From Spirochaetota bacterium (GTDB lineage Bacteria; Spirochaetota; UBA4802; UB4802): 48,963 bases of DNA. Of this stretch, positions 1-48,963 are shown in pieces. The stretch's first letter is position 1; each line of letters begins with the position of its first letter. The stretch covers positions 1 to 48,963 of the forward strand of contig JAOAIH010000018.1 in the NCBI GenBank assembly GCA_026414805.1. Direction: 5' to 3'. The position numbers and the translations under genes are program-made. The notes under the pieces were generated by a model. The model had not been told where the DNA came from and ran no database searches. It was given only the letters and a program-made list of their open reading frames with translations.

Positions 1-1
1 G

Positions 2-85
2 ATATTTTTAGCTTCACTCCCTAATTCAAAAAAAGTATATTCTTTAGAAAAATTAGAAGAAGCGTATAGAAATCTTAACGGGTGA
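2..85 (+). CDS. 3' end of a truncated gene, product unknown
   Basis: The window opens inside a reading frame that runs to a TGA at 83-85 and encodes 27 residues ending ...LEEAYRNLNG. Composition is ordinary and charged, as in a real C-terminus, but too little is present to name a family. The stop overlaps a possible next start (TGATG at 83-87), the usual sign of translational coupling. The start lies outside the window. Confidence 0.45.
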   Translation: MFLASLPNSKKVYSLEKLEEAYRNLNG

Positions 86-249
86 TGGCAAGGGGAATGG
101 TGGGAGTCCCAGTGTCAATTGCGAAATATACAGAGAGATGTAAAATAATTGAAAAAAATTGCAGCAAACTAAAAGAAGCGGAATATAACATAAAAATAAT
201 ATCAGTGCATATCGCCCACAAGGAAATCCACCGTAAGCTGCTAAAGTAG
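85..249 (+). CDS. possible small coupled ORF, 54 aa
   Basis: An ATG overlapping the preceding stop opens a 54-residue frame ending in TAG at 247-249. The product is basic, with alternating Lys/Glu/Ile in its middle (residues 20-40), suggesting a short helix. It resembles no family I know. The TGATG junction favours translation, but the start region is unusually Gly/Val/Met-rich and the antisense strand has open frames too. It may be chance or the remnant of a larger gene. Confidence 0.3.
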   Translation: MARGMVGVPVSIAKYTERCKIIEKNCSKLKEAEYNIKIISVHIAHKEIHRKLLK

Positions 250-271
250 CTGCCATACGACACGTTGGCAG
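250..271. other. short inverted repeat after the small ORF
   Basis: CTGCCA at 250-255 pairs with TGGCAG at 266-271 across a 10-base loop, immediately after the stop of the 54-codon frame. No U-tract follows, so it is not a standard intrinsic terminator. It could be a weak hairpin at the 3' end of that transcript or a protein-binding site. Confidence 0.3.
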
Positions 272-431
272 TAACATAAAGTATTGAATGAAAAATGATG
301 CGTCAATGAATATCTATATAAATGGTGCACTTCAAACTTGAAGTAGCAGCAAAAATATATTTGATAAGTGAATAAAAAAATACTTGCAAAGTGCAAGTAT
401 TTTATTACTATTGCATCTAGGGATAAATAAT
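272..431. other. intergenic region upstream of the MarR gene
   Basis: This is AT-rich non-coding DNA carrying the promoter and 5' leader of the MarR-AOR unit. The only clear structure is the palindrome at 377-403. No convincing -35/-10 pair could be fixed, although AT-rich hexamers suitable for a promoter surround the palindrome. Confidence 0.5.
377..403. promoter_or_regulatory. probable MarR-type operator palindrome
   Basis: TACTTGCA (381-388) and TGCAAGTA (392-399) form a perfect palindrome around AAG, extended by A/T pairs to 12-13 bp per arm. It lies about 30 bp before the ATG of a MarR-family gene. The half-site strongly resembles the ACTTGC...GCAA operators of E. coli MarR, suggesting autoregulation. 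The arms could also form an RNA hairpin. A block of 12 identical bases recurs at 5687-5698, before the tungstate transporter genes. Confidence 0.6.
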
Positions 432-914
432 ATGAGCTATCGCCAAAATATGTTAAAAAAATCAAAAATTAATATTAATAAAATACTACGTGATGTATTG
501 AAAGCAGTGTATCAGTTTGAGCGCTATAAAGAAAAATATTTTGGCATTACCTATGAACTATATTATGCACTTACTCTCATTGATGATACAAAAAAGATTA
601 CAATATCGGAAATTGCTGAAGCTTTATGCATCCCATTGCATAAAGCAACGCGGATTATACAGCGGTTACATGCAAGACAGTTAGTAAAAAGAACAATATC
701 TTTGCATGATAAGCGGGTGGTATATGTTTCTCTCACTAAAAAGGGGATGAAATGTCTTAAAACAATTGAAGATTTTTGCTATTCTATAGTGATGAATAAT
801 GCTGCCAGTTTATCTAAAGATGAGTTGTCAATATTTATTCATGTGGCTTCAGCAATACCAGATATTTTAAAGATATCGCATTCTGCATTTAGCGAGGTAA
901 AGTATGCCAAGTAA
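432..914 (+). CDS. MarR-family winged-helix transcriptional regulator
   Basis: The product is a 160-residue regulator. After an N-terminal helix come a helix-turn-helix and wing: 'ITISEIAEALCIPLHKATR', then a stretch with 'RLHARQLVKR' and 'DKRVVYVSLTKKG', the classic MarR recognition helix and beta-wing (DxR in the wing). Such proteins bind DNA as dimers and usually release it on binding a ligand. I chose the ATG at 432, with AGGGA upstream, over the longer TTG frame, which would start inside the palindrome. The last codons overlap the AOR start by 11 bases, so the two are co-translated. AOR and tungstate transport are its likely targets. Confidence 0.85.
   Translation: MSYRQNMLKKSKININKILRDVLKAVYQFERYKEKYFGITYELYYALTLIDDTKKITISEIAEALCIPLHKATRIIQRLHARQLVKRTISLHDKRVVYVSLTKKGMKCLKTIEDFCYSIVMNNAASLSKDELSIFIHVASAIPDILKISHSAFSEVKYAK
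433..444 (+). repeat. GGAGCTATCGCC-type dispersed word (copy 1)
   Basis: TGAGCTATCGCC overlaps the start codon of the MarR gene and is read as Met-Ser-Tyr-Arg. It matches 11 of 12 positions of the consensus. Confidence 0.9.
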
Positions 915-2802
915 ATTTAAAGGCTATATGGGAAAAATCTGTGACATTAATCTTTCAACAGGAGCTATTGGCGAATATCCGCTTTCAGATGAAGACAGAG
1001 AAAAGTACCTTGGTGGAAGATTTATTTCTACAAAGATTTTGTGGGATCAACTTAGCCCGGGTGCTGACCCGCTGTCAGGCGAAAATATTTTGGTTGTTAT
1101 GACTTCACCTTTGACGGGCACAGGTGCACCTTCAAGTAGCCGCTTTGACATTTCAGCAAAAAGCCCACTGACAGGACTCATTGGTCATTCCAACAGTGGG
1201 GGCAATTTTGGTATGCACCTGAAGCGTGCTGGATTTGATGGTGTTGTAGTACGCGGAAAGGCATCACGGCCAGTATATATAGAATTTGATGATGGTAATG
1301 TCAGCATAAAAGATGCATCATCAATATGGGGAATGAATACACAGGATGCACAAAAAGCCATGGGTCAAGGTGGCACCTTAGCCATTGGACCCGCAGGGGA
1401 AAATCAGGTGTTATTTGCTTCTGTTGTGTCCCAGGAGCGAAGCCACGGCAGGTGTGGTATGGGAGCAGTGATGGGTTCAAAAAACCTCAAAGGTATGGTT
1501 GCGCGGGGCCAGAGTAAAATTCCTATTCACAATAATGAAGAATTCAAGAAACATGTTAAGCAATGGATAACCATGTTGCAGCAACATCCTGCAACTGGTC
1601 AATTTGCACCTCGCTACGGTACCGCTGGTTTTTTGACAGCACTTTCAATGAATAATGCTTTGCCCACAAAGAACTTTTCTAAAGGCCAGTTTGAACATGC
1701 TTGGAAGATTGGTGGCGAGCGATTAGCTGAGGAATTTTTAGTAAAAAATTCTGGATGCATCTCATGCCCAATACGTTGTGGTAGGGTTGTTGAAATAAAT
1801 GGAAAAGAAGTTAAAGGGCCAGAATATGAAATTTTATCTTTGCTTGGATCCAATATGCTCATAGATGATATGGACGCTATCATTAAGTGGAATTACCAAC
1901 TTGACCTATTAGGACTTGATGCAATTACCACAGGGACATTGATGGGATTTGCAGCAGAACTCAATGAGCGTGGAATCTGGAAATGCGGGATTGAATTTGG
2001 AAAAAAAGAAAATATTTCACAGATTATTGAAGATATTGCATATAAACGGGGTATTGGCAAGGAGCTATCGCAAGGTGTAAGGTACCTTGCAAAAAAATAC
2101 AATGCACAAAGTTTTGCACCTCATGTCAAGGGCTTAGAACTGGCTGCGTATGAGCCGCGAGCTTCAGTAGGGCACGGATTGGGGTATGCTACTGCCTCGC
2201 GTGGTGCGTGCCATTTAGATGGTGGGTATATGATATACTTTGAGGTTACAGGGCCGGTCACACTCAATCCGCATCACTATCGATCAAAACCATCATGGAC
2301 AATACTTGACCAGAATCTGCTTGCTGCGGTCAGTGCAGGCGGCAATTGCCTTTTTACTTCATGGACTTTTGTTCCAAATATTGCATATAAAGTGCCCGGG
2401 AGAAAATGGCTTTTTTCACTTATGCGATTTATTCTAACGCATACATGGATACTCATTGACTTTACAGTTAAAATGCCCAAATGGCTTATGCACTTTCATG
2501 TGCCATTACTTCCGCATACAAAAGCTATTGAGCTTGCCACTGGTATGAAAATGGATTTTGGCAGATTTTATTGTGTTGGAGAGCGCGGTTATACCTTAGA
2601 GCGGATGTTTAATATACGTGAAGGGTTAACTGCACAAGATGATACATTGCCCGCTCGGTTTACAAATGAACCACTGATGTTTGGAAAGAAGGGATATACT
2701 GTGCCTCTATCTGCAATGTTAAAAAAGTATTATGCTCTCAGAGGATGGGATAAACAAGGGAAGCCCACACGTAAACTTTTGAAGAAACTTGGAATTGAAT
2801 AA
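904..2802 (+). CDS. tungsten-dependent aldehyde ferredoxin oxidoreductase family protein
   Basis: This 632-residue protein matches the AOR family along its whole length. It would oxidise an aldehyde to an acid (or the reverse) with ferredoxin, using a tungsten bis-pterin cofactor in the cytoplasm. The N-terminal domain carries 'YLGGR' and 'GPAGEN' segments typical of AOR pterin binding. The [4Fe-4S] ligands are C285, C288, C292 (CxxCxxxC) and C482 (in GGNCLFTSW), close to the spacing in Pyrococcus AOR. 'LGLDAITTG' follows the first cysteines. The start overlaps the MarR gene. Substrate cannot be predicted. The wtpABC-like transporter 3 kb downstream fits a tungsten need. Confidence 0.92.
   Translation: MPSKFKGYMGKICDINLSTGAIGEYPLSDEDREKYLGGRFISTKILWDQLSPGADPLSGENILVVMTSPLTGTGAPSSSRFDISAKSPLTGLIGHSNSGGNFGMHLKRAGFDGVVVRGKASRPVYIEFDDGNVSIKDASSIWGMNTQDAQKAMGQGGTLAIGPAGENQVLFASVVSQERSHGRCGMGAVMGSKNLKGMVARGQSKIPIHNNEEFKKHVKQWITMLQQHPATGQFAPRYGTAGFLTALSMNNALPTKNFSKGQFEHAWKIGGERLAEEFLVKNSGCISCPIRCGRVVEINGKEVKGPEYEILSLLGSNMLIDDMDAIIKWNYQLDLLGLDAITTGTLMGFAAELNERGIWKCGIEFGKKENISQIIEDIAYKRGIGKELSQGVRYLAKKYNAQSFAPHVKGLELAAYEPRASVGHGLGYATASRGACHLDGGYMIYFEVTGPVTLNPHHYRSKPSWTILDQNLLAAVSAGGNCLFTSWTFVPNIAYKVPGRKWLFSLMRFILTHTWILIDFTVKMPKWLMHFHVPLLPHTKAIELATGMKMDFGRFYCVGERGYTLERMFNIREGLTAQDDTLPARFTNEPLMFGKKGYTVPLSAMLKKYYALRGWDKQGKPTRKLLKKLGIE
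2061..2072 (+). repeat. GGAGCTATCGCC-type dispersed word (copy 2)
   Basis: GGAGCTATCGCA lies inside the AOR gene, read in the frame Glu-Leu-Ser-Gln. It differs from the consensus only at the last base. Confidence 0.9.
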
Positions 2803-2868
2803 TATCAAACGTATATAAAAGGAAATTGCAAAACTAAAGCTTAAAAAAATTGGATGTGCAGTATTGCA

Positions 2869-3228
2869 TCATGCTCTTGTAGTAATGTTTTTGAGGGCTT
2901 CTTCATTTGTTTGATAAATGTTGACAAAATCAGTAATGCCAACAATATCCATTACTTTTTGAAAATGCTGTGAAAGCCCTGTGAACACCACCTTTCCGCC
3001 AAAATCGCCTAAATCCTGAATAATGTTAATTAATGTAGCTATCCCTGCAGAATTTATATATTTTGTCTTATTAAAGTCTATTATAAGGTAAAAAGGGGAA
3101 TGTTTTTCTTTAAGTTCCCGGTAGCTATTCATGATATCATTATCAGCTTCAGAAGTAATATCACCCTCCAGGATAAGAATAGGAACATTACTCACTATCT
3201 TTGATGAAACCCGATGTGTTTTTTCCAT
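2869..3228 (-). CDS. STAS-domain protein, anti-sigma-factor antagonist type
   Basis: The 119-residue product is a single STAS domain (SpoIIAA/RsbV type). It has the N-terminal beta strand 'VPILILEGDITSEAD', then 'YLIIDFNKTKYINSAGIATLI', where S60 sits where the phosphorylated serine is found in this family (usually D-S-S-G). Such proteins are controlled by a serine kinase/phosphatase pair and regulate anti-sigma factors or other switch partners. No kinase partner lies nearby. It follows the helicase gene by 72 bp on the same strand. Its 3' end faces the AOR gene across 66 bp. Confidence 0.85.
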   Translation of the reverse strand: MEKTHRVSSKIVSNVPILILEGDITSEADNDIMNSYRELKEKHSPFYLIIDFNKTKYINSAGIATLINIIQDLGDFGGKVVFTGLSQHFQKVMDIVGITDFVNIYQTNEEALKNITTRA

Positions 3229-3300
3229 AATCCAGGCCTTATAGTAGAATTTCTTAATATATAATTAACCAATTTTTAATATATAATGTCAAGAAAAAAA

Positions 3301-5505
3301 TTATGATACAGGTTCAAGTGGTGTGTAACGCTCTAAAAAAGTTTTGGTGAAACCGTTCAGAAATCGTATAGTCAACTTAACATTATCACCTTTGCCCTGT
3401 ATTGAAGTAATAGTACCAATGCCAAATGAAGGGTGTTTGACTCTTTGATGCACTTTAAACTTGGAATCGGAATTTTGGCTATGCGTGTTGCTATAATAAT
3501 TTTCAGGAACCATAGTATAATTATTACCTGATAAGGTCTTGGGAATATCCCAGGTATCATACAATGAGTTATACACCTTAAACTCACACAGTGATGATGG
3601 CAATTCGCTTAAAAATCGTGATGCTTCTTTATATTGGGCAGTGCCCCAGCTGCGTCTTAGTTCTGCTGATGTAATAAACAGCCTGTCTTTTGCGCGAGTC
3701 ATACCTACATAACACAGGCGCCGTTCTTCCTCAATTCCTTCTTCTGTATCGCTTGCATTGGCATGTGGGAATAAACCTTCTTCCATACCAGTTAAAAACA
3801 CAACTGGAAATTCAAGCCCCTTAGCGTTATGCACCGTCATAAGAGTGACAGCATCCTGAACAGTACCGTTTGTTTCATCAGCTGGTGTAAGAAGCGAAAT
3901 GTCCTGTAAAAATTCATCAAGTGTTGCAAGGGGTTTGAGATGTTCATATTCAAATATGCTGTTAACAAATGCATCGATATTTTCAAGCCTTCCGCGCGCT
4001 TCAATGCTGTTTTCAGCTTCAAGGGTCTTTTTATATTGGGTTTCGTTTAAAATGCTGATGCACAAATCAGAGAGCGTATAGTGCTGTGGTGTAAGCGCTG
4101 CTTTGTCAATTAATTTCTGCATTGTATCTTTGAATGAAGCAAGTGCAGGCGATAGTTTGTATGAGTATGTCTCACTGTTGGCGATGATATCCCATTCGCT
4201 GACTGCATGTATGTATGCTGCATCCCTAATTTTTTCTATAGTTGATGCGCCAATGCCACGCGCTGGCGTATTGATGATACGCAGCAGCGAAACGGTATCG
4301 TGCTGATTTGCGATAAAACGCATGTATGCCATTATGTCTTTTATTTCTTTACGCTCATAAAATTTTACACTGCCTATCACCACATATGGTATATTTTCCT
4401 TTCTAAGGTATTCCTCAAAAATTCGCGATTGTGCATTGGTTCGGTAGAATATTGCAAAGTCTTTGTTTGTGTAGCCTTCTTTATGTTTGAGGCTTATGAT
4501 AGTGTTGATGACATACTCTGCTTCCCCATATTCGTTGTTGGCGGTGCACACTATTATTGGTTCGCCATCGCCGCGGTGTGATGTAAGTTTTTTGTCTTTT
4601 CGCTTATAATTGTTTTTGATAACATGCCAGGCAGCTTTAAGGATTGGTTCAGTTGAGCGATAGTTCCTGTGTAAGGTTATTACAGTTGCATTGGGGTAAT
4701 CTTTTTCAAAATTTAAAATATTGCGGATATCAGCACCACGCCAGGAATAAATTGATTGATCATCATCGCCCACAACACAGATGTTCTTTGTTTCTGATGA
4801 TAAATATTTTGCAATTAAGTACTGTGCAATATTTGTATCCTGGTATTCATCAATCATGAAATATTTCCATCGGGATTGTAGCGTGTGTAAAACTTCTTTA
4901 TTGCGCAAAAGCTGAACTGTACGTACTAAAAGATCGCTAAAATCAAGTGCATTTGCAGCCGTAAGCTTTTCATGGTACTTGGTAAAAATTTCATGAAAAT
5001 TGAAAGAGTGGAATTTATGCAAAAGTTTGGTTACATCTCCACCTTCAATGTAGTGTATGCTCTCCTTAATGTGTGAAATTTTTTCAGCAATCATTGATGG
5101 TTTGACTGCCTTGGGATCAATATGAAGGTCGCGTAGTATATCCTTAATCACTGATTCTTGATCATGGTCATCGTAAATGGTAAAATTGGAAGGAATACCA
5201 ATAGCATTACCATGACGCCGCAATATATATACCGCAAGTGAGTGAAATGTTTTAATCATCACACTTTCTGCAATGGGGCCAATGAGATCTTTTATACGGG
5301 TTTGCATCTCTTGAGCGGCTTTATTGGTGAATGTGACGGCAACAATAGCATACGGGGGTATGCCAGCATCTTTTATAAGATGGGCTATTCTGTAGGTAAT
5401 TACGCGGGTTTTCCCTGAACCAGCACCAGCCAGTATTAGAAGGGGACCATTAATATGAGTTACGGCCTTATATTGTTCTTCGTTGAGCTTTTGCACTAAT
5501 TCCAT
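3301..5505 (-). CDS. pcrA: ATP-dependent DNA helicase, UvrD/PcrA family
   Basis: This 734-residue superfamily 1A helicase would unwind DNA 3' to 5' in excision repair, replication restart and removal of RecA. The motifs are in order: Walker A AGAGSGKT (about 26-33), DEYQDTN (motif II), GDDDQSIYSWRGA (III), LHRNYRS (IV), TVHNAKGLEF (V) and YVGMTRAKDRL (VI). The C-terminal 50 residues ('VKHPSFGIGTI...') match the Tudor-like tail of PcrA/UvrD that contacts RNA polymerase. Length is normal for PcrA. Only imperfect copies of the dispersed word occur here (near 4149 and 4657). Confidence 0.95.
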   Translation of the reverse strand: MELVQKLNEEQYKAVTHINGPLLILAGAGSGKTRVITYRIAHLIKDAGIPPYAIVAVTFTNKAAQEMQTRIKDLIGPIAESVMIKTFHSLAVYILRRHGNAIGIPSNFTIYDDHDQESVIKDILRDLHIDPKAVKPSMIAEKISHIKESIHYIEGGDVTKLLHKFHSFNFHEIFTKYHEKLTAANALDFSDLLVRTVQLLRNKEVLHTLQSRWKYFMIDEYQDTNIAQYLIAKYLSSETKNICVVGDDDQSIYSWRGADIRNILNFEKDYPNATVITLHRNYRSTEPILKAAWHVIKNNYKRKDKKLTSHRGDGEPIIVCTANNEYGEAEYVINTIISLKHKEGYTNKDFAIFYRTNAQSRIFEEYLRKENIPYVVIGSVKFYERKEIKDIMAYMRFIANQHDTVSLLRIINTPARGIGASTIEKIRDAAYIHAVSEWDIIANSETYSYKLSPALASFKDTMQKLIDKAALTPQHYTLSDLCISILNETQYKKTLEAENSIEARGRLENIDAFVNSIFEYEHLKPLATLDEFLQDISLLTPADETNGTVQDAVTLMTVHNAKGLEFPVVFLTGMEEGLFPHANASDTEEGIEEERRLCYVGMTRAKDRLFITSAELRRSWGTAQYKEASRFLSELPSSLCEFKVYNSLYDTWDIPKTLSGNNYTMVPENYYSNTHSQNSDSKFKVHQRVKHPSFGIGTITSIQGKGDNVKLTIRFLNGFTKTFLERYTPLEPVS

Positions 5506-5685
5506 GGTGTTTTTTAGTTAATTTAGTTGTTGTCTATGTTTACAGAGATAGTACGTTTTGCCATATAACTGTAATGTATACATCATCACTGCCATAGTAT
5601 GGTGACAGTACATTAATGACATAATTAATACTACAATGAATTGTTCAAGATAAAAATATAAAAAATTACATCTGTTTAAGGATTT

Positions 5686-5701
5686 TTACTTGCAAAGTAA
5701 G
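5686..5701. promoter_or_regulatory. putative second MarR-type operator
   Basis: The 12 bases TACTTGCAAAGT at 5687-5698 are identical to the left arm, spacer and first right-arm base of the palindrome before the MarR gene. Here the right arm reads AAGTAA, giving a smaller palindrome (TTACTT-GCA-AAGTAA). It lies about 240 bp before wtpA. Inference: the AOR-linked MarR protein also controls tungstate uptake. Confidence 0.4.
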
Positions 5702-5807
5702 TGAAATGCAAAACAGTAGAAGAAGAAATCTAAAACACTTTTTTTATGGCAGGTTATCTGTGAGTGAGGTGAGCATCACAAAATGGATGAAAATAGGTAT
5801 ACAAAAT

Positions 5808-5834
5808 GTCATCCTGGACTTGATTCAAGATCTC
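5808..5834. repeat. possible REP-like extragenic palindrome remnant
   Basis: The segment begins GTCATCCTGGACTTGATTC and contains the perfect small palindrome CTTGATTCAAG. It resembles the GTCATCCTGAACTTG... extragenic repeats seen in many bacterial genomes. Only one copy occurs in this window, so repeat status is unproven here. Confidence 0.35.
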
Positions 5835-5935
5835 AATTGAAGAAAAGATTACAAATCACGTATATAGTGATAGTGTGAGGACTTTTCAATCCATAGTACA
5901 TTGCTAAATCACTTATTCTTAAGGAAATTCAAAGA

Positions 5936-6853
5936 GTGAAAAAAATAATTGCAATCATGCTCATATGCATATTTGTCAGTTGTGCTGATACAGACAAGCA
6001 GCATATTGTGATATTCCATGCCGGCAGCCTATCGCCATTATTTAAAGAATGCAAAAGTCAATTTGAAAAAATTCATAACTTTACCGTACTTTTGGAAGCT
6101 TCAGGGAGTGTGGATGCTGCCCGCAAGATAGTTGATTTAAAAAAACAATGTGATGTAATTGCACTGGCTGATGCCAAACTTTTTGAAAGCCTGCTGAAAG
6201 AGTACTGCGCTTACTGGATTGGATTTGCAGGCAATGAAATGGTGCTTGCATATTCTCCGGAAAGCAAATATGCTACACAATTAGCTATAAACTGGTTGGA
6301 TGCGTTGAAAAACTATCCTGTTGTGTGCTCACGCTCTGACCCTCTTCGCGATCCTTGTGGTTATAGAACACTCTTGGTGTGGAAACTGGCTTCGCTGTTA
6401 TACCACAATCCAAAGCTTGAGGCGCTGTGTGAAAAACGGTCGCCAGTACAGTATATGCAACCAAAAGAAATTGATGCAATAACGCTGGTTGAAACTGGAG
6501 CGTGTGATGCTGTATGGATATATAAGTCGCTAGCAGTACAACGAAATTTGCCATTTGTTACTTTTGATGAACGGATAAATTTAAGCAATACTCGATATAA
6601 TAATTATTATAAAAATGCATGTATCACACTCAAAGATTTTATGCGTATGTATACCATCTGTGGTGATGCAATCCTGTATGGTGTAAGTATTCCAAAAAAT
6701 GCTGGTAACACACAAGGTGCAGTTGAATTTATACAATTTCTGCTTTCACCAAAGGGGAAGGAGTTGATTCAAAGACACGGATTTACCAGTACTTTGTATG
6801 TTAACAATCTCAATGCACTTCCTCAACCTTTAAAGAAGGTGGTAGCTCAATGA
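5936..6853 (+). CDS. wtpA: tungstate/molybdate ABC transporter, substrate-binding lipoprotein (WtpA-like)
   Basis: This 305-residue exported protein would capture tungstate or molybdate outside the inner membrane and pass it to the adjacent permease. A signal peptide ends in a lipobox with C16 (FVSC), so it is a lipoprotein. Family landmarks are 'HAGSLSPLF', 'EASGSVDAARKI', 'DVIALADAKL', 'GNEMVLAY' and 'SDPLRDPCGYRTLLV', which fit WtpA better than ModA. The start is GTG at 5936 with AAGGA 10 bases upstream. It overlaps the permease gene by ATGA. The preference for tungstate is inferred from the family and the nearby AOR. Confidence 0.85.
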   Translation: MKKIIAIMLICIFVSCADTDKQHIVIFHAGSLSPLFKECKSQFEKIHNFTVLLEASGSVDAARKIVDLKKQCDVIALADAKLFESLLKEYCAYWIGFAGNEMVLAYSPESKYATQLAINWLDALKNYPVVCSRSDPLRDPCGYRTLLVWKLASLLYHNPKLEALCEKRSPVQYMQPKEIDAITLVETGACDAVWIYKSLAVQRNLPFVTFDERINLSNTRYNNYYKNACITLKDFMRMYTICGDAILYGVSIPKNAGNTQGAVEFIQFLLSPKGKELIQRHGFTSTLYVNNLNALPQPLKKVVAQ

Positions 6854-7641
6854 AAGGAACTGTTATATTTTATATAAGTATAGTCACACTATCACTTTTG
6901 CTTAGTGTTATCATCATTGTGCCTATTGCTTCTATGGTGTTTTCGGTGAATGTGGTAGAGCTTTATGCTGCAATCACTGACCAAGAAATTATCAGGTCAC
7001 TGCTTCTTACATTTGAGTGTGCCATGTATGCCACTGTGATAGCAGTTATGCTGGGCATTCCGCTTGCTTATATTTTTGCGTATATTGAATTTCCATTAAA
7101 ACGATTTATTATAACACTTTTTGATATTCCAATGATAATTCCCCATACTGCAAGTGGCATAGCACTGTTGTTTGTATTTGGCAGTGGTAAAATTGGCAGC
7201 ATGTTGCATTCTGCTGGTATTGAGTTTGTTGGTGCAAAAACAGGAATTGTGATTGCAATGACGTTTGTGGCAATACCATATTTTATCAATGCCGTACACA
7301 ATGGATTTGCATCAATTGATGCACGGCTTATTAATGTTGCGCGTACGCTGGGCGCTACAAAAAGCCAATGTTTTGTCCACGTCATTGTGCCGTTATCGTT
7401 CAGGGCCATAGTTACCGGTGCATTAATGATGTGGGCCAGAGGAATTAGTGAATTTGGCGCAGTGGTTATTATTGCCTATCATCCAATGATAGCGCCTGTG
7501 TTGCTGTATGACAGGTTTACTGCGTATGGGCTTAAAGGCTCACATCCTGTTGCAGCATTGCTGATTATATTCTGTATTATATTCTTTGTGATTTTACGCG
7601 TTGCTCTGACATATAGGGAAAAACATGCTTACTCTCCATAA
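6850..7641 (+). CDS. wtpB: tungstate/molybdate ABC transporter permease (WtpB/ModB-like)
   Basis: This 263-residue inner-membrane permease has about six hydrophobic segments, starting with an N-terminal one at residues 5-30. The cytoplasmic EAA loop that docks the ATPase is visible as 'VARTLGATKSQCFVHVIVPLS', followed by 'GALMMWARGISEFGAVVII', which is characteristic of molybdate/tungstate permeases. It is coupled to wtpA (ATGA) and overlaps the ATPase gene by 17 bases, so the three subunits are made together. Confidence 0.88.
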   Translation: MKGTVIFYISIVTLSLLLSVIIIVPIASMVFSVNVVELYAAITDQEIIRSLLLTFECAMYATVIAVMLGIPLAYIFAYIEFPLKRFIITLFDIPMIIPHTASGIALLFVFGSGKIGSMLHSAGIEFVGAKTGIVIAMTFVAIPYFINAVHNGFASIDARLINVARTLGATKSQCFVHVIVPLSFRAIVTGALMMWARGISEFGAVVIIAYHPMIAPVLLYDRFTAYGLKGSHPVAALLIIFCIIFFVILRVALTYREKHAYSP

Positions 7642-8674
7642 TATTTACTGGCAAAATGCACAGTTTACACTGTCAATCCCTTTCCTTGAATTTGCCGATC
7701 ATGCACACTGTATGATTATGGGCAGATCAGGCTCAGGGAAGACGCTTTTGCTGTCAATCATTGCTGGTATCGTGAAGCCACAATCAGGAAATGTGCTGGT
7801 AGATGGCGGTAACATAACCAGTGTGCCGCCACACAAGCGAGGTATAGCAATGGTATATCAGGAGCCATTACTTTTTCCGCATTTGTCAGTTTATGAAAAC
7901 ATCTGCTTTGGTCTTGTGATGCAGCGGGTGCAAAAAACAATTATAAATGATAAAGCACATGAAGCAATGAAATTGTGCAATATTGAACATTTGAAAAACC
8001 GTGATACCAGAAATTTAAGTGGTGGGGAAAAACAGCGTGTTGCATTTGCACGAGCTATCGTTACAGAGCCAAGAATTTTACTGTTAGATGAACCGTTCAC
8101 CTCGCTTGACCCTGTGTCAAAAGAAGAATTAGTTGCGTTACTGCAACGCATAAAAAAGTACTATAACCCAATGATTATACATGTGACCCACGATTTTGAT
8201 GAAACTGTATCAATGGGCGATTACCTATATGTGCTAAGTGGTGGGAAGATCATTCAGCATGGTAGTGTGCTGGATGTGTATCGGTATCCTCAGGATGTGT
8301 TTGTTGCAGCCATGGTGGGAGCAAGGAATATTTTTACCGGGAAGCTAGTGCATTCAAAGGAGGGTGCGTATTTTGTTACTCACAAAGGCTTGCGGTTTTT
8401 CTTGGGCAATTTTAGTGCAGGAAACCCTACGCATGCAATTGTCCGTTCGGAAGATATTATCATTGCAAAAAGAATGCAACACAGCAGTGCAACAAATCAG
8501 TTTAAAGGAGTTGTCACCGACATTACAGAAATTAAGGGGCTGTATAAGGTGAGCATAGATATTGGTGAAACCATACAATCGGTAATCACAAAGCGCTCCC
8601 TTATTTCGTTGAATATAAAAAAAGGAGCAAAAGTTGTTGTAATTTTTAAAGGCAGTGCAGTATATTTGTTGTAA
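7625..8674 (+). CDS. wtpC: tungstate/molybdate ABC transporter ATPase (WtpC/ModC-like)
   Basis: This 349-residue ATPase energises the transporter. Walker A is GRSGSGKT (33-40), the signature is LSGGEKQ (131-137), Walker B is LLLDEP with D155/E156, and the H-loop is 'HVTHDF'. The roughly 110 residues after the nucleotide domain match the small OB-fold found in ModC/CysA-type ATPases, which can bind the oxyanion or regulate transport. The start lies within the end of wtpB. A TPR gene follows 15 bases later. Confidence 0.88.
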   Translation: MLTLHNIYWQNAQFTLSIPFLEFADHAHCMIMGRSGSGKTLLLSIIAGIVKPQSGNVLVDGGNITSVPPHKRGIAMVYQEPLLFPHLSVYENICFGLVMQRVQKTIINDKAHEAMKLCNIEHLKNRDTRNLSGGEKQRVAFARAIVTEPRILLLDEPFTSLDPVSKEELVALLQRIKKYYNPMIIHVTHDFDETVSMGDYLYVLSGGKIIQHGSVLDVYRYPQDVFVAAMVGARNIFTGKLVHSKEGAYFVTHKGLRFFLGNFSAGNPTHAIVRSEDIIIAKRMQHSSATNQFKGVVTDITEIKGLYKVSIDIGETIQSVITKRSLISLNIKKGAKVVVIFKGSAVYLL

Positions 8675-8689
8675 CAACAGAGGTAGTCA

Positions 8690-9220
8690 ATGCAGCGATT
8701 ATTTCATTACACTTTTCTGATAACTTTACTGTGTGTCCTTTCTCAAGGAGCTATCGCACAAAATCCGCTGGAAGCTAAAAGGTTAAACCAGTTGGGGCTA
8801 CAGTTACTTGAATGTGGCAACTATCAAAAAGCATCTGAGTATTTTAATTATGCAATACAAGCCGATCCATCAAATAAACTTTTCTACAATAACTGTGCCG
8901 TTGCATATATGAATATGAAAGAGTATCGCAAGGCAAAGGATATGCTGGCGATAGCTCTGGTAATTGATCCTCACTATGTCAAAGCACTCACCAACATGGC
9001 AATTGTGAGTTTTCATTTATTACAATTTGCTGAAGCGTATAGCTATTACACAAAAGCGCTTGTAGCCGATAGCTCATATACAAAAGAACGCTTCAGGATA
9101 GATAAAGTCATTGCAGGCGTAAAAAAGGTACAGAGTGAAAATCCCAATAACTCAGATGTTAAAGAGATTCTGCGGCAACTGGAAATAATTAAAAATACAA
9201 ATGATGCCACGTTAAAATAA
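8690..9220 (+). CDS. secreted tetratricopeptide-repeat protein
   Basis: The 176-residue protein has a Sec signal peptide (hydrophobic residues 7-20, cleavage after a Gly-Ala-Ile-Ala) and three TPR units over about residues 30-150 ('GNYQKASEYFNYAIQADPS', 'KEYRKAKDMLAIALVIDPH', 'LQFAEAYSYYTKALVADSS'). TPRs form protein-binding helices, so a periplasmic scaffold or adaptor is likely, with partner unknown. It is probably the last gene of the transporter operon, with a GAGG ribosome site before the ATG. Its final 9 bases overlap the convergent dtd gene. Confidence 0.75.
   Translation: MQRLFHYTFLITLLCVLSQGAIAQNPLEAKRLNQLGLQLLECGNYQKASEYFNYAIQADPSNKLFYNNCAVAYMNMKEYRKAKDMLAIALVIDPHYVKALTNMAIVSFHLLQFAEAYSYYTKALVADSSYTKERFRIDKVIAGVKKVQSENPNNSDVKEILRQLEIIKNTNDATLK
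8747..8758 (+). repeat. GGAGCTATCGCC-type dispersed word (copy 3)
   Basis: GGAGCTATCGCA encodes Gly-Ala-Ile-Ala at the signal-peptide cleavage site of the TPR protein. Together with the next eight bases it is identical over 20 bases to copy 11 at 29289. Confidence 0.9.
8947..8958 (-). repeat. GGAGCTATCGCC-type dispersed word (copy 4)
   Basis: GGCGATAGCTCT on the plus strand is the word in reverse orientation, read as Ala-Ile-Ala within the second TPR of the same gene as copy 3. A one-mismatch copy (GCCGATAGCTC) lies at 9065-9075. Confidence 0.9.
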
Positions 9221-9661
9221 TTTTGAACTATCTAAAAGTATTGTAACAGGCCCATCATTAATAATGGAAACCTGCATATAAGCTTGAAATTTTCCCTGCT
9301 GCACTTTTGGATAATGCTTGGCACATAATGAAACAAATGCATCAAAGAATTGTGATGCCTGTTGGGGCTTCATTGCACTGGAAAAGGAAGGCCGTCGTCC
9401 TTTGCGGGCATCACCATACAGTGTAAACTGTGGCACGATAAGAAGCTCCCCACCAACATCAGCTACTGATAGGTTCATAAATGAATCTGCATCATCAAAG
9501 ATGCGCAATCCGATTATCTTATGGCAGATGTAGTTGAGGTCGTTGTCTGTATCAGTATCGGTAAAGCCAACAAACACACACAACCCTTTATTTATGGAAG
9601 CTATAATATGGCTATCAACTGCAACGCTAGCCTGGCGTACTCGCTGGATTACTGCCCGCAT
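9212..9661 (-). CDS. dtd: D-aminoacyl-tRNA deacylase
   Basis: This 149-residue enzyme would hydrolyse D-amino acids mischarged on tRNA, and glycine from tRNA-Ala, in the cytoplasm. It begins 'MRAVIQRVRQASVAV' and contains 'PQFTLYGDARKGRRPSF' and the cross-subunit 'GPVT' motif near the C-terminus, which carries the Gly-cisPro selectivity element. The first of these is usually SQFTL, so Pro replaces Ser here. Length matches the family. It sits 4 bases after the trx stop on the same strand and overlaps the convergent TPR gene by 9 bases. Confidence 0.93.
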   Translation of the reverse strand: MRAVIQRVRQASVAVDSHIIASINKGLCVFVGFTDTDTDNDLNYICHKIIGLRIFDDADSFMNLSVADVGGELLIVPQFTLYGDARKGRRPSFSSAMKPQQASQFFDAFVSLCAKHYPKVQQGKFQAYMQVSIINDGPVTILLDSSKLF

Positions 9662-9665
9662 TGTT

Positions 9666-9977
9666 TTACAAAAGTTTTTTCTTTAATACATTTTCAGGTT
9701 GAACACCAATCATTCGGTCAATCTCTTTGCCATTTTCAAACAGAATGAGCGTTGGAATTGATGAGATGCCATAACGCTGTGCTGTTTCAGGATTGTTATC
9801 CGTGTTTACCTTTACTATCTTTGTTTTTATTTCAGGATCCTGAGACAACTTTTCAAGTATTGGGGTTTGCATTCGGCAAGGACCGCACCAGGGTGCCCAA
9901 AAATCAACCAGCACTTTGCCATTATGTTCAAGTACTTCAGAACTAAAATTACTATCGTTTATTTCTACCAAGCCCAT
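9666..9977 (-). CDS. trxA: thioredoxin
   Basis: The 103-residue thioredoxin has the active site WCGPC (C31, C34), the preceding 'VDFWAPW', and the cis-Pro loop 'GISSIPTLILFENG'. It would reduce disulfides in the cytoplasm. I place the start at the ATG at 9977, with GGAGG six bases upstream. A GTG four codons earlier overlaps that ribosome site and is unlikely. It is followed closely by dtd. Confidence 0.95.
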   Translation of the reverse strand: MGLVEINDSNFSSEVLEHNGKVLVDFWAPWCGPCRMQTPILEKLSQDPEIKTKIVKVNTDNNPETAQRYGISSIPTLILFENGKEIDRMIGVQPENVLKKKLL

Positions 9978-10398
9978 GATTACCTCCACATAATTTCAGA
10001 TTACAATAATAGCATACAGATATATAAATTCAATAATTATTCTGTTACATATAATGGTATTTGTAATATTTTAGAATATAGCCAATATGGTTTAGTAGAA
10101 CACAACATTATATTGATTGTATATAAAATTATTGTCAATTCAAAAGATTGGAAAGCAATGCTATAAGTTATTTTTTTTTTAGTTAAATTATAAGTATAGA
10201 CAATAATAAAATAAGTTTATGTAATGTTTACATATTCTTTTTATTTGACATGCAGCTATGGGTTGATACAAATAATAAAATCTAATTTCAATAGTATATC
10301 CATTACTATGGTTTGTTGCAGTGTATACACTATAAAACAAAAGTGCATAGTAAATCGGGGGAAATGGTTACAGGCAACTATTATAAGGAGTTTTACGC
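9978..10398. other. AT-rich divergent intergenic region, trx to plsC
   Basis: About 420 bp of strongly AT-rich DNA including a T-run near 10171-10179. Short frames occur but none has a ribosome site or family resemblance. It must hold promoters for trx (minus) and plsC (plus). An AAGGAG at 10385-10390 serves plsC. Confidence 0.5.
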
Positions 10399-11121
10399 AT
10401 GCTAACAATTAAAAATCTTTTTAAGTCTATCTGGCTCATCATGTGGGCTTCGCTGATGAGCGTATTGCTTTTTATACCTATGACTGTGGCTGCTGTATTT
10501 TCAGTTACCGGTAATCTGGCGTTTAACATTTCCAAGATATGGGCATGGACAATGCTTATAGTAACTGGTGTAAAGGTGCACATAAAAGGTAGGGAAAAAA
10601 TACAGCCTGGTGTGCAATATGTAATTATCAGCAATCATCAATCTCAGTACGATATATTAGCTCTAGTGACATCGTTAAAAATACAATTCAGATGGGTGAT
10701 TAAAAAAGAATTGCTGTATGTACCATTGTTTGGATGGGCGCTGTATGCCGCAAAAAATGTATTTATTGACAGGGGTAACAGGGAAAAAGCCATAGCAAGC
10801 ATTAACAGGGCCGTCAACCGTTTACCAAAGGGCGTTAGTATACTGGTATTTGCAGAAGGAACACGTTCAAAAGATGGTTCATTGCAAAAATTTAAAAAGG
10901 GTGGTTTTACAATAGCCATAGAACGAAAGATGCCCATTTTGCCAGTAGCAGTCAAGGGAAGCAGGGAAATTCTTCCTAAGGGCAGTTTTGTTTTTACCCG
11001 TGGCAGCATTGAGGTAGTGGTGTGTGATCCTATACCAGTTGAAGAGTATACTCACGAAAGAATTGATGAATTGATTAATAAAACTCATACAATTATAGAA
11101 GACGAACTCAAGAGAAGTTAA
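10399..11121 (+). CDS. plsC: 1-acyl-sn-glycerol-3-phosphate acyltransferase
   Basis: This 240-residue membrane enzyme would transfer an acyl chain to lysophosphatidate to make phosphatidate. The catalytic HX4D is H80...D85 in 'SNHQSQYD'. The substrate motif EGTRS is at 153-157, and 'LPVAVKGS' follows. The N-terminal 55 residues contain one or two hydrophobic segments that anchor it to the inner membrane. A strong AAGGAG precedes the ATG. The last 14 bases overlap the convergent thpR gene. Confidence 0.9.
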   Translation: MLTIKNLFKSIWLIMWASLMSVLLFIPMTVAAVFSVTGNLAFNISKIWAWTMLIVTGVKVHIKGREKIQPGVQYVIISNHQSQYDILALVTSLKIQFRWVIKKELLYVPLFGWALYAAKNVFIDRGNREKAIASINRAVNRLPKGVSILVFAEGTRSKDGSLQKFKKGGFTIAIERKMPILPVAVKGSREILPKGSFVFTRGSIEVVVCDPIPVEEYTHERIDELINKTHTIIEDELKRS

Positions 11122-11671
11122 TTTCCCTCAGCTGTGTATATATTGGTCCTGTGGGGGTTAGCTTTGATGAAAAAAGCACAATGCGATTGAATACTGCAGA
11201 GCCAAATTCTGCTCTCTCTAAGGATTTCAGCTTCTCGTTAATCTTTTCTGTTAGTTTTCTTCCCTTTCGGATGCGTGCAAGGGTAAGGTGTGGCACAAAG
11301 GGGCGGTTTTCTTCTTTTATGCCAAATTGTTTTACAAATGACTCCATTTGCTTTGCCAGCTGATTCATTGCTTTTTCATTGGTAATAATCCCAGTCCAAA
11401 GTACTGAAGGGTTTTTGCTGTTGGGAAACATCCCAATTCCCTTCACAGTATACTCTAAGGAGGATAGCTGTATTGCAATAGTACCAAATGCTTTTTCTAT
11501 TGCATGTGCAACATTACCTTCGCACTCACCAATAAATTTAAGTGTTAAGTGGTATTGTGCAGGTTCTACTACTTTTAACACATCAGAGAAAGCTGATAAT
11601 GTGTTGTATACGGGTTTTAGATTAGTGATAATTAAATCATCAATCGGCAATGCAATAAATAGCCTGTTCAT
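11108..11671 (-). CDS. thpR: RNA 2',3'-cyclic phosphodiesterase (2'-5' RNA ligase family)
   Basis: The 187-residue protein belongs to the 2H phosphoesterase family. Both catalytic HxTx motifs are present, HLTL at H41 and HLTL at H128, and the N-terminus 'NRLFIALPI' is typical. It would hydrolyse 2',3'-cyclic phosphate RNA ends, and homologues can ligate tRNA halves in vitro. The start overlaps the gatC stop by ATGA, so it is translated with gatC. Confidence 0.92.
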   Translation of the reverse strand: MNRLFIALPIDDLIITNLKPVYNTLSAFSDVLKVVEPAQYHLTLKFIGECEGNVAHAIEKAFGTIAIQLSSLEYTVKGIGMFPNSKNPSVLWTGIITNEKAMNQLAKQMESFVKQFGIKEENRPFVPHLTLARIRKGRKLTEKINEKLKSLERAEFGSAVFNRIVLFSSKLTPTGPIYTQLREINFS

Positions 11672-11964
11672 TCTATCTCCTCAATGATGCGTGGTACAAT
11701 AAAATGGTTTTTTTCAAACTGTGGTGCTATTTTTTCAACTTCTTCAACTGACAGAGATTGATGTACAGTATCTTCTCTAAACACATTGGATAGTGGAACT
11801 ATATGATCAGCGGGTTGCACATTGGTGGTATCAAGTTCATTTATCTTTTCAACATAGCGGATAATGTCCTCAAGCTGCCTTGCAAACTCTTGTTTTTCTT
11901 GTTGAGTAAGCTCTAAACGGGCCAATTCACATACTTTGTTTATTACTGATTCATCAAATTTCAT
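11668..11964 (-). CDS. gatC: Asp-tRNA(Asn)/Glu-tRNA(Gln) amidotransferase subunit C
   Basis: The 98-residue protein matches GatC, the small subunit that stabilises the GatCAB complex converting misacylated Glu-tRNA(Gln) or Asp-tRNA(Asn). The family pattern is clear: 'VCELARLELT', 'EFARQLEDIIRYVEKINELDT', 'VPLSNVFREDTV' and the C-terminal '...FIVPRIIE'. gatA and gatB are not in the window. It sits three bases after the upstream lipoprotein gene and overlaps thpR. Confidence 0.93.
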   Translation of the reverse strand: MKFDESVINKVCELARLELTQQEKQEFARQLEDIIRYVEKINELDTTNVQPADHIVPLSNVFREDTVHQSLSVEEVEKIAPQFEKNHFIVPRIIEEIE

Positions 11965-11967
11965 TTA

Positions 11968-12624
11968 CTAATCCTCCATGGTGGTTTTAAGGAAATGATT
12001 GCCTTTTGTCCTATATTCTTTACGTACAAATGTACAATCAACAATTTTTTCAACAGTGGGCAACTTTATTACAACCTGCACAGTGAATTGGCGCTCACTC
12101 ACCGGGATCCATTTTCCTGCTACCACCATGCAGTGGATATCTGCTGGTAGAATAAAGGGAAGTGTGTAGGGAATGACATCATTTTCAAAATCAATTTTCT
12201 GAATTTTACCGGTGTATGTGAGCAATCGTTGTGGGGTTAGCAGTTCTTCTGTCTTTATGAATCCATAGGCTGGCGAGGATAAATAGCTTTTCAATTCATC
12301 TTTAGTAAACACTGGTGTACGGTTGTTGCCGTAAATAACTGCAATCTCTTTTATTAAAAGAGGCTGATTGCTTTTATTTTCAATCAAAATAAGAAAAAAG
12401 GGTATTTTAGGCAGTCTTCCACTTATTGACCTGTCAATGAACTTGCTGCTGGTAGCAATTCTTGTCCAGGTGTCTTCGGTAAATGGCTCTATAGTTACGG
12501 TAATGTCATTATTAGTTATTGTTGCAATTGGCTCTTTAGTCTGTGACTCTACCGTGTGAACAAGTCCAAATTGCGTTTTACATGCCACTAAAAGAGATAG
12601 TAATACTATTATTGTTCTATACAT
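11968..12624 (-). CDS. lipoprotein of unknown function
   Basis: The 218-residue protein has a signal peptide ending in a good lipobox (LVAC, C15). The mature part has alternating beta-strand-like segments and no motif I recognise. I prefer the ATG at 12624 because a frame starting at 12669 would put 15 residues before the hydrophobic core and has no ribosome site. It precedes gatC by three bases and may be co-transcribed with gatC and thpR without a functional link. Confidence 0.6.
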   Translation of the reverse strand: MYRTIIVLLSLLVACKTQFGLVHTVESQTKEPIATITNNDITVTIEPFTEDTWTRIATSSKFIDRSISGRLPKIPFFLILIENKSNQPLLIKEIAVIYGNNRTPVFTKDELKSYLSSPAYGFIKTEELLTPQRLLTYTGKIQKIDFENDVIPYTLPFILPADIHCMVVAGKWIPVSERQFTVQVVIKLPTVEKIVDCTFVRKEYRTKGNHFLKTTMED

Positions 12625-13017
12625 AACCTGTGTACCTTTGGTAAAAACAATAAAAGGGCGATAGCTCATTTGTAAAGTTTTTTAAATATAAAGAAATAAG
12701 AAAATTTAATCACAGACTAAAGCTATACAGGATTATTCGGCTTGTTTGGATGCGGCAAACCTTTTGCAGACTCAAGTGCAGCTGACCCGATAGGATGCTA
12801 TTGTTTAGAATGCAGTGGAATGATTAAAAACTACAATACGTGAGCACAGTGTTATATATACGTTTGCTATTGTACTTTGTACCTTGCAATAACCAAGTAG
12901 AAATAAACATCATTGTCAATGGTAATGAATCAATCTATAAATCAAATAAAAAAAAATTTATTGCAATAATCCCGTCATCTGCACTTTATGCATAGAATTG
13001 AAGGTTGAAAAAAATTT
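12625..13017. other. intergenic region with one dispersed word and a protein-like remnant
   Basis: This divergent spacer lies between the lipoprotein and sulfatase genes. It holds dispersed word copy 5 (12657) and, at 12721-12843, a 40-codon stop-to-stop frame with four Cys in protein-like order (FGCGKP, GCYCLEC) but no start codon, perhaps decayed coding DNA. The rest is AT-rich promoter DNA. Confidence 0.45.
12657..12668 (-). repeat. GGAGCTATCGCC-type dispersed word (copy 5)
   Basis: GGCGATAGCTCA lies 33 bases upstream of the chosen lipoprotein start. In the longer frame it would again spell Met-Ser-Tyr-Arg from ATGAGCTATCGCC, exactly as copy 1 does. Confidence 0.9.
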
Positions 13018-15201
13018 ATGCGAAAATATTCTATTGTTTTAGCAATTCTATTGTATACTGCCTGTGGCAAGCAGCCAGTTGTGACAAATTTGTTGAATAC
13101 AGATTTTGCCATTGAATACAATATACAGTATTTGCAGAATTTGTATTCCAACACCATTTATATTGATCCATGGATGAAAAAGCCATATATTGTAAAAATT
13201 GCTCATGACATTGATATAGAAAAAAAATGGTCAAAAACAACGCGCTCACTAGTGCTTGCAGCAACAAAACAAAAAAAGGCACGAGTTTATTTTCCACTGC
13301 TTCACAAAGGGGTTTTGTCGTTTGACTGTGCATCATTGGGTAAGGGAAGGCTTTCTATTCAGTTACTATCGCCAAAAAAAAAGATAGTATTGGGGCACTA
13401 TGAACTCACATCATTGCCCTTTAAATCATTGAGCTTGGCAATAGATACAATACCAGCTGATTCAAAACTTGTGATGGAATTTGAAACTGATAGTGAAAAA
13501 CCAGAGTATTGTTTTATTGCCAATGCGTTTGTGCAGCACAGGCCAAATAATTCTAAGCCAAATGTGGTGTTTATTTCTGTTGATGCATTGCGTGCTGACG
13601 CTGTTCACTGTATTGTACCAAAGTACAATATCACACCTAATATTGATGCGCTATCAGCTGATGGGGTTGCGTTTACCAATCACTGTGTTGTTGTCAACTG
13701 GACGCGCCCTTCCACCATTGCAATGCTTGCCTCCGTGTATGGCTCTGCAACGGGAGTCAACATTTACTACTTTCAGGTATCAAATCAGGAAAAGAAATAT
13801 TTTTATAATCAAAGTGGTGTGCTGCCACTGCCTGTGCTATTTAGTCAACATGGTTATATAACCCGCTCCATTGGCAACAATGCATTTATACTGGACCATA
13901 CTGGTATTGGTGTTGACTTGGGCTTTGACGATATGTCCGAATACCAGCGTCAGTGGGAAGATACCATGGATATTGCTGATGAAGTGATACAATGGTTGAA
14001 CGCCAATAAAGATAAGCCGTTTTTTCTTTTCATTAATTTTAATGCTCCGCACAATGCCTATATACCACCACCAAAATATTTGGATCCACTGCGAAAATCA
14101 GTCAAAGGTGTGCACCCATGGTTTAGGCGCTATTTAGGCGAAGTAGCGTACACCGATGATTATGTTGGCAGGGTAGTTGCAACATTGAAAAAGCTTAATC
14201 TATACGATAATACAATTATTGTACTAACAACTGATCATGGTGAGGTTTTCAACAGTGCACATGAACATAGCCCTTACACTGACAAGAAGTCAATATTTAC
14301 TCATGGGCAAACGCTCTTTGATGAAGAAATCCATGTACCATTGATTATAAAATTTGCTAAAGATAATGAAGTAAAGTCAGCAAAAGTGGCATATCAGGTG
14401 CGTAATGTTGACATTGCACCAACGGTATGCATACTTGCAAAGCTTCCTGTGCCCGATAGCTACCAGGGCAAAAGCCTGCTCCCATTGATTGAAGGGTCAG
14501 AGCATGCTGATAGACCTGTATACTGTGAGGGGAGGCTTATGTATGGGGTACGCATCGACAATTTTAAATATGTAGAGAAGTTCTATGGCTTTGGGGTTAA
14601 ACCGCATCACTGGGGTGGTGCCATGGTTGATGAATATTATGAATTATACGATTTACAAAAAGATCCTGAAGAGCTAAACAACATTGTGAATGTAAATACG
14701 CAAAAAGCCAGGGAAATGCAAAAGAAATTGTATGCTCTGAGATTTACTCAGCCTGAGAATGTTCTGTATGCAAAAAATGATGTTAAAGGCAGTATATCCG
14801 TACAGCAAGGATTTTTTTATACACTGGAGTCTGATGGCAAGGTAGAAAAAATTAACAGGCAGCAATATACGTTCAGCCTTAAAAAAGGGCAAAAACTGGT
14901 ATTCTCAACCATACCATCCCGCACTACGTATTACATCCAGTCAGAAAGTATGGTATTGTGGGGATACAGTGGTACTGTACTCCCTAAAGTAGGCAACCGG
15001 TATGTCTTTGATACAACACAGGTCCTTTTGCAAAAAGTGCCTGATGAGGCTGCGTTGGGCTTATTCCCTGATGATTTAATTGTGTGGAGTAAACAACAAA
15101 AGGGTGGTATACAAGCAGTTTTGGAGGATGTTCCTATTTCTAGTGAAATGAATACACTGCTTAAGCAATGGGGCTATATACAGAATGGTGGTGCTCGTTA
15201 A
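13018..15201 (+). CDS. sulfatase/phosphotransferase-fold lipoprotein
   Basis: This 727-residue protein has a lipoprotein signal (C16 in YTAC), about 150 residues of unassigned N-terminal domain, then an alkaline-phosphatase-superfamily sulfatase domain. Metal ligands appear as D189 ('FISVDALRADA') and D406-H407 ('TTDHGEV'). The nucleophile position, normally C/S-x-P-S-R, reads T229-R-P-S-T. It therefore lacks the Cys/Ser needed for formylglycine and is more like Thr-nucleophile phosphoglycerol or phosphoethanolamine transferases, or is inactive. A C-terminal beta-rich domain follows about residue 580. It acts outside the cytoplasm. The substrate is unknown. Confidence 0.8.
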   Translation: MRKYSIVLAILLYTACGKQPVVTNLLNTDFAIEYNIQYLQNLYSNTIYIDPWMKKPYIVKIAHDIDIEKKWSKTTRSLVLAATKQKKARVYFPLLHKGVLSFDCASLGKGRLSIQLLSPKKKIVLGHYELTSLPFKSLSLAIDTIPADSKLVMEFETDSEKPEYCFIANAFVQHRPNNSKPNVVFISVDALRADAVHCIVPKYNITPNIDALSADGVAFTNHCVVVNWTRPSTIAMLASVYGSATGVNIYYFQVSNQEKKYFYNQSGVLPLPVLFSQHGYITRSIGNNAFILDHTGIGVDLGFDDMSEYQRQWEDTMDIADEVIQWLNANKDKPFFLFINFNAPHNAYIPPPKYLDPLRKSVKGVHPWFRRYLGEVAYTDDYVGRVVATLKKLNLYDNTIIVLTTDHGEVFNSAHEHSPYTDKKSIFTHGQTLFDEEIHVPLIIKFAKDNEVKSAKVAYQVRNVDIAPTVCILAKLPVPDSYQGKSLLPLIEGSEHADRPVYCEGRLMYGVRIDNFKYVEKFYGFGVKPHHWGGAMVDEYYELYDLQKDPEELNNIVNVNTQKAREMQKKLYALRFTQPENVLYAKNDVKGSISVQQGFFYTLESDGKVEKINRQQYTFSLKKGQKLVFSTIPSRTTYYIQSESMVLWGYSGTVLPKVGNRYVFDTTQVLLQKVPDEAALGLFPDDLIVWSKQQKGGIQAVLEDVPISSEMNTLLKQWGYIQNGGAR

Positions 15202-15204
15202 AAT

Positions 15205-15558
15205 CTAACGGATTATATCCTGAATCCATTCAACAGTTTGGCCCAAAATGGAGATGCAGTCAAAACGGATGGTAAATTGTGTGGTATTGTATTGAGGATA
15301 TTGTGTCAAGAAGTATGTTGCAACCGCACGCAGTGATTTTATTTTTTTATGAGTGATAGCGTATGATGGATTACCAAATGCTGGTGTATGACGCGTTTTA
15401 ACCTCAAAGAACACTAGGAGATTATTTTTTGTGCCAATAATGTCAATTTCACCATAACGACCGTATCTAAAATTTTGAGCAATAATAGTAAACCCCTGAT
15501 GTTCTATATACTCTTTTGCCAGGGATTCGCCCTGGTTGCCGTACTGATAATTATTCAT
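15205..15558 (-). CDS. yraN: YraN/UPF0102 family nuclease-fold protein
   Basis: The 117-residue protein has the UPF0102 pattern: 'GNQGESLAKEYIEHQGF', then 'GEIDIIG...LLVFFEVKTR', the D-ExK core of a Holliday-junction-resolvase/restriction-endonuclease fold. Its cellular role is not settled. It closes the large minus-strand cluster that begins with rpsP, 28 bases after the HD-GYP gene, and meets the sulfatase gene three bases away with no terminator space. Confidence 0.9.
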   Translation of the reverse strand: MNNYQYGNQGESLAKEYIEHQGFTIIAQNFRYGRYGEIDIIGTKNNLLVFFEVKTRHTPAFGNPSYAITHKKIKSLRAVATYFLTQYPQYNTTQFTIRFDCISILGQTVEWIQDIIR

Positions 15559-15586
15559 TATTGTGTTCCGCTATGTATATTTTACA

Positions 15587-16777
15587 TTACAATACTTCAA
15601 ATAGATTGACGCCAATTTCAGATTCATCCAGTGCACGGGTAATGTACAGTGCTTTTTCTTCAAGCAAATTGACTATGATGGTATCAGTGAATCGCTTTTT
15701 GTTTGAATCAATAATAAGTTTCACTATAGGGCGTAAAGGCTTTTGCGGGATAGACCCTATTACAATGCCTATAGTACCATTGTTCAGCTCAACGATAGAA
15801 CCAATTGGATATACCGACATGCGTGACAGAAACACTCGCAGGATAACTGGGTCAAATTTATTGATGCCACTTGAAAGCAGATTTTTCATTGCCTGATAAA
15901 AAAATACCCGCTTGCGGTATGCCCTATTTGCTATTTGAGCTTCGTATGAATCAGCTATTGCTGCAATACGTGCATATTCATCAATTTGTGTGCCTTTTAA
16001 TCCTCGTGGGTAACCTTTGCCATCGTACTGTTCATGGTGCTGCAGGCACACAAGGGCACTTTTTTCGGGTATTTTGCCAAGCTGACGCAATGCCTTGTAT
16101 CCATGCAGAGGGTGCGTTTTTATCTGATTAAATTCATGCTCGGTGAGGTTGGATTGCTTGTGCATAATGTATGCAGGTAATTTTATCATACCTGCATCAA
16201 TAAGCATGGTGCCAATGCCAAGTTCACGAAGCTTAAGAGGAGTGTATTTTAAAGCCATACCTATGAGCAATGAGTAAAACGTAACATTTACCGAATGGAC
16301 AACTAAATAGTTTTTGCCTTCTTCCAAACCATATAAAAACAGAAAGATATTGGGATAATTTTTCATAATTTCAATTATCTTTGTAAGGGACACATCAATT
16401 CCATCAATAGAAAACTGTTCATCTGCTTTGATAGCATTATGGACATTAGCTACCGCTTTGCAGGCTTCTTTATGAATTTCTATAAGGGGTACCCGCTGAG
16501 TGAGGAGTTTATTGTAGTCATCAATAATCTTTCTGGCTTCATCGCTTTCGGTCATGGTTGCTCGGGCTGTTGCAGCTTTAATTTCCTGCTCGGTAGAAAC
16601 TAAATTACCTGCAGTTTCAACCTCGCTGACACCCCAGCGCATAAGTTTTTTTATGTCATCAAGCTTGATAGAGACATTGGCAGCAACCAGCATGTTGTTA
16701 CTGTCTATATATACAGGTTTGTCAAACCTCATGCCGGGTTTTAATTCATCAACAGGTATTTTTCGCATTTCAGCCAT
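15587..16777 (-). CDS. HD-GYP domain protein lacking the HD histidine
   Basis: The 396-residue protein has an N-terminal DUF3391-like segment ('VDELKPGMRFDKPVY') and an HD-GYP domain, the class that degrades cyclic di-GMP. H161, H222, H247-H248 and the GYP triad (255-257, within 'YDGKGYPRGLKG') are present. The HD pair itself reads I193-D194 in 'MLIDAGMIKLP', so the metal-binding His is replaced by Ile. Enzyme activity may be reduced or lost, leaving c-di-GMP binding or protein contact. Its place beside FliK-like and FlhB-like genes suggests a motility link. Confidence 0.85.
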   Translation of the reverse strand: MAEMRKIPVDELKPGMRFDKPVYIDSNNMLVAANVSIKLDDIKKLMRWGVSEVETAGNLVSTEQEIKAATARATMTESDEARKIIDDYNKLLTQRVPLIEIHKEACKAVANVHNAIKADEQFSIDGIDVSLTKIIEIMKNYPNIFLFLYGLEEGKNYLVVHSVNVTFYSLLIGMALKYTPLKLRELGIGTMLIDAGMIKLPAYIMHKQSNLTEHEFNQIKTHPLHGYKALRQLGKIPEKSALVCLQHHEQYDGKGYPRGLKGTQIDEYARIAAIADSYEAQIANRAYRKRVFFYQAMKNLLSSGINKFDPVILRVFLSRMSVYPIGSIVELNNGTIGIVIGSIPQKPLRPIVKLIIDSNKKRFTDTIIVNLLEEKALYITRALDESEIGVNLFEVL

Positions 16778-16851
16778 AGTTGCAAGATTTTTATATTACA
16801 TTATATTCATGTTTTTACAAACAAACTGTGTATACCATTCAGTACGGTATT

Positions 16852-17118
16852 TCAATTCAATTTTCGTCTAAAATCGCTGTTTACTCTATAACAATATGCC
16901 AGGACAATTGCTACCGCTGCGTAAAGATTTTCAGGTATGAAAGAATCTGGTTCCAGTGAAGATAACACTACAGCTAAATCTTTATCCTGATAAATTGGTA
17001 TATTATACTCTTTTGCTTTGTCAAGAATACTTTTTGCAAGCTTACCTTTTCCTTTTGCTATAACCTTTGGAATTGCATCTTCTATTGAATATTTCAATGC
17101 AACTGCAATATCTTCCAT
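16852..17118 (-). CDS. detached FlhB C-terminal-domain protein (YlqH-like)
   Basis: The 88-residue protein matches the cytoplasmic C-terminal domain of FlhB/YscU but has no membrane part and no NPTH cleavage motif. 'VALKYSIEDAIPKVIAKGKGKLAKSI', 'NIPIYQDKDLAVVLSS' and 'IPENLYAAVAIVLAYCYRV' follow the FlhB pattern. Such FhlB-type proteins can partly replace the FlhB C-domain in flagellar export switching. It comes 11 bases after the FliK-like gene, as ylqG-ylqH do in Bacillus. Confidence 0.9.
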   Translation of the reverse strand: MEDIAVALKYSIEDAIPKVIAKGKGKLAKSILDKAKEYNIPIYQDKDLAVVLSSLEPDSFIPENLYAAVAIVLAYCYRVNSDFRRKLN

Positions 17119-17129
17119 TATTGAATTTC

Positions 17130-18104
17130 CTATACTGAATAATCGATGCTATATTGTATGTGTAACGTGTTAATTAATGCAATAATTTTTTCTTCCCACT
17201 GGCTCTTTTGTATGCATGTGCATAATGCCTTTTTGCCGGTATGTTCTTCAATCATCCTTGCAAGCAAAGTACTCTGTGGCTGTAATTTGTTAAATGATGT
17301 TTCATTGAAACAATATATTTTTACAGCTACCATATCTTTTTCATACATGACAATATTCAGCTTCCCTAAGTGGGTAAATGTGATATCAATACATACAAAA
17401 TTATCATCGGCAATAATATAGGTATCATTAAATGTGGTGCCATCATAATACGGCACGGTGAATAAATTTCGGGAGCTATCGCCAAGATATTGTACAAGGC
17501 TTTCGATGTCATCCCTTGAAAGCATGGACATGATACTTTGTATTTCTTCATCTTCAAGCACAAGATTTTGCAATGAGCTATCGCCAATATTTTGTACTAT
17601 ATGCATAGTTAAACTTATACCAGTTTCTTTTGATAAAGTGTAACAAAATTTTTGTAGCAGTTTGTCAGGGATCCCTTTTTGCTGCAAACGCTTGAGCAAG
17701 GGAGATAACACTGTAAATGTTGCCTGCTGCGCTGCCATGCTGTCAAATAGAGCTTTATGAATTGTAAAAACAGTAAGGGCTTCTAGCTTATGCACTCTAC
17801 GCAAAAATGATGGATAGTGTGGGGGTGTGGCCATAAGTATATCGTTATGTGCCACAGCCTTTGGTTCAATCAGTGAAAAGATAAAACGGTTGCCGGTGAT
17901 TTTATCAAATTTAAGCAATATATGATTGGATGATGGAAGTCCTTTGGTAAAACGAGTTTCAAAAAACTGGTTGCCAACGCGCACCATAGCTGTTGTGGCG
18001 TCAATTCGTTTGGTTATTGTGCCTACTACAATCTGTCCACTTTTCAGTGCAAGTGTGGATGTCTTTGTGCTGTATGCGCTTACTATGTTATCTGTAATTT
18101 TCAT
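17130..18104 (-). CDS. FliK/YlqG-like hook-length-control family protein
   Basis: The 324-residue protein is placed here mainly by context and by its C-terminal third, which has the beta-rich 'ITFTHLGKLNIVMYEKDMVAVKIYCF' pattern of the flagellar hook-length-control domain. The N-terminus has a 'GQIVVGTITKRIDATTAMVRVGNQ' strand pattern. It is coupled by ATGA to rnhB and followed by the FlhB C-domain gene, the same order as ylqG-ylqH in Bacillus. FliK and FlhB interact in substrate switching, so the pair makes functional sense. It carries two dispersed words 102 bp apart. Confidence 0.65.
   Translation of the reverse strand: MKITDNIVSAYSTKTSTLALKSGQIVVGTITKRIDATTAMVRVGNQFFETRFTKGLPSSNHILLKFDKITGNRFIFSLIEPKAVAHNDILMATPPHYPSFLRRVHKLEALTVFTIHKALFDSMAAQQATFTVLSPLLKRLQQKGIPDKLLQKFCYTLSKETGISLTMHIVQNIGDSSLQNLVLEDEEIQSIMSMLSRDDIESLVQYLGDSSRNLFTVPYYDGTTFNDTYIIADDNFVCIDITFTHLGKLNIVMYEKDMVAVKIYCFNETSFNKLQPQSTLLARMIEEHTGKKALCTCIQKSQWEEKIIALINTLHIQYSIDYSV
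17472..17483 (+). repeat. GGAGCTATCGCC dispersed word (copy 6, exact)
   Basis: An exact 12-mer, antisense to the FliK-like gene, read there as Gly-Asp-Ser-Ser. Confidence 0.9.
17574..17585 (+). repeat. GGAGCTATCGCC-type dispersed word (copy 7)
   Basis: TGAGCTATCGCC, again read as Gly-Asp-Ser-Ser, 34 codons from copy 6 in the same gene. The flanking protein sequence differs, so the pair is not a simple duplication. Confidence 0.9.
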
Positions 18105-18757
18105 TCAAATAGCGATAGTTCCTGGCAAAATAGGCTTGCAACCGGCTCATAGGTCCTTCGATGAAGGGGCGATGGGCCGCATTTTTTTATTGCTTCTATA
18201 TGTTCTTTTGTTGCATATCCCTTATGGTGGGCAAAGCCATATTCCGGATATTGTGCATCAATATGCATCATATATTCATCACGGGTTACTTTGGCAATGA
18301 TTGATGCAGAGGCAATGGAAATAGAACAGCAATCACCTTTAATTATGGAATGATAAGGGAGTGCTAGAGGGAATGAAAAATTGCCATCAATAAGTAGCTT
18401 ATCAGGTGTGTACGGGCACTGTTGCAAAAGCCTTGTGATAGCAAAATAGGTGGCTCCATTGATATTTTTTTCATCAATGATTTCAACTGGCACCAGCAGG
18501 CAGTCCCACCACATGCAATATGTGGTGATAATATCTTTTGCTTTGGTTCTTTTTTTGTGCGATAGTTTTTTTGAATCATCTATGCACTGTACAATCTCCT
18601 TGGGTGGCTGCTTAAAGAATTCCTCAGGGTATATAACCATAGAAACAGAAAGAGGCCCCGCCAGTGAGCCCCTTCCTGCTTCATCTATGCCAGCTATGAG
18701 TTTACACCCTTTTACATATTCTTCATATTCTATTGCAAAATTTGGTTTTGCACACAT
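18101..18757 (-). CDS. rnhB: ribonuclease HII
   Basis: The 218-residue enzyme would remove ribonucleotides and RNA-DNA hybrids. 'IAGIDEAGRGSLAGP' supplies the catalytic D25-E26, 'LLIDGNF' a further acid, and 'SISIASASIIAKVTRDEYM' is a family signature. Length is normal. It begins three bases after the rplS stop and overlaps the FliK-like gene by ATGA. Confidence 0.95.
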   Translation of the reverse strand: MCAKPNFAIEYEEYVKGCKLIAGIDEAGRGSLAGPLSVSMVIYPEEFFKQPPKEIVQCIDDSKKLSHKKRTKAKDIITTYCMWWDCLLVPVEIIDEKNINGATYFAITRLLQQCPYTPDKLLIDGNFSFPLALPYHSIIKGDCCSISIASASIIAKVTRDEYMMHIDAQYPEYGFAHHKGYATKEHIEAIKKCGPSPLHRRTYEPVASLFCQELSLFE

Positions 18758-18760
18758 ACA

Positions 18761-19183
18761 CTATTGTGCATTAGATTCAGTAGTTTCCTGGTTTTCCACA
18801 ACTTCGTGTGTTGCAGGTGTTTCAATGGCCTTCTTGCGTGAACGCACTTCTTTAAGTTTGGCTGATTTACCTGTCCTTTCGCGGAGGAAATAAAGTTTGG
18901 CTCTACGTTTTTTGCCTTTTCTAACCACAGTGATTTTTTCAATTCGCGGTGAATGCAAAGGGAATATCCTTTCAACACCCACATCATAGGATATTCTCCT
19001 CACTGTGAAGGTTTTGCTAATACCTTTGTTATCTATAGCAATAACTATGCCTTCATACACCTGGATTCGCTCTTTGTCGCCTTCAATTATTCTGTAGTGG
19101 ACTTTAACGGTATCCCCTACCTCAAAGTTGACATTGCGGTAACTTTTGCTAAATTCGTTTTGAACTAACTGTATTGCTTTCAT
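18761..19183 (-). CDS. rplS: 50S ribosomal protein L19
   Basis: The 140-residue L19 lies at the 30S-50S interface. The core contains '[26 protein letters not shown]' in part, '[21 protein letters not shown]' and '[19 protein letters not shown]'. A 25-residue acidic/Thr-rich tail beyond the usual C-terminus makes it longer than the common 115-120 residues. The start overlaps the trmD stop by ATGA. Confidence 0.96.
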
Positions 19184-19881
19184 TGTTCTACCTCATCTTT
19201 TTTTGCTAAATACAATCTATACAGATCAGGCCTTACTGCCTTAGTCTTTTCAATGCTTTTTTCCAAACGCCACTGCCGTATCTTTTCATGATTGCCGGAA
19301 AGCAGTATATCCGGGACCTGCATTCCGTCAATTTGGCGAGGGCGTGTGTACTGTGGATACTCTAAAAGATAATTTTCAAAGCTCTCTTCCGATAGTGACT
19401 GGGGATTGGACATAAACCCCGGTATATATCGGCACAGCGCATCTATAATTACCAGTGTTGCAAATTCGCCGCCAGAAAGGATATAGTCGCCAATTGATAT
19501 TTCATAGTCAACGTAGCGGTCAATGATCCTTTGATCTATGCCTTCATACTGGCCGCAAATAAAACAGTAACTATCGTACTCAAAAAGCTTTTTAACAAGA
19601 GCCTGCGTCAGCACAGTCCCTGATGGTGAAGGGTAAATAACAATTGCATTACCCTTGTGCTGCTTTATAGCTTTACATAAAGGTCCTGGCATAAGCACCA
19701 TACCGCTTCCGCCACCGTAGGGGTAATCATCGCACTGCCGGTAGTGCCCTTCGCCAAATTCCCTCAAGTTAATAATATCAAACTGGCATAGCCCCTTTTC
19801 AACTGCTTTTCCTAAAAGCCCCGTTTGCAGGGGACTTTGAAAAAATTCTGGAAACAGCGTAATGATTTTAAAGATCTTCAC
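19180..19881 (-). CDS. trmD: tRNA (guanine-N1)-methyltransferase
   Basis: The 233-residue SPOUT enzyme makes m1G37 in tRNAs and so prevents +1 frameshifting. '[11 protein letters not shown]', '[14 protein letters not shown]', '[14 protein letters not shown]' and '[20 protein letters not shown]' are its knot and SAM-binding signatures. Length is normal. It is coupled by ATGA on both sides (rimM and rplS). Confidence 0.96.
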
Positions 19882-20396
19882 TCAATAAGCCCTTCAATAG
19901 GGAAAATCTCAAGGATACGCTCATCAATCCTTTGGGTACTAACCATACTTTCAACAAACGGGATAAGATATTCCTTACCTTCAGGAGTTTTTACTACCAG
20001 CGTATCCGCTGCGCCAGTTTGTACAATATCAGTTATATTGCCAAAATGGATGCTGTTATAATACACTTGGCATCCAATAATTGCCGAATAGTGAAAACTG
20101 TCACTGTCAAGATCTATTTGAGCGTCCTCAGAATCAACAAAAAGCTCGCACCCTTTTATTGCATTTGCAGCTTCTACATCATCTATGCCCTTTAAATATA
20201 AGTACCCTGTGCGGCGTGCTGCAATAGTAAAACCCGTTACAGTAAATGCTTTGTAGTGCCCTCGTATATTTACATATACTGGCACATCACCAGAAAACCG
20301 CTCAGGAAAATCAGTAATTATATGCACTTTTAGGCATCCATCAAGCCCATGGATGCCCGATATGACTCCAATACGGAAATATTCTTTACTGCTCAA
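19878..20396 (-). CDS. rimM: 16S rRNA processing protein RimM
   Basis: The 172-residue RimM helps mature the 3' domain of 16S rRNA. It has '[16 protein letters not shown]' in the N-terminal domain and '[10 protein letters not shown]' in the PRC-barrel C-terminal domain. It lies in the standard slot between the KH protein and trmD, with ATGA overlaps at both ends. Confidence 0.93.
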
Positions 20397-20629
20397 TCAA
20401 GTATTTCCAATACAATCCTTTTGCCAGTTTTTGTAGCTGAAGCATTTAAAATAGTTCTGATTGCACGCGCAATCCTTCCATGCTTCCCAATGACTTTGCC
20501 AATGTCTTCTTTGGTAACTTTCAATTCAAGGATAGTAGATTTTTCACCTTCAATCTCTCTAATTTCAACTTTGTCAGGATTGTCAACTAATGATTTAACC
20601 ATGTACTCTACAAGTTCCTTGTAATTCAT
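20393..20629 (-). CDS. khpA: KH-domain RNA-binding protein (KhpA)
   Basis: The 78-residue protein is a single KH domain with the RNA-binding GxxG loop '[15 protein letters not shown]'. KhpA homologues bind many RNAs, often with KhpB, and sit between rpsP and rimM in a wide range of bacteria. It starts 35 bases after rpsP. Confidence 0.93.
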
Positions 20630-20664
20630 CGTTATCGCCTCCGCTTGTTAGATTGAGATAGCCT

Positions 20665-20901
20665 CTAAATACCGGCTTTTTTTAATAATTTTGCGATAGT
20701 ATCTGTAGGCTGAGCTCCTTTTTTCAGCCATTCTACAACCTTTTCCTTATCAACCACAAATTGTTCACCTTTCACTATAGGTTGATAATGTCCCAAGCTT
20801 TCAATAACAGCACCATCACGACGTTTTCGTGAATCAACCACCACAACCTTATAAAACGGTTTCTTTTTGGTTCCAGCGCGTTGCAATCGAATCTTTACCA
20901 C
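20665..20901 (-). CDS. rpsP: 30S ribosomal protein S16
   Basis: The 78-residue S16 begins '[17 protein letters not shown]' and has '[19 protein letters not shown]', both diagnostic. It is the first gene of the minus-strand run that continues through rplS and rnhB into flagellar-export genes. An AGGAGG-type ribosome site precedes the ATG. Confidence 0.97.
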
Positions 20902-21103
20902 GTATCTACCTCCTGAAATAGTTAGTGGATGATTATTTTTTATACTAATCTTTTGTCAATACAAAATATACTACACCACAAGATTGAAATCAAGTAAACA
21001 ACAATTTATGGGTAAAATATAAAGAATAAAATAATGTACTATGTAGTATAAGTATATAGTAGTGTTTAGCACAAATGTTTTACAAGTACAAAATTTATTG
21101 GGT

Positions 21104-21790
21104 TTATTGTTTTGCCTTTTTTGCTAATTCCAGTAGTTTTTTTGCCCTGGCATTGAAATCATCATTAGTGAATACAGCGCTTCCTGCAACTATGATTTGG
21201 GCTCCCGCTTTTACCACATCTGCAATGGTGTCTTCATTGATGCCGCCATCAACTTCAATACTGACATTGAGGTTGTTAGTAGTAATAAATGCAAAAAGTT
21301 TTTCTATTCTTTTGAGCGAGGATGCAATAAATTTTTGTCCGTAGAATCCGGGCTCAACGGACATTATCAGTACCATGTCGGTATATTCAAGAATGTCGTA
21401 CAGGGATTCCACCGGTGTTGAAGGATTTATGCTAATGCCTGCTTTTATGCTGGCATTGCGTATAGTGTGTAACAGACGTACCGGTTGCTGTGTGCTTTCA
21501 TAGTGAATAGTTAAAAAATAAGGCTTACATTCAATATACTGCTGTAGCGATAGCTCCGGTTTTTGAATCATTAGGTGTACATCAAGAGGTATATCAGTGT
21601 GTTGCTTTAGATTCTGTATATATCCAGGACCTATGGTAAGGTTGGGTACAAAGTTGCCATCCATCACATCTATGTGTAGGAAATGGATACAGGTGCTGTC
21701 AAACGACGACACAACAGAGCCAAGCGTTGTGAGGTCAGTGGCTATGATAGAGGGCGACAGTAATACTATATCAGTCAAATTCTTCAACAT
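21104..21790 (-). CDS. rpe: ribulose-phosphate 3-epimerase
   Basis: The 228-residue TIM-barrel enzyme interconverts ribulose-5-phosphate and xylulose-5-phosphate. 'LSPSIIATDLTTL', 'FLHIDVMDGNFVPNLTIGP', 'DVHLMI', 'VLIMSVEPGFYGQKFI' and 'EVDGGINEDT' supply the metal- and phosphate-binding residues. I prefer the ATG at 21790 to a TTG one codon earlier. Its start overlaps the PASTA gene by about 20 bases, so the two are likely coupled. Confidence 0.95.
   Translation of the reverse strand: MLKNLTDIVLLSPSIIATDLTTLGSVVSSFDSTCIHFLHIDVMDGNFVPNLTIGPGYIQNLKQHTDIPLDVHLMIQKPELSLQQYIECKPYFLTIHYESTQQPVRLLHTIRNASIKAGISINPSTPVESLYDILEYTDMVLIMSVEPGFYGQKFIASSLKRIEKLFAFITTNNLNVSIEVDGGINEDTIADVVKAGAQIIVAGSAVFTNDDFNARAKKLLELAKKAKQ
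21546..21557 (-). repeat. GGAGCTATCGCC-type dispersed word (copy 8)
   Basis: AGCGATAGCTCC on the plus strand, so GGAGCTATCGCT in the sense of rpe, read as Glu-Leu-Ser-Leu. It differs from the consensus at the final base only. Confidence 0.88.
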
Positions 21791-22799
21791 CAAAACTGAG
21801 TACCTTTACCTGTTTTTTATTACACATCACGTATACTCGTGCATTACCTGTACGGTGGAATACACAATCAATAGTATTGCCAGGTTTTAATTTCTGTGAA
21901 AAACAAAGCCGCTTTGATGAATTATCGCTTACATATATTTCATAAAGGCCTTCATCTTCATCATTGGGTACTGTGTATTTAAGACGTTCATACGCGTAAT
22001 ACGGCTTGTCCTTCATTTCGTAATAATACACCTGTAAGGTTACTGTTTGCCCTTCGGTTAGTGGCTGTCCTTCCTGTGGGTTTGCCTGTGCAATGATACC
22101 GCTCTGTGCAATGTCATTAGTGGGTATCACTGTAAACGTAACAAATACTTTTTTTGACATTAATAGAGGAAAGCACAGGTCAACAGATTGGCCTACAACC
22201 TTTGGCATTACAGGCTGTGTTGCACTTCCGCTTGAAACCAGCAGATTCACTTTTCGGTCAAGCAGTATCTTTTCTCCAGATTTTGGACTTTGGTCAATAA
22301 CCACGTTGTCGGCGGTTTTCTCCGAGGGAATGTAGGAGATGACACCCACACGCAGTGATATGGTTTTATCATATAAATGCAGATTTTTAAGCTTGTTGAG
22401 GGCAAAAGGCAATTCCATGCCTACTACACTAGGCATATCAATGGTTAAATTACTGCGGCTTACTAATAGGCGAATGGTGCTGTTTTCAGAAACTATCTCC
22501 CCTGGTTCTGGGTATTGTCGCAATATAATATCATTGTCAATATCATGCACATCGTAAAATTTAAGCTGAGGCTTCAAACCTTTGCGAATAAGGCTGTTGT
22601 GGACATCAGCATAGCGTTTGCCAACTACATCAGGTATTTTTACTTCTTTTTCAGGTTTGGTCAATACCACTACAATGATAGCAGATACTATCAGATATAT
22701 AGAGATAGCAATAAAAATTATAAAAGCAATCCTGCTGTATGGATGCTTAAGCCATCCTTTTGACCGTTCAATAATATCTTTCAATGAATAATTTGGCAT
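21771..22799 (-). CDS. membrane-anchored PASTA-domain protein
   Basis: The 342-residue protein has a short cytoplasmic N-terminus, one membrane segment (about 21-46) and three extracytoplasmic PASTA domains ('IPDVVGKRYADVHNSLIRKGLKP', 'MPSVVGMELPFALNKLKNLHL', 'MPKVVGQSVDLCFPLL'), followed by a C-terminal beta domain. PASTA domains bind peptidoglycan or beta-lactams. Unlike Ser/Thr kinases of the PknB class there is no kinase domain. I chose the ATG at 22799, with AAGAAGG upstream. The longer frame adds 25 residues without features. Confidence 0.85.
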   Translation of the reverse strand: MPNYSLKDIIERSKGWLKHPYSRIAFIIFIAISIYLIVSAIIVVVLTKPEKEVKIPDVVGKRYADVHNSLIRKGLKPQLKFYDVHDIDNDIILRQYPEPGEIVSENSTIRLLVSRSNLTIDMPSVVGMELPFALNKLKNLHLYDKTISLRVGVISYIPSEKTADNVVIDQSPKSGEKILLDRKVNLLVSSGSATQPVMPKVVGQSVDLCFPLLMSKKVFVTFTVIPTNDIAQSGIIAQANPQEGQPLTEGQTVTLQVYYYEMKDKPYYAYERLKYTVPNDEDEGLYEIYVSDNSSKRLCFSQKLKPGNTIDCVFHRTGNARVYVMCNKKQVKVLSFDVEEFD

Positions 22800-22912
22800 T
22801 GCGTTTACCTTCTTTATGTTAGCAAAATTATAGTATATAGTAGTATCAGTACAATGAAATTTGAACACAAGCAAAATTTATATTTTGCGTCAAGAATTAT
22901 TTTTGGTAATGG

Positions 22913-24415
22913 TTATTTGTTATCAAGAGTTTTCAATAATTCTTTAGCTTCTTGCGCTGCATTTGATTGTGGATAATATTGTAGTAGGTAATTAATTGTA
23001 GATTTTGCTAGTTCCTTGTTTCCCATTGCCAGATATGTTTGAGCAAGGCCAAAGTATCCTTCGCTTCTAATTAAAGGTTCGGGATAATTATTAAGCAATT
23101 GAGTGAATATGTGTTTTGCCTTTTCATAATCCTGTATATTTTTTAGCAGTATGTGTCCTATTCTGTACAATGCCACATTTGCTTCGGTTGTGTTTCCGGT
23201 TTCTTTTACAAATTCGTTGTATCTTTCAATAGCTTTTGTGTACTGCCCATTTGATTCAAATACCATAGCTTCTTGTAACAAGCGTTCAGTAATTCGTTCA
23301 ATTCGTATACGCACAGTGTTAGTAATTCGGGGCTTGCAATCTATTTCAACAGTAGCAGCTTTACATCCTTCGGCTTTTGCTGTCACTACGTTTTTGCCTT
23401 TTTGTGCGATTGCCATAAGCTTTTTATTTTTTGTAGTACCTGCAAATGTGTCATTTATATAAATTTCCGCATCTACGGGCTCAGTAGTAATTAAAAGATT
23501 TGCAATTTTATTGTTGAGTGCATCGTCAATTGTTTTAGCAATATGCGATGCTATAGCCCTGAGGGAATTTGGAGTGACTGCATCTACACTTCCAGTAAAG
23601 ATGATTTTTTGATTGCTGGAATTTATTATTCCGTAGTTGACAACAATGAGGTCAGGAAATACCCGTATATTGCCAATAATCCTGTATTCTATTCCATGAA
23701 TGGTAAACAGTTGATCCGCTTTAGAATTTTCAATGATGCCAGCCATTTCCAGTGATTTTTCTTCAAGAAGGCGGCTTGTAAATTTACTTTCAATAATGCT
23801 GTTTTTGGTCTTATCAGCTAATGCGCTAGTAAGCATTTCCATAAATGTAGCGCAATATAGTGCAGTAGGTGGGTTTTCAAAAAATTCCCTGAACTCCTGA
23901 ATGCCAACAGTTGGTGTGTCTTTTGTGTGTTCCAGATATTGTTGTATTTGTGAAAATGTTAAAGAAGAAAAATAGTCAGCAACCTTGCTCACTCCATTGT
24001 TGAGACCATCCGCTTCAACACCACAGGTTGAAACTATTTTCCATGATTGGATGTCCACCATACGTGCATCAACTTCGTATCTATCTAATATTTTGCCAAT
24101 ACTGCCAACAACAAGGTAGTCAATCTGCAGCATATCAGCTTTCCCTTTTAACACAGTGGGATCCTCAATTCCTATCTGAACCTTTTCAAGTAGATTAAGG
24201 TAGCTTTGTATGGCATTGGGTTGCCGTATGGTGATATGTTTATTGTTCGATAGTAACTGGGTAAGTGAATCTGTTGCAGATGGACTTATCGCTTCCATTG
24301 CAGGGGTGTCATCAAAAGGAGCTATCGCCACACGTATACTCTGTTCCTGACCGATCAAGAAGCTACATACAATAATTAATGTTATAATTATGGCAGGGAT
24401 AATTGTTTTTTTCAT
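22913..24415 (-). CDS. exported CsgG/TolB-like, PEGA and TPR protein
   Basis: The 500-residue protein has an N-terminal signal peptide (about 1-22), then a segment like the nucleotide-fold domains of CsgG/TolB ('IRVAIAPFDDTPA', 'IDYLVVGSIGKILDRYEVDARMVD'), which appears twice ('FTIHGIEYRIIGNIRV'). A PEGA-like domain follows ('LLITTEPVDAEIYINDTFAGTT'), and three TPR-like helices end the protein. It is probably periplasmic or cell-envelope bound. The pairing with the upstream TPR lipoprotein (ATGA overlap) suggests an envelope complex. The exact role is unknown. Confidence 0.7.
   Translation of the reverse strand: MKKTIIPAIIITLIIVCSFLIGQEQSIRVAIAPFDDTPAMEAISPSATDSLTQLLSNNKHITIRQPNAIQSYLNLLEKVQIGIEDPTVLKGKADMLQIDYLVVGSIGKILDRYEVDARMVDIQSWKIVSTCGVEADGLNNGVSKVADYFSSLTFSQIQQYLEHTKDTPTVGIQEFREFFENPPTALYCATFMEMLTSALADKTKNSIIESKFTSRLLEEKSLEMAGIIENSKADQLFTIHGIEYRIIGNIRVFPDLIVVNYGIINSSNQKIIFTGSVDAVTPNSLRAIASHIAKTIDDALNNKIANLLITTEPVDAEIYINDTFAGTTKNKKLMAIAQKGKNVVTAKAEGCKAATVEIDCKPRITNTVRIRIERITERLLQEAMVFESNGQYTKAIERYNEFVKETGNTTEANVALYRIGHILLKNIQDYEKAKHIFTQLLNNYPEPLIRSEGYFGLAQTYLAMGNKELAKSTINYLLQYYPQSNAAQEAKELLKTLDNK
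24318..24329 (+). repeat. GGAGCTATCGCC dispersed word (copy 9, exact)
   Basis: An exact 12-mer, antisense to the CsgG/PEGA-like gene, read there as Ala-Ile-Ala-Pro just after the signal peptide. Confidence 0.9.
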
Positions 24416-25155
24416 AATGCGCCTCCAAGCATTCTTATCCAGGATTCAACTGCTTTGCGGTCGGGAGCATTTGGGCGCACGGTAAGATATTTTTTATACC
24501 ACTCTATTGCTGCTTTACTGTTTTTTAATCGCGTTTCATAGAGTATGCCTAAGTTTTTATACGCTGGTGCAAAATCAGGTTTTGTAGTAATACATTTTTT
24601 TAAATATTCTTCAGCCTGAGAATATTTTTGTGTTTGGGCATAAAGCAAGGCCAGGTTATTCATTGCCGTGAACATTTTTTGGTCATATTTGATAGCAGTA
24701 AGGTATTCTTCAATAGCTTGAGGGTATTTATATTGCTTGTATAACGAGTTGCCCAATTCAAAGTGTGCTGGTGCAAAGTCAGATTTTAACTTTATTGCTT
24801 CTTCTAATTCTTTTTGAGCATCCTGATAGCGTCCAACTTCATTATATGATTTCCCTAACAGGTATCGGGAGGTATAGAGGTTTGGCTGATATTTTACCGC
24901 GTTCTGGGAGTAATCTAACATTAATGCAATATTGCCTTTTAATGCCAGTAACTGGGCAATTTGAGTGGATGCAACAGCTTTTTCGTAATCATTGGGAGCT
25001 TTGAGGAGTTTTTCTTTGAGTTGTTCAATCTGTTTATTTATGCTGGTTTTAGAAGCAAGGTTTGCTTCCCGAGCGACAATTGCCGCCTCATCCTTTTTGC
25101 TGCATGCAGAGCACAGAAACAGAATAAAAATAAGAAATGGTATTATGTGTTTCAT
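24412..25155 (-). CDS. TPR lipoprotein
   Basis: The 247-residue protein has a lipoprotein signal (C18 in CSAC) and about five TPR units from residue 55 to 230 ('GRYQDAQKELEEAIKLKSD', 'YKYPQAIEEYLTAIKYDQ', 'QKYSQAEEYLKKCITTKPD'). It would act as an envelope scaffold, perhaps for the CsgG/PEGA-like protein with which it shares an ATGA overlap. I chose the ATG at 25155, with GAAGG five bases upstream. A longer frame would add 40 residues before the signal peptide. Confidence 0.8.
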   Translation of the reverse strand: MKHIIPFLIFILFLCSACSKKDEAAIVAREANLASKTSINKQIEQLKEKLLKAPNDYEKAVASTQIAQLLALKGNIALMLDYSQNAVKYQPNLYTSRYLLGKSYNEVGRYQDAQKELEEAIKLKSDFAPAHFELGNSLYKQYKYPQAIEEYLTAIKYDQKMFTAMNNLALLYAQTQKYSQAEEYLKKCITTKPDFAPAYKNLGILYETRLKNSKAAIEWYKKYLTVRPNAPDRKAVESWIRMLGGAL

Positions 25156-25499
25156 AATAACCTTCGTAATGTTTTTTAAGATTATTGTGCCAGTACTTTG
25201 TGCACTTTGGTTGCAAATGTGTTCAAATAAAATGAATAATTTGATTAACTTGTCAAGAATAATATAACTGTTCAATTATAATTCATTTATGGAATGATTA
25301 TCCATTGATTGTAGTTTTCTTTTGTTATGATCTTATTTACTTTAGATCATAGGCCATATCTGTTGTGAAATCAACAATACTGTGATATGAACTATATAAG
25401 TATGAAGGTATACAAATACACCTGTGGGAAAAAGAGAAGAGTTGAGAAAGGATAAGAATGTAATAAAAATATTTTATTACTATTGTGCGATAGTTACTG
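25156..25499. other. 344-bp AT-rich intergenic region
   Basis: No ORF is convincing. The minus strand has a TTGACA (complement of 25249-25254) that could be the -35 of the TPR lipoprotein operon, but no good -10 follows. An imperfect dispersed word (TGCGATAGTTAC) lies near 25486, between this operon and the DUF2905 gene. Confidence 0.4.
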
Positions 25500-25706
25500 C
25501 TATTTAAACCACCGTAAGAAAATATTTAAAAAAATAGTAAGAATAATACTTATTAGTAGCATAGTCATAAATGGAAAGTACACTGTAATGTTGCCTTTGT
25601 TGAAGGTAAAATCGCCGGGCAACTTACCTAAAAATTTGAAAGATAGCTGCCACAGTAAGCCAATGACAATAAGAATAATACCTGCTATTATTAATAATCT
25701 TCCCAT
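25500..25706 (-). CDS. DUF2905 small membrane protein
   Basis: The 68-residue protein has two membrane segments separated by 'LGKLPGDFTFNKGNITVYFPF', the hallmark of DUF2905, a small conserved inner-membrane family of unknown role. The length is typical. It is a single-gene unit facing away from the hybrid kinase gene. Confidence 0.85.
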   Translation of the reverse strand: MGRLLIIAGIILIVIGLLWQLSFKFLGKLPGDFTFNKGNITVYFPFMTMLLISIILTIFLNIFLRWFK

Positions 25707-25893
25707 GATACACTCACTCTCCTACAATACGGTCTATTTATTACAACCATCATTACAACGACGGTGAATACATTTGTAATATAAATTTGTTATAAAATTA
25801 ATTATCGCTTATAAAATACTAAAAGAGTTTGTTGTTGACAATATGTTTTTTGTTTAGTAGGATATTGTATAATAAAGTTGTTACTATATCATT

Positions 25894-27756
25894 ATGGATT
25901 ATTCGTTTGAACATACTGTTGATTTGCATGAATTAATCGATAATCTGCCAGATTTAATTTTGTCCGTGGATTATCCTTCAGGAATTATACAGTATGCTAA
26001 TATCCATGCAATTGAAAGATTAGGGCTTTCTTTAAAAAAAGTTAAAACATTGCGCGACCTTTCTCACTATCTCCATCCACGTTATCGGAGAAAATATCTT
26101 CAGCATTGGCGTGATATAAAAGATGGAATTCTTGTGCCATCGTTTACATTTGAAGTCAAAACAAATGACAACACTGTGTTGTGGGTAGAACAAAAAAATA
26201 TATACATAAAGCAGGGTGAACAAGTCATCCGTGTCTATGCAGTCATAAGGGATATAACCGAGCGCAAACGCCTAGAAGAAGAAATGCTTCAGGCATTTTA
26301 TTTTTCTGAAAATCTTTTTTTGCATTCTCCATATATTATTTTGCTTTATGATACTTTGGGATATATAAAAAGGCAAAATATGACTTTCAGAGCAATAGCA
26401 GAACATGTTGATAATTTAATACCTCACTATAATGTATGGAAGGACAAACAGTTACAAAAGCATGGGATTGACCTTATTTTTAAAGAAGTTTTACGAGGGC
26501 GCATAATGGATGTGCCGCGTTTTCCGTATACGCTTAAAATTAAGGGGGAGGATGTCACCTTCTATTTTGCAGGAAAAGCTTTTCCATACGTGCGTTCTTC
26601 ACGTGAAACCGAAGGGTTTGTTGTCATGTTAGAGGATGTATCTGCCAAGCACAAACGTGAACAGGAAACATTGGAAACAAAACGGCTTGAAAGCGTTGGG
26701 CGACTTGCACGCGGTATTGCACATGAATTTAATAATATCCTTGCTGGTATATCCGGATTTGCGGAGATTCTTTTGCGCAAGCTATCACCAGATGATCCTA
26801 ACAGGCATTTTGCAACCAGGATATTTGAAGCTGCAAGCAAAGCAGCAACTCTTACCAATCAGCTGTTAGGATTTGCACGGGGGCAGCTTTATAATCCTTC
26901 ATATCTAGATATTCGTGCTCCCATTATGTATGCGATAGGTGCCACGCCTAATCTGCATAACAGAATTAATATAAAAAAAGAATTTGAGGAATCAGAATAT
27001 AAGGTATATGGTGATGTAAATCAATTACGTCAGGTATTTATAGAGATACTTCGAAATGCAGCGGAAGCAATTGGACAGGAAGGCCAAATTGAAATAAAAG
27101 TACAGTATATAAGCAATGAATTTTTGCCCGTAGAGGTCAGAAAAAAATATGCTAAGTGTGTTCAGATTGACATTACCGACTCCGGGGTGGGCATTGACAG
27201 TGGTATACTGTCAAGGGTGTTTGAACCGTATTTTACCACAAAAGATCCGTTGAAACATAGTGGAATGGGCCTGGCTATTGCATTTGGCCATATAAAAAAT
27301 CATGAAGGGCATATAACAATTACACCTGTAGAAAAAGGGACAAAAGTTACAGTACTTCTGCCTGCAATAAAAGAGCCCGACCTTTCCATATTAAAACACC
27401 CTCGTTATCAGCGCATACTTGTTATTGACGATAACAATGAAACCTGTCTCCTGTTGCGATCTTATTTTGAGGACAGGGGAGTATTTGTAACTGTTTCCAA
27501 TAATGGATTAAGTGCAATAGAAATGATACAGAATGCGCCAAATCGATTTGACTATATATTTCTTGATCTTATTTTGCCTGATATAAGTGGAAAGGAAGTG
27601 TTGACCAGGATAAGAAATTTTAATGCTACTGTGCCCGTGTGTGTTATGAGCGGACATGATATGTCGTCATTTATCAGTGAACACAGCAATGATTCAAGCC
27701 TTTTCTTTCTGATGAAGCCATTTAATTTGGAAGACCTGGACGTGTTATTGCAATAA
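25894..27756 (+). CDS. hybrid PAS sensor histidine kinase with C-terminal receiver
   Basis: The 620-residue signalling protein has no membrane segment. A PAS domain lies at about 10-125 (ending 'VIRDITERK'), and a second less clear sensor segment at about 135-255. Then comes a HisKA H-box with H277 ('IAHEFNNILAGISGF'), an N-box ('EILRNAAEAI'), G-boxes ('DSGVGI', 'GMGLAIAFGHI') and a receiver with D558 ('FLDLILPDISG') and K in 'LMKPF'. It would autophosphorylate on H277 and pass phosphate to D558. The sigma-54 activator gene meets it tail to tail four bases away and could be functionally linked. Confidence 0.92.
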   Translation: MDYSFEHTVDLHELIDNLPDLILSVDYPSGIIQYANIHAIERLGLSLKKVKTLRDLSHYLHPRYRRKYLQHWRDIKDGILVPSFTFEVKTNDNTVLWVEQKNIYIKQGEQVIRVYAVIRDITERKRLEEEMLQAFYFSENLFLHSPYIILLYDTLGYIKRQNMTFRAIAEHVDNLIPHYNVWKDKQLQKHGIDLIFKEVLRGRIMDVPRFPYTLKIKGEDVTFYFAGKAFPYVRSSRETEGFVVMLEDVSAKHKREQETLETKRLESVGRLARGIAHEFNNILAGISGFAEILLRKLSPDDPNRHFATRIFEAASKAATLTNQLLGFARGQLYNPSYLDIRAPIMYAIGATPNLHNRINIKKEFEESEYKVYGDVNQLRQVFIEILRNAAEAIGQEGQIEIKVQYISNEFLPVEVRKKYAKCVQIDITDSGVGIDSGILSRVFEPYFTTKDPLKHSGMGLAIAFGHIKNHEGHITITPVEKGTKVTVLLPAIKEPDLSILKHPRYQRILVIDDNNETCLLLRSYFEDRGVFVTVSNNGLSAIEMIQNAPNRFDYIFLDLILPDISGKEVLTRIRNFNATVPVCVMSGHDMSSFISEHSNDSSLFFLMKPFNLEDLDVLLQ

Positions 27757-27760
27757 TGAT

Positions 27761-28768
27761 TTAATGTATGCCGTATTTTTTTAATTTTTCATACAGTACA
27801 CTTCTGCTAATCCCTAACATCTTTGCAGCTTTTGATTTGTTATTATGAGCAAGCGATAGCACATAAAGAATATGTTTCTTTTCAAATTCTTCCATAGCTT
27901 TAAAAAGGTTAAGGGGCGATAGCTCATGTGATGGACTTTCCTTGTATTCTGGCAAAATTTGTAAAAAAGTGTCTTTTGTAAGAATACTGTTTTCGGCAAC
28001 TATCATTGCATGTTCGATAACATTCTGCAACTCGCGTACATTACCTTTCCATTCTCTTTTGGAAAGCAATTCCAGCGCATCATCGCTTATACCAATAATG
28101 TGCTTATTCAGGTCATAGCTATTCTTTAATATGAAATGCTGTGCCAAAAGAGGGATATCATCCCTGCGATCACGTAATGGAGGAACATGAAGTTCAATTG
28201 CAGAAAGCCGGTAATATAAATCTTCTCTGAAATTTCCCTGTGCTATCTCTTCATCAACATTAATGTTTGTAGCACTGATGATTCTAACATCCACTTTAAC
28301 AATTTTACTGGAGCCTACCGGTTTAATTTCGCGCTCCTGCAAAAAACGAAGCAACTTACTCTGTATATGTGGTTTGAGATTTCCAATCTCATCAAGGAAA
28401 ATAGTTCCCCCATGAGCTTCTTCAAAAAGCCCCTTTTTATTTTTGTCTGCACCGGTAAATGCACCTTTTATGTGGCCAAACAATTCAGACTCAATAATGG
28501 TTTCGGTTAGTGTGCTGCAATCAACCGGTATAAACTGGCTGTCTTTTCTCTGACTTTCTTCATGAATTGCACGGGCAATAAGCTCTTTACCTGTGCCACT
28601 TTCACCAAGTATCATTACAGTTGCTTTAGAGCCGGCAATCTGTTTGATTTTGCTTTTAAGTGAAGCTATGGCTTTATTATTGCCAATTATTCTGTGTATA
28701 CCAGTGCGCTCTTGCGGCATTACATGTTCTTTTTCAATTACAGTTGATGTGATGTTAGCTCCGTGCAT
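27761..28768 (-). CDS. sigma-54-dependent transcriptional activator without receiver domain
   Basis: The 335-residue protein has only about 25 residues before the AAA+ domain, then Walker A GESGTGKE (55-62), the sigma-54-contacting GAFTGA (102-107), Walker B 'FLDEIG' (D126-E127), and a C-terminal Fis-type HTH ('NNKSKAAKMLGISRSVLYEKLKKYG'). With no receiver or sensor domain it is either always active or controlled by a partner, as in PspF. Its start has AAGGA upstream. A possible partner is the neighbouring hybrid kinase. Confidence 0.92.
   Translation of the reverse strand: MHGANITSTVIEKEHVMPQERTGIHRIIGNNKAIASLKSKIKQIAGSKATVMILGESGTGKELIARAIHEESQRKDSQFIPVDCSTLTETIIESELFGHIKGAFTGADKNKKGLFEEAHGGTIFLDEIGNLKPHIQSKLLRFLQEREIKPVGSSKIVKVDVRIISATNINVDEEIAQGNFREDLYYRLSAIELHVPPLRDRRDDIPLLAQHFILKNSYDLNKHIIGISDDALELLSKREWKGNVRELQNVIEHAMIVAENSILTKDTFLQILPEYKESPSHELSPLNLFKAMEEFEKKHILYVLSLAHNNKSKAAKMLGISRSVLYEKLKKYGIH
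27915..27926 (-). repeat. GGAGCTATCGCC-type dispersed word (copy 10)
   Basis: GGCGATAGCTCA, sense in the sigma-54 activator gene, read as Glu-Leu-Ser-Pro in the linker between AAA+ and HTH domains. A degraded copy (AGCGATAGCAC) lies 60 bases away at 27852. Confidence 0.88.
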
Positions 28769-29135
28769 TTTTCCTTGCTGTAAGTTGTGTATATTGTGTA
28801 TGAGTTATTACTACAATGCTTTCACCATTTATTGGTTATTGTATCACTATGCTTTTTATTAAAATTATGTGTATAACATTCAATATTATCTTCATTTATT
28901 ATATAAATATGTTTTTATAAAGCTATCTACTAAACGGAAATACCTGTCATATTTGTTATGTGAATATTCCCTTTATTATAATAGAAATCACATATTATAA
29001 CCAATAATGATACTAAACAATATTTCTACAATCATTTTTTTAAATTATGTTTGACCAAAGTATAGTTATTTGCAACTATTATTCAGAATTTTTTTAAAAA
29101 TTTTTTTAAAATCTGTATAAAGCGAAATATATACA
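28769..29135. other. 367-bp AT-rich divergent intergenic region
   Basis: Very AT-rich DNA between the sigma-54 activator and the Mre11-like gene, with A/T runs at 29028-29042 and 29092-29112. I see no reliable ORF, hairpin or -24/-12 element. Confidence 0.45.
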
Positions 29136-30197
29136 ATGATTTCTATTTTGTTGATGTCTGACATTCACTTTGGTGCGGATACAGCATTGCCATATATTGA
29201 TGACAGTGTACGATTTGCTACATTCCAAAAGATTTGTATGATTGCAAAGCAACACAGCATTTTTATTATAGCCGGTGATTTATTTGAAGGAGCTATCGCA
29301 CAAAATCCTTATTATGATTCTGTAAAACAGCTATTGCAATCGTTATTAAACGAAGGTGTGAAAATAATATATATACCAGGTGAAGCAGAACTGAATGATA
29401 CTAGCAATAGTGAGGCTATTCATGAAATCCCTTCAACTGCTACACTATTTAACCGCTCTGACAATTATTGTTGTGTTGTTTTGAATAATGAAATGATATA
29501 CTGTTATGGTGATGGCAATAATATTACTGGTATTACAAAAGTAAGTCAGGATGGTTTTCATGTAGGTGTGTTTCATATTGATCTTGAAGAAAATAATCAC
29601 AGTATAGGTGATTTACATACTGTTTCCCTTAAGCTTTTAAAATCAATGCCGTTAGACTTTTATGCACTTGGTCATCATCATAACTTTTCAATGTATAAAT
29701 ACAAAAATAAAATCATTGGTGCATACCCTGGAAGTCCTGAAGCAGTGACAATTAATGAAACAGGCGACAGATATGTTCTTTCTATTAGTGTAGTAAATAA
29801 TGAAATTCATCAGATAAAACGCATCACAGTAAATACATTACGGATAGAATCGCTGGTTGTCCAATGTGATGCTATTAATTCTGACGATGATTTACATCGC
29901 ATAGTAAAACCTCATAACAAGCCATCTGTTGTGGTGCATTGCATACTGGAGGGGGTTCGCTCATTTGATACTGCCCGGATCAACGCTATGTGTGACCGGT
30001 GTGCTGGTGTAATACTACATGATAATTCAAAGCCTTCGGGCGAGTTTATATGTGCACAGTATAAGGATGAGAAAACACTTAAAGGATATTTTTTTACTGA
30101 ATTGCAAAAAAACTTACATACTATTACAGGAGACGTAATGCTGGAAATTATCAATGATATTGAAAATACCTGCTCAACTTTTAAAGGTGATCTGTGA
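29136..30197 (+). CDS. Mre11/SbcD/YhaO-like metallophosphoesterase with altered motif III
   Basis: The 353-residue protein has the calcineurin-like fold: D9-x-H11 ('MSDIHFG'), G47-D48 ('IAGDLFEG'), and late histidines 'GVFHID' and 'ALGHHHN'. In SbcD/Mre11 these cut DNA ends with an SbcC-type ATPase. Motif III, normally GNH(D/E), reads G82-E-A-E, so the catalytic Asn-His are missing. The enzyme may be inactive or altered. It overlaps the SbcC-like gene by GTGA, the usual nuclease-ATPase pairing. Confidence 0.8.
   Translation: MISILLMSDIHFGADTALPYIDDSVRFATFQKICMIAKQHSIFIIAGDLFEGAIAQNPYYDSVKQLLQSLLNEGVKIIYIPGEAELNDTSNSEAIHEIPSTATLFNRSDNYCCVVLNNEMIYCYGDGNNITGITKVSQDGFHVGVFHIDLEENNHSIGDLHTVSLKLLKSMPLDFYALGHHHNFSMYKYKNKIIGAYPGSPEAVTINETGDRYVLSISVVNNEIHQIKRITVNTLRIESLVVQCDAINSDDDLHRIVKPHNKPSVVVHCILEGVRSFDTARINAMCDRCAGVILHDNSKPSGEFICAQYKDEKTLKGYFFTELQKNLHTITGDVMLEIINDIENTCSTFKGDL
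29289..29300 (+). repeat. GGAGCTATCGCC-type dispersed word (copy 11)
   Basis: GGAGCTATCGCA, read as Gly-Ala-Ile-Ala in the Mre11-like gene. It shares its next eight bases with copy 3, giving 20 identical bases in unrelated genes. Confidence 0.9.
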
Positions 30198-32287
30198 AGT
30201 TAGTACGGAGTACAATATCAAAAATTGGTTTTGCAGAAAATAAACAAACTGATTACAATGATGGGCTGCATTTTTTCTTTGGCAAAAATAATTCTGGTAA
30301 AACATTAATTGCAAAAAGTTTTGTTGATACATTGTATCCTGATAATCCTTCCCTGATAGATAGTGACGCTTGGGATACAATGTTTGCAACATTTACACTA
30401 CACTACAGCAACACAAGGATTGATATTCAGAGGAAAGGAAATAAGGAGATAAAAATTTTACAGATTGCATCCAATGGTACCACACTACAAGAAGAAACCT
30501 TCCCATTACCGGTACAAAATGGCAATTTTCCTGAACATTATTTAAGCAAGTTGCGAGCCCTATTTAACAAGGATGCATTCTCAATACTAAGCTATATTCC
30601 CTCGCCACTGGATGCACATTACTACAACAACGATTTTTCTGAAAGGATTAAAACAATTCTTTTGTTAGACAGATCTTTGTATTATTGTGCTTTTACAAAG
30701 CTATTTTACGACAAAAAGAATGAAACCCATGCCTATCACACTCATTTGCAGGCAGAGATTCAGAACAAAATCAAACATTGCAGGACAAAACTTGATTTAA
30801 TAGAACTTAAGGAACAAAAACAAAAAAAACACCTTACTGAAATACAGGAGGCTAAAGAAAAAATTGCTGTATATACCAGCCAGATTGCAGAGCTACAGAA
30901 AAAGATTGAAGCATGTAACCGCTATAGTGATACATTGTCTGCTATTCATCATGTTTCTCAGCAGGTAGAAGCAATAGATACGCAGATAAAAAAATTACAA
31001 GAAAAGATTACAACCATAGAGAATTACACTAGGCTGATAGCTACAAAATATCCTCAATTCAAAGATTTTTCTGCTGAAAAGCGCAACAATATTCATACTA
31101 TGCAGAACATTTACCGGCAGATACAGGCTATATCCGAAGAAATTGAAACAATTATTTTTGAACAGGAAAATAAAAATCATGCCCTGGCCCGAAATCTTTT
31201 AATCATTAATATTGTGCTTGCATTAGGAGTGCTGTTTGTATTTTTAAAGCCACTGTTTGCCACTGGTTCCATGTACCGGTGGATATTAGTGGCCTTATTA
31301 ATATTGACGCAAATATCTAGCGTTGGGTACTATCTTATCTATACAATTATGCATTCATTTAAAAAAATTGTTTTGCCTTTGCAGCAACAAAAAGAAACGT
31401 ATCAAATAAAATTAGAAACGTTGCTTAATCAAAATGATATTTCACTAGATGGGATAACAATTGATGAAATCTATGAATTTCTGTTACAGTATTTTGAAGA
31501 GTATAATGAATATAACGAAAAACAGATAGACCTTTTGACGATACAAAAAGAGGTTGATGAGAGTACATCGCTCGATGAGCTCAATGACCAAAAGAGAAAA
31601 CTTGAAGATACAATGAGAAGTTTGCACAATACACTGAATTCCCTGGCCCAAGAGATTGGATTGAATGTTGGGTCAGGAGAGAATATTGCAGACATAAAAA
31701 AGGATTTGCAGAATGAACTTGAAGAAAAAATGGCATTAATAGTTTCGTTACAAAAGAAGTGTGATGATATGCCTCAGGAAATAATTGCTTTTGATGATGA
31801 AAAGAATAGCATACTCAATGAGATAGCAGAACTGGAAAAAGAACTGAATACAATAAATGAAAAAAACAGGCTCCTCACTATTATTACAAATTCATTTACT
31901 GTTGCTGCACAGCGGTACTATAACGATAAATTTGCCATATTCACTGAAAAAATCAAAACAATGGTACAAGATTGTACAAAAAATAAATTTGGGCAAATTG
32001 ATGAGGAGTATATAAAAAAAATAATTACCAATTCCACCGAAACATCCAATGCTTCATTAAAATATTATGTATACGTTGCAGCTGTTTTTGTGCTATATGA
32101 ATTATTACAGCAGGAACTGCCGCACATTCATCTTCCATTGATTATTGATGATCCGTTTGTACTTATGGATGAAGATGCCATGAATGATTTTGCTTGTATA
32201 CTTGCGCAATGGGCCAGTAACAGGCAGGTCATTGTGTTTACACATAATTCAAATATAAAGAAAATGGGTACAGTTTCACAATTATAA
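30194..32287 (+). CDS. SbcC/YhaN-like ATPase with two membrane segments
   Basis: The 697-residue protein has an SMC/Rad50-type split ATPase: Walker A GKNNSGKT (30-37) at the start and Walker B 'LPLIIDDPF' (about 646-654) near the end, joined by long coiled coils. Two hydrophobic segments at about 335-355 and 364-385 interrupt the coiled coil where a zinc hook would be in Rad50, so the hinge may sit in the membrane. This matches the YhaN subgroup rather than SbcC, and at 697 residues it is short. It starts at GTG, coupled to the Mre11-like gene. Confidence 0.8.
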   Translation: MKLVRSTISKIGFAENKQTDYNDGLHFFFGKNNSGKTLIAKSFVDTLYPDNPSLIDSDAWDTMFATFTLHYSNTRIDIQRKGNKEIKILQIASNGTTLQEETFPLPVQNGNFPEHYLSKLRALFNKDAFSILSYIPSPLDAHYYNNDFSERIKTILLLDRSLYYCAFTKLFYDKKNETHAYHTHLQAEIQNKIKHCRTKLDLIELKEQKQKKHLTEIQEAKEKIAVYTSQIAELQKKIEACNRYSDTLSAIHHVSQQVEAIDTQIKKLQEKITTIENYTRLIATKYPQFKDFSAEKRNNIHTMQNIYRQIQAISEEIETIIFEQENKNHALARNLLIINIVLALGVLFVFLKPLFATGSMYRWILVALLILTQISSVGYYLIYTIMHSFKKIVLPLQQQKETYQIKLETLLNQNDISLDGITIDEIYEFLLQYFEEYNEYNEKQIDLLTIQKEVDESTSLDELNDQKRKLEDTMRSLHNTLNSLAQEIGLNVGSGENIADIKKDLQNELEEKMALIVSLQKKCDDMPQEIIAFDDEKNSILNEIAELEKELNTINEKNRLLTIITNSFTVAAQRYYNDKFAIFTEKIKTMVQDCTKNKFGQIDEEYIKKIITNSTETSNASLKYYVYVAAVFVLYELLQQELPHIHLPLIIDDPFVLMDEDAMNDFACILAQWASNRQVIVFTHNSNIKKMGTVSQL

Positions 32288-32289
32288 AT

Positions 32290-33282
32290 ATGGATAAAAA
32301 CGGACAATTAACATTTTATGATGACCCATTGCTTCAGGGCATTAATGAAGCCTATACCCTTATTGAACAGGGTGATTTTACTCAGGCAGTGAAAAAAATA
32401 GACAGCCTTATGTCAATTAATCCTGATTATCCGGGGCTTGCAGAAAGCTACAGGGTTGCACGATTCTGGGAATCACGCAAGAAGGCAATGGAAGAACTTC
32501 CTAGGGGAAAGGAAACAGCGGATTTTCTTATGACTCAATGGGAGGAATTTGAAGTATTTGCTAACAATAAAAGGCTTGTGTCAGCAACAGCGTATCAAAA
32601 AGCCATGCACTACGTATTTTTTACAGCTTCCGAGCACTATACGATAGCATTCAATGACAGGGAAAATCCAACTGATAATTTGCAACTTTTGATGCAGCTT
32701 GGAACGTGTTTTATACGCCTTGGTGAATATCAGCACACTATTGAAGCGCTTGAGTATGCGCGCAGTGCGTACCGGAGCAATGCGTGTATACTTTCTCTTC
32801 TTGCGGAAAGCTATTATCATACCGGTGATATACCCCGGGCATTGCTGTATTTCAGAGAAGCATTTTTGCTTAACCCATCTGAGATTGATATACAGTTACT
32901 ATCGGCCAAACCCATTATTGAAGCAATTGAGCTTGTTAAGCAATATAAACCTGAGTGTGCTGATGTGCGGGAATGGATCCCGGTTGTGGCATTTATCCAT
33001 GATATTTTTTATGTTAAGCGACAGCTCAATTCATCGCAGCTTGAATCTATAAAAAAGGATATTGTAAAATTAGAAGCAAGCTTTCAGACTCTTGACAAAG
33101 AAAAAATAGCCAACTCTAATGTTGTACCGCGACTTATTAACCGGTATTTGTGGATGATGGATTATTTTGAATTTCAGCAGTATGATCAGAAAAGCTTAAT
33201 TGACATTCGCGACCGTTTGCTTGCAATTGATAAAGAGCTTTTTGAAAGTTACTTTCAAAAGAAGACATTTACCAAACCGTAA
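32290..33282 (+). CDS. TPR-containing cytoplasmic protein
   Basis: The 330-residue protein has no signal peptide. It contains TPR-like pairs ('GDFTQAVKKIDSLMSINPD', 'GEYQHTIEALEYARSAYRS', 'GDIPRALLYFREAFLLNPS') with a less regular helical C-terminus. It starts two bases after the SbcC/YhaN-like stop, so it is part of the same operon and may be an accessory scaffold for that complex. No enzyme motif is seen. Confidence 0.65.
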   Translation: MDKNGQLTFYDDPLLQGINEAYTLIEQGDFTQAVKKIDSLMSINPDYPGLAESYRVARFWESRKKAMEELPRGKETADFLMTQWEEFEVFANNKRLVSATAYQKAMHYVFFTASEHYTIAFNDRENPTDNLQLLMQLGTCFIRLGEYQHTIEALEYARSAYRSNACILSLLAESYYHTGDIPRALLYFREAFLLNPSEIDIQLLSAKPIIEAIELVKQYKPECADVREWIPVVAFIHDIFYVKRQLNSSQLESIKKDIVKLEASFQTLDKEKIANSNVVPRLINRYLWMMDYFEFQQYDQKSLIDIRDRLLAIDKELFESYFQKKTFTKP

Positions 33283-33303
33283 ATACTCAATTGAAAAAAT
33301 TCA

Positions 33304-33326
33304 TTGACACTGAGTACAGTGCTCAA
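33304..33326. promoter_or_regulatory. inverted repeat and possible promoter upstream of valS
   Basis: CACTG and CAGTG flank AGTA, and outer TTGA/TCAA extend the arms with one bulge. TTGACA at 33304 could be a -35, with AATAAT at 33325-33330 as a -10 (15-base spacer). The hairpin could be an operator, a terminator for the upstream TPR gene, or both. No T-box features are seen. Confidence 0.35.
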
Positions 33327-33381
33327 TAATTAACAACATAACTATCTTACTAAAACGCACAAATAACACAGGTGGTATGGT

Positions 33382-36012
33382 ATGGAATTGTCAGCGTCAT
33401 ACAATCCAAAAATTGCCGAATCTAAATGGTATGCAATATGGGAGAAGGAGGGACTTTTTCATGGTGATGAAAATGATCCACGTGAAGCGTATTCAATAGT
33501 AATACCTCCACCTAATGTTACCGGCAACCTGCACATGGGGCATGCTCTCAATAATACTTTGCAGGATATTCTCATCCGCTGGCAGCGTATGAATGGAAAA
33601 GCAACATGCTGGATGCCTGGTATGGATCATGCAGGTATTGCCACTCAGAATGTAGTGGAACGGCTGCTATTAAAAGAAGGAAAATCAAAATATGACTTAG
33701 GCCGTGATGAATTTGTAAAGCGCGTGTGGGATTGGAAAGAGCATTCAGGCGGGCAAATAAAAGAACAGCTCAAGCGTTTAGGATGCTCGCTTGATTGGGA
33801 ACGTGAGCGCTTTACACTGGATGAAGGATTATCGCATGCAGTGCGCACGGTGTTTGTGACATTGTATAATGAAGGGCTCATCTATCAGGGGTACAGAATT
33901 ATCAACTGGTGCCCACGCTGTGAGACAGCTCTTTCAGACATTGAAACAGAATATAAGGATGTAGCAGGAAAGTTGTACTATATCCACTATCCGTATGAAG
34001 ATGGTAAAGGACATATTACTGTAGCAACAACCCGACCTGAAACAATGTTAGGAGACACTGCGGTTGCAGTAAATCCCAATGATGAACGCTATTCCCACTT
34101 AATTGGCAAAAGAGTTATTTTGCCACTTATGAATAAACCCATTCCGATTATTGCCGATGAGTTTGTTGACCCTGCATTTGGAACAGGACTTGTGAAAGTA
34201 ACCCCTGCACATGACCCAAATGACTTTGAGATGGGGAAACGCCATAACTTAGAAGAGGTGAATATCTTTGATAAAAATGCAATTGTGAATGATAATGGTG
34301 GGGTGTACAAAGGGCTTGACCGTTACACGGCACGCGAAAAGGTGCTTGAGGATTTGAAGGCGCTAGGGCTTTTAGAAAAGGTAGATGACCACAATCACGC
34401 TGTTGGCCATTGCTATCGTTGCCATACTGTTATAGAACCGTATTTATCCAAACAGTGGTTTGTGAAAATTCAACCACTGGCACAGGAAGCAATAAGAGTG
34501 GTGGAAGAGGGCAAAATACGATTTATTCCTCAGCAGTGGACAAAGATATACTTTGAATGGATGTATAACATTAAAGATTGGTGTATTTCACGCCAACTGT
34601 GGTGGGGTCACCGAATTCCTGCATTCTATTGCAAAGACTGCGGCCACATCATGGTAGAGCTTGAAGATCCCACAGTATGCAGCATGTGTAATTCAAAAAA
34701 TCTTGAGCAGGACCCTGATGTGCTCGATACGTGGTTTTCATCAGCGTTGTGGCCATTTTCAACATTTGGCTGGCCCGAGAAAACAAAGTCACTTGAGAAA
34801 TTTTATCCCACGAGTGTACTGGTAACTGGCTTTGATATTATCTTTTTCTGGGTTGCCCGAATGATTATGATGGGCTGCAAGTTTATGAATGATGTTCCCT
34901 TCTACGATGTATATATACATGCACTGGTTCGTGATGAACATGGCCAAAAGATGAGCAAATCCCGTGGCAATGTAATAGACCCGCTTATTATGATGGATAA
35001 ATATGGCACGGATGCCTTCAGGTTTACACTGGCAATATTTGCTGCTCAGGGTAGGGACATTATCTTATCCGAAAAGCGTATTGAAGGTTACAGTGCTTTT
35101 TGCAATAAGATATGGAACAGCACGCGTTTTATTGTGATGAATTTAGGCAATGATTTTACACCTCAGCCAATAGATATTGATTCGCTTGAGTTGTTTGACA
35201 GATGGATATTACACTCGTTCAACCAAACCGTAAAGAAGACGACACAAGCGCTTGAGGAATACCGCTTCAATGATGCGGCACAAACGCTGTATGATTTCTG
35301 GTGGCATGAATTCTGTGACTGGTATATTGAGCTTTCAAAGCCACGTATATACAGCCAGGGGTCATTGTCAGGAGCTATCGCCAAACAGGTGCTTTATTAT
35401 GTTTTGCATGAATACCTTAAGCTCTTGCACCCGTTTATGCCATTTATTACCGAGGAAATATGGAGTACTATTACTCGCAGTGAAGGGCGTATTGTGGTGG
35501 CTCAATGGCCACAATATGACGAGCGATTTTCTTTTAACACCGAGTTTGATGATGCAGAAATATTTAAACAGATAGTATATAAAATACGAAATATCCGTGG
35601 TGAAATGAATGTACCCCCTGATAAAAAAGCTCACGTAATTATCAAGGCAAGTCCAAAAATTGAAACGTTAATACAACAACAGGAAAATAATCTAAAGATT
35701 TTGGCAAAGCTTGAGGATGTTACCTATGATGCAGCGTATGTGCCACAGAAAACTGATGCTTCTGCTGTTCTTCCTGAATGTGAGATATATGTGCCGCTGA
35801 AAGGTTTAATTGACCTGGATAAAGAAAAGGGGCGTCTTGATAAAGAGATTACCCGCATTCGGGGTGAGCTTGATAAGGTGCTGCGGAAATTAAACGACAG
35901 TACATTTATGTCAAAAGCACCCCAGAACATCGTTGCAAAAGAACAGAGTAAAAAAGCTGAGCTTGAAGAAGTGCTTGATAAACTTTTAGCTAGCAGAGCA
36001 AAATTAGGTTAA
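33382..36012 (+). CDS. valS: valyl-tRNA synthetase
   Basis: The 876-residue class I synthetase charges tRNA(Val). The HIGH-type motif is HMGH (51-54, in '[16 protein letters not shown]'), KMSKS is at 523-527, and '[13 protein letters not shown]' and '[15 protein letters not shown]' belong to the editing domain that hydrolyses mischarged threonine. A C-terminal coiled coil (about 810-875) is typical. Length is normal. A hydrolase gene follows 17 bases later. Confidence 0.97.
35371..35382 (+). repeat. GGAGCTATCGCC dispersed word (copy 12, exact)
   Basis: An exact 12-mer in valS, read as Gly-Ala-Ile-Ala in the anticodon-binding region. Confidence 0.9.
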
Positions 36013-36029
36013 ATATATTGGAGGTTGCC

Positions 36030-36950
36030 ATGAAACGCAAAAAGATTTTTTTATTAATTACTGCTTCGCTCTTTTTATATGTTTCCTGCTCATCTTCTCT
36101 GTTAAATTTTTTCAGGTGGTATGAGCGCTCCAGGGCTGGCCTGGTTGAAAAAACAATTGAAGTAGATGGACACACAGTTCATTACCTTGAAGGCGGCAAG
36201 GGCCAAACAATTCTGTGCATTCACGGTTTTGGTGGAACCATGGATCATTGGACTCGGTTTGCTCGCTATATGACAGGAGAATATAGAATCATAGCCCTTG
36301 ATCTTCCTGGTTTTGGCGATAGCTCATTTATAGAAGGCCAAGATTATTCAATACTAAAGCAGGTAGAACGCGTCCACCAGTTTGCACAAAAGCTAAAAAT
36401 TAGCCAATTTCACATTGTAGGGAATTCTATGGGAGGCTATATTGCTGGCTACTATGCTGTAACCTATCCCAAAGATGTAGTAACATTGGCGTTGTTTGCT
36501 GCAGCTGGTGTAAAAAGCCCAAATGAAAGTGAGCTTTCAAAAGAATTGAAAAAGGGTAATAACCCCCTTATAGTTAGTGATGTGAAAAGCTATGATAATT
36601 TAATGGAATTTGTATTTTATAAGCCAATATGGCTACCTGGTTTTGCCAAGCAGTATTTTGCACAAAAGGCAGTAGAAAAGAAGAGTCATTTTGAGTATAT
36701 TTTTGCGCAGGTTCATGATGTGACATTACTGGAAAAACATTTGAACACTATTAGTGCCCCTACATTAATCCTTTGGGGTGAAAACGATAGAGTGCTTGAT
36801 GTATCTGGTGCGTCTGTATTCAAAAAAGGGATTAAGAATTCTCAGTTGATTATATTCAAAGAGTGTGGCCATTTGCCAATGATTGAAAAGCCTGAAGAAT
36901 CTGCAACAGTGTATAAAAAGTTCTTAAAAGGGGAAAACGTGGCATTATAG
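36030..36950 (+). CDS. alpha/beta hydrolase, probable lipoprotein
   Basis: The 306-residue hydrolase has the catalytic triad S133 ('GNSMGG'), D253 ('GENDRV') and H281 ('CGHLPM'), with oxyanion 'HGFGGTMDHW'. The N-terminal hydrophobic segment ends in C20 (YVSC), compatible with a relaxed lipobox or an anchor. Substrate is unknown. Esters or haloalkane-like compounds are possible for this fold. I chose the ATG at 36030, with TTGGAGG upstream, rather than a TTG at 36018 inside that site. It is likely co-transcribed with valS and overlaps the convergent gene by 6 bases. Confidence 0.85.
   Translation: MKRKKIFLLITASLFLYVSCSSSLLNFFRWYERSRAGLVEKTIEVDGHTVHYLEGGKGQTILCIHGFGGTMDHWTRFARYMTGEYRIIALDLPGFGDSSFIEGQDYSILKQVERVHQFAQKLKISQFHIVGNSMGGYIAGYYAVTYPKDVVTLALFAAAGVKSPNESELSKELKKGNNPLIVSDVKSYDNLMEFVFYKPIWLPGFAKQYFAQKAVEKKSHFEYIFAQVHDVTLLEKHLNTISAPTLILWGENDRVLDVSGASVFKKGIKNSQLIIFKECGHLPMIEKPEESATVYKKFLKGENVAL
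36315..36326 (-). repeat. GGAGCTATCGCC-type dispersed word (copy 13)
   Basis: GGCGATAGCTCA, antisense in the hydrolase gene, read as Gly-Asp-Ser-Ser, the same tetrapeptide as copies 6, 7 and 17. Confidence 0.9.
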
Positions 36951-37400
36951 CTTTCTATACAACATATCTTCGTAGCCTTGCAGCATGGAAAATGTTGCAC
37001 GGTCAAAGTACAGCACCACGCGGTTGTTTAATGCCAGCGCTTCTTTATAAGCAGTGGTGTCGTCATACAGCTTATCAAGGACAAAAAGCCACAGGTGTCG
37101 TTTTTGCAATATTAACGCCTTGCATGCCTGAGAAAAAGGGATACCCTGTTCATACCGTTCGTGCCCAACCCTTCGGTAATAGCGTGCTATCTCCTCTTTG
37201 GGATAATCTTTTGCAATCCATTTTGATAATTCACGGTATAGATTGTCAGCAAATTCATAAATAAGCTGCCTATCAAGCTTCCTGAAGGCTATAGTATCAG
37301 GATTGCGCAGAAGATTGTTCATAAACTGTTCAGTAATGACTTGATGGTTTTCCTCAATAAGTTCAACAAACCTGTTAACAAGAGCGCTTTTTATTTTCAT
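36945..37400 (-). CDS. helical protein, possibly RsbRD-N-type sensor domain
   Basis: The 151-residue all-helical protein resembles the N-terminal domain of RsbRD-type stressosome or kinase sensors: 'RFVELIEENHQVITEQF', 'FRKLDRQLIYEFADNLYRELSKWI', 'IARYYRRVGHERYEQGIPFSQACKALIL', a helical bundle with conserved G-H-x-R. No output domain is fused. It could be a stand-alone sensor. The assignment is by pattern only. It is a monocistronic minus-strand gene. Confidence 0.5.
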   Translation of the reverse strand: MKIKSALVNRFVELIEENHQVITEQFMNNLLRNPDTIAFRKLDRQLIYEFADNLYRELSKWIAKDYPKEEIARYYRRVGHERYEQGIPFSQACKALILQKRHLWLFVLDKLYDDTTAYKEALALNNRVVLYFDRATFSMLQGYEDMLYRKL

Positions 37401-37485
37401 ATCGTATGATTTGTATTATGATAATATAGTATAATGTAATGATAAAAAAGCGTATATATAACTATATGTAAAGTACTTTTTTTAG

Positions 37486-38526
37486 TTACTTTCTTTTTTT
37501 GGATTTTGCTCTAAAAGCAAGATTATATATTGTATCAAACTCCTGCAGATACAGTTTTGCTATATCACTGGATCGTATCATGATACAGTTTTCGTCATTG
37601 CGTTTTTTAGCATTTTTTGAAAAATTATATGACCCGGTAATAACCCATTCCTCATCAATAATTATTACTTTATGATGCATCGTGTTGGGATTGGCATCAT
37701 AGAGTACATCAAGTCCTTCAACCTTCAATTTGATATATTCACTGTTAACATTTTTAATGTCCTTTTTTTCAAATACTCCTTTTACTGTAACACCTTGTTT
37801 GTGTTTAGCAATTATTGCTTCGCCAATTTCATCGCTTGTAAATGAAAACGCTAAAAAGAAAATTGACTTCTTTGCCTTTTCTATTCGCTTAGTTATGATA
37901 CGCTCAATATTGTCATCAGGGGAAAAATATACATTAATATCAATGTCATTGAGTTTGACATAATACTTGTTTGATAGAAATGGGAATGGGGTATAGTCTG
38001 CACGGTTTCCAAAAACACCTTCTTCAAACATTTCATTAAATTCTGCAAAATAGATAGAAGCTACATCTTCATTTTCAATATAAATGGCATTATTGTTATT
38101 GAGCTTAGCTTCGCGTTGCGTAATATTATATGAGCCAGTCCATACGGCTTTACTGTCAAAAATAAAAAATTTGTTGTGCATAAAACCTTTTCGTTGATCC
38201 AACCGCATAGGGATATGATATCGTTCAAATTGTGATTTTATGTTTTCTGGCAATCTTTCGGATTCCAATACTAATTTTACGTCTACACCTTTTGATTTAG
38301 CATAACATAATGCATCTACAATTAATGGATCAGTAATTTCATATACGGCAGCATGTATTGATATTTTTGCAGTATTTATTTTTTGTAATAGTGCTTTTTG
38401 AATTGCGGTGACCTGTTCCTCTTTTTCGGGAGCAGTAAAATATACTTCAATTGGTGAAATTGCATATAAAAAAGTATATGATATAAGCAGTATGGCGCAT
38501 GCTATCAATGTTTTATGATACTTCAT
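37486..38526 (-). CDS. secreted phospholipase D-family protein (two HKD motifs)
   Basis: The 346-residue protein has a signal peptide (about 1-22) and two PLD active-site motifs, 'HNKFFIFDSKAVWTGSYN' and 'HHKVIIIDEEWVITGSYN', each HxKx4D followed by GSxN. Such proteins cut phosphodiesters, for example as nucleases or cardiolipin-type transferases. The short length and GSYN pattern fit the Nuc-like or secreted PLD group. I chose the second ATG because it overlaps the previous stop by ATGA. It is co-transcribed with the unknown gene upstream. Confidence 0.85.
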   Translation of the reverse strand: MKYHKTLIACAILLISYTFLYAISPIEVYFTAPEKEEQVTAIQKALLQKINTAKISIHAAVYEITDPLIVDALCYAKSKGVDVKLVLESERLPENIKSQFERYHIPMRLDQRKGFMHNKFFIFDSKAVWTGSYNITQREAKLNNNNAIYIENEDVASIYFAEFNEMFEEGVFGNRADYTPFPFLSNKYYVKLNDIDINVYFSPDDNIERIITKRIEKAKKSIFFLAFSFTSDEIGEAIIAKHKQGVTVKGVFEKKDIKNVNSEYIKLKVEGLDVLYDANPNTMHHKVIIIDEEWVITGSYNFSKNAKKRNDENCIMIRSSDIAKLYLQEFDTIYNLAFRAKSKKRK

Positions 38527-39449
38527 TGTCTTTTTTCCCATATAGCATTTTCGTATTCAACAAATTGTAATTCTGCTTCCTTTGTGGGAAAAAGCAACTT
38601 TGCTTTTTTAACTAATGTCTGAAATGTTACAAGGTCATTTTTTGTAGCTTTGTCAATAAATTCTTTAATTTTCTGGTCATTGTGGGTAATAAGATATAAA
38701 TAAAATTCGTAGGCTCGTTTTAATTCCTTTAGTTTTTCCACATGTTTGCGCAATTCTTCCTTATCGGAATGTTGTATCATTGTGGATAAAAATGCAATGA
38801 TATATTGTGTATCGGATTCCGTAATATCCATATCTAGCATGATTTGTTTCACTCTAACTAAATCTAAATTACGTAAATGTATGCGGGCCAAAAACACAGG
38901 ATTCTGCGAAAGCAGATTAATATCAACATTGGTTAACTGATCAACTGCTCGTTTGGAGTCATCTATTGTGGTATCTGGAGCTTTATTGACTATCTCCAGA
39001 TACGATGATGGGGCAAGGGAAGATATAAACTGGATATCGGTCTGGTTTAGAGTACTATTTACAATTATGTAATCAGGGAGAGTGCCTTTTTTAACAAAAC
39101 TGACAAAAGAAGCAGTATCACTAAAAAACTCAGTTATGCAGGGTAGCATATCCAGAGAGGTATTAGTGTGAATAAAGAGATATTTCTTTTTCCCTTCGTC
39201 GGAAGTGTAGGGAATAATCATGGAATTATTCTGAATTTTAAATAACTCGTACGCAGGTTTCCTTATTGAGCTATATGATTCAAAACCAATGAAAACAACT
39301 GTTTTCATTGGATGGAAAGGTTTTGCTTTGTTTTCATCGGAATAGATGATTTCCCCTTTTGGGTTGAACACTACAAACTGTTTTTTTGCAATGTTAATTT
39401 TAAAAATATATCCCTTTGGTGTCTTCTCTTCAATAATGGGTGTTGACAT
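38523..39449 (-). CDS. protein of unknown function
   Basis: The 308-residue protein has no signal peptide, membrane segment or motif I recognise. The N-terminal half is beta-rich ('GYIFKINIAKKQFVVFNPKGEIIYSD'), perhaps a receiver-like or ligand-binding fold. The C-terminal half is helical and charged ('LRKHVEKLKELKRAYEFYLYLI'). I chose the ATG two codons into the frame, about nine bases from AAAGG. It is coupled to the PLD gene, so the two may act together. Confidence 0.5.
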   Translation of the reverse strand: MSTPIIEEKTPKGYIFKINIAKKQFVVFNPKGEIIYSDENKAKPFHPMKTVVFIGFESYSSIRKPAYELFKIQNNSMIIPYTSDEGKKKYLFIHTNTSLDMLPCITEFFSDTASFVSFVKKGTLPDYIIVNSTLNQTDIQFISSLAPSSYLEIVNKAPDTTIDDSKRAVDQLTNVDINLLSQNPVFLARIHLRNLDLVRVKQIMLDMDITESDTQYIIAFLSTMIQHSDKEELRKHVEKLKELKRAYEFYLYLITHNDQKIKEFIDKATKNDLVTFQTLVKKAKLLFPTKEAELQFVEYENAIWEKRQ

Positions 39450-39964
39450 TACCATGTACCTTTACATAGAATTTACTGGAGCATGTAAATTTTCATTGAA
39501 ATTTTATTAATAGTTAGCACTTTATGCTTTTTACAACTATTATTATGTATTGAGTTAAATATCTGTACAAAAAAATTATGTATAATCAAAAATACGGTAT
39601 AACCACTAAATTATAATTGATAAAAAATCAAGCAAATGTAACTATTTAATGCAAAATCATGGAATAAATATTGTATCATAAAATATAATTTTGAATAGTA
39701 GTGCTATGAATATGGCTTTATCTTGAAAGTGAGTCATAGCCATAGCAGCTACTAAAACTTTTTTAAAATAAGTAATGTTTTTTATGTTACATCTTTTTAA
39801 TATGGTATTGAAACGTGCACGCTGTATGATATTCCACAATATATGGTGGGTTGATAATTCAATAGTGATTAAGAGCATTTTCCTTTTGCACTTTCTTTTG
39901 TTGCTTGTTGTGAAAGAAGAAAGTACATAATATATTTTAAAATTTATTTTCTAAGGAGAAAATA
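39450..39964. other. 515-bp AT-rich intergenic region
   Basis: This is the longest gap in the window. It is AT-rich, has no convincing ORF in either strand and no long hairpin. A TTAGCAC at 39514 resembles half a CIRCE element but has no partner. An AAGGAG before 39965 serves the fibre-like gene. Confidence 0.45.
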
Positions 39965-42538
39965 ATGAGTACTGTTAATATACTGTATCCTGTCCGCTAT
40001 ACAGGGAAAATCCATGCTTTTTCAAGCAGCTTTGAAAAAAATGAAGCAGAAAATGTTTTAAAGAATGATGCAACATACTGGTGCACTGCAAAAAATCACA
40101 ATGCGGTAAGTGAGTACATCACAATTGATTATGGTTCAATGGTTGCGGCAAATATTATAGAAATTTTTCCATCTCCTTCAGGGAAGACAACATTTCCTTC
40201 AGAGTTTAGGCTAGAATGTAGTGCAGATGGCATTAACTGGGAGGTAATCAAAGCAGAAAACAGATATACCCTAGAGGATGATGCCTATCGCCTGTTTTTA
40301 CCCATTAAAGTGTTCCGGTTTTTAAAGTTATATATTGCCAAACCCAAAAGGATTGCCGCAAAATACTTTTCTGAGATAGGAAGTATCCAGGCAGGCTTGC
40401 AAGGCGCTGTTTCAATTACAGCCAGTTCAAGTTCTTCGTATGAACATGATCCTTCATGCCTAATAGATAGTGATACACAAAAATATTGGGAATCTGAAAT
40501 TACACAAAGTGCATCCAGGCAATGGATTGAAGTTGATTTAGGACGCATGTTCCCGCTTATACACATAGGGATCATTGCAACCGGGAATCCTACACTCTTT
40601 CCTGAGCAATTTTCTATAGAGATAAGCGATGATAAAAAAATATGGTCTACACTTGCAGATGTTAAACGTTTTAAAGCAGAACCAAAGGGGTCGTATATAT
40701 TTGGAGGATATCAGTTTAATGCCAGGTATATACGAATAAATGTAATGACAGTACAAACCGATAAACAGAAATATTGTGCACAAATTGCTGGCATTACTGC
40801 TAATGCTCCATTACCTGCAGTACAGCACTTTCATATAAATGCGGGAGTACAGTATGCCACTGTTTTTCAGCCGGGCATTGTTAAGCTAGCTGCTGATGGT
40901 GATACCACTCCGGGTACGGTGGTGCAGGCACATGATACAAGGCTTCGTGATGCAAGCACAATATTCAAGGGTATAGTACAACTGGCTGAAGATGGCTCAA
41001 GTGAGAAAGGCTTAGCAGTGCAGGCATCAGATTCGCGGTTGGCGCTTGCAACTGAATTAAAAGCAGGAATTGTACGGCTGGCGTATGATAGGGAGGTTTC
41101 CGAAGGGGCTGTGGTGCAATCTACTGACTCTAGGATAAAGGAAGCAACTGAAACAACATTTGGTATAGTAAAATTGTGTCCTGATGGACAGTATAGCAGC
41201 AATTCGGTTGTTCGCGGTGATGATAGCAGATTGCATAAAGCAACAACAAGGAAATATGGCATAGTGCGCCTGGCTGAAAATGGCGAAGACAATGAATTCT
41301 GTGTTGTACAGGGCAATGATAGGCGCCTTAAGGATGCTACAATCGTTTCTAAGGGGATAGTAGAGCTTGCAGAGGATGGTGAAGATGCACCGAATGTAGT
41401 AGTGCAGGGCAATGACAGAAGGCTCAAAGAGGCAACTACGCACAGCAAAGGGATAGTAGAGCTTGCAGAGGATGGTGAGGATGCACCAGGAGTAGTAGTG
41501 CAAGGCAATGATAGGCGTCTTAAAGAGGCAACTGAAGAAACTCCTGGTATTGTTACACTTGCAAAACATGGCCAAAGCCGTAAATTTCATGTAGTTCAGT
41601 CAGATGATCCGCGACTATCTGATAAACGCGAACCATTACCGCATACACACGACTATGCACCGTTAGTACATTCATTTGACAGCCATACAGGAACTATCGC
41701 CATAATTCAGGAAAAATCAGGTGAATTAATTGGTATCACACCACCGACAAGTGACAGTGCAATACTATATGGAAAAAATACTGCACACACAGGCACTACA
41801 ATAGGTGTTGCCGGAATTGCATTCACTGCTCCTGATTCAGATGCAAGGTCGTATGGTGTTGTTGGGCATGCACCATTGTGTGGTGTGCGCGGGCAGTCAC
41901 AGGGTAATTCAGATACGATGCAGGGCAGCGGTGTAATGGGTGTATCGCGTTTTGGTGCTGGTGGTGTGTTTGTAAGCGAGCATAACTGGTCGCTGGTGGC
42001 TGATGGCTTTGGAGCTATCGCCCACTATGATGATACGCTGCAGTTGGTAGGTGATGGTAGAGCGCTGTACGTTAATGGCCAGGCATATTTTAAAGGAACA
42101 ATAACAATAGATACAGATGCAAAAGAATATTATGCCAATATAGTTGAGATGTTTGAAACGGATGAAAAAGAATTTATCTCTCCTGGCGATGTACTTGTGG
42201 TCAGCACCCAAGGCAATTCAATACTTTCACGGTCGCGCACTGCGTATAACAAAGGGGTAATTGGCGTTGTTGCTGGCAACCCTGTTGTAGTGATTAACAA
42301 TGCATCAGCTGAAAAAAAATTATATCCGGTAGTATTAACAGGCTCAGTGCTATGCAAGGTAGATGCACGCCAAAAACCGGTAAAGCCTGGTGACTTATTA
42401 GTGACTTCCGACACGCCTGGATGCGGCATGGCAGCGTCCATTGATTCATTTGATAAAATTGGCACAGTGTTTGCAAAAGCACTCACAGCGCTTGATGATG
42501 GAATTGCACTTATACCGGTTATGATATGGAAGATGTAA
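39965..42538 (+). CDS. discoidin and 32-residue-repeat fibre-like protein
   Basis: The 857-residue protein starts with two F5/8 type C (discoidin-like) domains (about 10-135 and 140-285), then eight tandem 32-residue repeats (301-556) of the form x-G-I-V-x-L-A-x-D-G...V-V-Q-x-x-D-x-R-L, like phage tail-fibre repeats. A beta-rich linker and a C-terminal domain ('GDVLVVS', 'KGVIGVVAGNP', 'KPGDLLVTSDTPGC') close it. No signal peptide is visible, so export by a non-Sec route or a tail-like particle is possible, yet no phage genes are near. A carbohydrate- or surface-binding fibre is the likely role. Confidence 0.7.
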   Translation: MSTVNILYPVRYTGKIHAFSSSFEKNEAENVLKNDATYWCTAKNHNAVSEYITIDYGSMVAANIIEIFPSPSGKTTFPSEFRLECSADGINWEVIKAENRYTLEDDAYRLFLPIKVFRFLKLYIAKPKRIAAKYFSEIGSIQAGLQGAVSITASSSSSYEHDPSCLIDSDTQKYWESEITQSASRQWIEVDLGRMFPLIHIGIIATGNPTLFPEQFSIEISDDKKIWSTLADVKRFKAEPKGSYIFGGYQFNARYIRINVMTVQTDKQKYCAQIAGITANAPLPAVQHFHINAGVQYATVFQPGIVKLAADGDTTPGTVVQAHDTRLRDASTIFKGIVQLAEDGSSEKGLAVQASDSRLALATELKAGIVRLAYDREVSEGAVVQSTDSRIKEATETTFGIVKLCPDGQYSSNSVVRGDDSRLHKATTRKYGIVRLAENGEDNEFCVVQGNDRRLKDATIVSKGIVELAEDGEDAPNVVVQGNDRRLKEATTHSKGIVELAEDGEDAPGVVVQGNDRRLKEATEETPGIVTLAKHGQSRKFHVVQSDDPRLSDKREPLPHTHDYAPLVHSFDSHTGTIAIIQEKSGELIGITPPTSDSAILYGKNTAHTGTTIGVAGIAFTAPDSDARSYGVVGHAPLCGVRGQSQGNSDTMQGSGVMGVSRFGAGGVFVSEHNWSLVADGFGAIAHYDDTLQLVGDGRALYVNGQAYFKGTITIDTDAKEYYANIVEMFETDEKEFISPGDVLVVSTQGNSILSRSRTAYNKGVIGVVAGNPVVVINNASAEKKLYPVVLTGSVLCKVDARQKPVKPGDLLVTSDTPGCGMAASIDSFDKIGTVFAKALTALDDGIALIPVMIWKM
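40865..41632 (+). repeat. eight tandem 96-bp coding repeats
   Basis: Eight 96-bp units encode the 32-residue repeats of the fibre-like protein. Units 6 and 7 are nearly identical in DNA and probably arose by recent duplication. The others have diverged to share only the G-I-V, V-V-Q and D-x-R-L positions. In-frame unit gain or loss would change fibre length. Confidence 0.85.
41690..41701 (+). repeat. near-match to the dispersed word (one mismatch)
   Basis: GGAACTATCGCC, one base off the consensus in the core, read as Gly-Thr-Ile-Ala. It lies 321 bases before exact copy 14 in the same gene. Confidence 0.6.
42011..42022 (+). repeat. GGAGCTATCGCC dispersed word (copy 14, exact)
   Basis: An exact 12-mer in the fibre-like gene, read as Gly-Ala-Ile-Ala. 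Confidence 0.9.
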
Positions 42539-42558
42539 TAGGATAAGAAAGTGCAAGG

Positions 42559-43149
42559 TTATGGTTTGAGTTGTTTGAGTATCTCCTGTTCTTTTTTGCT
42601 GAATACCAGAGTGTGATAGGCGTTAATATCCTTTGCCATTATTTTGCTCAAATAGGTTATCTTGCGGCAGAAGGGTTTTTTCTCATAACTGTCCACCCAT
42701 ACAATTATAGATGTTGATTCTGATTCCCATATATATGCGCCCTGATTATTCTTTATAGATTCACCAGTTGGTGGGCCATACTTTTCTTCCATTTTCTTCT
42801 TCATATCATCCAGTGAAATATAGGGAAACTGAATCACAACATAAAACAGCTTTGGCTGCTGATTTGCTTCCTGATTATACTCTGGATAAAAAAATCCATA
42901 TCGATATTCTAATTCACCATCTTTGGATACAATAATACGCTTTTCATCAGTAAATGCAATTCTTCCCAGTACCTGTGGTTTTACATCGTTAAATGTGCTG
43001 CCCCACCTGGCATTACCATACCCGTCAGCTATGTTTTTACTCTGGGCTGGCTGTGTTTTCTCAGGTGCTTTCTGCTGGGTAAATGAGGTATTCACTGTAT
43101 AAAAAACAATGCCAATACACCCAAGGGCTACCCATAGTATTTTTTTCAT
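42559..43149 (-). CDS. small exported protein of unknown function
   Basis: The 196-residue protein has a signal peptide (hydrophobic 4-20, cleavage near residue 26), a Gln/Pro-rich linker, then a mixed alpha/beta domain with 'GNARWGSTFNDVK', 'MKKKMEEKYGPPTGE' and 'AYIWESESTSIIVWVD'. The G-x-x-x-x-W-G-S/T-x-x-D and KYG-P pattern resembles small periplasmic domains found next to envelope genes, function unknown. I chose the ATG at 43149, with AAAGGA upstream. The longer frame adds 70 unlikely residues. Confidence 0.65.
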   Translation of the reverse strand: MKKILWVALGCIGIVFYTVNTSFTQQKAPEKTQPAQSKNIADGYGNARWGSTFNDVKPQVLGRIAFTDEKRIIVSKDGELEYRYGFFYPEYNQEANQQPKLFYVVIQFPYISLDDMKKKMEEKYGPPTGESIKNNQGAYIWESESTSIIVWVDSYEKKPFCRKITYLSKIMAKDINAYHTLVFSKKEQEILKQLKP

Positions 43150-43230
43150 AGTACTATCCTTTGTACATAAATATATCTTTACGCTTATACTATCGGAAAT
43201 ATATTGTTTAAAATATATTATAAATTTTAG

Positions 43231-43242
43231 GGCGATAGCTCC
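43231..43242 (-). repeat. GGAGCTATCGCC dispersed word (copy 15, exact, intergenic)
   Basis: An exact 12-mer in the spacer between the small exported protein and the CDF gene, about 80 bases upstream of the former. Apart from copy 5 it is the only copy outside coding DNA. Confidence 0.9.
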
Positions 43243-43445
43243 AGTAAAAAATCCACTCATGTAATTGTTGAATATATTTTGTAATACAACCATCTTGCGT
43301 GAGAATGAAAGTATAGACGATGAATGGACGTGATACAAATTTAGGGTAGTATTATACAATAATAGTTTACTTTGTGTAAAAATTTATTGAAGAATAATTA
43401 GTACCAGAGTATATTATCATAATCGTTTTATGTAAGGGAAACAAC

Positions 43446-44369
43446 ATGGAATCTTTTCACCAGCATGAGCATCATCACTCTCATAAGAGTAATTCTACCA
43501 TACGGTTTATTCTGGTTGTTATACTCAATATTGTTATAACTGTTGCAGAATATATTGGTGGCATGGTATCAGGAAGCCTTGCACTAATTTCTGATGCAGG
43601 ACATAATCTTTCCGATGTTGCCTCTCTTGTATTGGGATATATAGGGCAAAAGGTGTCACGTCAAAAGCCAGGTAAAAAATATTCTTTTGGGCTCAAACGC
43701 TTTGAAGTACTCATAGCGCTTATCAATGCTCTGACACTGCTTGCTATTGGTGGCTACATTATTTTTGAAGCAATTCAGCGATATATTAATGTACAGCCGG
43801 TTCATGCGGGTATCATGCTTCCTGTTGCTTTTGTTGGTCTTGCAGGCAATGCAATCTCAATGCTAGTATTGTATAAAAGTAGGGATGAAAACCTCAATAT
43901 AAAAGCTGCTTTTTTGCATCTGTTGTATGATGCTGTATCATCTGTTGGAGTTATTGTGGTAGGCTTTGTGTTGCTAATTAATAGCAGCTTAGTTATGCTT
44001 GACCTGTTAGTAAGCGTGGCGATAGCTCTTATGATTGTGGCAAGTTCACTTGAAATCATCAAAAGTTCATTGCGAATATTTTTACAGGGTGTACCATCAA
44101 GAATTGATTTTGATGAAGTGTATAATGCAATTTTAACAATACCACAGGTTGCAACCATACATGGGCTGCATATATGGTCAGTTGACTCCAATGAGATATT
44201 CTTGTCATGCCATATATGTATAAAAGGTGGCGATAGCTCCTTAAATACTGATTCCATAATTCAGGCAATAAACACAATGCTTGAGGAGCAGTTTAACATT
44301 ACTCATACTACATTACAGATAGAACATGACAACCTGTGCACATTAGAAGGTGGAAACTGTTGCAGGTGA
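43446..44369 (+). CDS. cation diffusion facilitator (CzcD/ZitB-like) metal exporter
   Basis: The 307-residue inner-membrane antiporter would export Zn2+ or a related metal. A His-rich N-terminus (HQHEHHHSH) precedes six membrane segments. The transport site is visible as 'SDAGHNLSD' (D50, H53/D57 region) in TM2 and HxxxD ('HLLYD') in TM5. The cytoplasmic C-domain has 'GVPSRIDFDEVYNAI' and 'HGLHIWSVDS'. A Cys-rich small gene follows two bases later. Metal choice is not predictable from sequence alone. Confidence 0.92.
   Translation: MESFHQHEHHHSHKSNSTIRFILVVILNIVITVAEYIGGMVSGSLALISDAGHNLSDVASLVLGYIGQKVSRQKPGKKYSFGLKRFEVLIALINALTLLAIGGYIIFEAIQRYINVQPVHAGIMLPVAFVGLAGNAISMLVLYKSRDENLNIKAAFLHLLYDAVSSVGVIVVGFVLLINSSLVMLDLLVSVAIALMIVASSLEIIKSSLRIFLQGVPSRIDFDEVYNAILTIPQVATIHGLHIWSVDSNEIFLSCHICIKGGDSSLNTDSIIQAINTMLEEQFNITHTTLQIEHDNLCTLEGGNCCR
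44018..44029 (-). repeat. GGAGCTATCGCC-type dispersed word (copy 16)
   Basis: GGCGATAGCTCT, antisense in the CDF gene, read as Ala-Ile-Ala-Leu within a membrane segment. Confidence 0.9.
44229..44240 (-). repeat. GGAGCTATCGCC dispersed word (copy 17, exact)
   Basis: GGCGATAGCTCC, antisense in the CDF gene, read as Gly-Asp-Ser-Ser. With copy 16 it shows the word used in two different codon frames of one gene. Confidence 0.9.
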
Positions 44370-44371
44370 AT

Positions 44372-44698
44372 ATGAGTGTATATTTTACACATCCCACACT
44401 TGGGCAACAGATAGAATCTATTGCAGGGGTATATGCATATACTGAGGAAAAATGCATACAGATAGATGGAAAGAACGTTCTGTATTTTATTGGATTTTGT
44501 GTTACAAACAAAAGCTGCTGTGGTGTTGGTGGGTGCATGTTTGCTAATGTTGCAGGATTTGTAAAAAGCTATGGCATACAAGCTAAGGAAGGAAAAATTA
44601 TATCAGAAGTTGAACCCATAGATGATGAAATAACAAAACACTACATAGAAAAGCTAATAAAGTTGCACGGAGTGCTCCAGGTAAATTTTTTAAGCTAA
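44372..44698 (+). CDS. small Cys-rich protein linked to the CDF exporter
   Basis: The 108-residue soluble protein has five Cys (28, 43, 49, 50, 55), the last three in 'KSCCGVGGC', a plausible metal- or cluster-binding loop. I know no family name. It starts two bases after the CDF stop, with an AGGTGA before the ATG, so the two are co-translated and a metal-handling role is a reasonable guess. Its end overlaps the convergent DUF3795 gene by 4 bases. Confidence 0.6.
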   Translation: MSVYFTHPTLGQQIESIAGVYAYTEEKCIQIDGKNVLYFIGFCVTNKSCCGVGGCMFANVAGFVKSYGIQAKEGKIISEVEPIDDEITKHYIEKLIKLHGVLQVNFLS

Positions 44699-45117
44699 TC
44701 AGTCAATGTAAATTTCCCACTAAAATAAGTTTTTTTCACATTTTTTGCTTTTTCCAAAGCCCATTTTTCCAGTCCCATTTTCTTGATGAGGCATAGGTTA
44801 AACACCTTTGTATTATGCGGAACCTGTGAAGCTTTGTCTGCATACGGGTGAAGGTTGTCACAGGGGAAATCGTCACATTCATAGCAAAAGCTAATCCCTT
44901 TGCCCTGAGCGCACGCATACACGCTGCAGGGTTTTTGCATATTCATAAATCCTATTGTTCCCTTTTCATTACGGCAGCCCTGGCACACTGCTTTTTCCTC
45001 AGGGATATTCATTGACTTTGCAATTTTATTTCGCAATTCTTCATTGGTAAGTGCCTGGTACATAGGGCAATTGAAACAATCAAGGCCACAGGGTGCAGTA
45101 AGTTGAATGTAATCCAT
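44695..45117 (-). CDS. DUF3795 Cys-rich protein
   Basis: The 140-residue protein has ten Cys in its first 86 residues: C10, C14, C17 ('CGLDCFNCPMY'), C45, C48 ('CQGC'), C64, C69, C78, C81, C86 ('FCYECDDFPC'). This is the DUF3795 pattern, widespread in anaerobes and probably binding metal or Fe-S clusters. No enzyme activity is known to me. It is monocistronic. Confidence 0.82.
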   Translation of the reverse strand: MDYIQLTAPCGLDCFNCPMYQALTNEELRNKIAKSMNIPEEKAVCQGCRNEKGTIGFMNMQKPCSVYACAQGKGISFCYECDDFPCDNLHPYADKASQVPHNTKVFNLCLIKKMGLEKWALEKAKNVKKTYFSGKFTLTD

Positions 45118-45544
45118 AGTAAAAGTACCTCACAATGTTAATGGCACTGCTTGGTGAAACGGTGCGTATGTTAGTAACTATCGCATACTACCTATGTATA
45201 TAAGTTTGTAAAGAATAATATTGTTTATTATAGTATAAATGATTATAGAGCAAAATAAAAAATGAGTGTAATATCATTAAATATGGTTGGACATCCAATT
45301 AATTATTGACAAAAAATAGTCTCTACAGTAACATTGCAATTATTATGGTATCGTGAAGTCAGTAGCATTTATAGTGAAAAGGTACACTAATTCAGAATTG
45401 ATTAATTTTTGTGATAAAATGTTGACATATAATTAATACGTTTTACAGTTTACGTTAACTGGATTCATTTTTAAATTTTTATTATATGTTTATTAATATA
45501 TTACTCTTTAAATAAAATAATTGTGACAGAAAGGAGAGATTGGT
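45118..45544. other. 427-bp intergenic region upstream of the acyl-CoA synthetase
   Basis: AT-rich divergent spacer. It holds a candidate promoter at 45306-45334, a short palindrome just upstream of it, an imperfect dispersed word (TAACTATCGCA near 45176) and a second TTGACA at 45422. No ORF is convincing. Confidence 0.5.
45287..45334 (+). promoter_or_regulatory. candidate promoter and operator for acyl-CoA synthetase
   Basis: TTGACA at 45306-45311 and TAACAT at 45329-45334 are 17 bases apart, matching sigma-70 spacing (6/6 and 4/6 matches). The palindrome TTGGA-CA-TCCAA at 45287-45298 lies eight bases before the -35 and could be a regulator site, though it is 210 bases from the start codon. 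Confidence 0.4.
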
Positions 45545-47218
45545 ATGGGAGCTTTTAAGGAATTAACCATGTGGCAGGCGCTTCATGAGACGGTTGAAAA
45601 ATATCCTGACCATGAAGCACTGGTATGCCCAGAATTTGGGGTTAGGTTGACTTATGCTGAGTTTTATAGCAGATGCAGGGAAGTTGCCAAAGGGCTCATA
45701 GCATTGGGGATACAGAAAGGGGACCATGTTTCACTGTGGGCTACTAATGTGCCTGAGTGGGTATACTTACAGTTTTCATTGGGTATGATAGGAGCTGTTC
45801 TAGTAACTGTCAACACCAACTATAAATCGCATGAACTTGAATATCTGTTAAAACAGTCCGATTCTACTACACTCTTTATGATAGAAGGGTATCGTGACAG
45901 CAATTATTATCAGATAGTTCGTGAAATAATACCTGATTTAGACAACACAAATCCGGGTAATGTAAATGCTTCCAATCTTCCAATGTTGAAAAATATTGTG
46001 TATATTGGCAAACGGGATTCTACCCCTGGTATGTATAAGTTTAATGAAATTGTTGCATTGGGAAGTTCCGTAAATGATGATCAGCTTGATAAAAGAATAC
46101 AGGAATGCGATATTCATGATGTTATTAACATGCAGTATACATCTGGTACAACGGGGTTTCCTAAAGGTGTCATGCTAACACATTACAATATTGTCAACAA
46201 TGCTATTATGGTGGGCGATGTGATGGGGATGACCCCTAATGACAAACTGCTCATCCATGTACCTTTATTCCACTGTTTTGGATGTGTAATGAGTACCTTA
46301 AATTGTGTAACGCATGGATCAACCATGGTAGTAATGGAATATTTTGATCCACTGAAGTCGCTGCAGGCGGTACAGAACGAAAAATGTACAGCTATCAATG
46401 GGGTGCCAACCATGTTTATTGCAATGCTTAATCATCCCGATTTTGGCAAATATGATATGTCTTCACTTAGAACTGGCATCATGGCAGGAGCTCCATGTCC
46501 TGTTGAAACAATGAATCAGGTGCGTACACTCATGCACTGCCCCGAAATAGTCATAGCATTTGGCCAGACCGAATGTTCGCCGGTAATGACTATGACACGG
46601 CGAGATGATCCGGTTGATCTGCGGGTGTCAACGGTTGGGCGTTTGCTTCCCGGCATTGAAGGAAAAATAGTTGATCCAGAAACTGGTCAGGAGTTGCCGC
46701 CAAATACTCAGGGCGAGATAGTGACCCGTAGTGCATGTGTTATGAAAGGGTACTACAAAATGCCTGAAGCCACTGCAAATGCAATTGATAAAGATGGATG
46801 GCTACACACCGGTGATCTTGGATCGGTTGATGAAAATGGATATTTCAGGGTTACGGGCCGTATTAAGGATATGATTATCCGTGGCGGTGAAAATATCTAC
46901 CCGCGCGAAATTGAAGAATTTTTGTTGACTAATCCAAAGGTAAAGGATGTACAGGTAGTAGGTATTCCTGACGAAAAATATGGTGAACAGGTTCTTGCCG
47001 TAATACAGCTAAAAGATGGTCAAAGTTCATCAGCTGAAGAGATGGTGCAGTTTTGTACAGGCAAAATTGCTCGCCATAAGATTCCTAAATACTGGGAATT
47101 TGTAGATACGTTCCCTATGACTGCAAGTGGCAAAGTGCAGAAGTACAAACTGCGCGACATATTTGCTACAAAATATGGCAAGGCCAAATCAGTGTTTGAA
47201 GCAATGCAGAGTAAATAA
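45545..47218 (+). CDS. fatty-acyl-CoA synthetase, AMP-binding family
   Basis: The 557-residue enzyme would activate a medium- or long-chain fatty acid to its CoA thioester through an acyl-adenylate. The P-loop-like 'YTSGTTGFPKGVMLTH' (about 198-213), 'GQTECSPVMTM', 'GWLHTGDLG' and 'GRIKDMIIRGGENIYPREIE' are the adenylation motifs, with the catalytic Lys in 'TASGKVQK' near the end. GGAGAGA precedes the ATG. The MerR gene abuts its stop. Chain length cannot be judged from sequence. Confidence 0.92.
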   Translation: MGAFKELTMWQALHETVEKYPDHEALVCPEFGVRLTYAEFYSRCREVAKGLIALGIQKGDHVSLWATNVPEWVYLQFSLGMIGAVLVTVNTNYKSHELEYLLKQSDSTTLFMIEGYRDSNYYQIVREIIPDLDNTNPGNVNASNLPMLKNIVYIGKRDSTPGMYKFNEIVALGSSVNDDQLDKRIQECDIHDVINMQYTSGTTGFPKGVMLTHYNIVNNAIMVGDVMGMTPNDKLLIHVPLFHCFGCVMSTLNCVTHGSTMVVMEYFDPLKSLQAVQNEKCTAINGVPTMFIAMLNHPDFGKYDMSSLRTGIMAGAPCPVETMNQVRTLMHCPEIVIAFGQTECSPVMTMTRRDDPVDLRVSTVGRLLPGIEGKIVDPETGQELPPNTQGEIVTRSACVMKGYYKMPEATANAIDKDGWLHTGDLGSVDENGYFRVTGRIKDMIIRGGENIYPREIEEFLLTNPKVKDVQVVGIPDEKYGEQVLAVIQLKDGQSSSAEEMVQFCTGKIARHKIPKYWEFVDTFPMTASGKVQKYKLRDIFATKYGKAKSVFEAMQSK

Positions 47219-47608
47219 GTGATAGAACAAAAAGTAAAAACATATTCAATTGGTGAGCTGGCTAAGCTTTTAGAGATGAGCACGCGCACAATCCGGTATT
47301 ATGAGGAATTGGGGCTGCTCAACTCTGTAAAGCGTATTGAAAATGGCCGCCGCATTTATACCGATGATGATGTCAGGCGCTTGAAGCTTATCAAGCGCCT
47401 GAAGATTTTAGGTTTAACGCTTTCGGAAATGCATGAGCTAGAGTCAATTTGGCAGATACACAAAACAAACGATATCGTGTTGCGCCGACTGCTTGAAATC
47501 TTAGATTCGCACGTCACACGCATTGATGACAGGATTAAAGATTTAGAGATATTAAAAAACGAAATAATAGAGTACCAGAACAGAATCAAAAATAAAATTA
47601 ATAGATAA
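47219..47608 (+). CDS. MerR-family transcriptional regulator
   Basis: The 129-residue regulator has an N-terminal winged HTH ('YSIGELAKLLEMSTRTIRYYEELGLL', about 9-34) and 'RRIYTDDDVRRLKLIKRLKILGLTLSEM', then a C-terminal dimer helix. It has no Cys, so it does not sense metal or redox through thiols. It starts at GTG directly after the synthetase stop (TAAGTG), so it is translated by re-initiation. Control of fatty-acid activation is likely by neighbour, as for LiuR-type MerR proteins. Confidence 0.88.
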   Translation: MIEQKVKTYSIGELAKLLEMSTRTIRYYEELGLLNSVKRIENGRRIYTDDDVRRLKLIKRLKILGLTLSEMHELESIWQIHKTNDIVLRRLLEILDSHVTRIDDRIKDLEILKNEIIEYQNRIKNKINR

Positions 47609-47610
47609 TT

Positions 47611-48342
47611 TCACGCTGATGCCTTTCCTGCTATGAACTGTCGCACAACCGTATCCTGACACTCCTGTATCTGCTGTGGCGTTCCCTCAAAGATGATTGT
47701 GCCATCATGCAGCATTGCAATGCGGTCAGCAATTCTGAATGCAGAACGCATGTCATGTGTTACCACCACTGAGGTCATACCAAAAGTGTTGCGCATATAC
47801 ACAATAAGTCGGTCAACCGAGCCTGCGGTAATTGGGTCAACACCGGTGGTGGGTTCATCGTACAGCATAATTTCAGGGTTTTTGGCGATAGCTCTGGCAA
47901 GTGCCACCCGCTTCTGAATACCGCCTGAAAGCTCTGAAGGCATCTTTGCCTCAATGCCCTTTAATCCAACGTGTGCTAACAATTCAGGTACTTTGTGGGC
48001 GATAACCTCTTCACTAACGCCCTGCCTTCTGAGTGGAAATGCAATATTGTCGTACACATTCATTGAATCAAAAAGCGCACCACCCTGGAAAAGCACGCCA
48101 AACTTTTTAACGATAGCTGCATCAGCATCAGTGTAGGTGAGCGGTTGACCATCAACAGCGATTGTACCGCTATCAGGTTTTATTATGCCAATGCAGTGTT
48201 TGAGCAATACTGATTTGCCACTTCCGCTTTTGCCAATGATGCAAAGAATTTCACCTTTATACACAGAGAGGTTGAGTCCAGAAAAAATAACCTGCTGTCC
48301 AAAGGATTTGTAAAGGTTTGTGATTTGTATTTTTGTGTTCAT
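47611..48342 (-). CDS. MlaF/Ttg2A-type ABC transporter ATPase
   Basis: The 243-residue ATPase has Walker A GKSGSGKS (37-44), signature 'LSGGIQKRVALARAIA' and Walker B 'IMLYDEPTTGVDP', the wording seen in MlaF, which powers lipid transport between the two membranes. I start at the ATG at 48342 rather than a TTG nine codons earlier. No MlaE permease or MlaD gene is adjacent in this window. Its 3' end is two bases from the MerR stop. Confidence 0.88.
   Translation of the reverse strand: MNTKIQITNLYKSFGQQVIFSGLNLSVYKGEILCIIGKSGSGKSVLLKHCIGIIKPDSGTIAVDGQPLTYTDADAAIVKKFGVLFQGGALFDSMNVYDNIAFPLRRQGVSEEVIAHKVPELLAHVGLKGIEAKMPSELSGGIQKRVALARAIAKNPEIMLYDEPTTGVDPITAGSVDRLIVYMRNTFGMTSVVVTHDMRSAFRIADRIAMLHDGTIIFEGTPQQIQECQDTVVRQFIAGKASA
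47884..47895 (-). repeat. GGAGCTATCGCC-type dispersed word (copy 18)
   Basis: GGCGATAGCTCT, sense in the MlaF-like gene, read as Ala-Ile-Ala inside the ABC signature helix. Even this conserved motif accommodates the word. Weaker matches lie at 47999 and 48111. Confidence 0.9.
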
Positions 48343-48460
48343 AAAGTTAAACACTACTTGTCCATGCAATGGATTACATATAATTAAAGTGTATAATTGG
48401 TGTAAAATAGAGTAAATGTCAAGTAAGAGATTTTTAATTCAAAGTGTTATTTGTTTTAAT

Positions 48461-48892
48461 TTAATTACTGGGTATTATTGATAAAATTTTGATTCTAATT
48501 CTTTTAAATTCGTCTGGAAATTTTGAATTTTGATATTCATATATTTTTTCTAATGTTTTTATTATTACATCACATGAACTTACAATAATAAAGGTTAATG
48601 TTTCTTTATCTAAATGTGGGTTTATATCAAATTGATGATTGTTTGTATCTGCATTTATATAATAATGTTCTAATGTTTTTATCTGATTATGTACTGACAT
48701 TGATAGATAAGGATACAAATTATAATAATAACATTCCATTCCTGCCTTTTTTGATAATTTTGAAATGTTCAATTTATAGTTTTGATATTTTTTATAATAA
48801 TCTTCAGCATATTTAATTTCATTTGAAGTATAAAACATTTTTATCAATTTATTTATTCTTTTGTATTCATCTGTATCTTTATTTATCACCAT
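48461..48892 (-). CDS. AT-rich orphan protein, DUF5677-like
   Basis: The 143-residue helical protein is rich in Lys, Asn, Ile and Tyr. 'YYYNLYPYLSMSVHNQIKTLEHYY' resembles the Y-x-x-L-S-x-x-x-H core of DUF5677-type proteins, often in accessory loci. The gene is clearly poorer in G+C than its neighbours, suggesting recent acquisition. A 15-base direct repeat (48548 and 48668) encodes IKTLE twice. I start at the ATG at 48892, with AAGGA upstream. A TTG-started frame adds 12 residues. The frame has an upstream stop, so the gene is complete. Confidence 0.55.
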   Translation of the reverse strand: MVINKDTDEYKRINKLIKMFYTSNEIKYAEDYYKKYQNYKLNISKLSKKAGMECYYYNLYPYLSMSVHNQIKTLEHYYINADTNNHQFDINPHLDKETLTFIIVSSCDVIIKTLEKIYEYQNSKFPDEFKRIRIKILSIIPSN

Positions 48893-48963
48893 TAATTCCT
48901 TAACCTGAAAACTGAAGAATTTTATCAAAATGTATATCCTTATATGTACAATTTATTATATGT

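Follow-up and report, generated by a model that had tools for sequence, protein, structure and literature searches.

The fibre-like gene and its neighbourhood

The window, by which we mean the whole 48,963-nucleotide stretch of Spirochaetota DNA that was analysed (contig JAOAIH010000018.1), carries on its forward strand a fibre-like gene in which two discoidin domains are followed by a repeat shaft and a C-terminal head. A divergent gene, denoted here gene 2, lies on its 5′ side and a convergent gene on its 3′ side. The features are listed below, with bacterial families given as f1, f2 and so on.

37486..38541, reverse strand: PLD-family protein, overlapping the end of gene 2; also a neighbour in f1, f2, f3, f5 and f33
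38523..39455, reverse strand: gene 2, the divergent partner, 310 aa, belonging to no known family
39953..39958, forward strand: ribosome-binding site AAGGAG, 6 bases 5′ of the ATG, read off the sequence
39965-42538, forward strand: fibre-like ORF, 857 aa, 92.8 kDa, without signal peptide
40019..40342, forward strand: first F5/8C (discoidin) domain, about residues 19-126; the second-ranked PF00754 stretch, its extent taken from a phrog_16348 match (19-126)
40412..40774, forward strand: second F5/8C (discoidin) domain, residues 150-270; the best PF00754 stretch
40856..41623, forward strand: shaft of eight 32-residue fibre units, residues 298-553
41606..42535, forward strand: C-terminal head, which opens with the DPRLxDxREPLPHxH junction and takes up the rest of the chain (alignment A1, 24 sequences)
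42140..42442, forward strand: candidate region resembling Peptidase_G2 and the intramolecular chaperone of phi29 gp12, lacking the Asp that opens the phage domain
42559..43359, reverse strand: convergent gene without assigned function; its family occurs in 23 of 39 fetched loci (f1, f3-f7)

The first-pass annotation of this DNA described two F5/8C domains, eight 32-residue units and a C-terminal domain, and all of these were recovered in the ORF, the discoidin domains as two stretches matching Pfam PF00754 (E 1.3e-26). Discoidin domains are, as a rule, extracellular binders of carbohydrate or lipid. Hydropathy of the N-terminus revealed no signal peptide, and the window protein has neither the signal peptide nor the lipobox of a Sec-exported adhesin. 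A missed upstream start, which the annotation had named as the circumstance that could overturn its reading, was checked: eight residues can be added in frame 5′ of the ATG before a stop is reached (the whole open frame is 865 aa), so there is no overlooked upstream signal peptide, and the start is preceded by the AAGGAG site. An AGGAG likewise lies 5′ of the start in three of four same-genus relatives, G002 being different. The reported absence of a Sec signal is thus confirmed both by hydropathy and by the lack of room for another start. Among the 36 family ORFs listed, some of which are fragments without a true N-terminus (one of the two from L048, and L068), none has a hydrophobic N-terminus except L070, where an upstream TTG start puts an extra stretch before the family N-terminus and raises its hydropathy. 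No conserved secretion gene adjoins the fibre in the 39 fetched loci. At 1.05%, the window mean being about 1.3%, the cysteine content of the fibre is uninformative as a hint to its compartment.

Number and similarity of the shaft units

The eight units of the shaft, located with a profile built from the fibre's own units, are spaced at exactly 32 residues, and identity at a lag of 32 is 53%, compared with at most 16% at any lag from 20 to 59 in 2000 shuffles. The window protein weakly matches the tail collar fibre family PHROG 910 (phrog_910, E 1e-6), which is matched by the copy in G009 at E 5e-14. Units 6 and 7, thought from the first reading to be almost identical DNA, turned out to be 77% identical over 96 bases, with an exact run of about 30 bases.

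Whether unit number varies, as had been suggested, depends on the lineage. In the families where the fibre gene ends a partition and replication cassette, described below, eight units were found in 26 of the 27 distinct genes with both ends, G124 having five, and this number is constant even though the proteins are about 33–45% identical to the window protein. Within the window's own order, 25 ORFs have both ends; 15 of them contain 16 units, four contain 15 and two contain 14, with 10, 9, 8 and 7 units in one ORF each. The suggestion is therefore borne out in the window's order, where the number ranges from 7 to 16, and fails in the cassette families. A number fixed in all relatives, which was the outcome named as speaking against it, is nearly what is seen in the cassette families and is not seen in the window's order.

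The four same-genus genomes besides that of the window have 9, 16, at least 11 (12 by HMM) and at least 6 units, the lower bounds being due to arrays that run into contig ends. Across the genus, units 1-5 and the final one correspond by position while the inner units are alike one another (up to 98% in G004), which argues that the array grows and shrinks internally. By a count made by eye, the fibre gene is split across contigs or has one end only in 15 of 50 genomes; with assembly breaks in the array so frequent, the window's count of eight could itself reflect assembly collapse. Collapse on assembly, as well as true turnover, could underlie the differences in unit number within the genus.

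The head and its possible phage counterparts

Pfam PF11962 was matched weakly by 11 of the 24 members of alignment A1 (best E 0.0019), the window's own head not being among them, and comparison of the head with phi29 gp12 (PDB 3gqh) gave an E of 0.13. Aligned by hhalign with eight phage domains, the head gave a probability of 65 (E 6e-5, 91 columns), and a shorter head alignment gave 44. These values suggest that the final third of the head is weakly similar to the G2 intramolecular chaperone of phages, and so remotely like the autoproteolytic chaperone of the phi29 pre-neck appendage gp12 and other Peptidase_G2 proteins.

In phages, the Peptidase_G2 domain is cleaved at its opening Asp. This residue is invariant at the start of gp12-type domains and opens all eight of the phage domains compared, whereas the place aligned to it in the window head has the context N-I-V-E (Ile/Asn) instead, so that self-cleavage is not expected. 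No S74 match was found in the window fibre. A single-chain prediction of the head from two sequences reached a pLDDT of 29.

Searches for phage relatives and particle genes

A recently acquired phage gene was considered and rejected, as no relative of the whole protein was found in IMG/VR, nor in INPHARED at E 1e-5. At E up to 1, the INPHARED matches listed include repeats of T4-like gp34, the proximal long tail fibre, with about 25% identity to the G004 repeats (E 0.04-0.3 among the matches listed). Ten IMG/VR loci recovered with the head profile have the junction motif or little more in common with the fibre, and contain neither a repeat array nor the N-terminal domain. The case for a phage origin consequently rests on the repeats and the head. 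Unlike gp34 and PHROG 910 fibres, the window fibre is found without virion genes, has a discoidin N-terminus and appears to be vertically inherited.

No phage genes were recognised around the fibre, in agreement with the first-pass annotation, which also proposed that the protein could be cargo of a contractile injection system encoded elsewhere. Phage_sheath_1 (PF04984) is absent from the window's own genome, in a search that detected its positive controls, and occurs in 3 of 98 genomes (G044, G062 and G093), only G093 being among the 50 fibre carriers. The T6SS protein VipA/TssB (PF05591) was found in none of the 98 genomes, the E. coli control being detected. Cargo of an injection system or tailocin thus finds no support and, for the particle types searched, is out. 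Phage_portal (PF04860) was not found in the window's own genome (family controls detected) and is present in 8 of 98 genomes, including three of the 50 carriers: G006, G018 (partial) and G049 (below cut-off). A gene-transfer agent or prophage was set aside on this basis.

Distribution, inheritance and selection

The fibre is a single-copy gene in 50 of 98 genomes, comprising 43 of 46 in the window's order, all three of f11, all three of f22 and the sole f33 genome; the own-order genomes that lack it (G005, G021 and G044) are only 71–76% complete. Sampling of 296 Spirochaetota found it in 83, once each, and adds the families f34, f38 and f41. It is located on the Turneriella parva plasmid pTURPA.01 (NC_018021) and on the 350-kb second replicon, chromosome II, of Leptospira interrogans (NZ_CP020413), annotated in each as 'discoidin domain-containing protein'.

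A tree of 54 fibre proteins, built from their ends only, sets the window's order apart from the cassette families, recovers f1, f4, f5, f7, f11 and f34 as monophyletic and places L. interrogans inside f11; f22 and f3 are not monophyletic, and G158 of f38 nests within f22. In the gene 2 tree f1, f3, f5, f11 and f22 are monophyletic and f34 is not. Within the genus, the N-terminal part has a dN/dS of 0.07-0.14 and the head one of 0.08, dS being saturated in several pairs and not finite in one, and the fibre is under strong purifying selection. Judged from these sequence comparisons, it is an old, vertically inherited single-copy family whose tree largely tracks the host families. The idea of a stray phage gene was discarded in view of the single-copy occurrence in 83 of 296 genomes, the purifying selection and the tree.

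Gene 2 as a conserved partner

The earlier description of the fibre gene as standing alone between metabolic genes is half right, since gene 2, a clade-wide partner, begins 509 bp from its start in the divergent direction. Gene 2 occurs in 84 of the 296 genomes and together with the fibre in 81; the fibre is found without it in G019 and G152, and it is found without the fibre in G021, G044 and G161. In all 15 fetched loci that include the 5′ side (f1, f2, f3, f5, f6 (G014) and f33), gene 2 is divergent and lies 80-914 bp away, while in f4 and f7 it is located elsewhere in the genome and does not adjoin the fibre. As both genes follow one clade, their co-occurrence is no independent proof of joint action, and the linkage kept across separate families is the better argument. 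Searches with gene 2 gave no convincing match in Pfam, NCBIfam, PHROG, PADLOC or PDB, and of 30 pattern matches in viral contigs none was confirmed. A structure prediction for gene 2 from three sequences reached a pLDDT of 47.

The ParA–ParB–Rep-like cassette of the Leptospirales-side families

The gene context on the Leptospirales side was surveyed in 26 of the 38 carriers from f11, f22, f34 and f38 and in L. interrogans, giving 27 loci. The order is gene 2 and an AAA/Fis gene reading in one direction, then ParA, ParB, an HTH (Rep-like) gene, in some loci a membrane protein gene, and finally the fibre, reading in the other. Gene 2, ParA, ParB and the HTH_36 protein all lie near the fibre in 23 of the 27 loci; G089 and G155 are without the HTH gene, G124 is without ParA, ParB and HTH, and the ParB of G136 was unrecognised. 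In 10 of the 24 loci having it, the HTH gene overlaps the fibre gene by 4 bp, and in 16 of 24 it lies within -60 to +30 bp. In f22 and f38 the fibre gene is abutted by that of a membrane protein in which four hydrophobic segments are seen.

The L. interrogans HTH protein matches phage replication-initiation families (phrog_2880, E 1.7e-24) and two LE1-type phages; 107 plasmid records are also matched, 106 of which are from Leptospira. As described in the accessible text of PMC4338851, three Leptospira plasmids have the order parA-parB-rep, with an HTH Rep that is required for replication, and one of the three is an inducible prophage. This order in the lcp1-3 plasmids and phage LE1 is the same as that of the relatives' cassette, which adds gene 2, AAA/Fis and the fibre; a fibre behind rep is not described in that text (PMC4338851). 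In two near-complete f34 genomes the contigs that hold the cassette measure 184 and 250 kb. That of G049 is on a 1.41-Mb contig alongside an ordinary ParB, so that the cassette need not be on a second replicon.

At the window there is no ParA-ParB-HTH operon, and the fibre and gene 2 alone are retained. The cassette HTH protein was found in none of the 46 genomes of this order, bar weak partial matches in G019, and ParB scores throughout the order are those of an ordinary ParB, about 140 bits in the window's own genome, where cassette-type ParB scores 373-408. Since the replicon module is absent from this order and the fibre and gene 2 persist, their function would seem to be independent of ParAB-Rep.

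Relation to LIC20001 of Leptospira interrogans

The L. interrogans relative, LIC20001 or LB_001, has appeared as a hypothetical F5/8C protein of 91.0 kDa in a table of ClpB-trap interactors from L. interrogans lysate (PMC5979558). We infer that it is WP_001083720.1 (A6J42_RS01265) from the mass, domain name, serovar and chromosome, the computed mass of the latter being 90.97 kDa. It has two F5/8C domains, eight 32-residue units and the same head, and shares with the window fibre the lack of a signal peptide and the nearby gene 2. LIC20001 differs in sitting behind ParA-ParB-HTH on chromosome II, the window copy being accompanied by gene 2 only. The window protein in turn shows the features that define the LIC20001-type family, namely two F5/8C domains, a 32-residue run, the DxRLxDxRxPxxHxH junction and the head.

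LipL71 is listed in the same ClpB-trap table (PMC5979558), and as it too was pulled down, recovery from lysate is no proof that LIC20001 is intracellular. In the portions of other reports available to us, LIC20001 is a qRT-PCR target that was unchanged in host-adapted cells (PMC3953431), and LB_001/LIC20001 is named among in-silico outer-membrane or extracellular candidates (PMC2387172, PMC5348505). The open-licence literature yielded mentions only, with no study of its function.

Origin and possible function

The repeats and head point to domestication of a phage fibre as the likeliest origin, and the ancestor would have been the tail fibre of a phage or phage-plasmid, whose partition and replication module the Leptospirales-side fibre may still accompany. 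The chain is proposed to trimerise through its head and to function intracellularly, either in the cytoplasm or on the inner membrane, as a scaffold or tether of fixed length that would carry the discoidin domains at one end and cooperate with gene 2. We put forward this intracellular trimeric scaffold as the best reading of the locus, tentatively and with slightly less than even confidence, ahead of a surface adhesin, a part of replicon maintenance and a particle of unrecognised type, in that order. The recovery of LIC20001 by the ClpB trap is counted in favour of this reading; its listing among outer-membrane or extracellular candidates and the usual extracellular ligands of discoidin domains count against it.

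An adhesin of the cell surface, exported independently of Sec along some unrecognised route and attaching to glycans through its discoidin domains, would be consistent with the joining of such domains to a tail-fibre shaft, and with the in-silico assignment of LB_001 to the outer membrane (PMC2387172, PMC5348505). It would also have a functional parallel in the MAT fibres of Bdellovibrio, which are likewise bacterial proteins of phage-like trimeric fibre architecture, some with a phage-type chaperone/protease domain, and which serve as adhesins (PMC10769870). According to the available text of that report, however, a signal peptide is present in 21 of 21 MATs and S74 in 13 of 21, with many paralogues and varied tips (PMC10769870), whereas the window fibre is single-copy, has no signal and no S74 match, and has conserved ends. 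The lack of a signal peptide throughout the family, the dN/dS of about 0.07-0.14 at ends that in MATs are diversified, the absence of a conserved secretion gene in the 39 loci and the placing of the relatives' fibre in an operon with parAB-rep make this explanation somewhat unlikely, although it is the strongest of those competing with the intracellular scaffold.

A factor in replicon maintenance, belonging to the partition/replication apparatus and perhaps anchoring the replicon or its ParB/Rep complex at the membrane or the pole, is suggested by the place of the fibre as last gene in a parA-parB-rep-like run, with the cassette complete in 23 of 27 loci and the HTH and fibre genes overlapping by 4 bp in 10 of 24, by its presence on L. 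interrogans chromosome II, T. parva pTURPA.01 and the f34 contigs of 184 and 250 kb, and by the four-segment membrane protein that touches it in f22 and f38. We nevertheless regard it as unlikely, because the fibre occurs in the window's order without the HTH gene and without the cassette-type ParB, and because the G049 cassette lies on a 1.41-Mb contig with an ordinary ParB. Less probable still is service as the tail fibre of a particle whose other genes lie elsewhere in the genome, be it a gene-transfer agent, a defective phage or an injection particle; the tail-fibre-like repeats and head would suit such a role, and virion proteins are normally without a signal peptide, but sheath was found in 1 of 50 carriers, portal in 3 of 50 (one below cut-off) and VipA in 0 of 98 genomes, with none in the window's own genome, so that the contractile-particle version is largely refuted. 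A tail composed of protein families beyond the reach of these models would have escaped the searches.

Returning to the intracellular scaffold, a more specific form of it, which we consider speculative and rather improbable, would have a phage tail fibre turned into a core intracellular trimeric rod, co-translated with a replication initiator, whether that of chromosome II or of a plasmid. Its length would be set at 8 units, or at twice that number, 16, in the window's order, and with gene 2 partnering it universally it would connect the replicon's partition complex, or some other cargo, to the membrane or the cell pole. To our knowledge, where bacteria have taken phage fibres into their own service, these act as secreted adhesins or within injection particles. 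The fibre described here has neither export signal nor particle, and its gene belongs to the single-copy core of a large branch of Spirochaetota, Leptospira among them; in many members it is coupled to a parA-parB-rep operon. The protein would either act intracellularly, a new use for such a fibre, or get out along a route so far undescribed. For LIC20001, the comparison provides a context that can be tested, consisting of gene 2 as a partner, an operon and a fixed length.

Genomic setting of the cassette

In two near-complete genomes of host family f34, the cassette that carries the fibre gene together with ParA, ParB and Rep-like genes lies on a small contig, of 184 kb in one (G164:C3, locus L099; three contigs in the assembly) and 250 kb in the other (G136:C4, L103; four contigs), which points in each case to a putative additional replicon comparable to chromosome II of Leptospira.

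Most cassette loci (L054, L055, L088, L096–L115) also encode an AAA/Fis-type protein between gene 2, the divergent partner of the fibre gene, and ParA, and its sigma-54 activator domain is degenerate. In families f22 and f38 (L059, L057, L106, L113), a protein of ~200 amino acids with four hydrophobic segments is encoded immediately 5′ of the fibre gene, the two genes touching or overlapping (spacing 0 to −38 bp), and this protein is a possible membrane partner of the fibre.

Surroundings of gene 2 and a viral junction motif

37486–38541, minus strand, window: PLD-family protein gene
39487–39507, window: AT-rich near-palindrome AAATTTTCATTGAAATTTTAT, upstream of gene 2
7911–8633, viral contig L079: ORF with a DxRLSDARTPLPHTH junction

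No base of the near-palindrome differs among the five genomes of the genus, whereas a large part of the intergenic DNA has diverged; this element may be an operator of gene 2. The PLD-family protein is matched by DrmC-type PADLOC models (E 7.8e-26) and has a hydrophobic N-terminus; despite the DrmC-type (DISARM) match, it is probably an ordinary exported PLD protein. Several f11 genomes (L055, L107, L108, L115) have a second copy of gene 2 adjoining the intact one, this copy being shorter and often broken.

The viral ORF lacks the repeat array and the N-terminus of the spirochaete fibre, and the DxRLSDARTPLPHTH junction is common to both.
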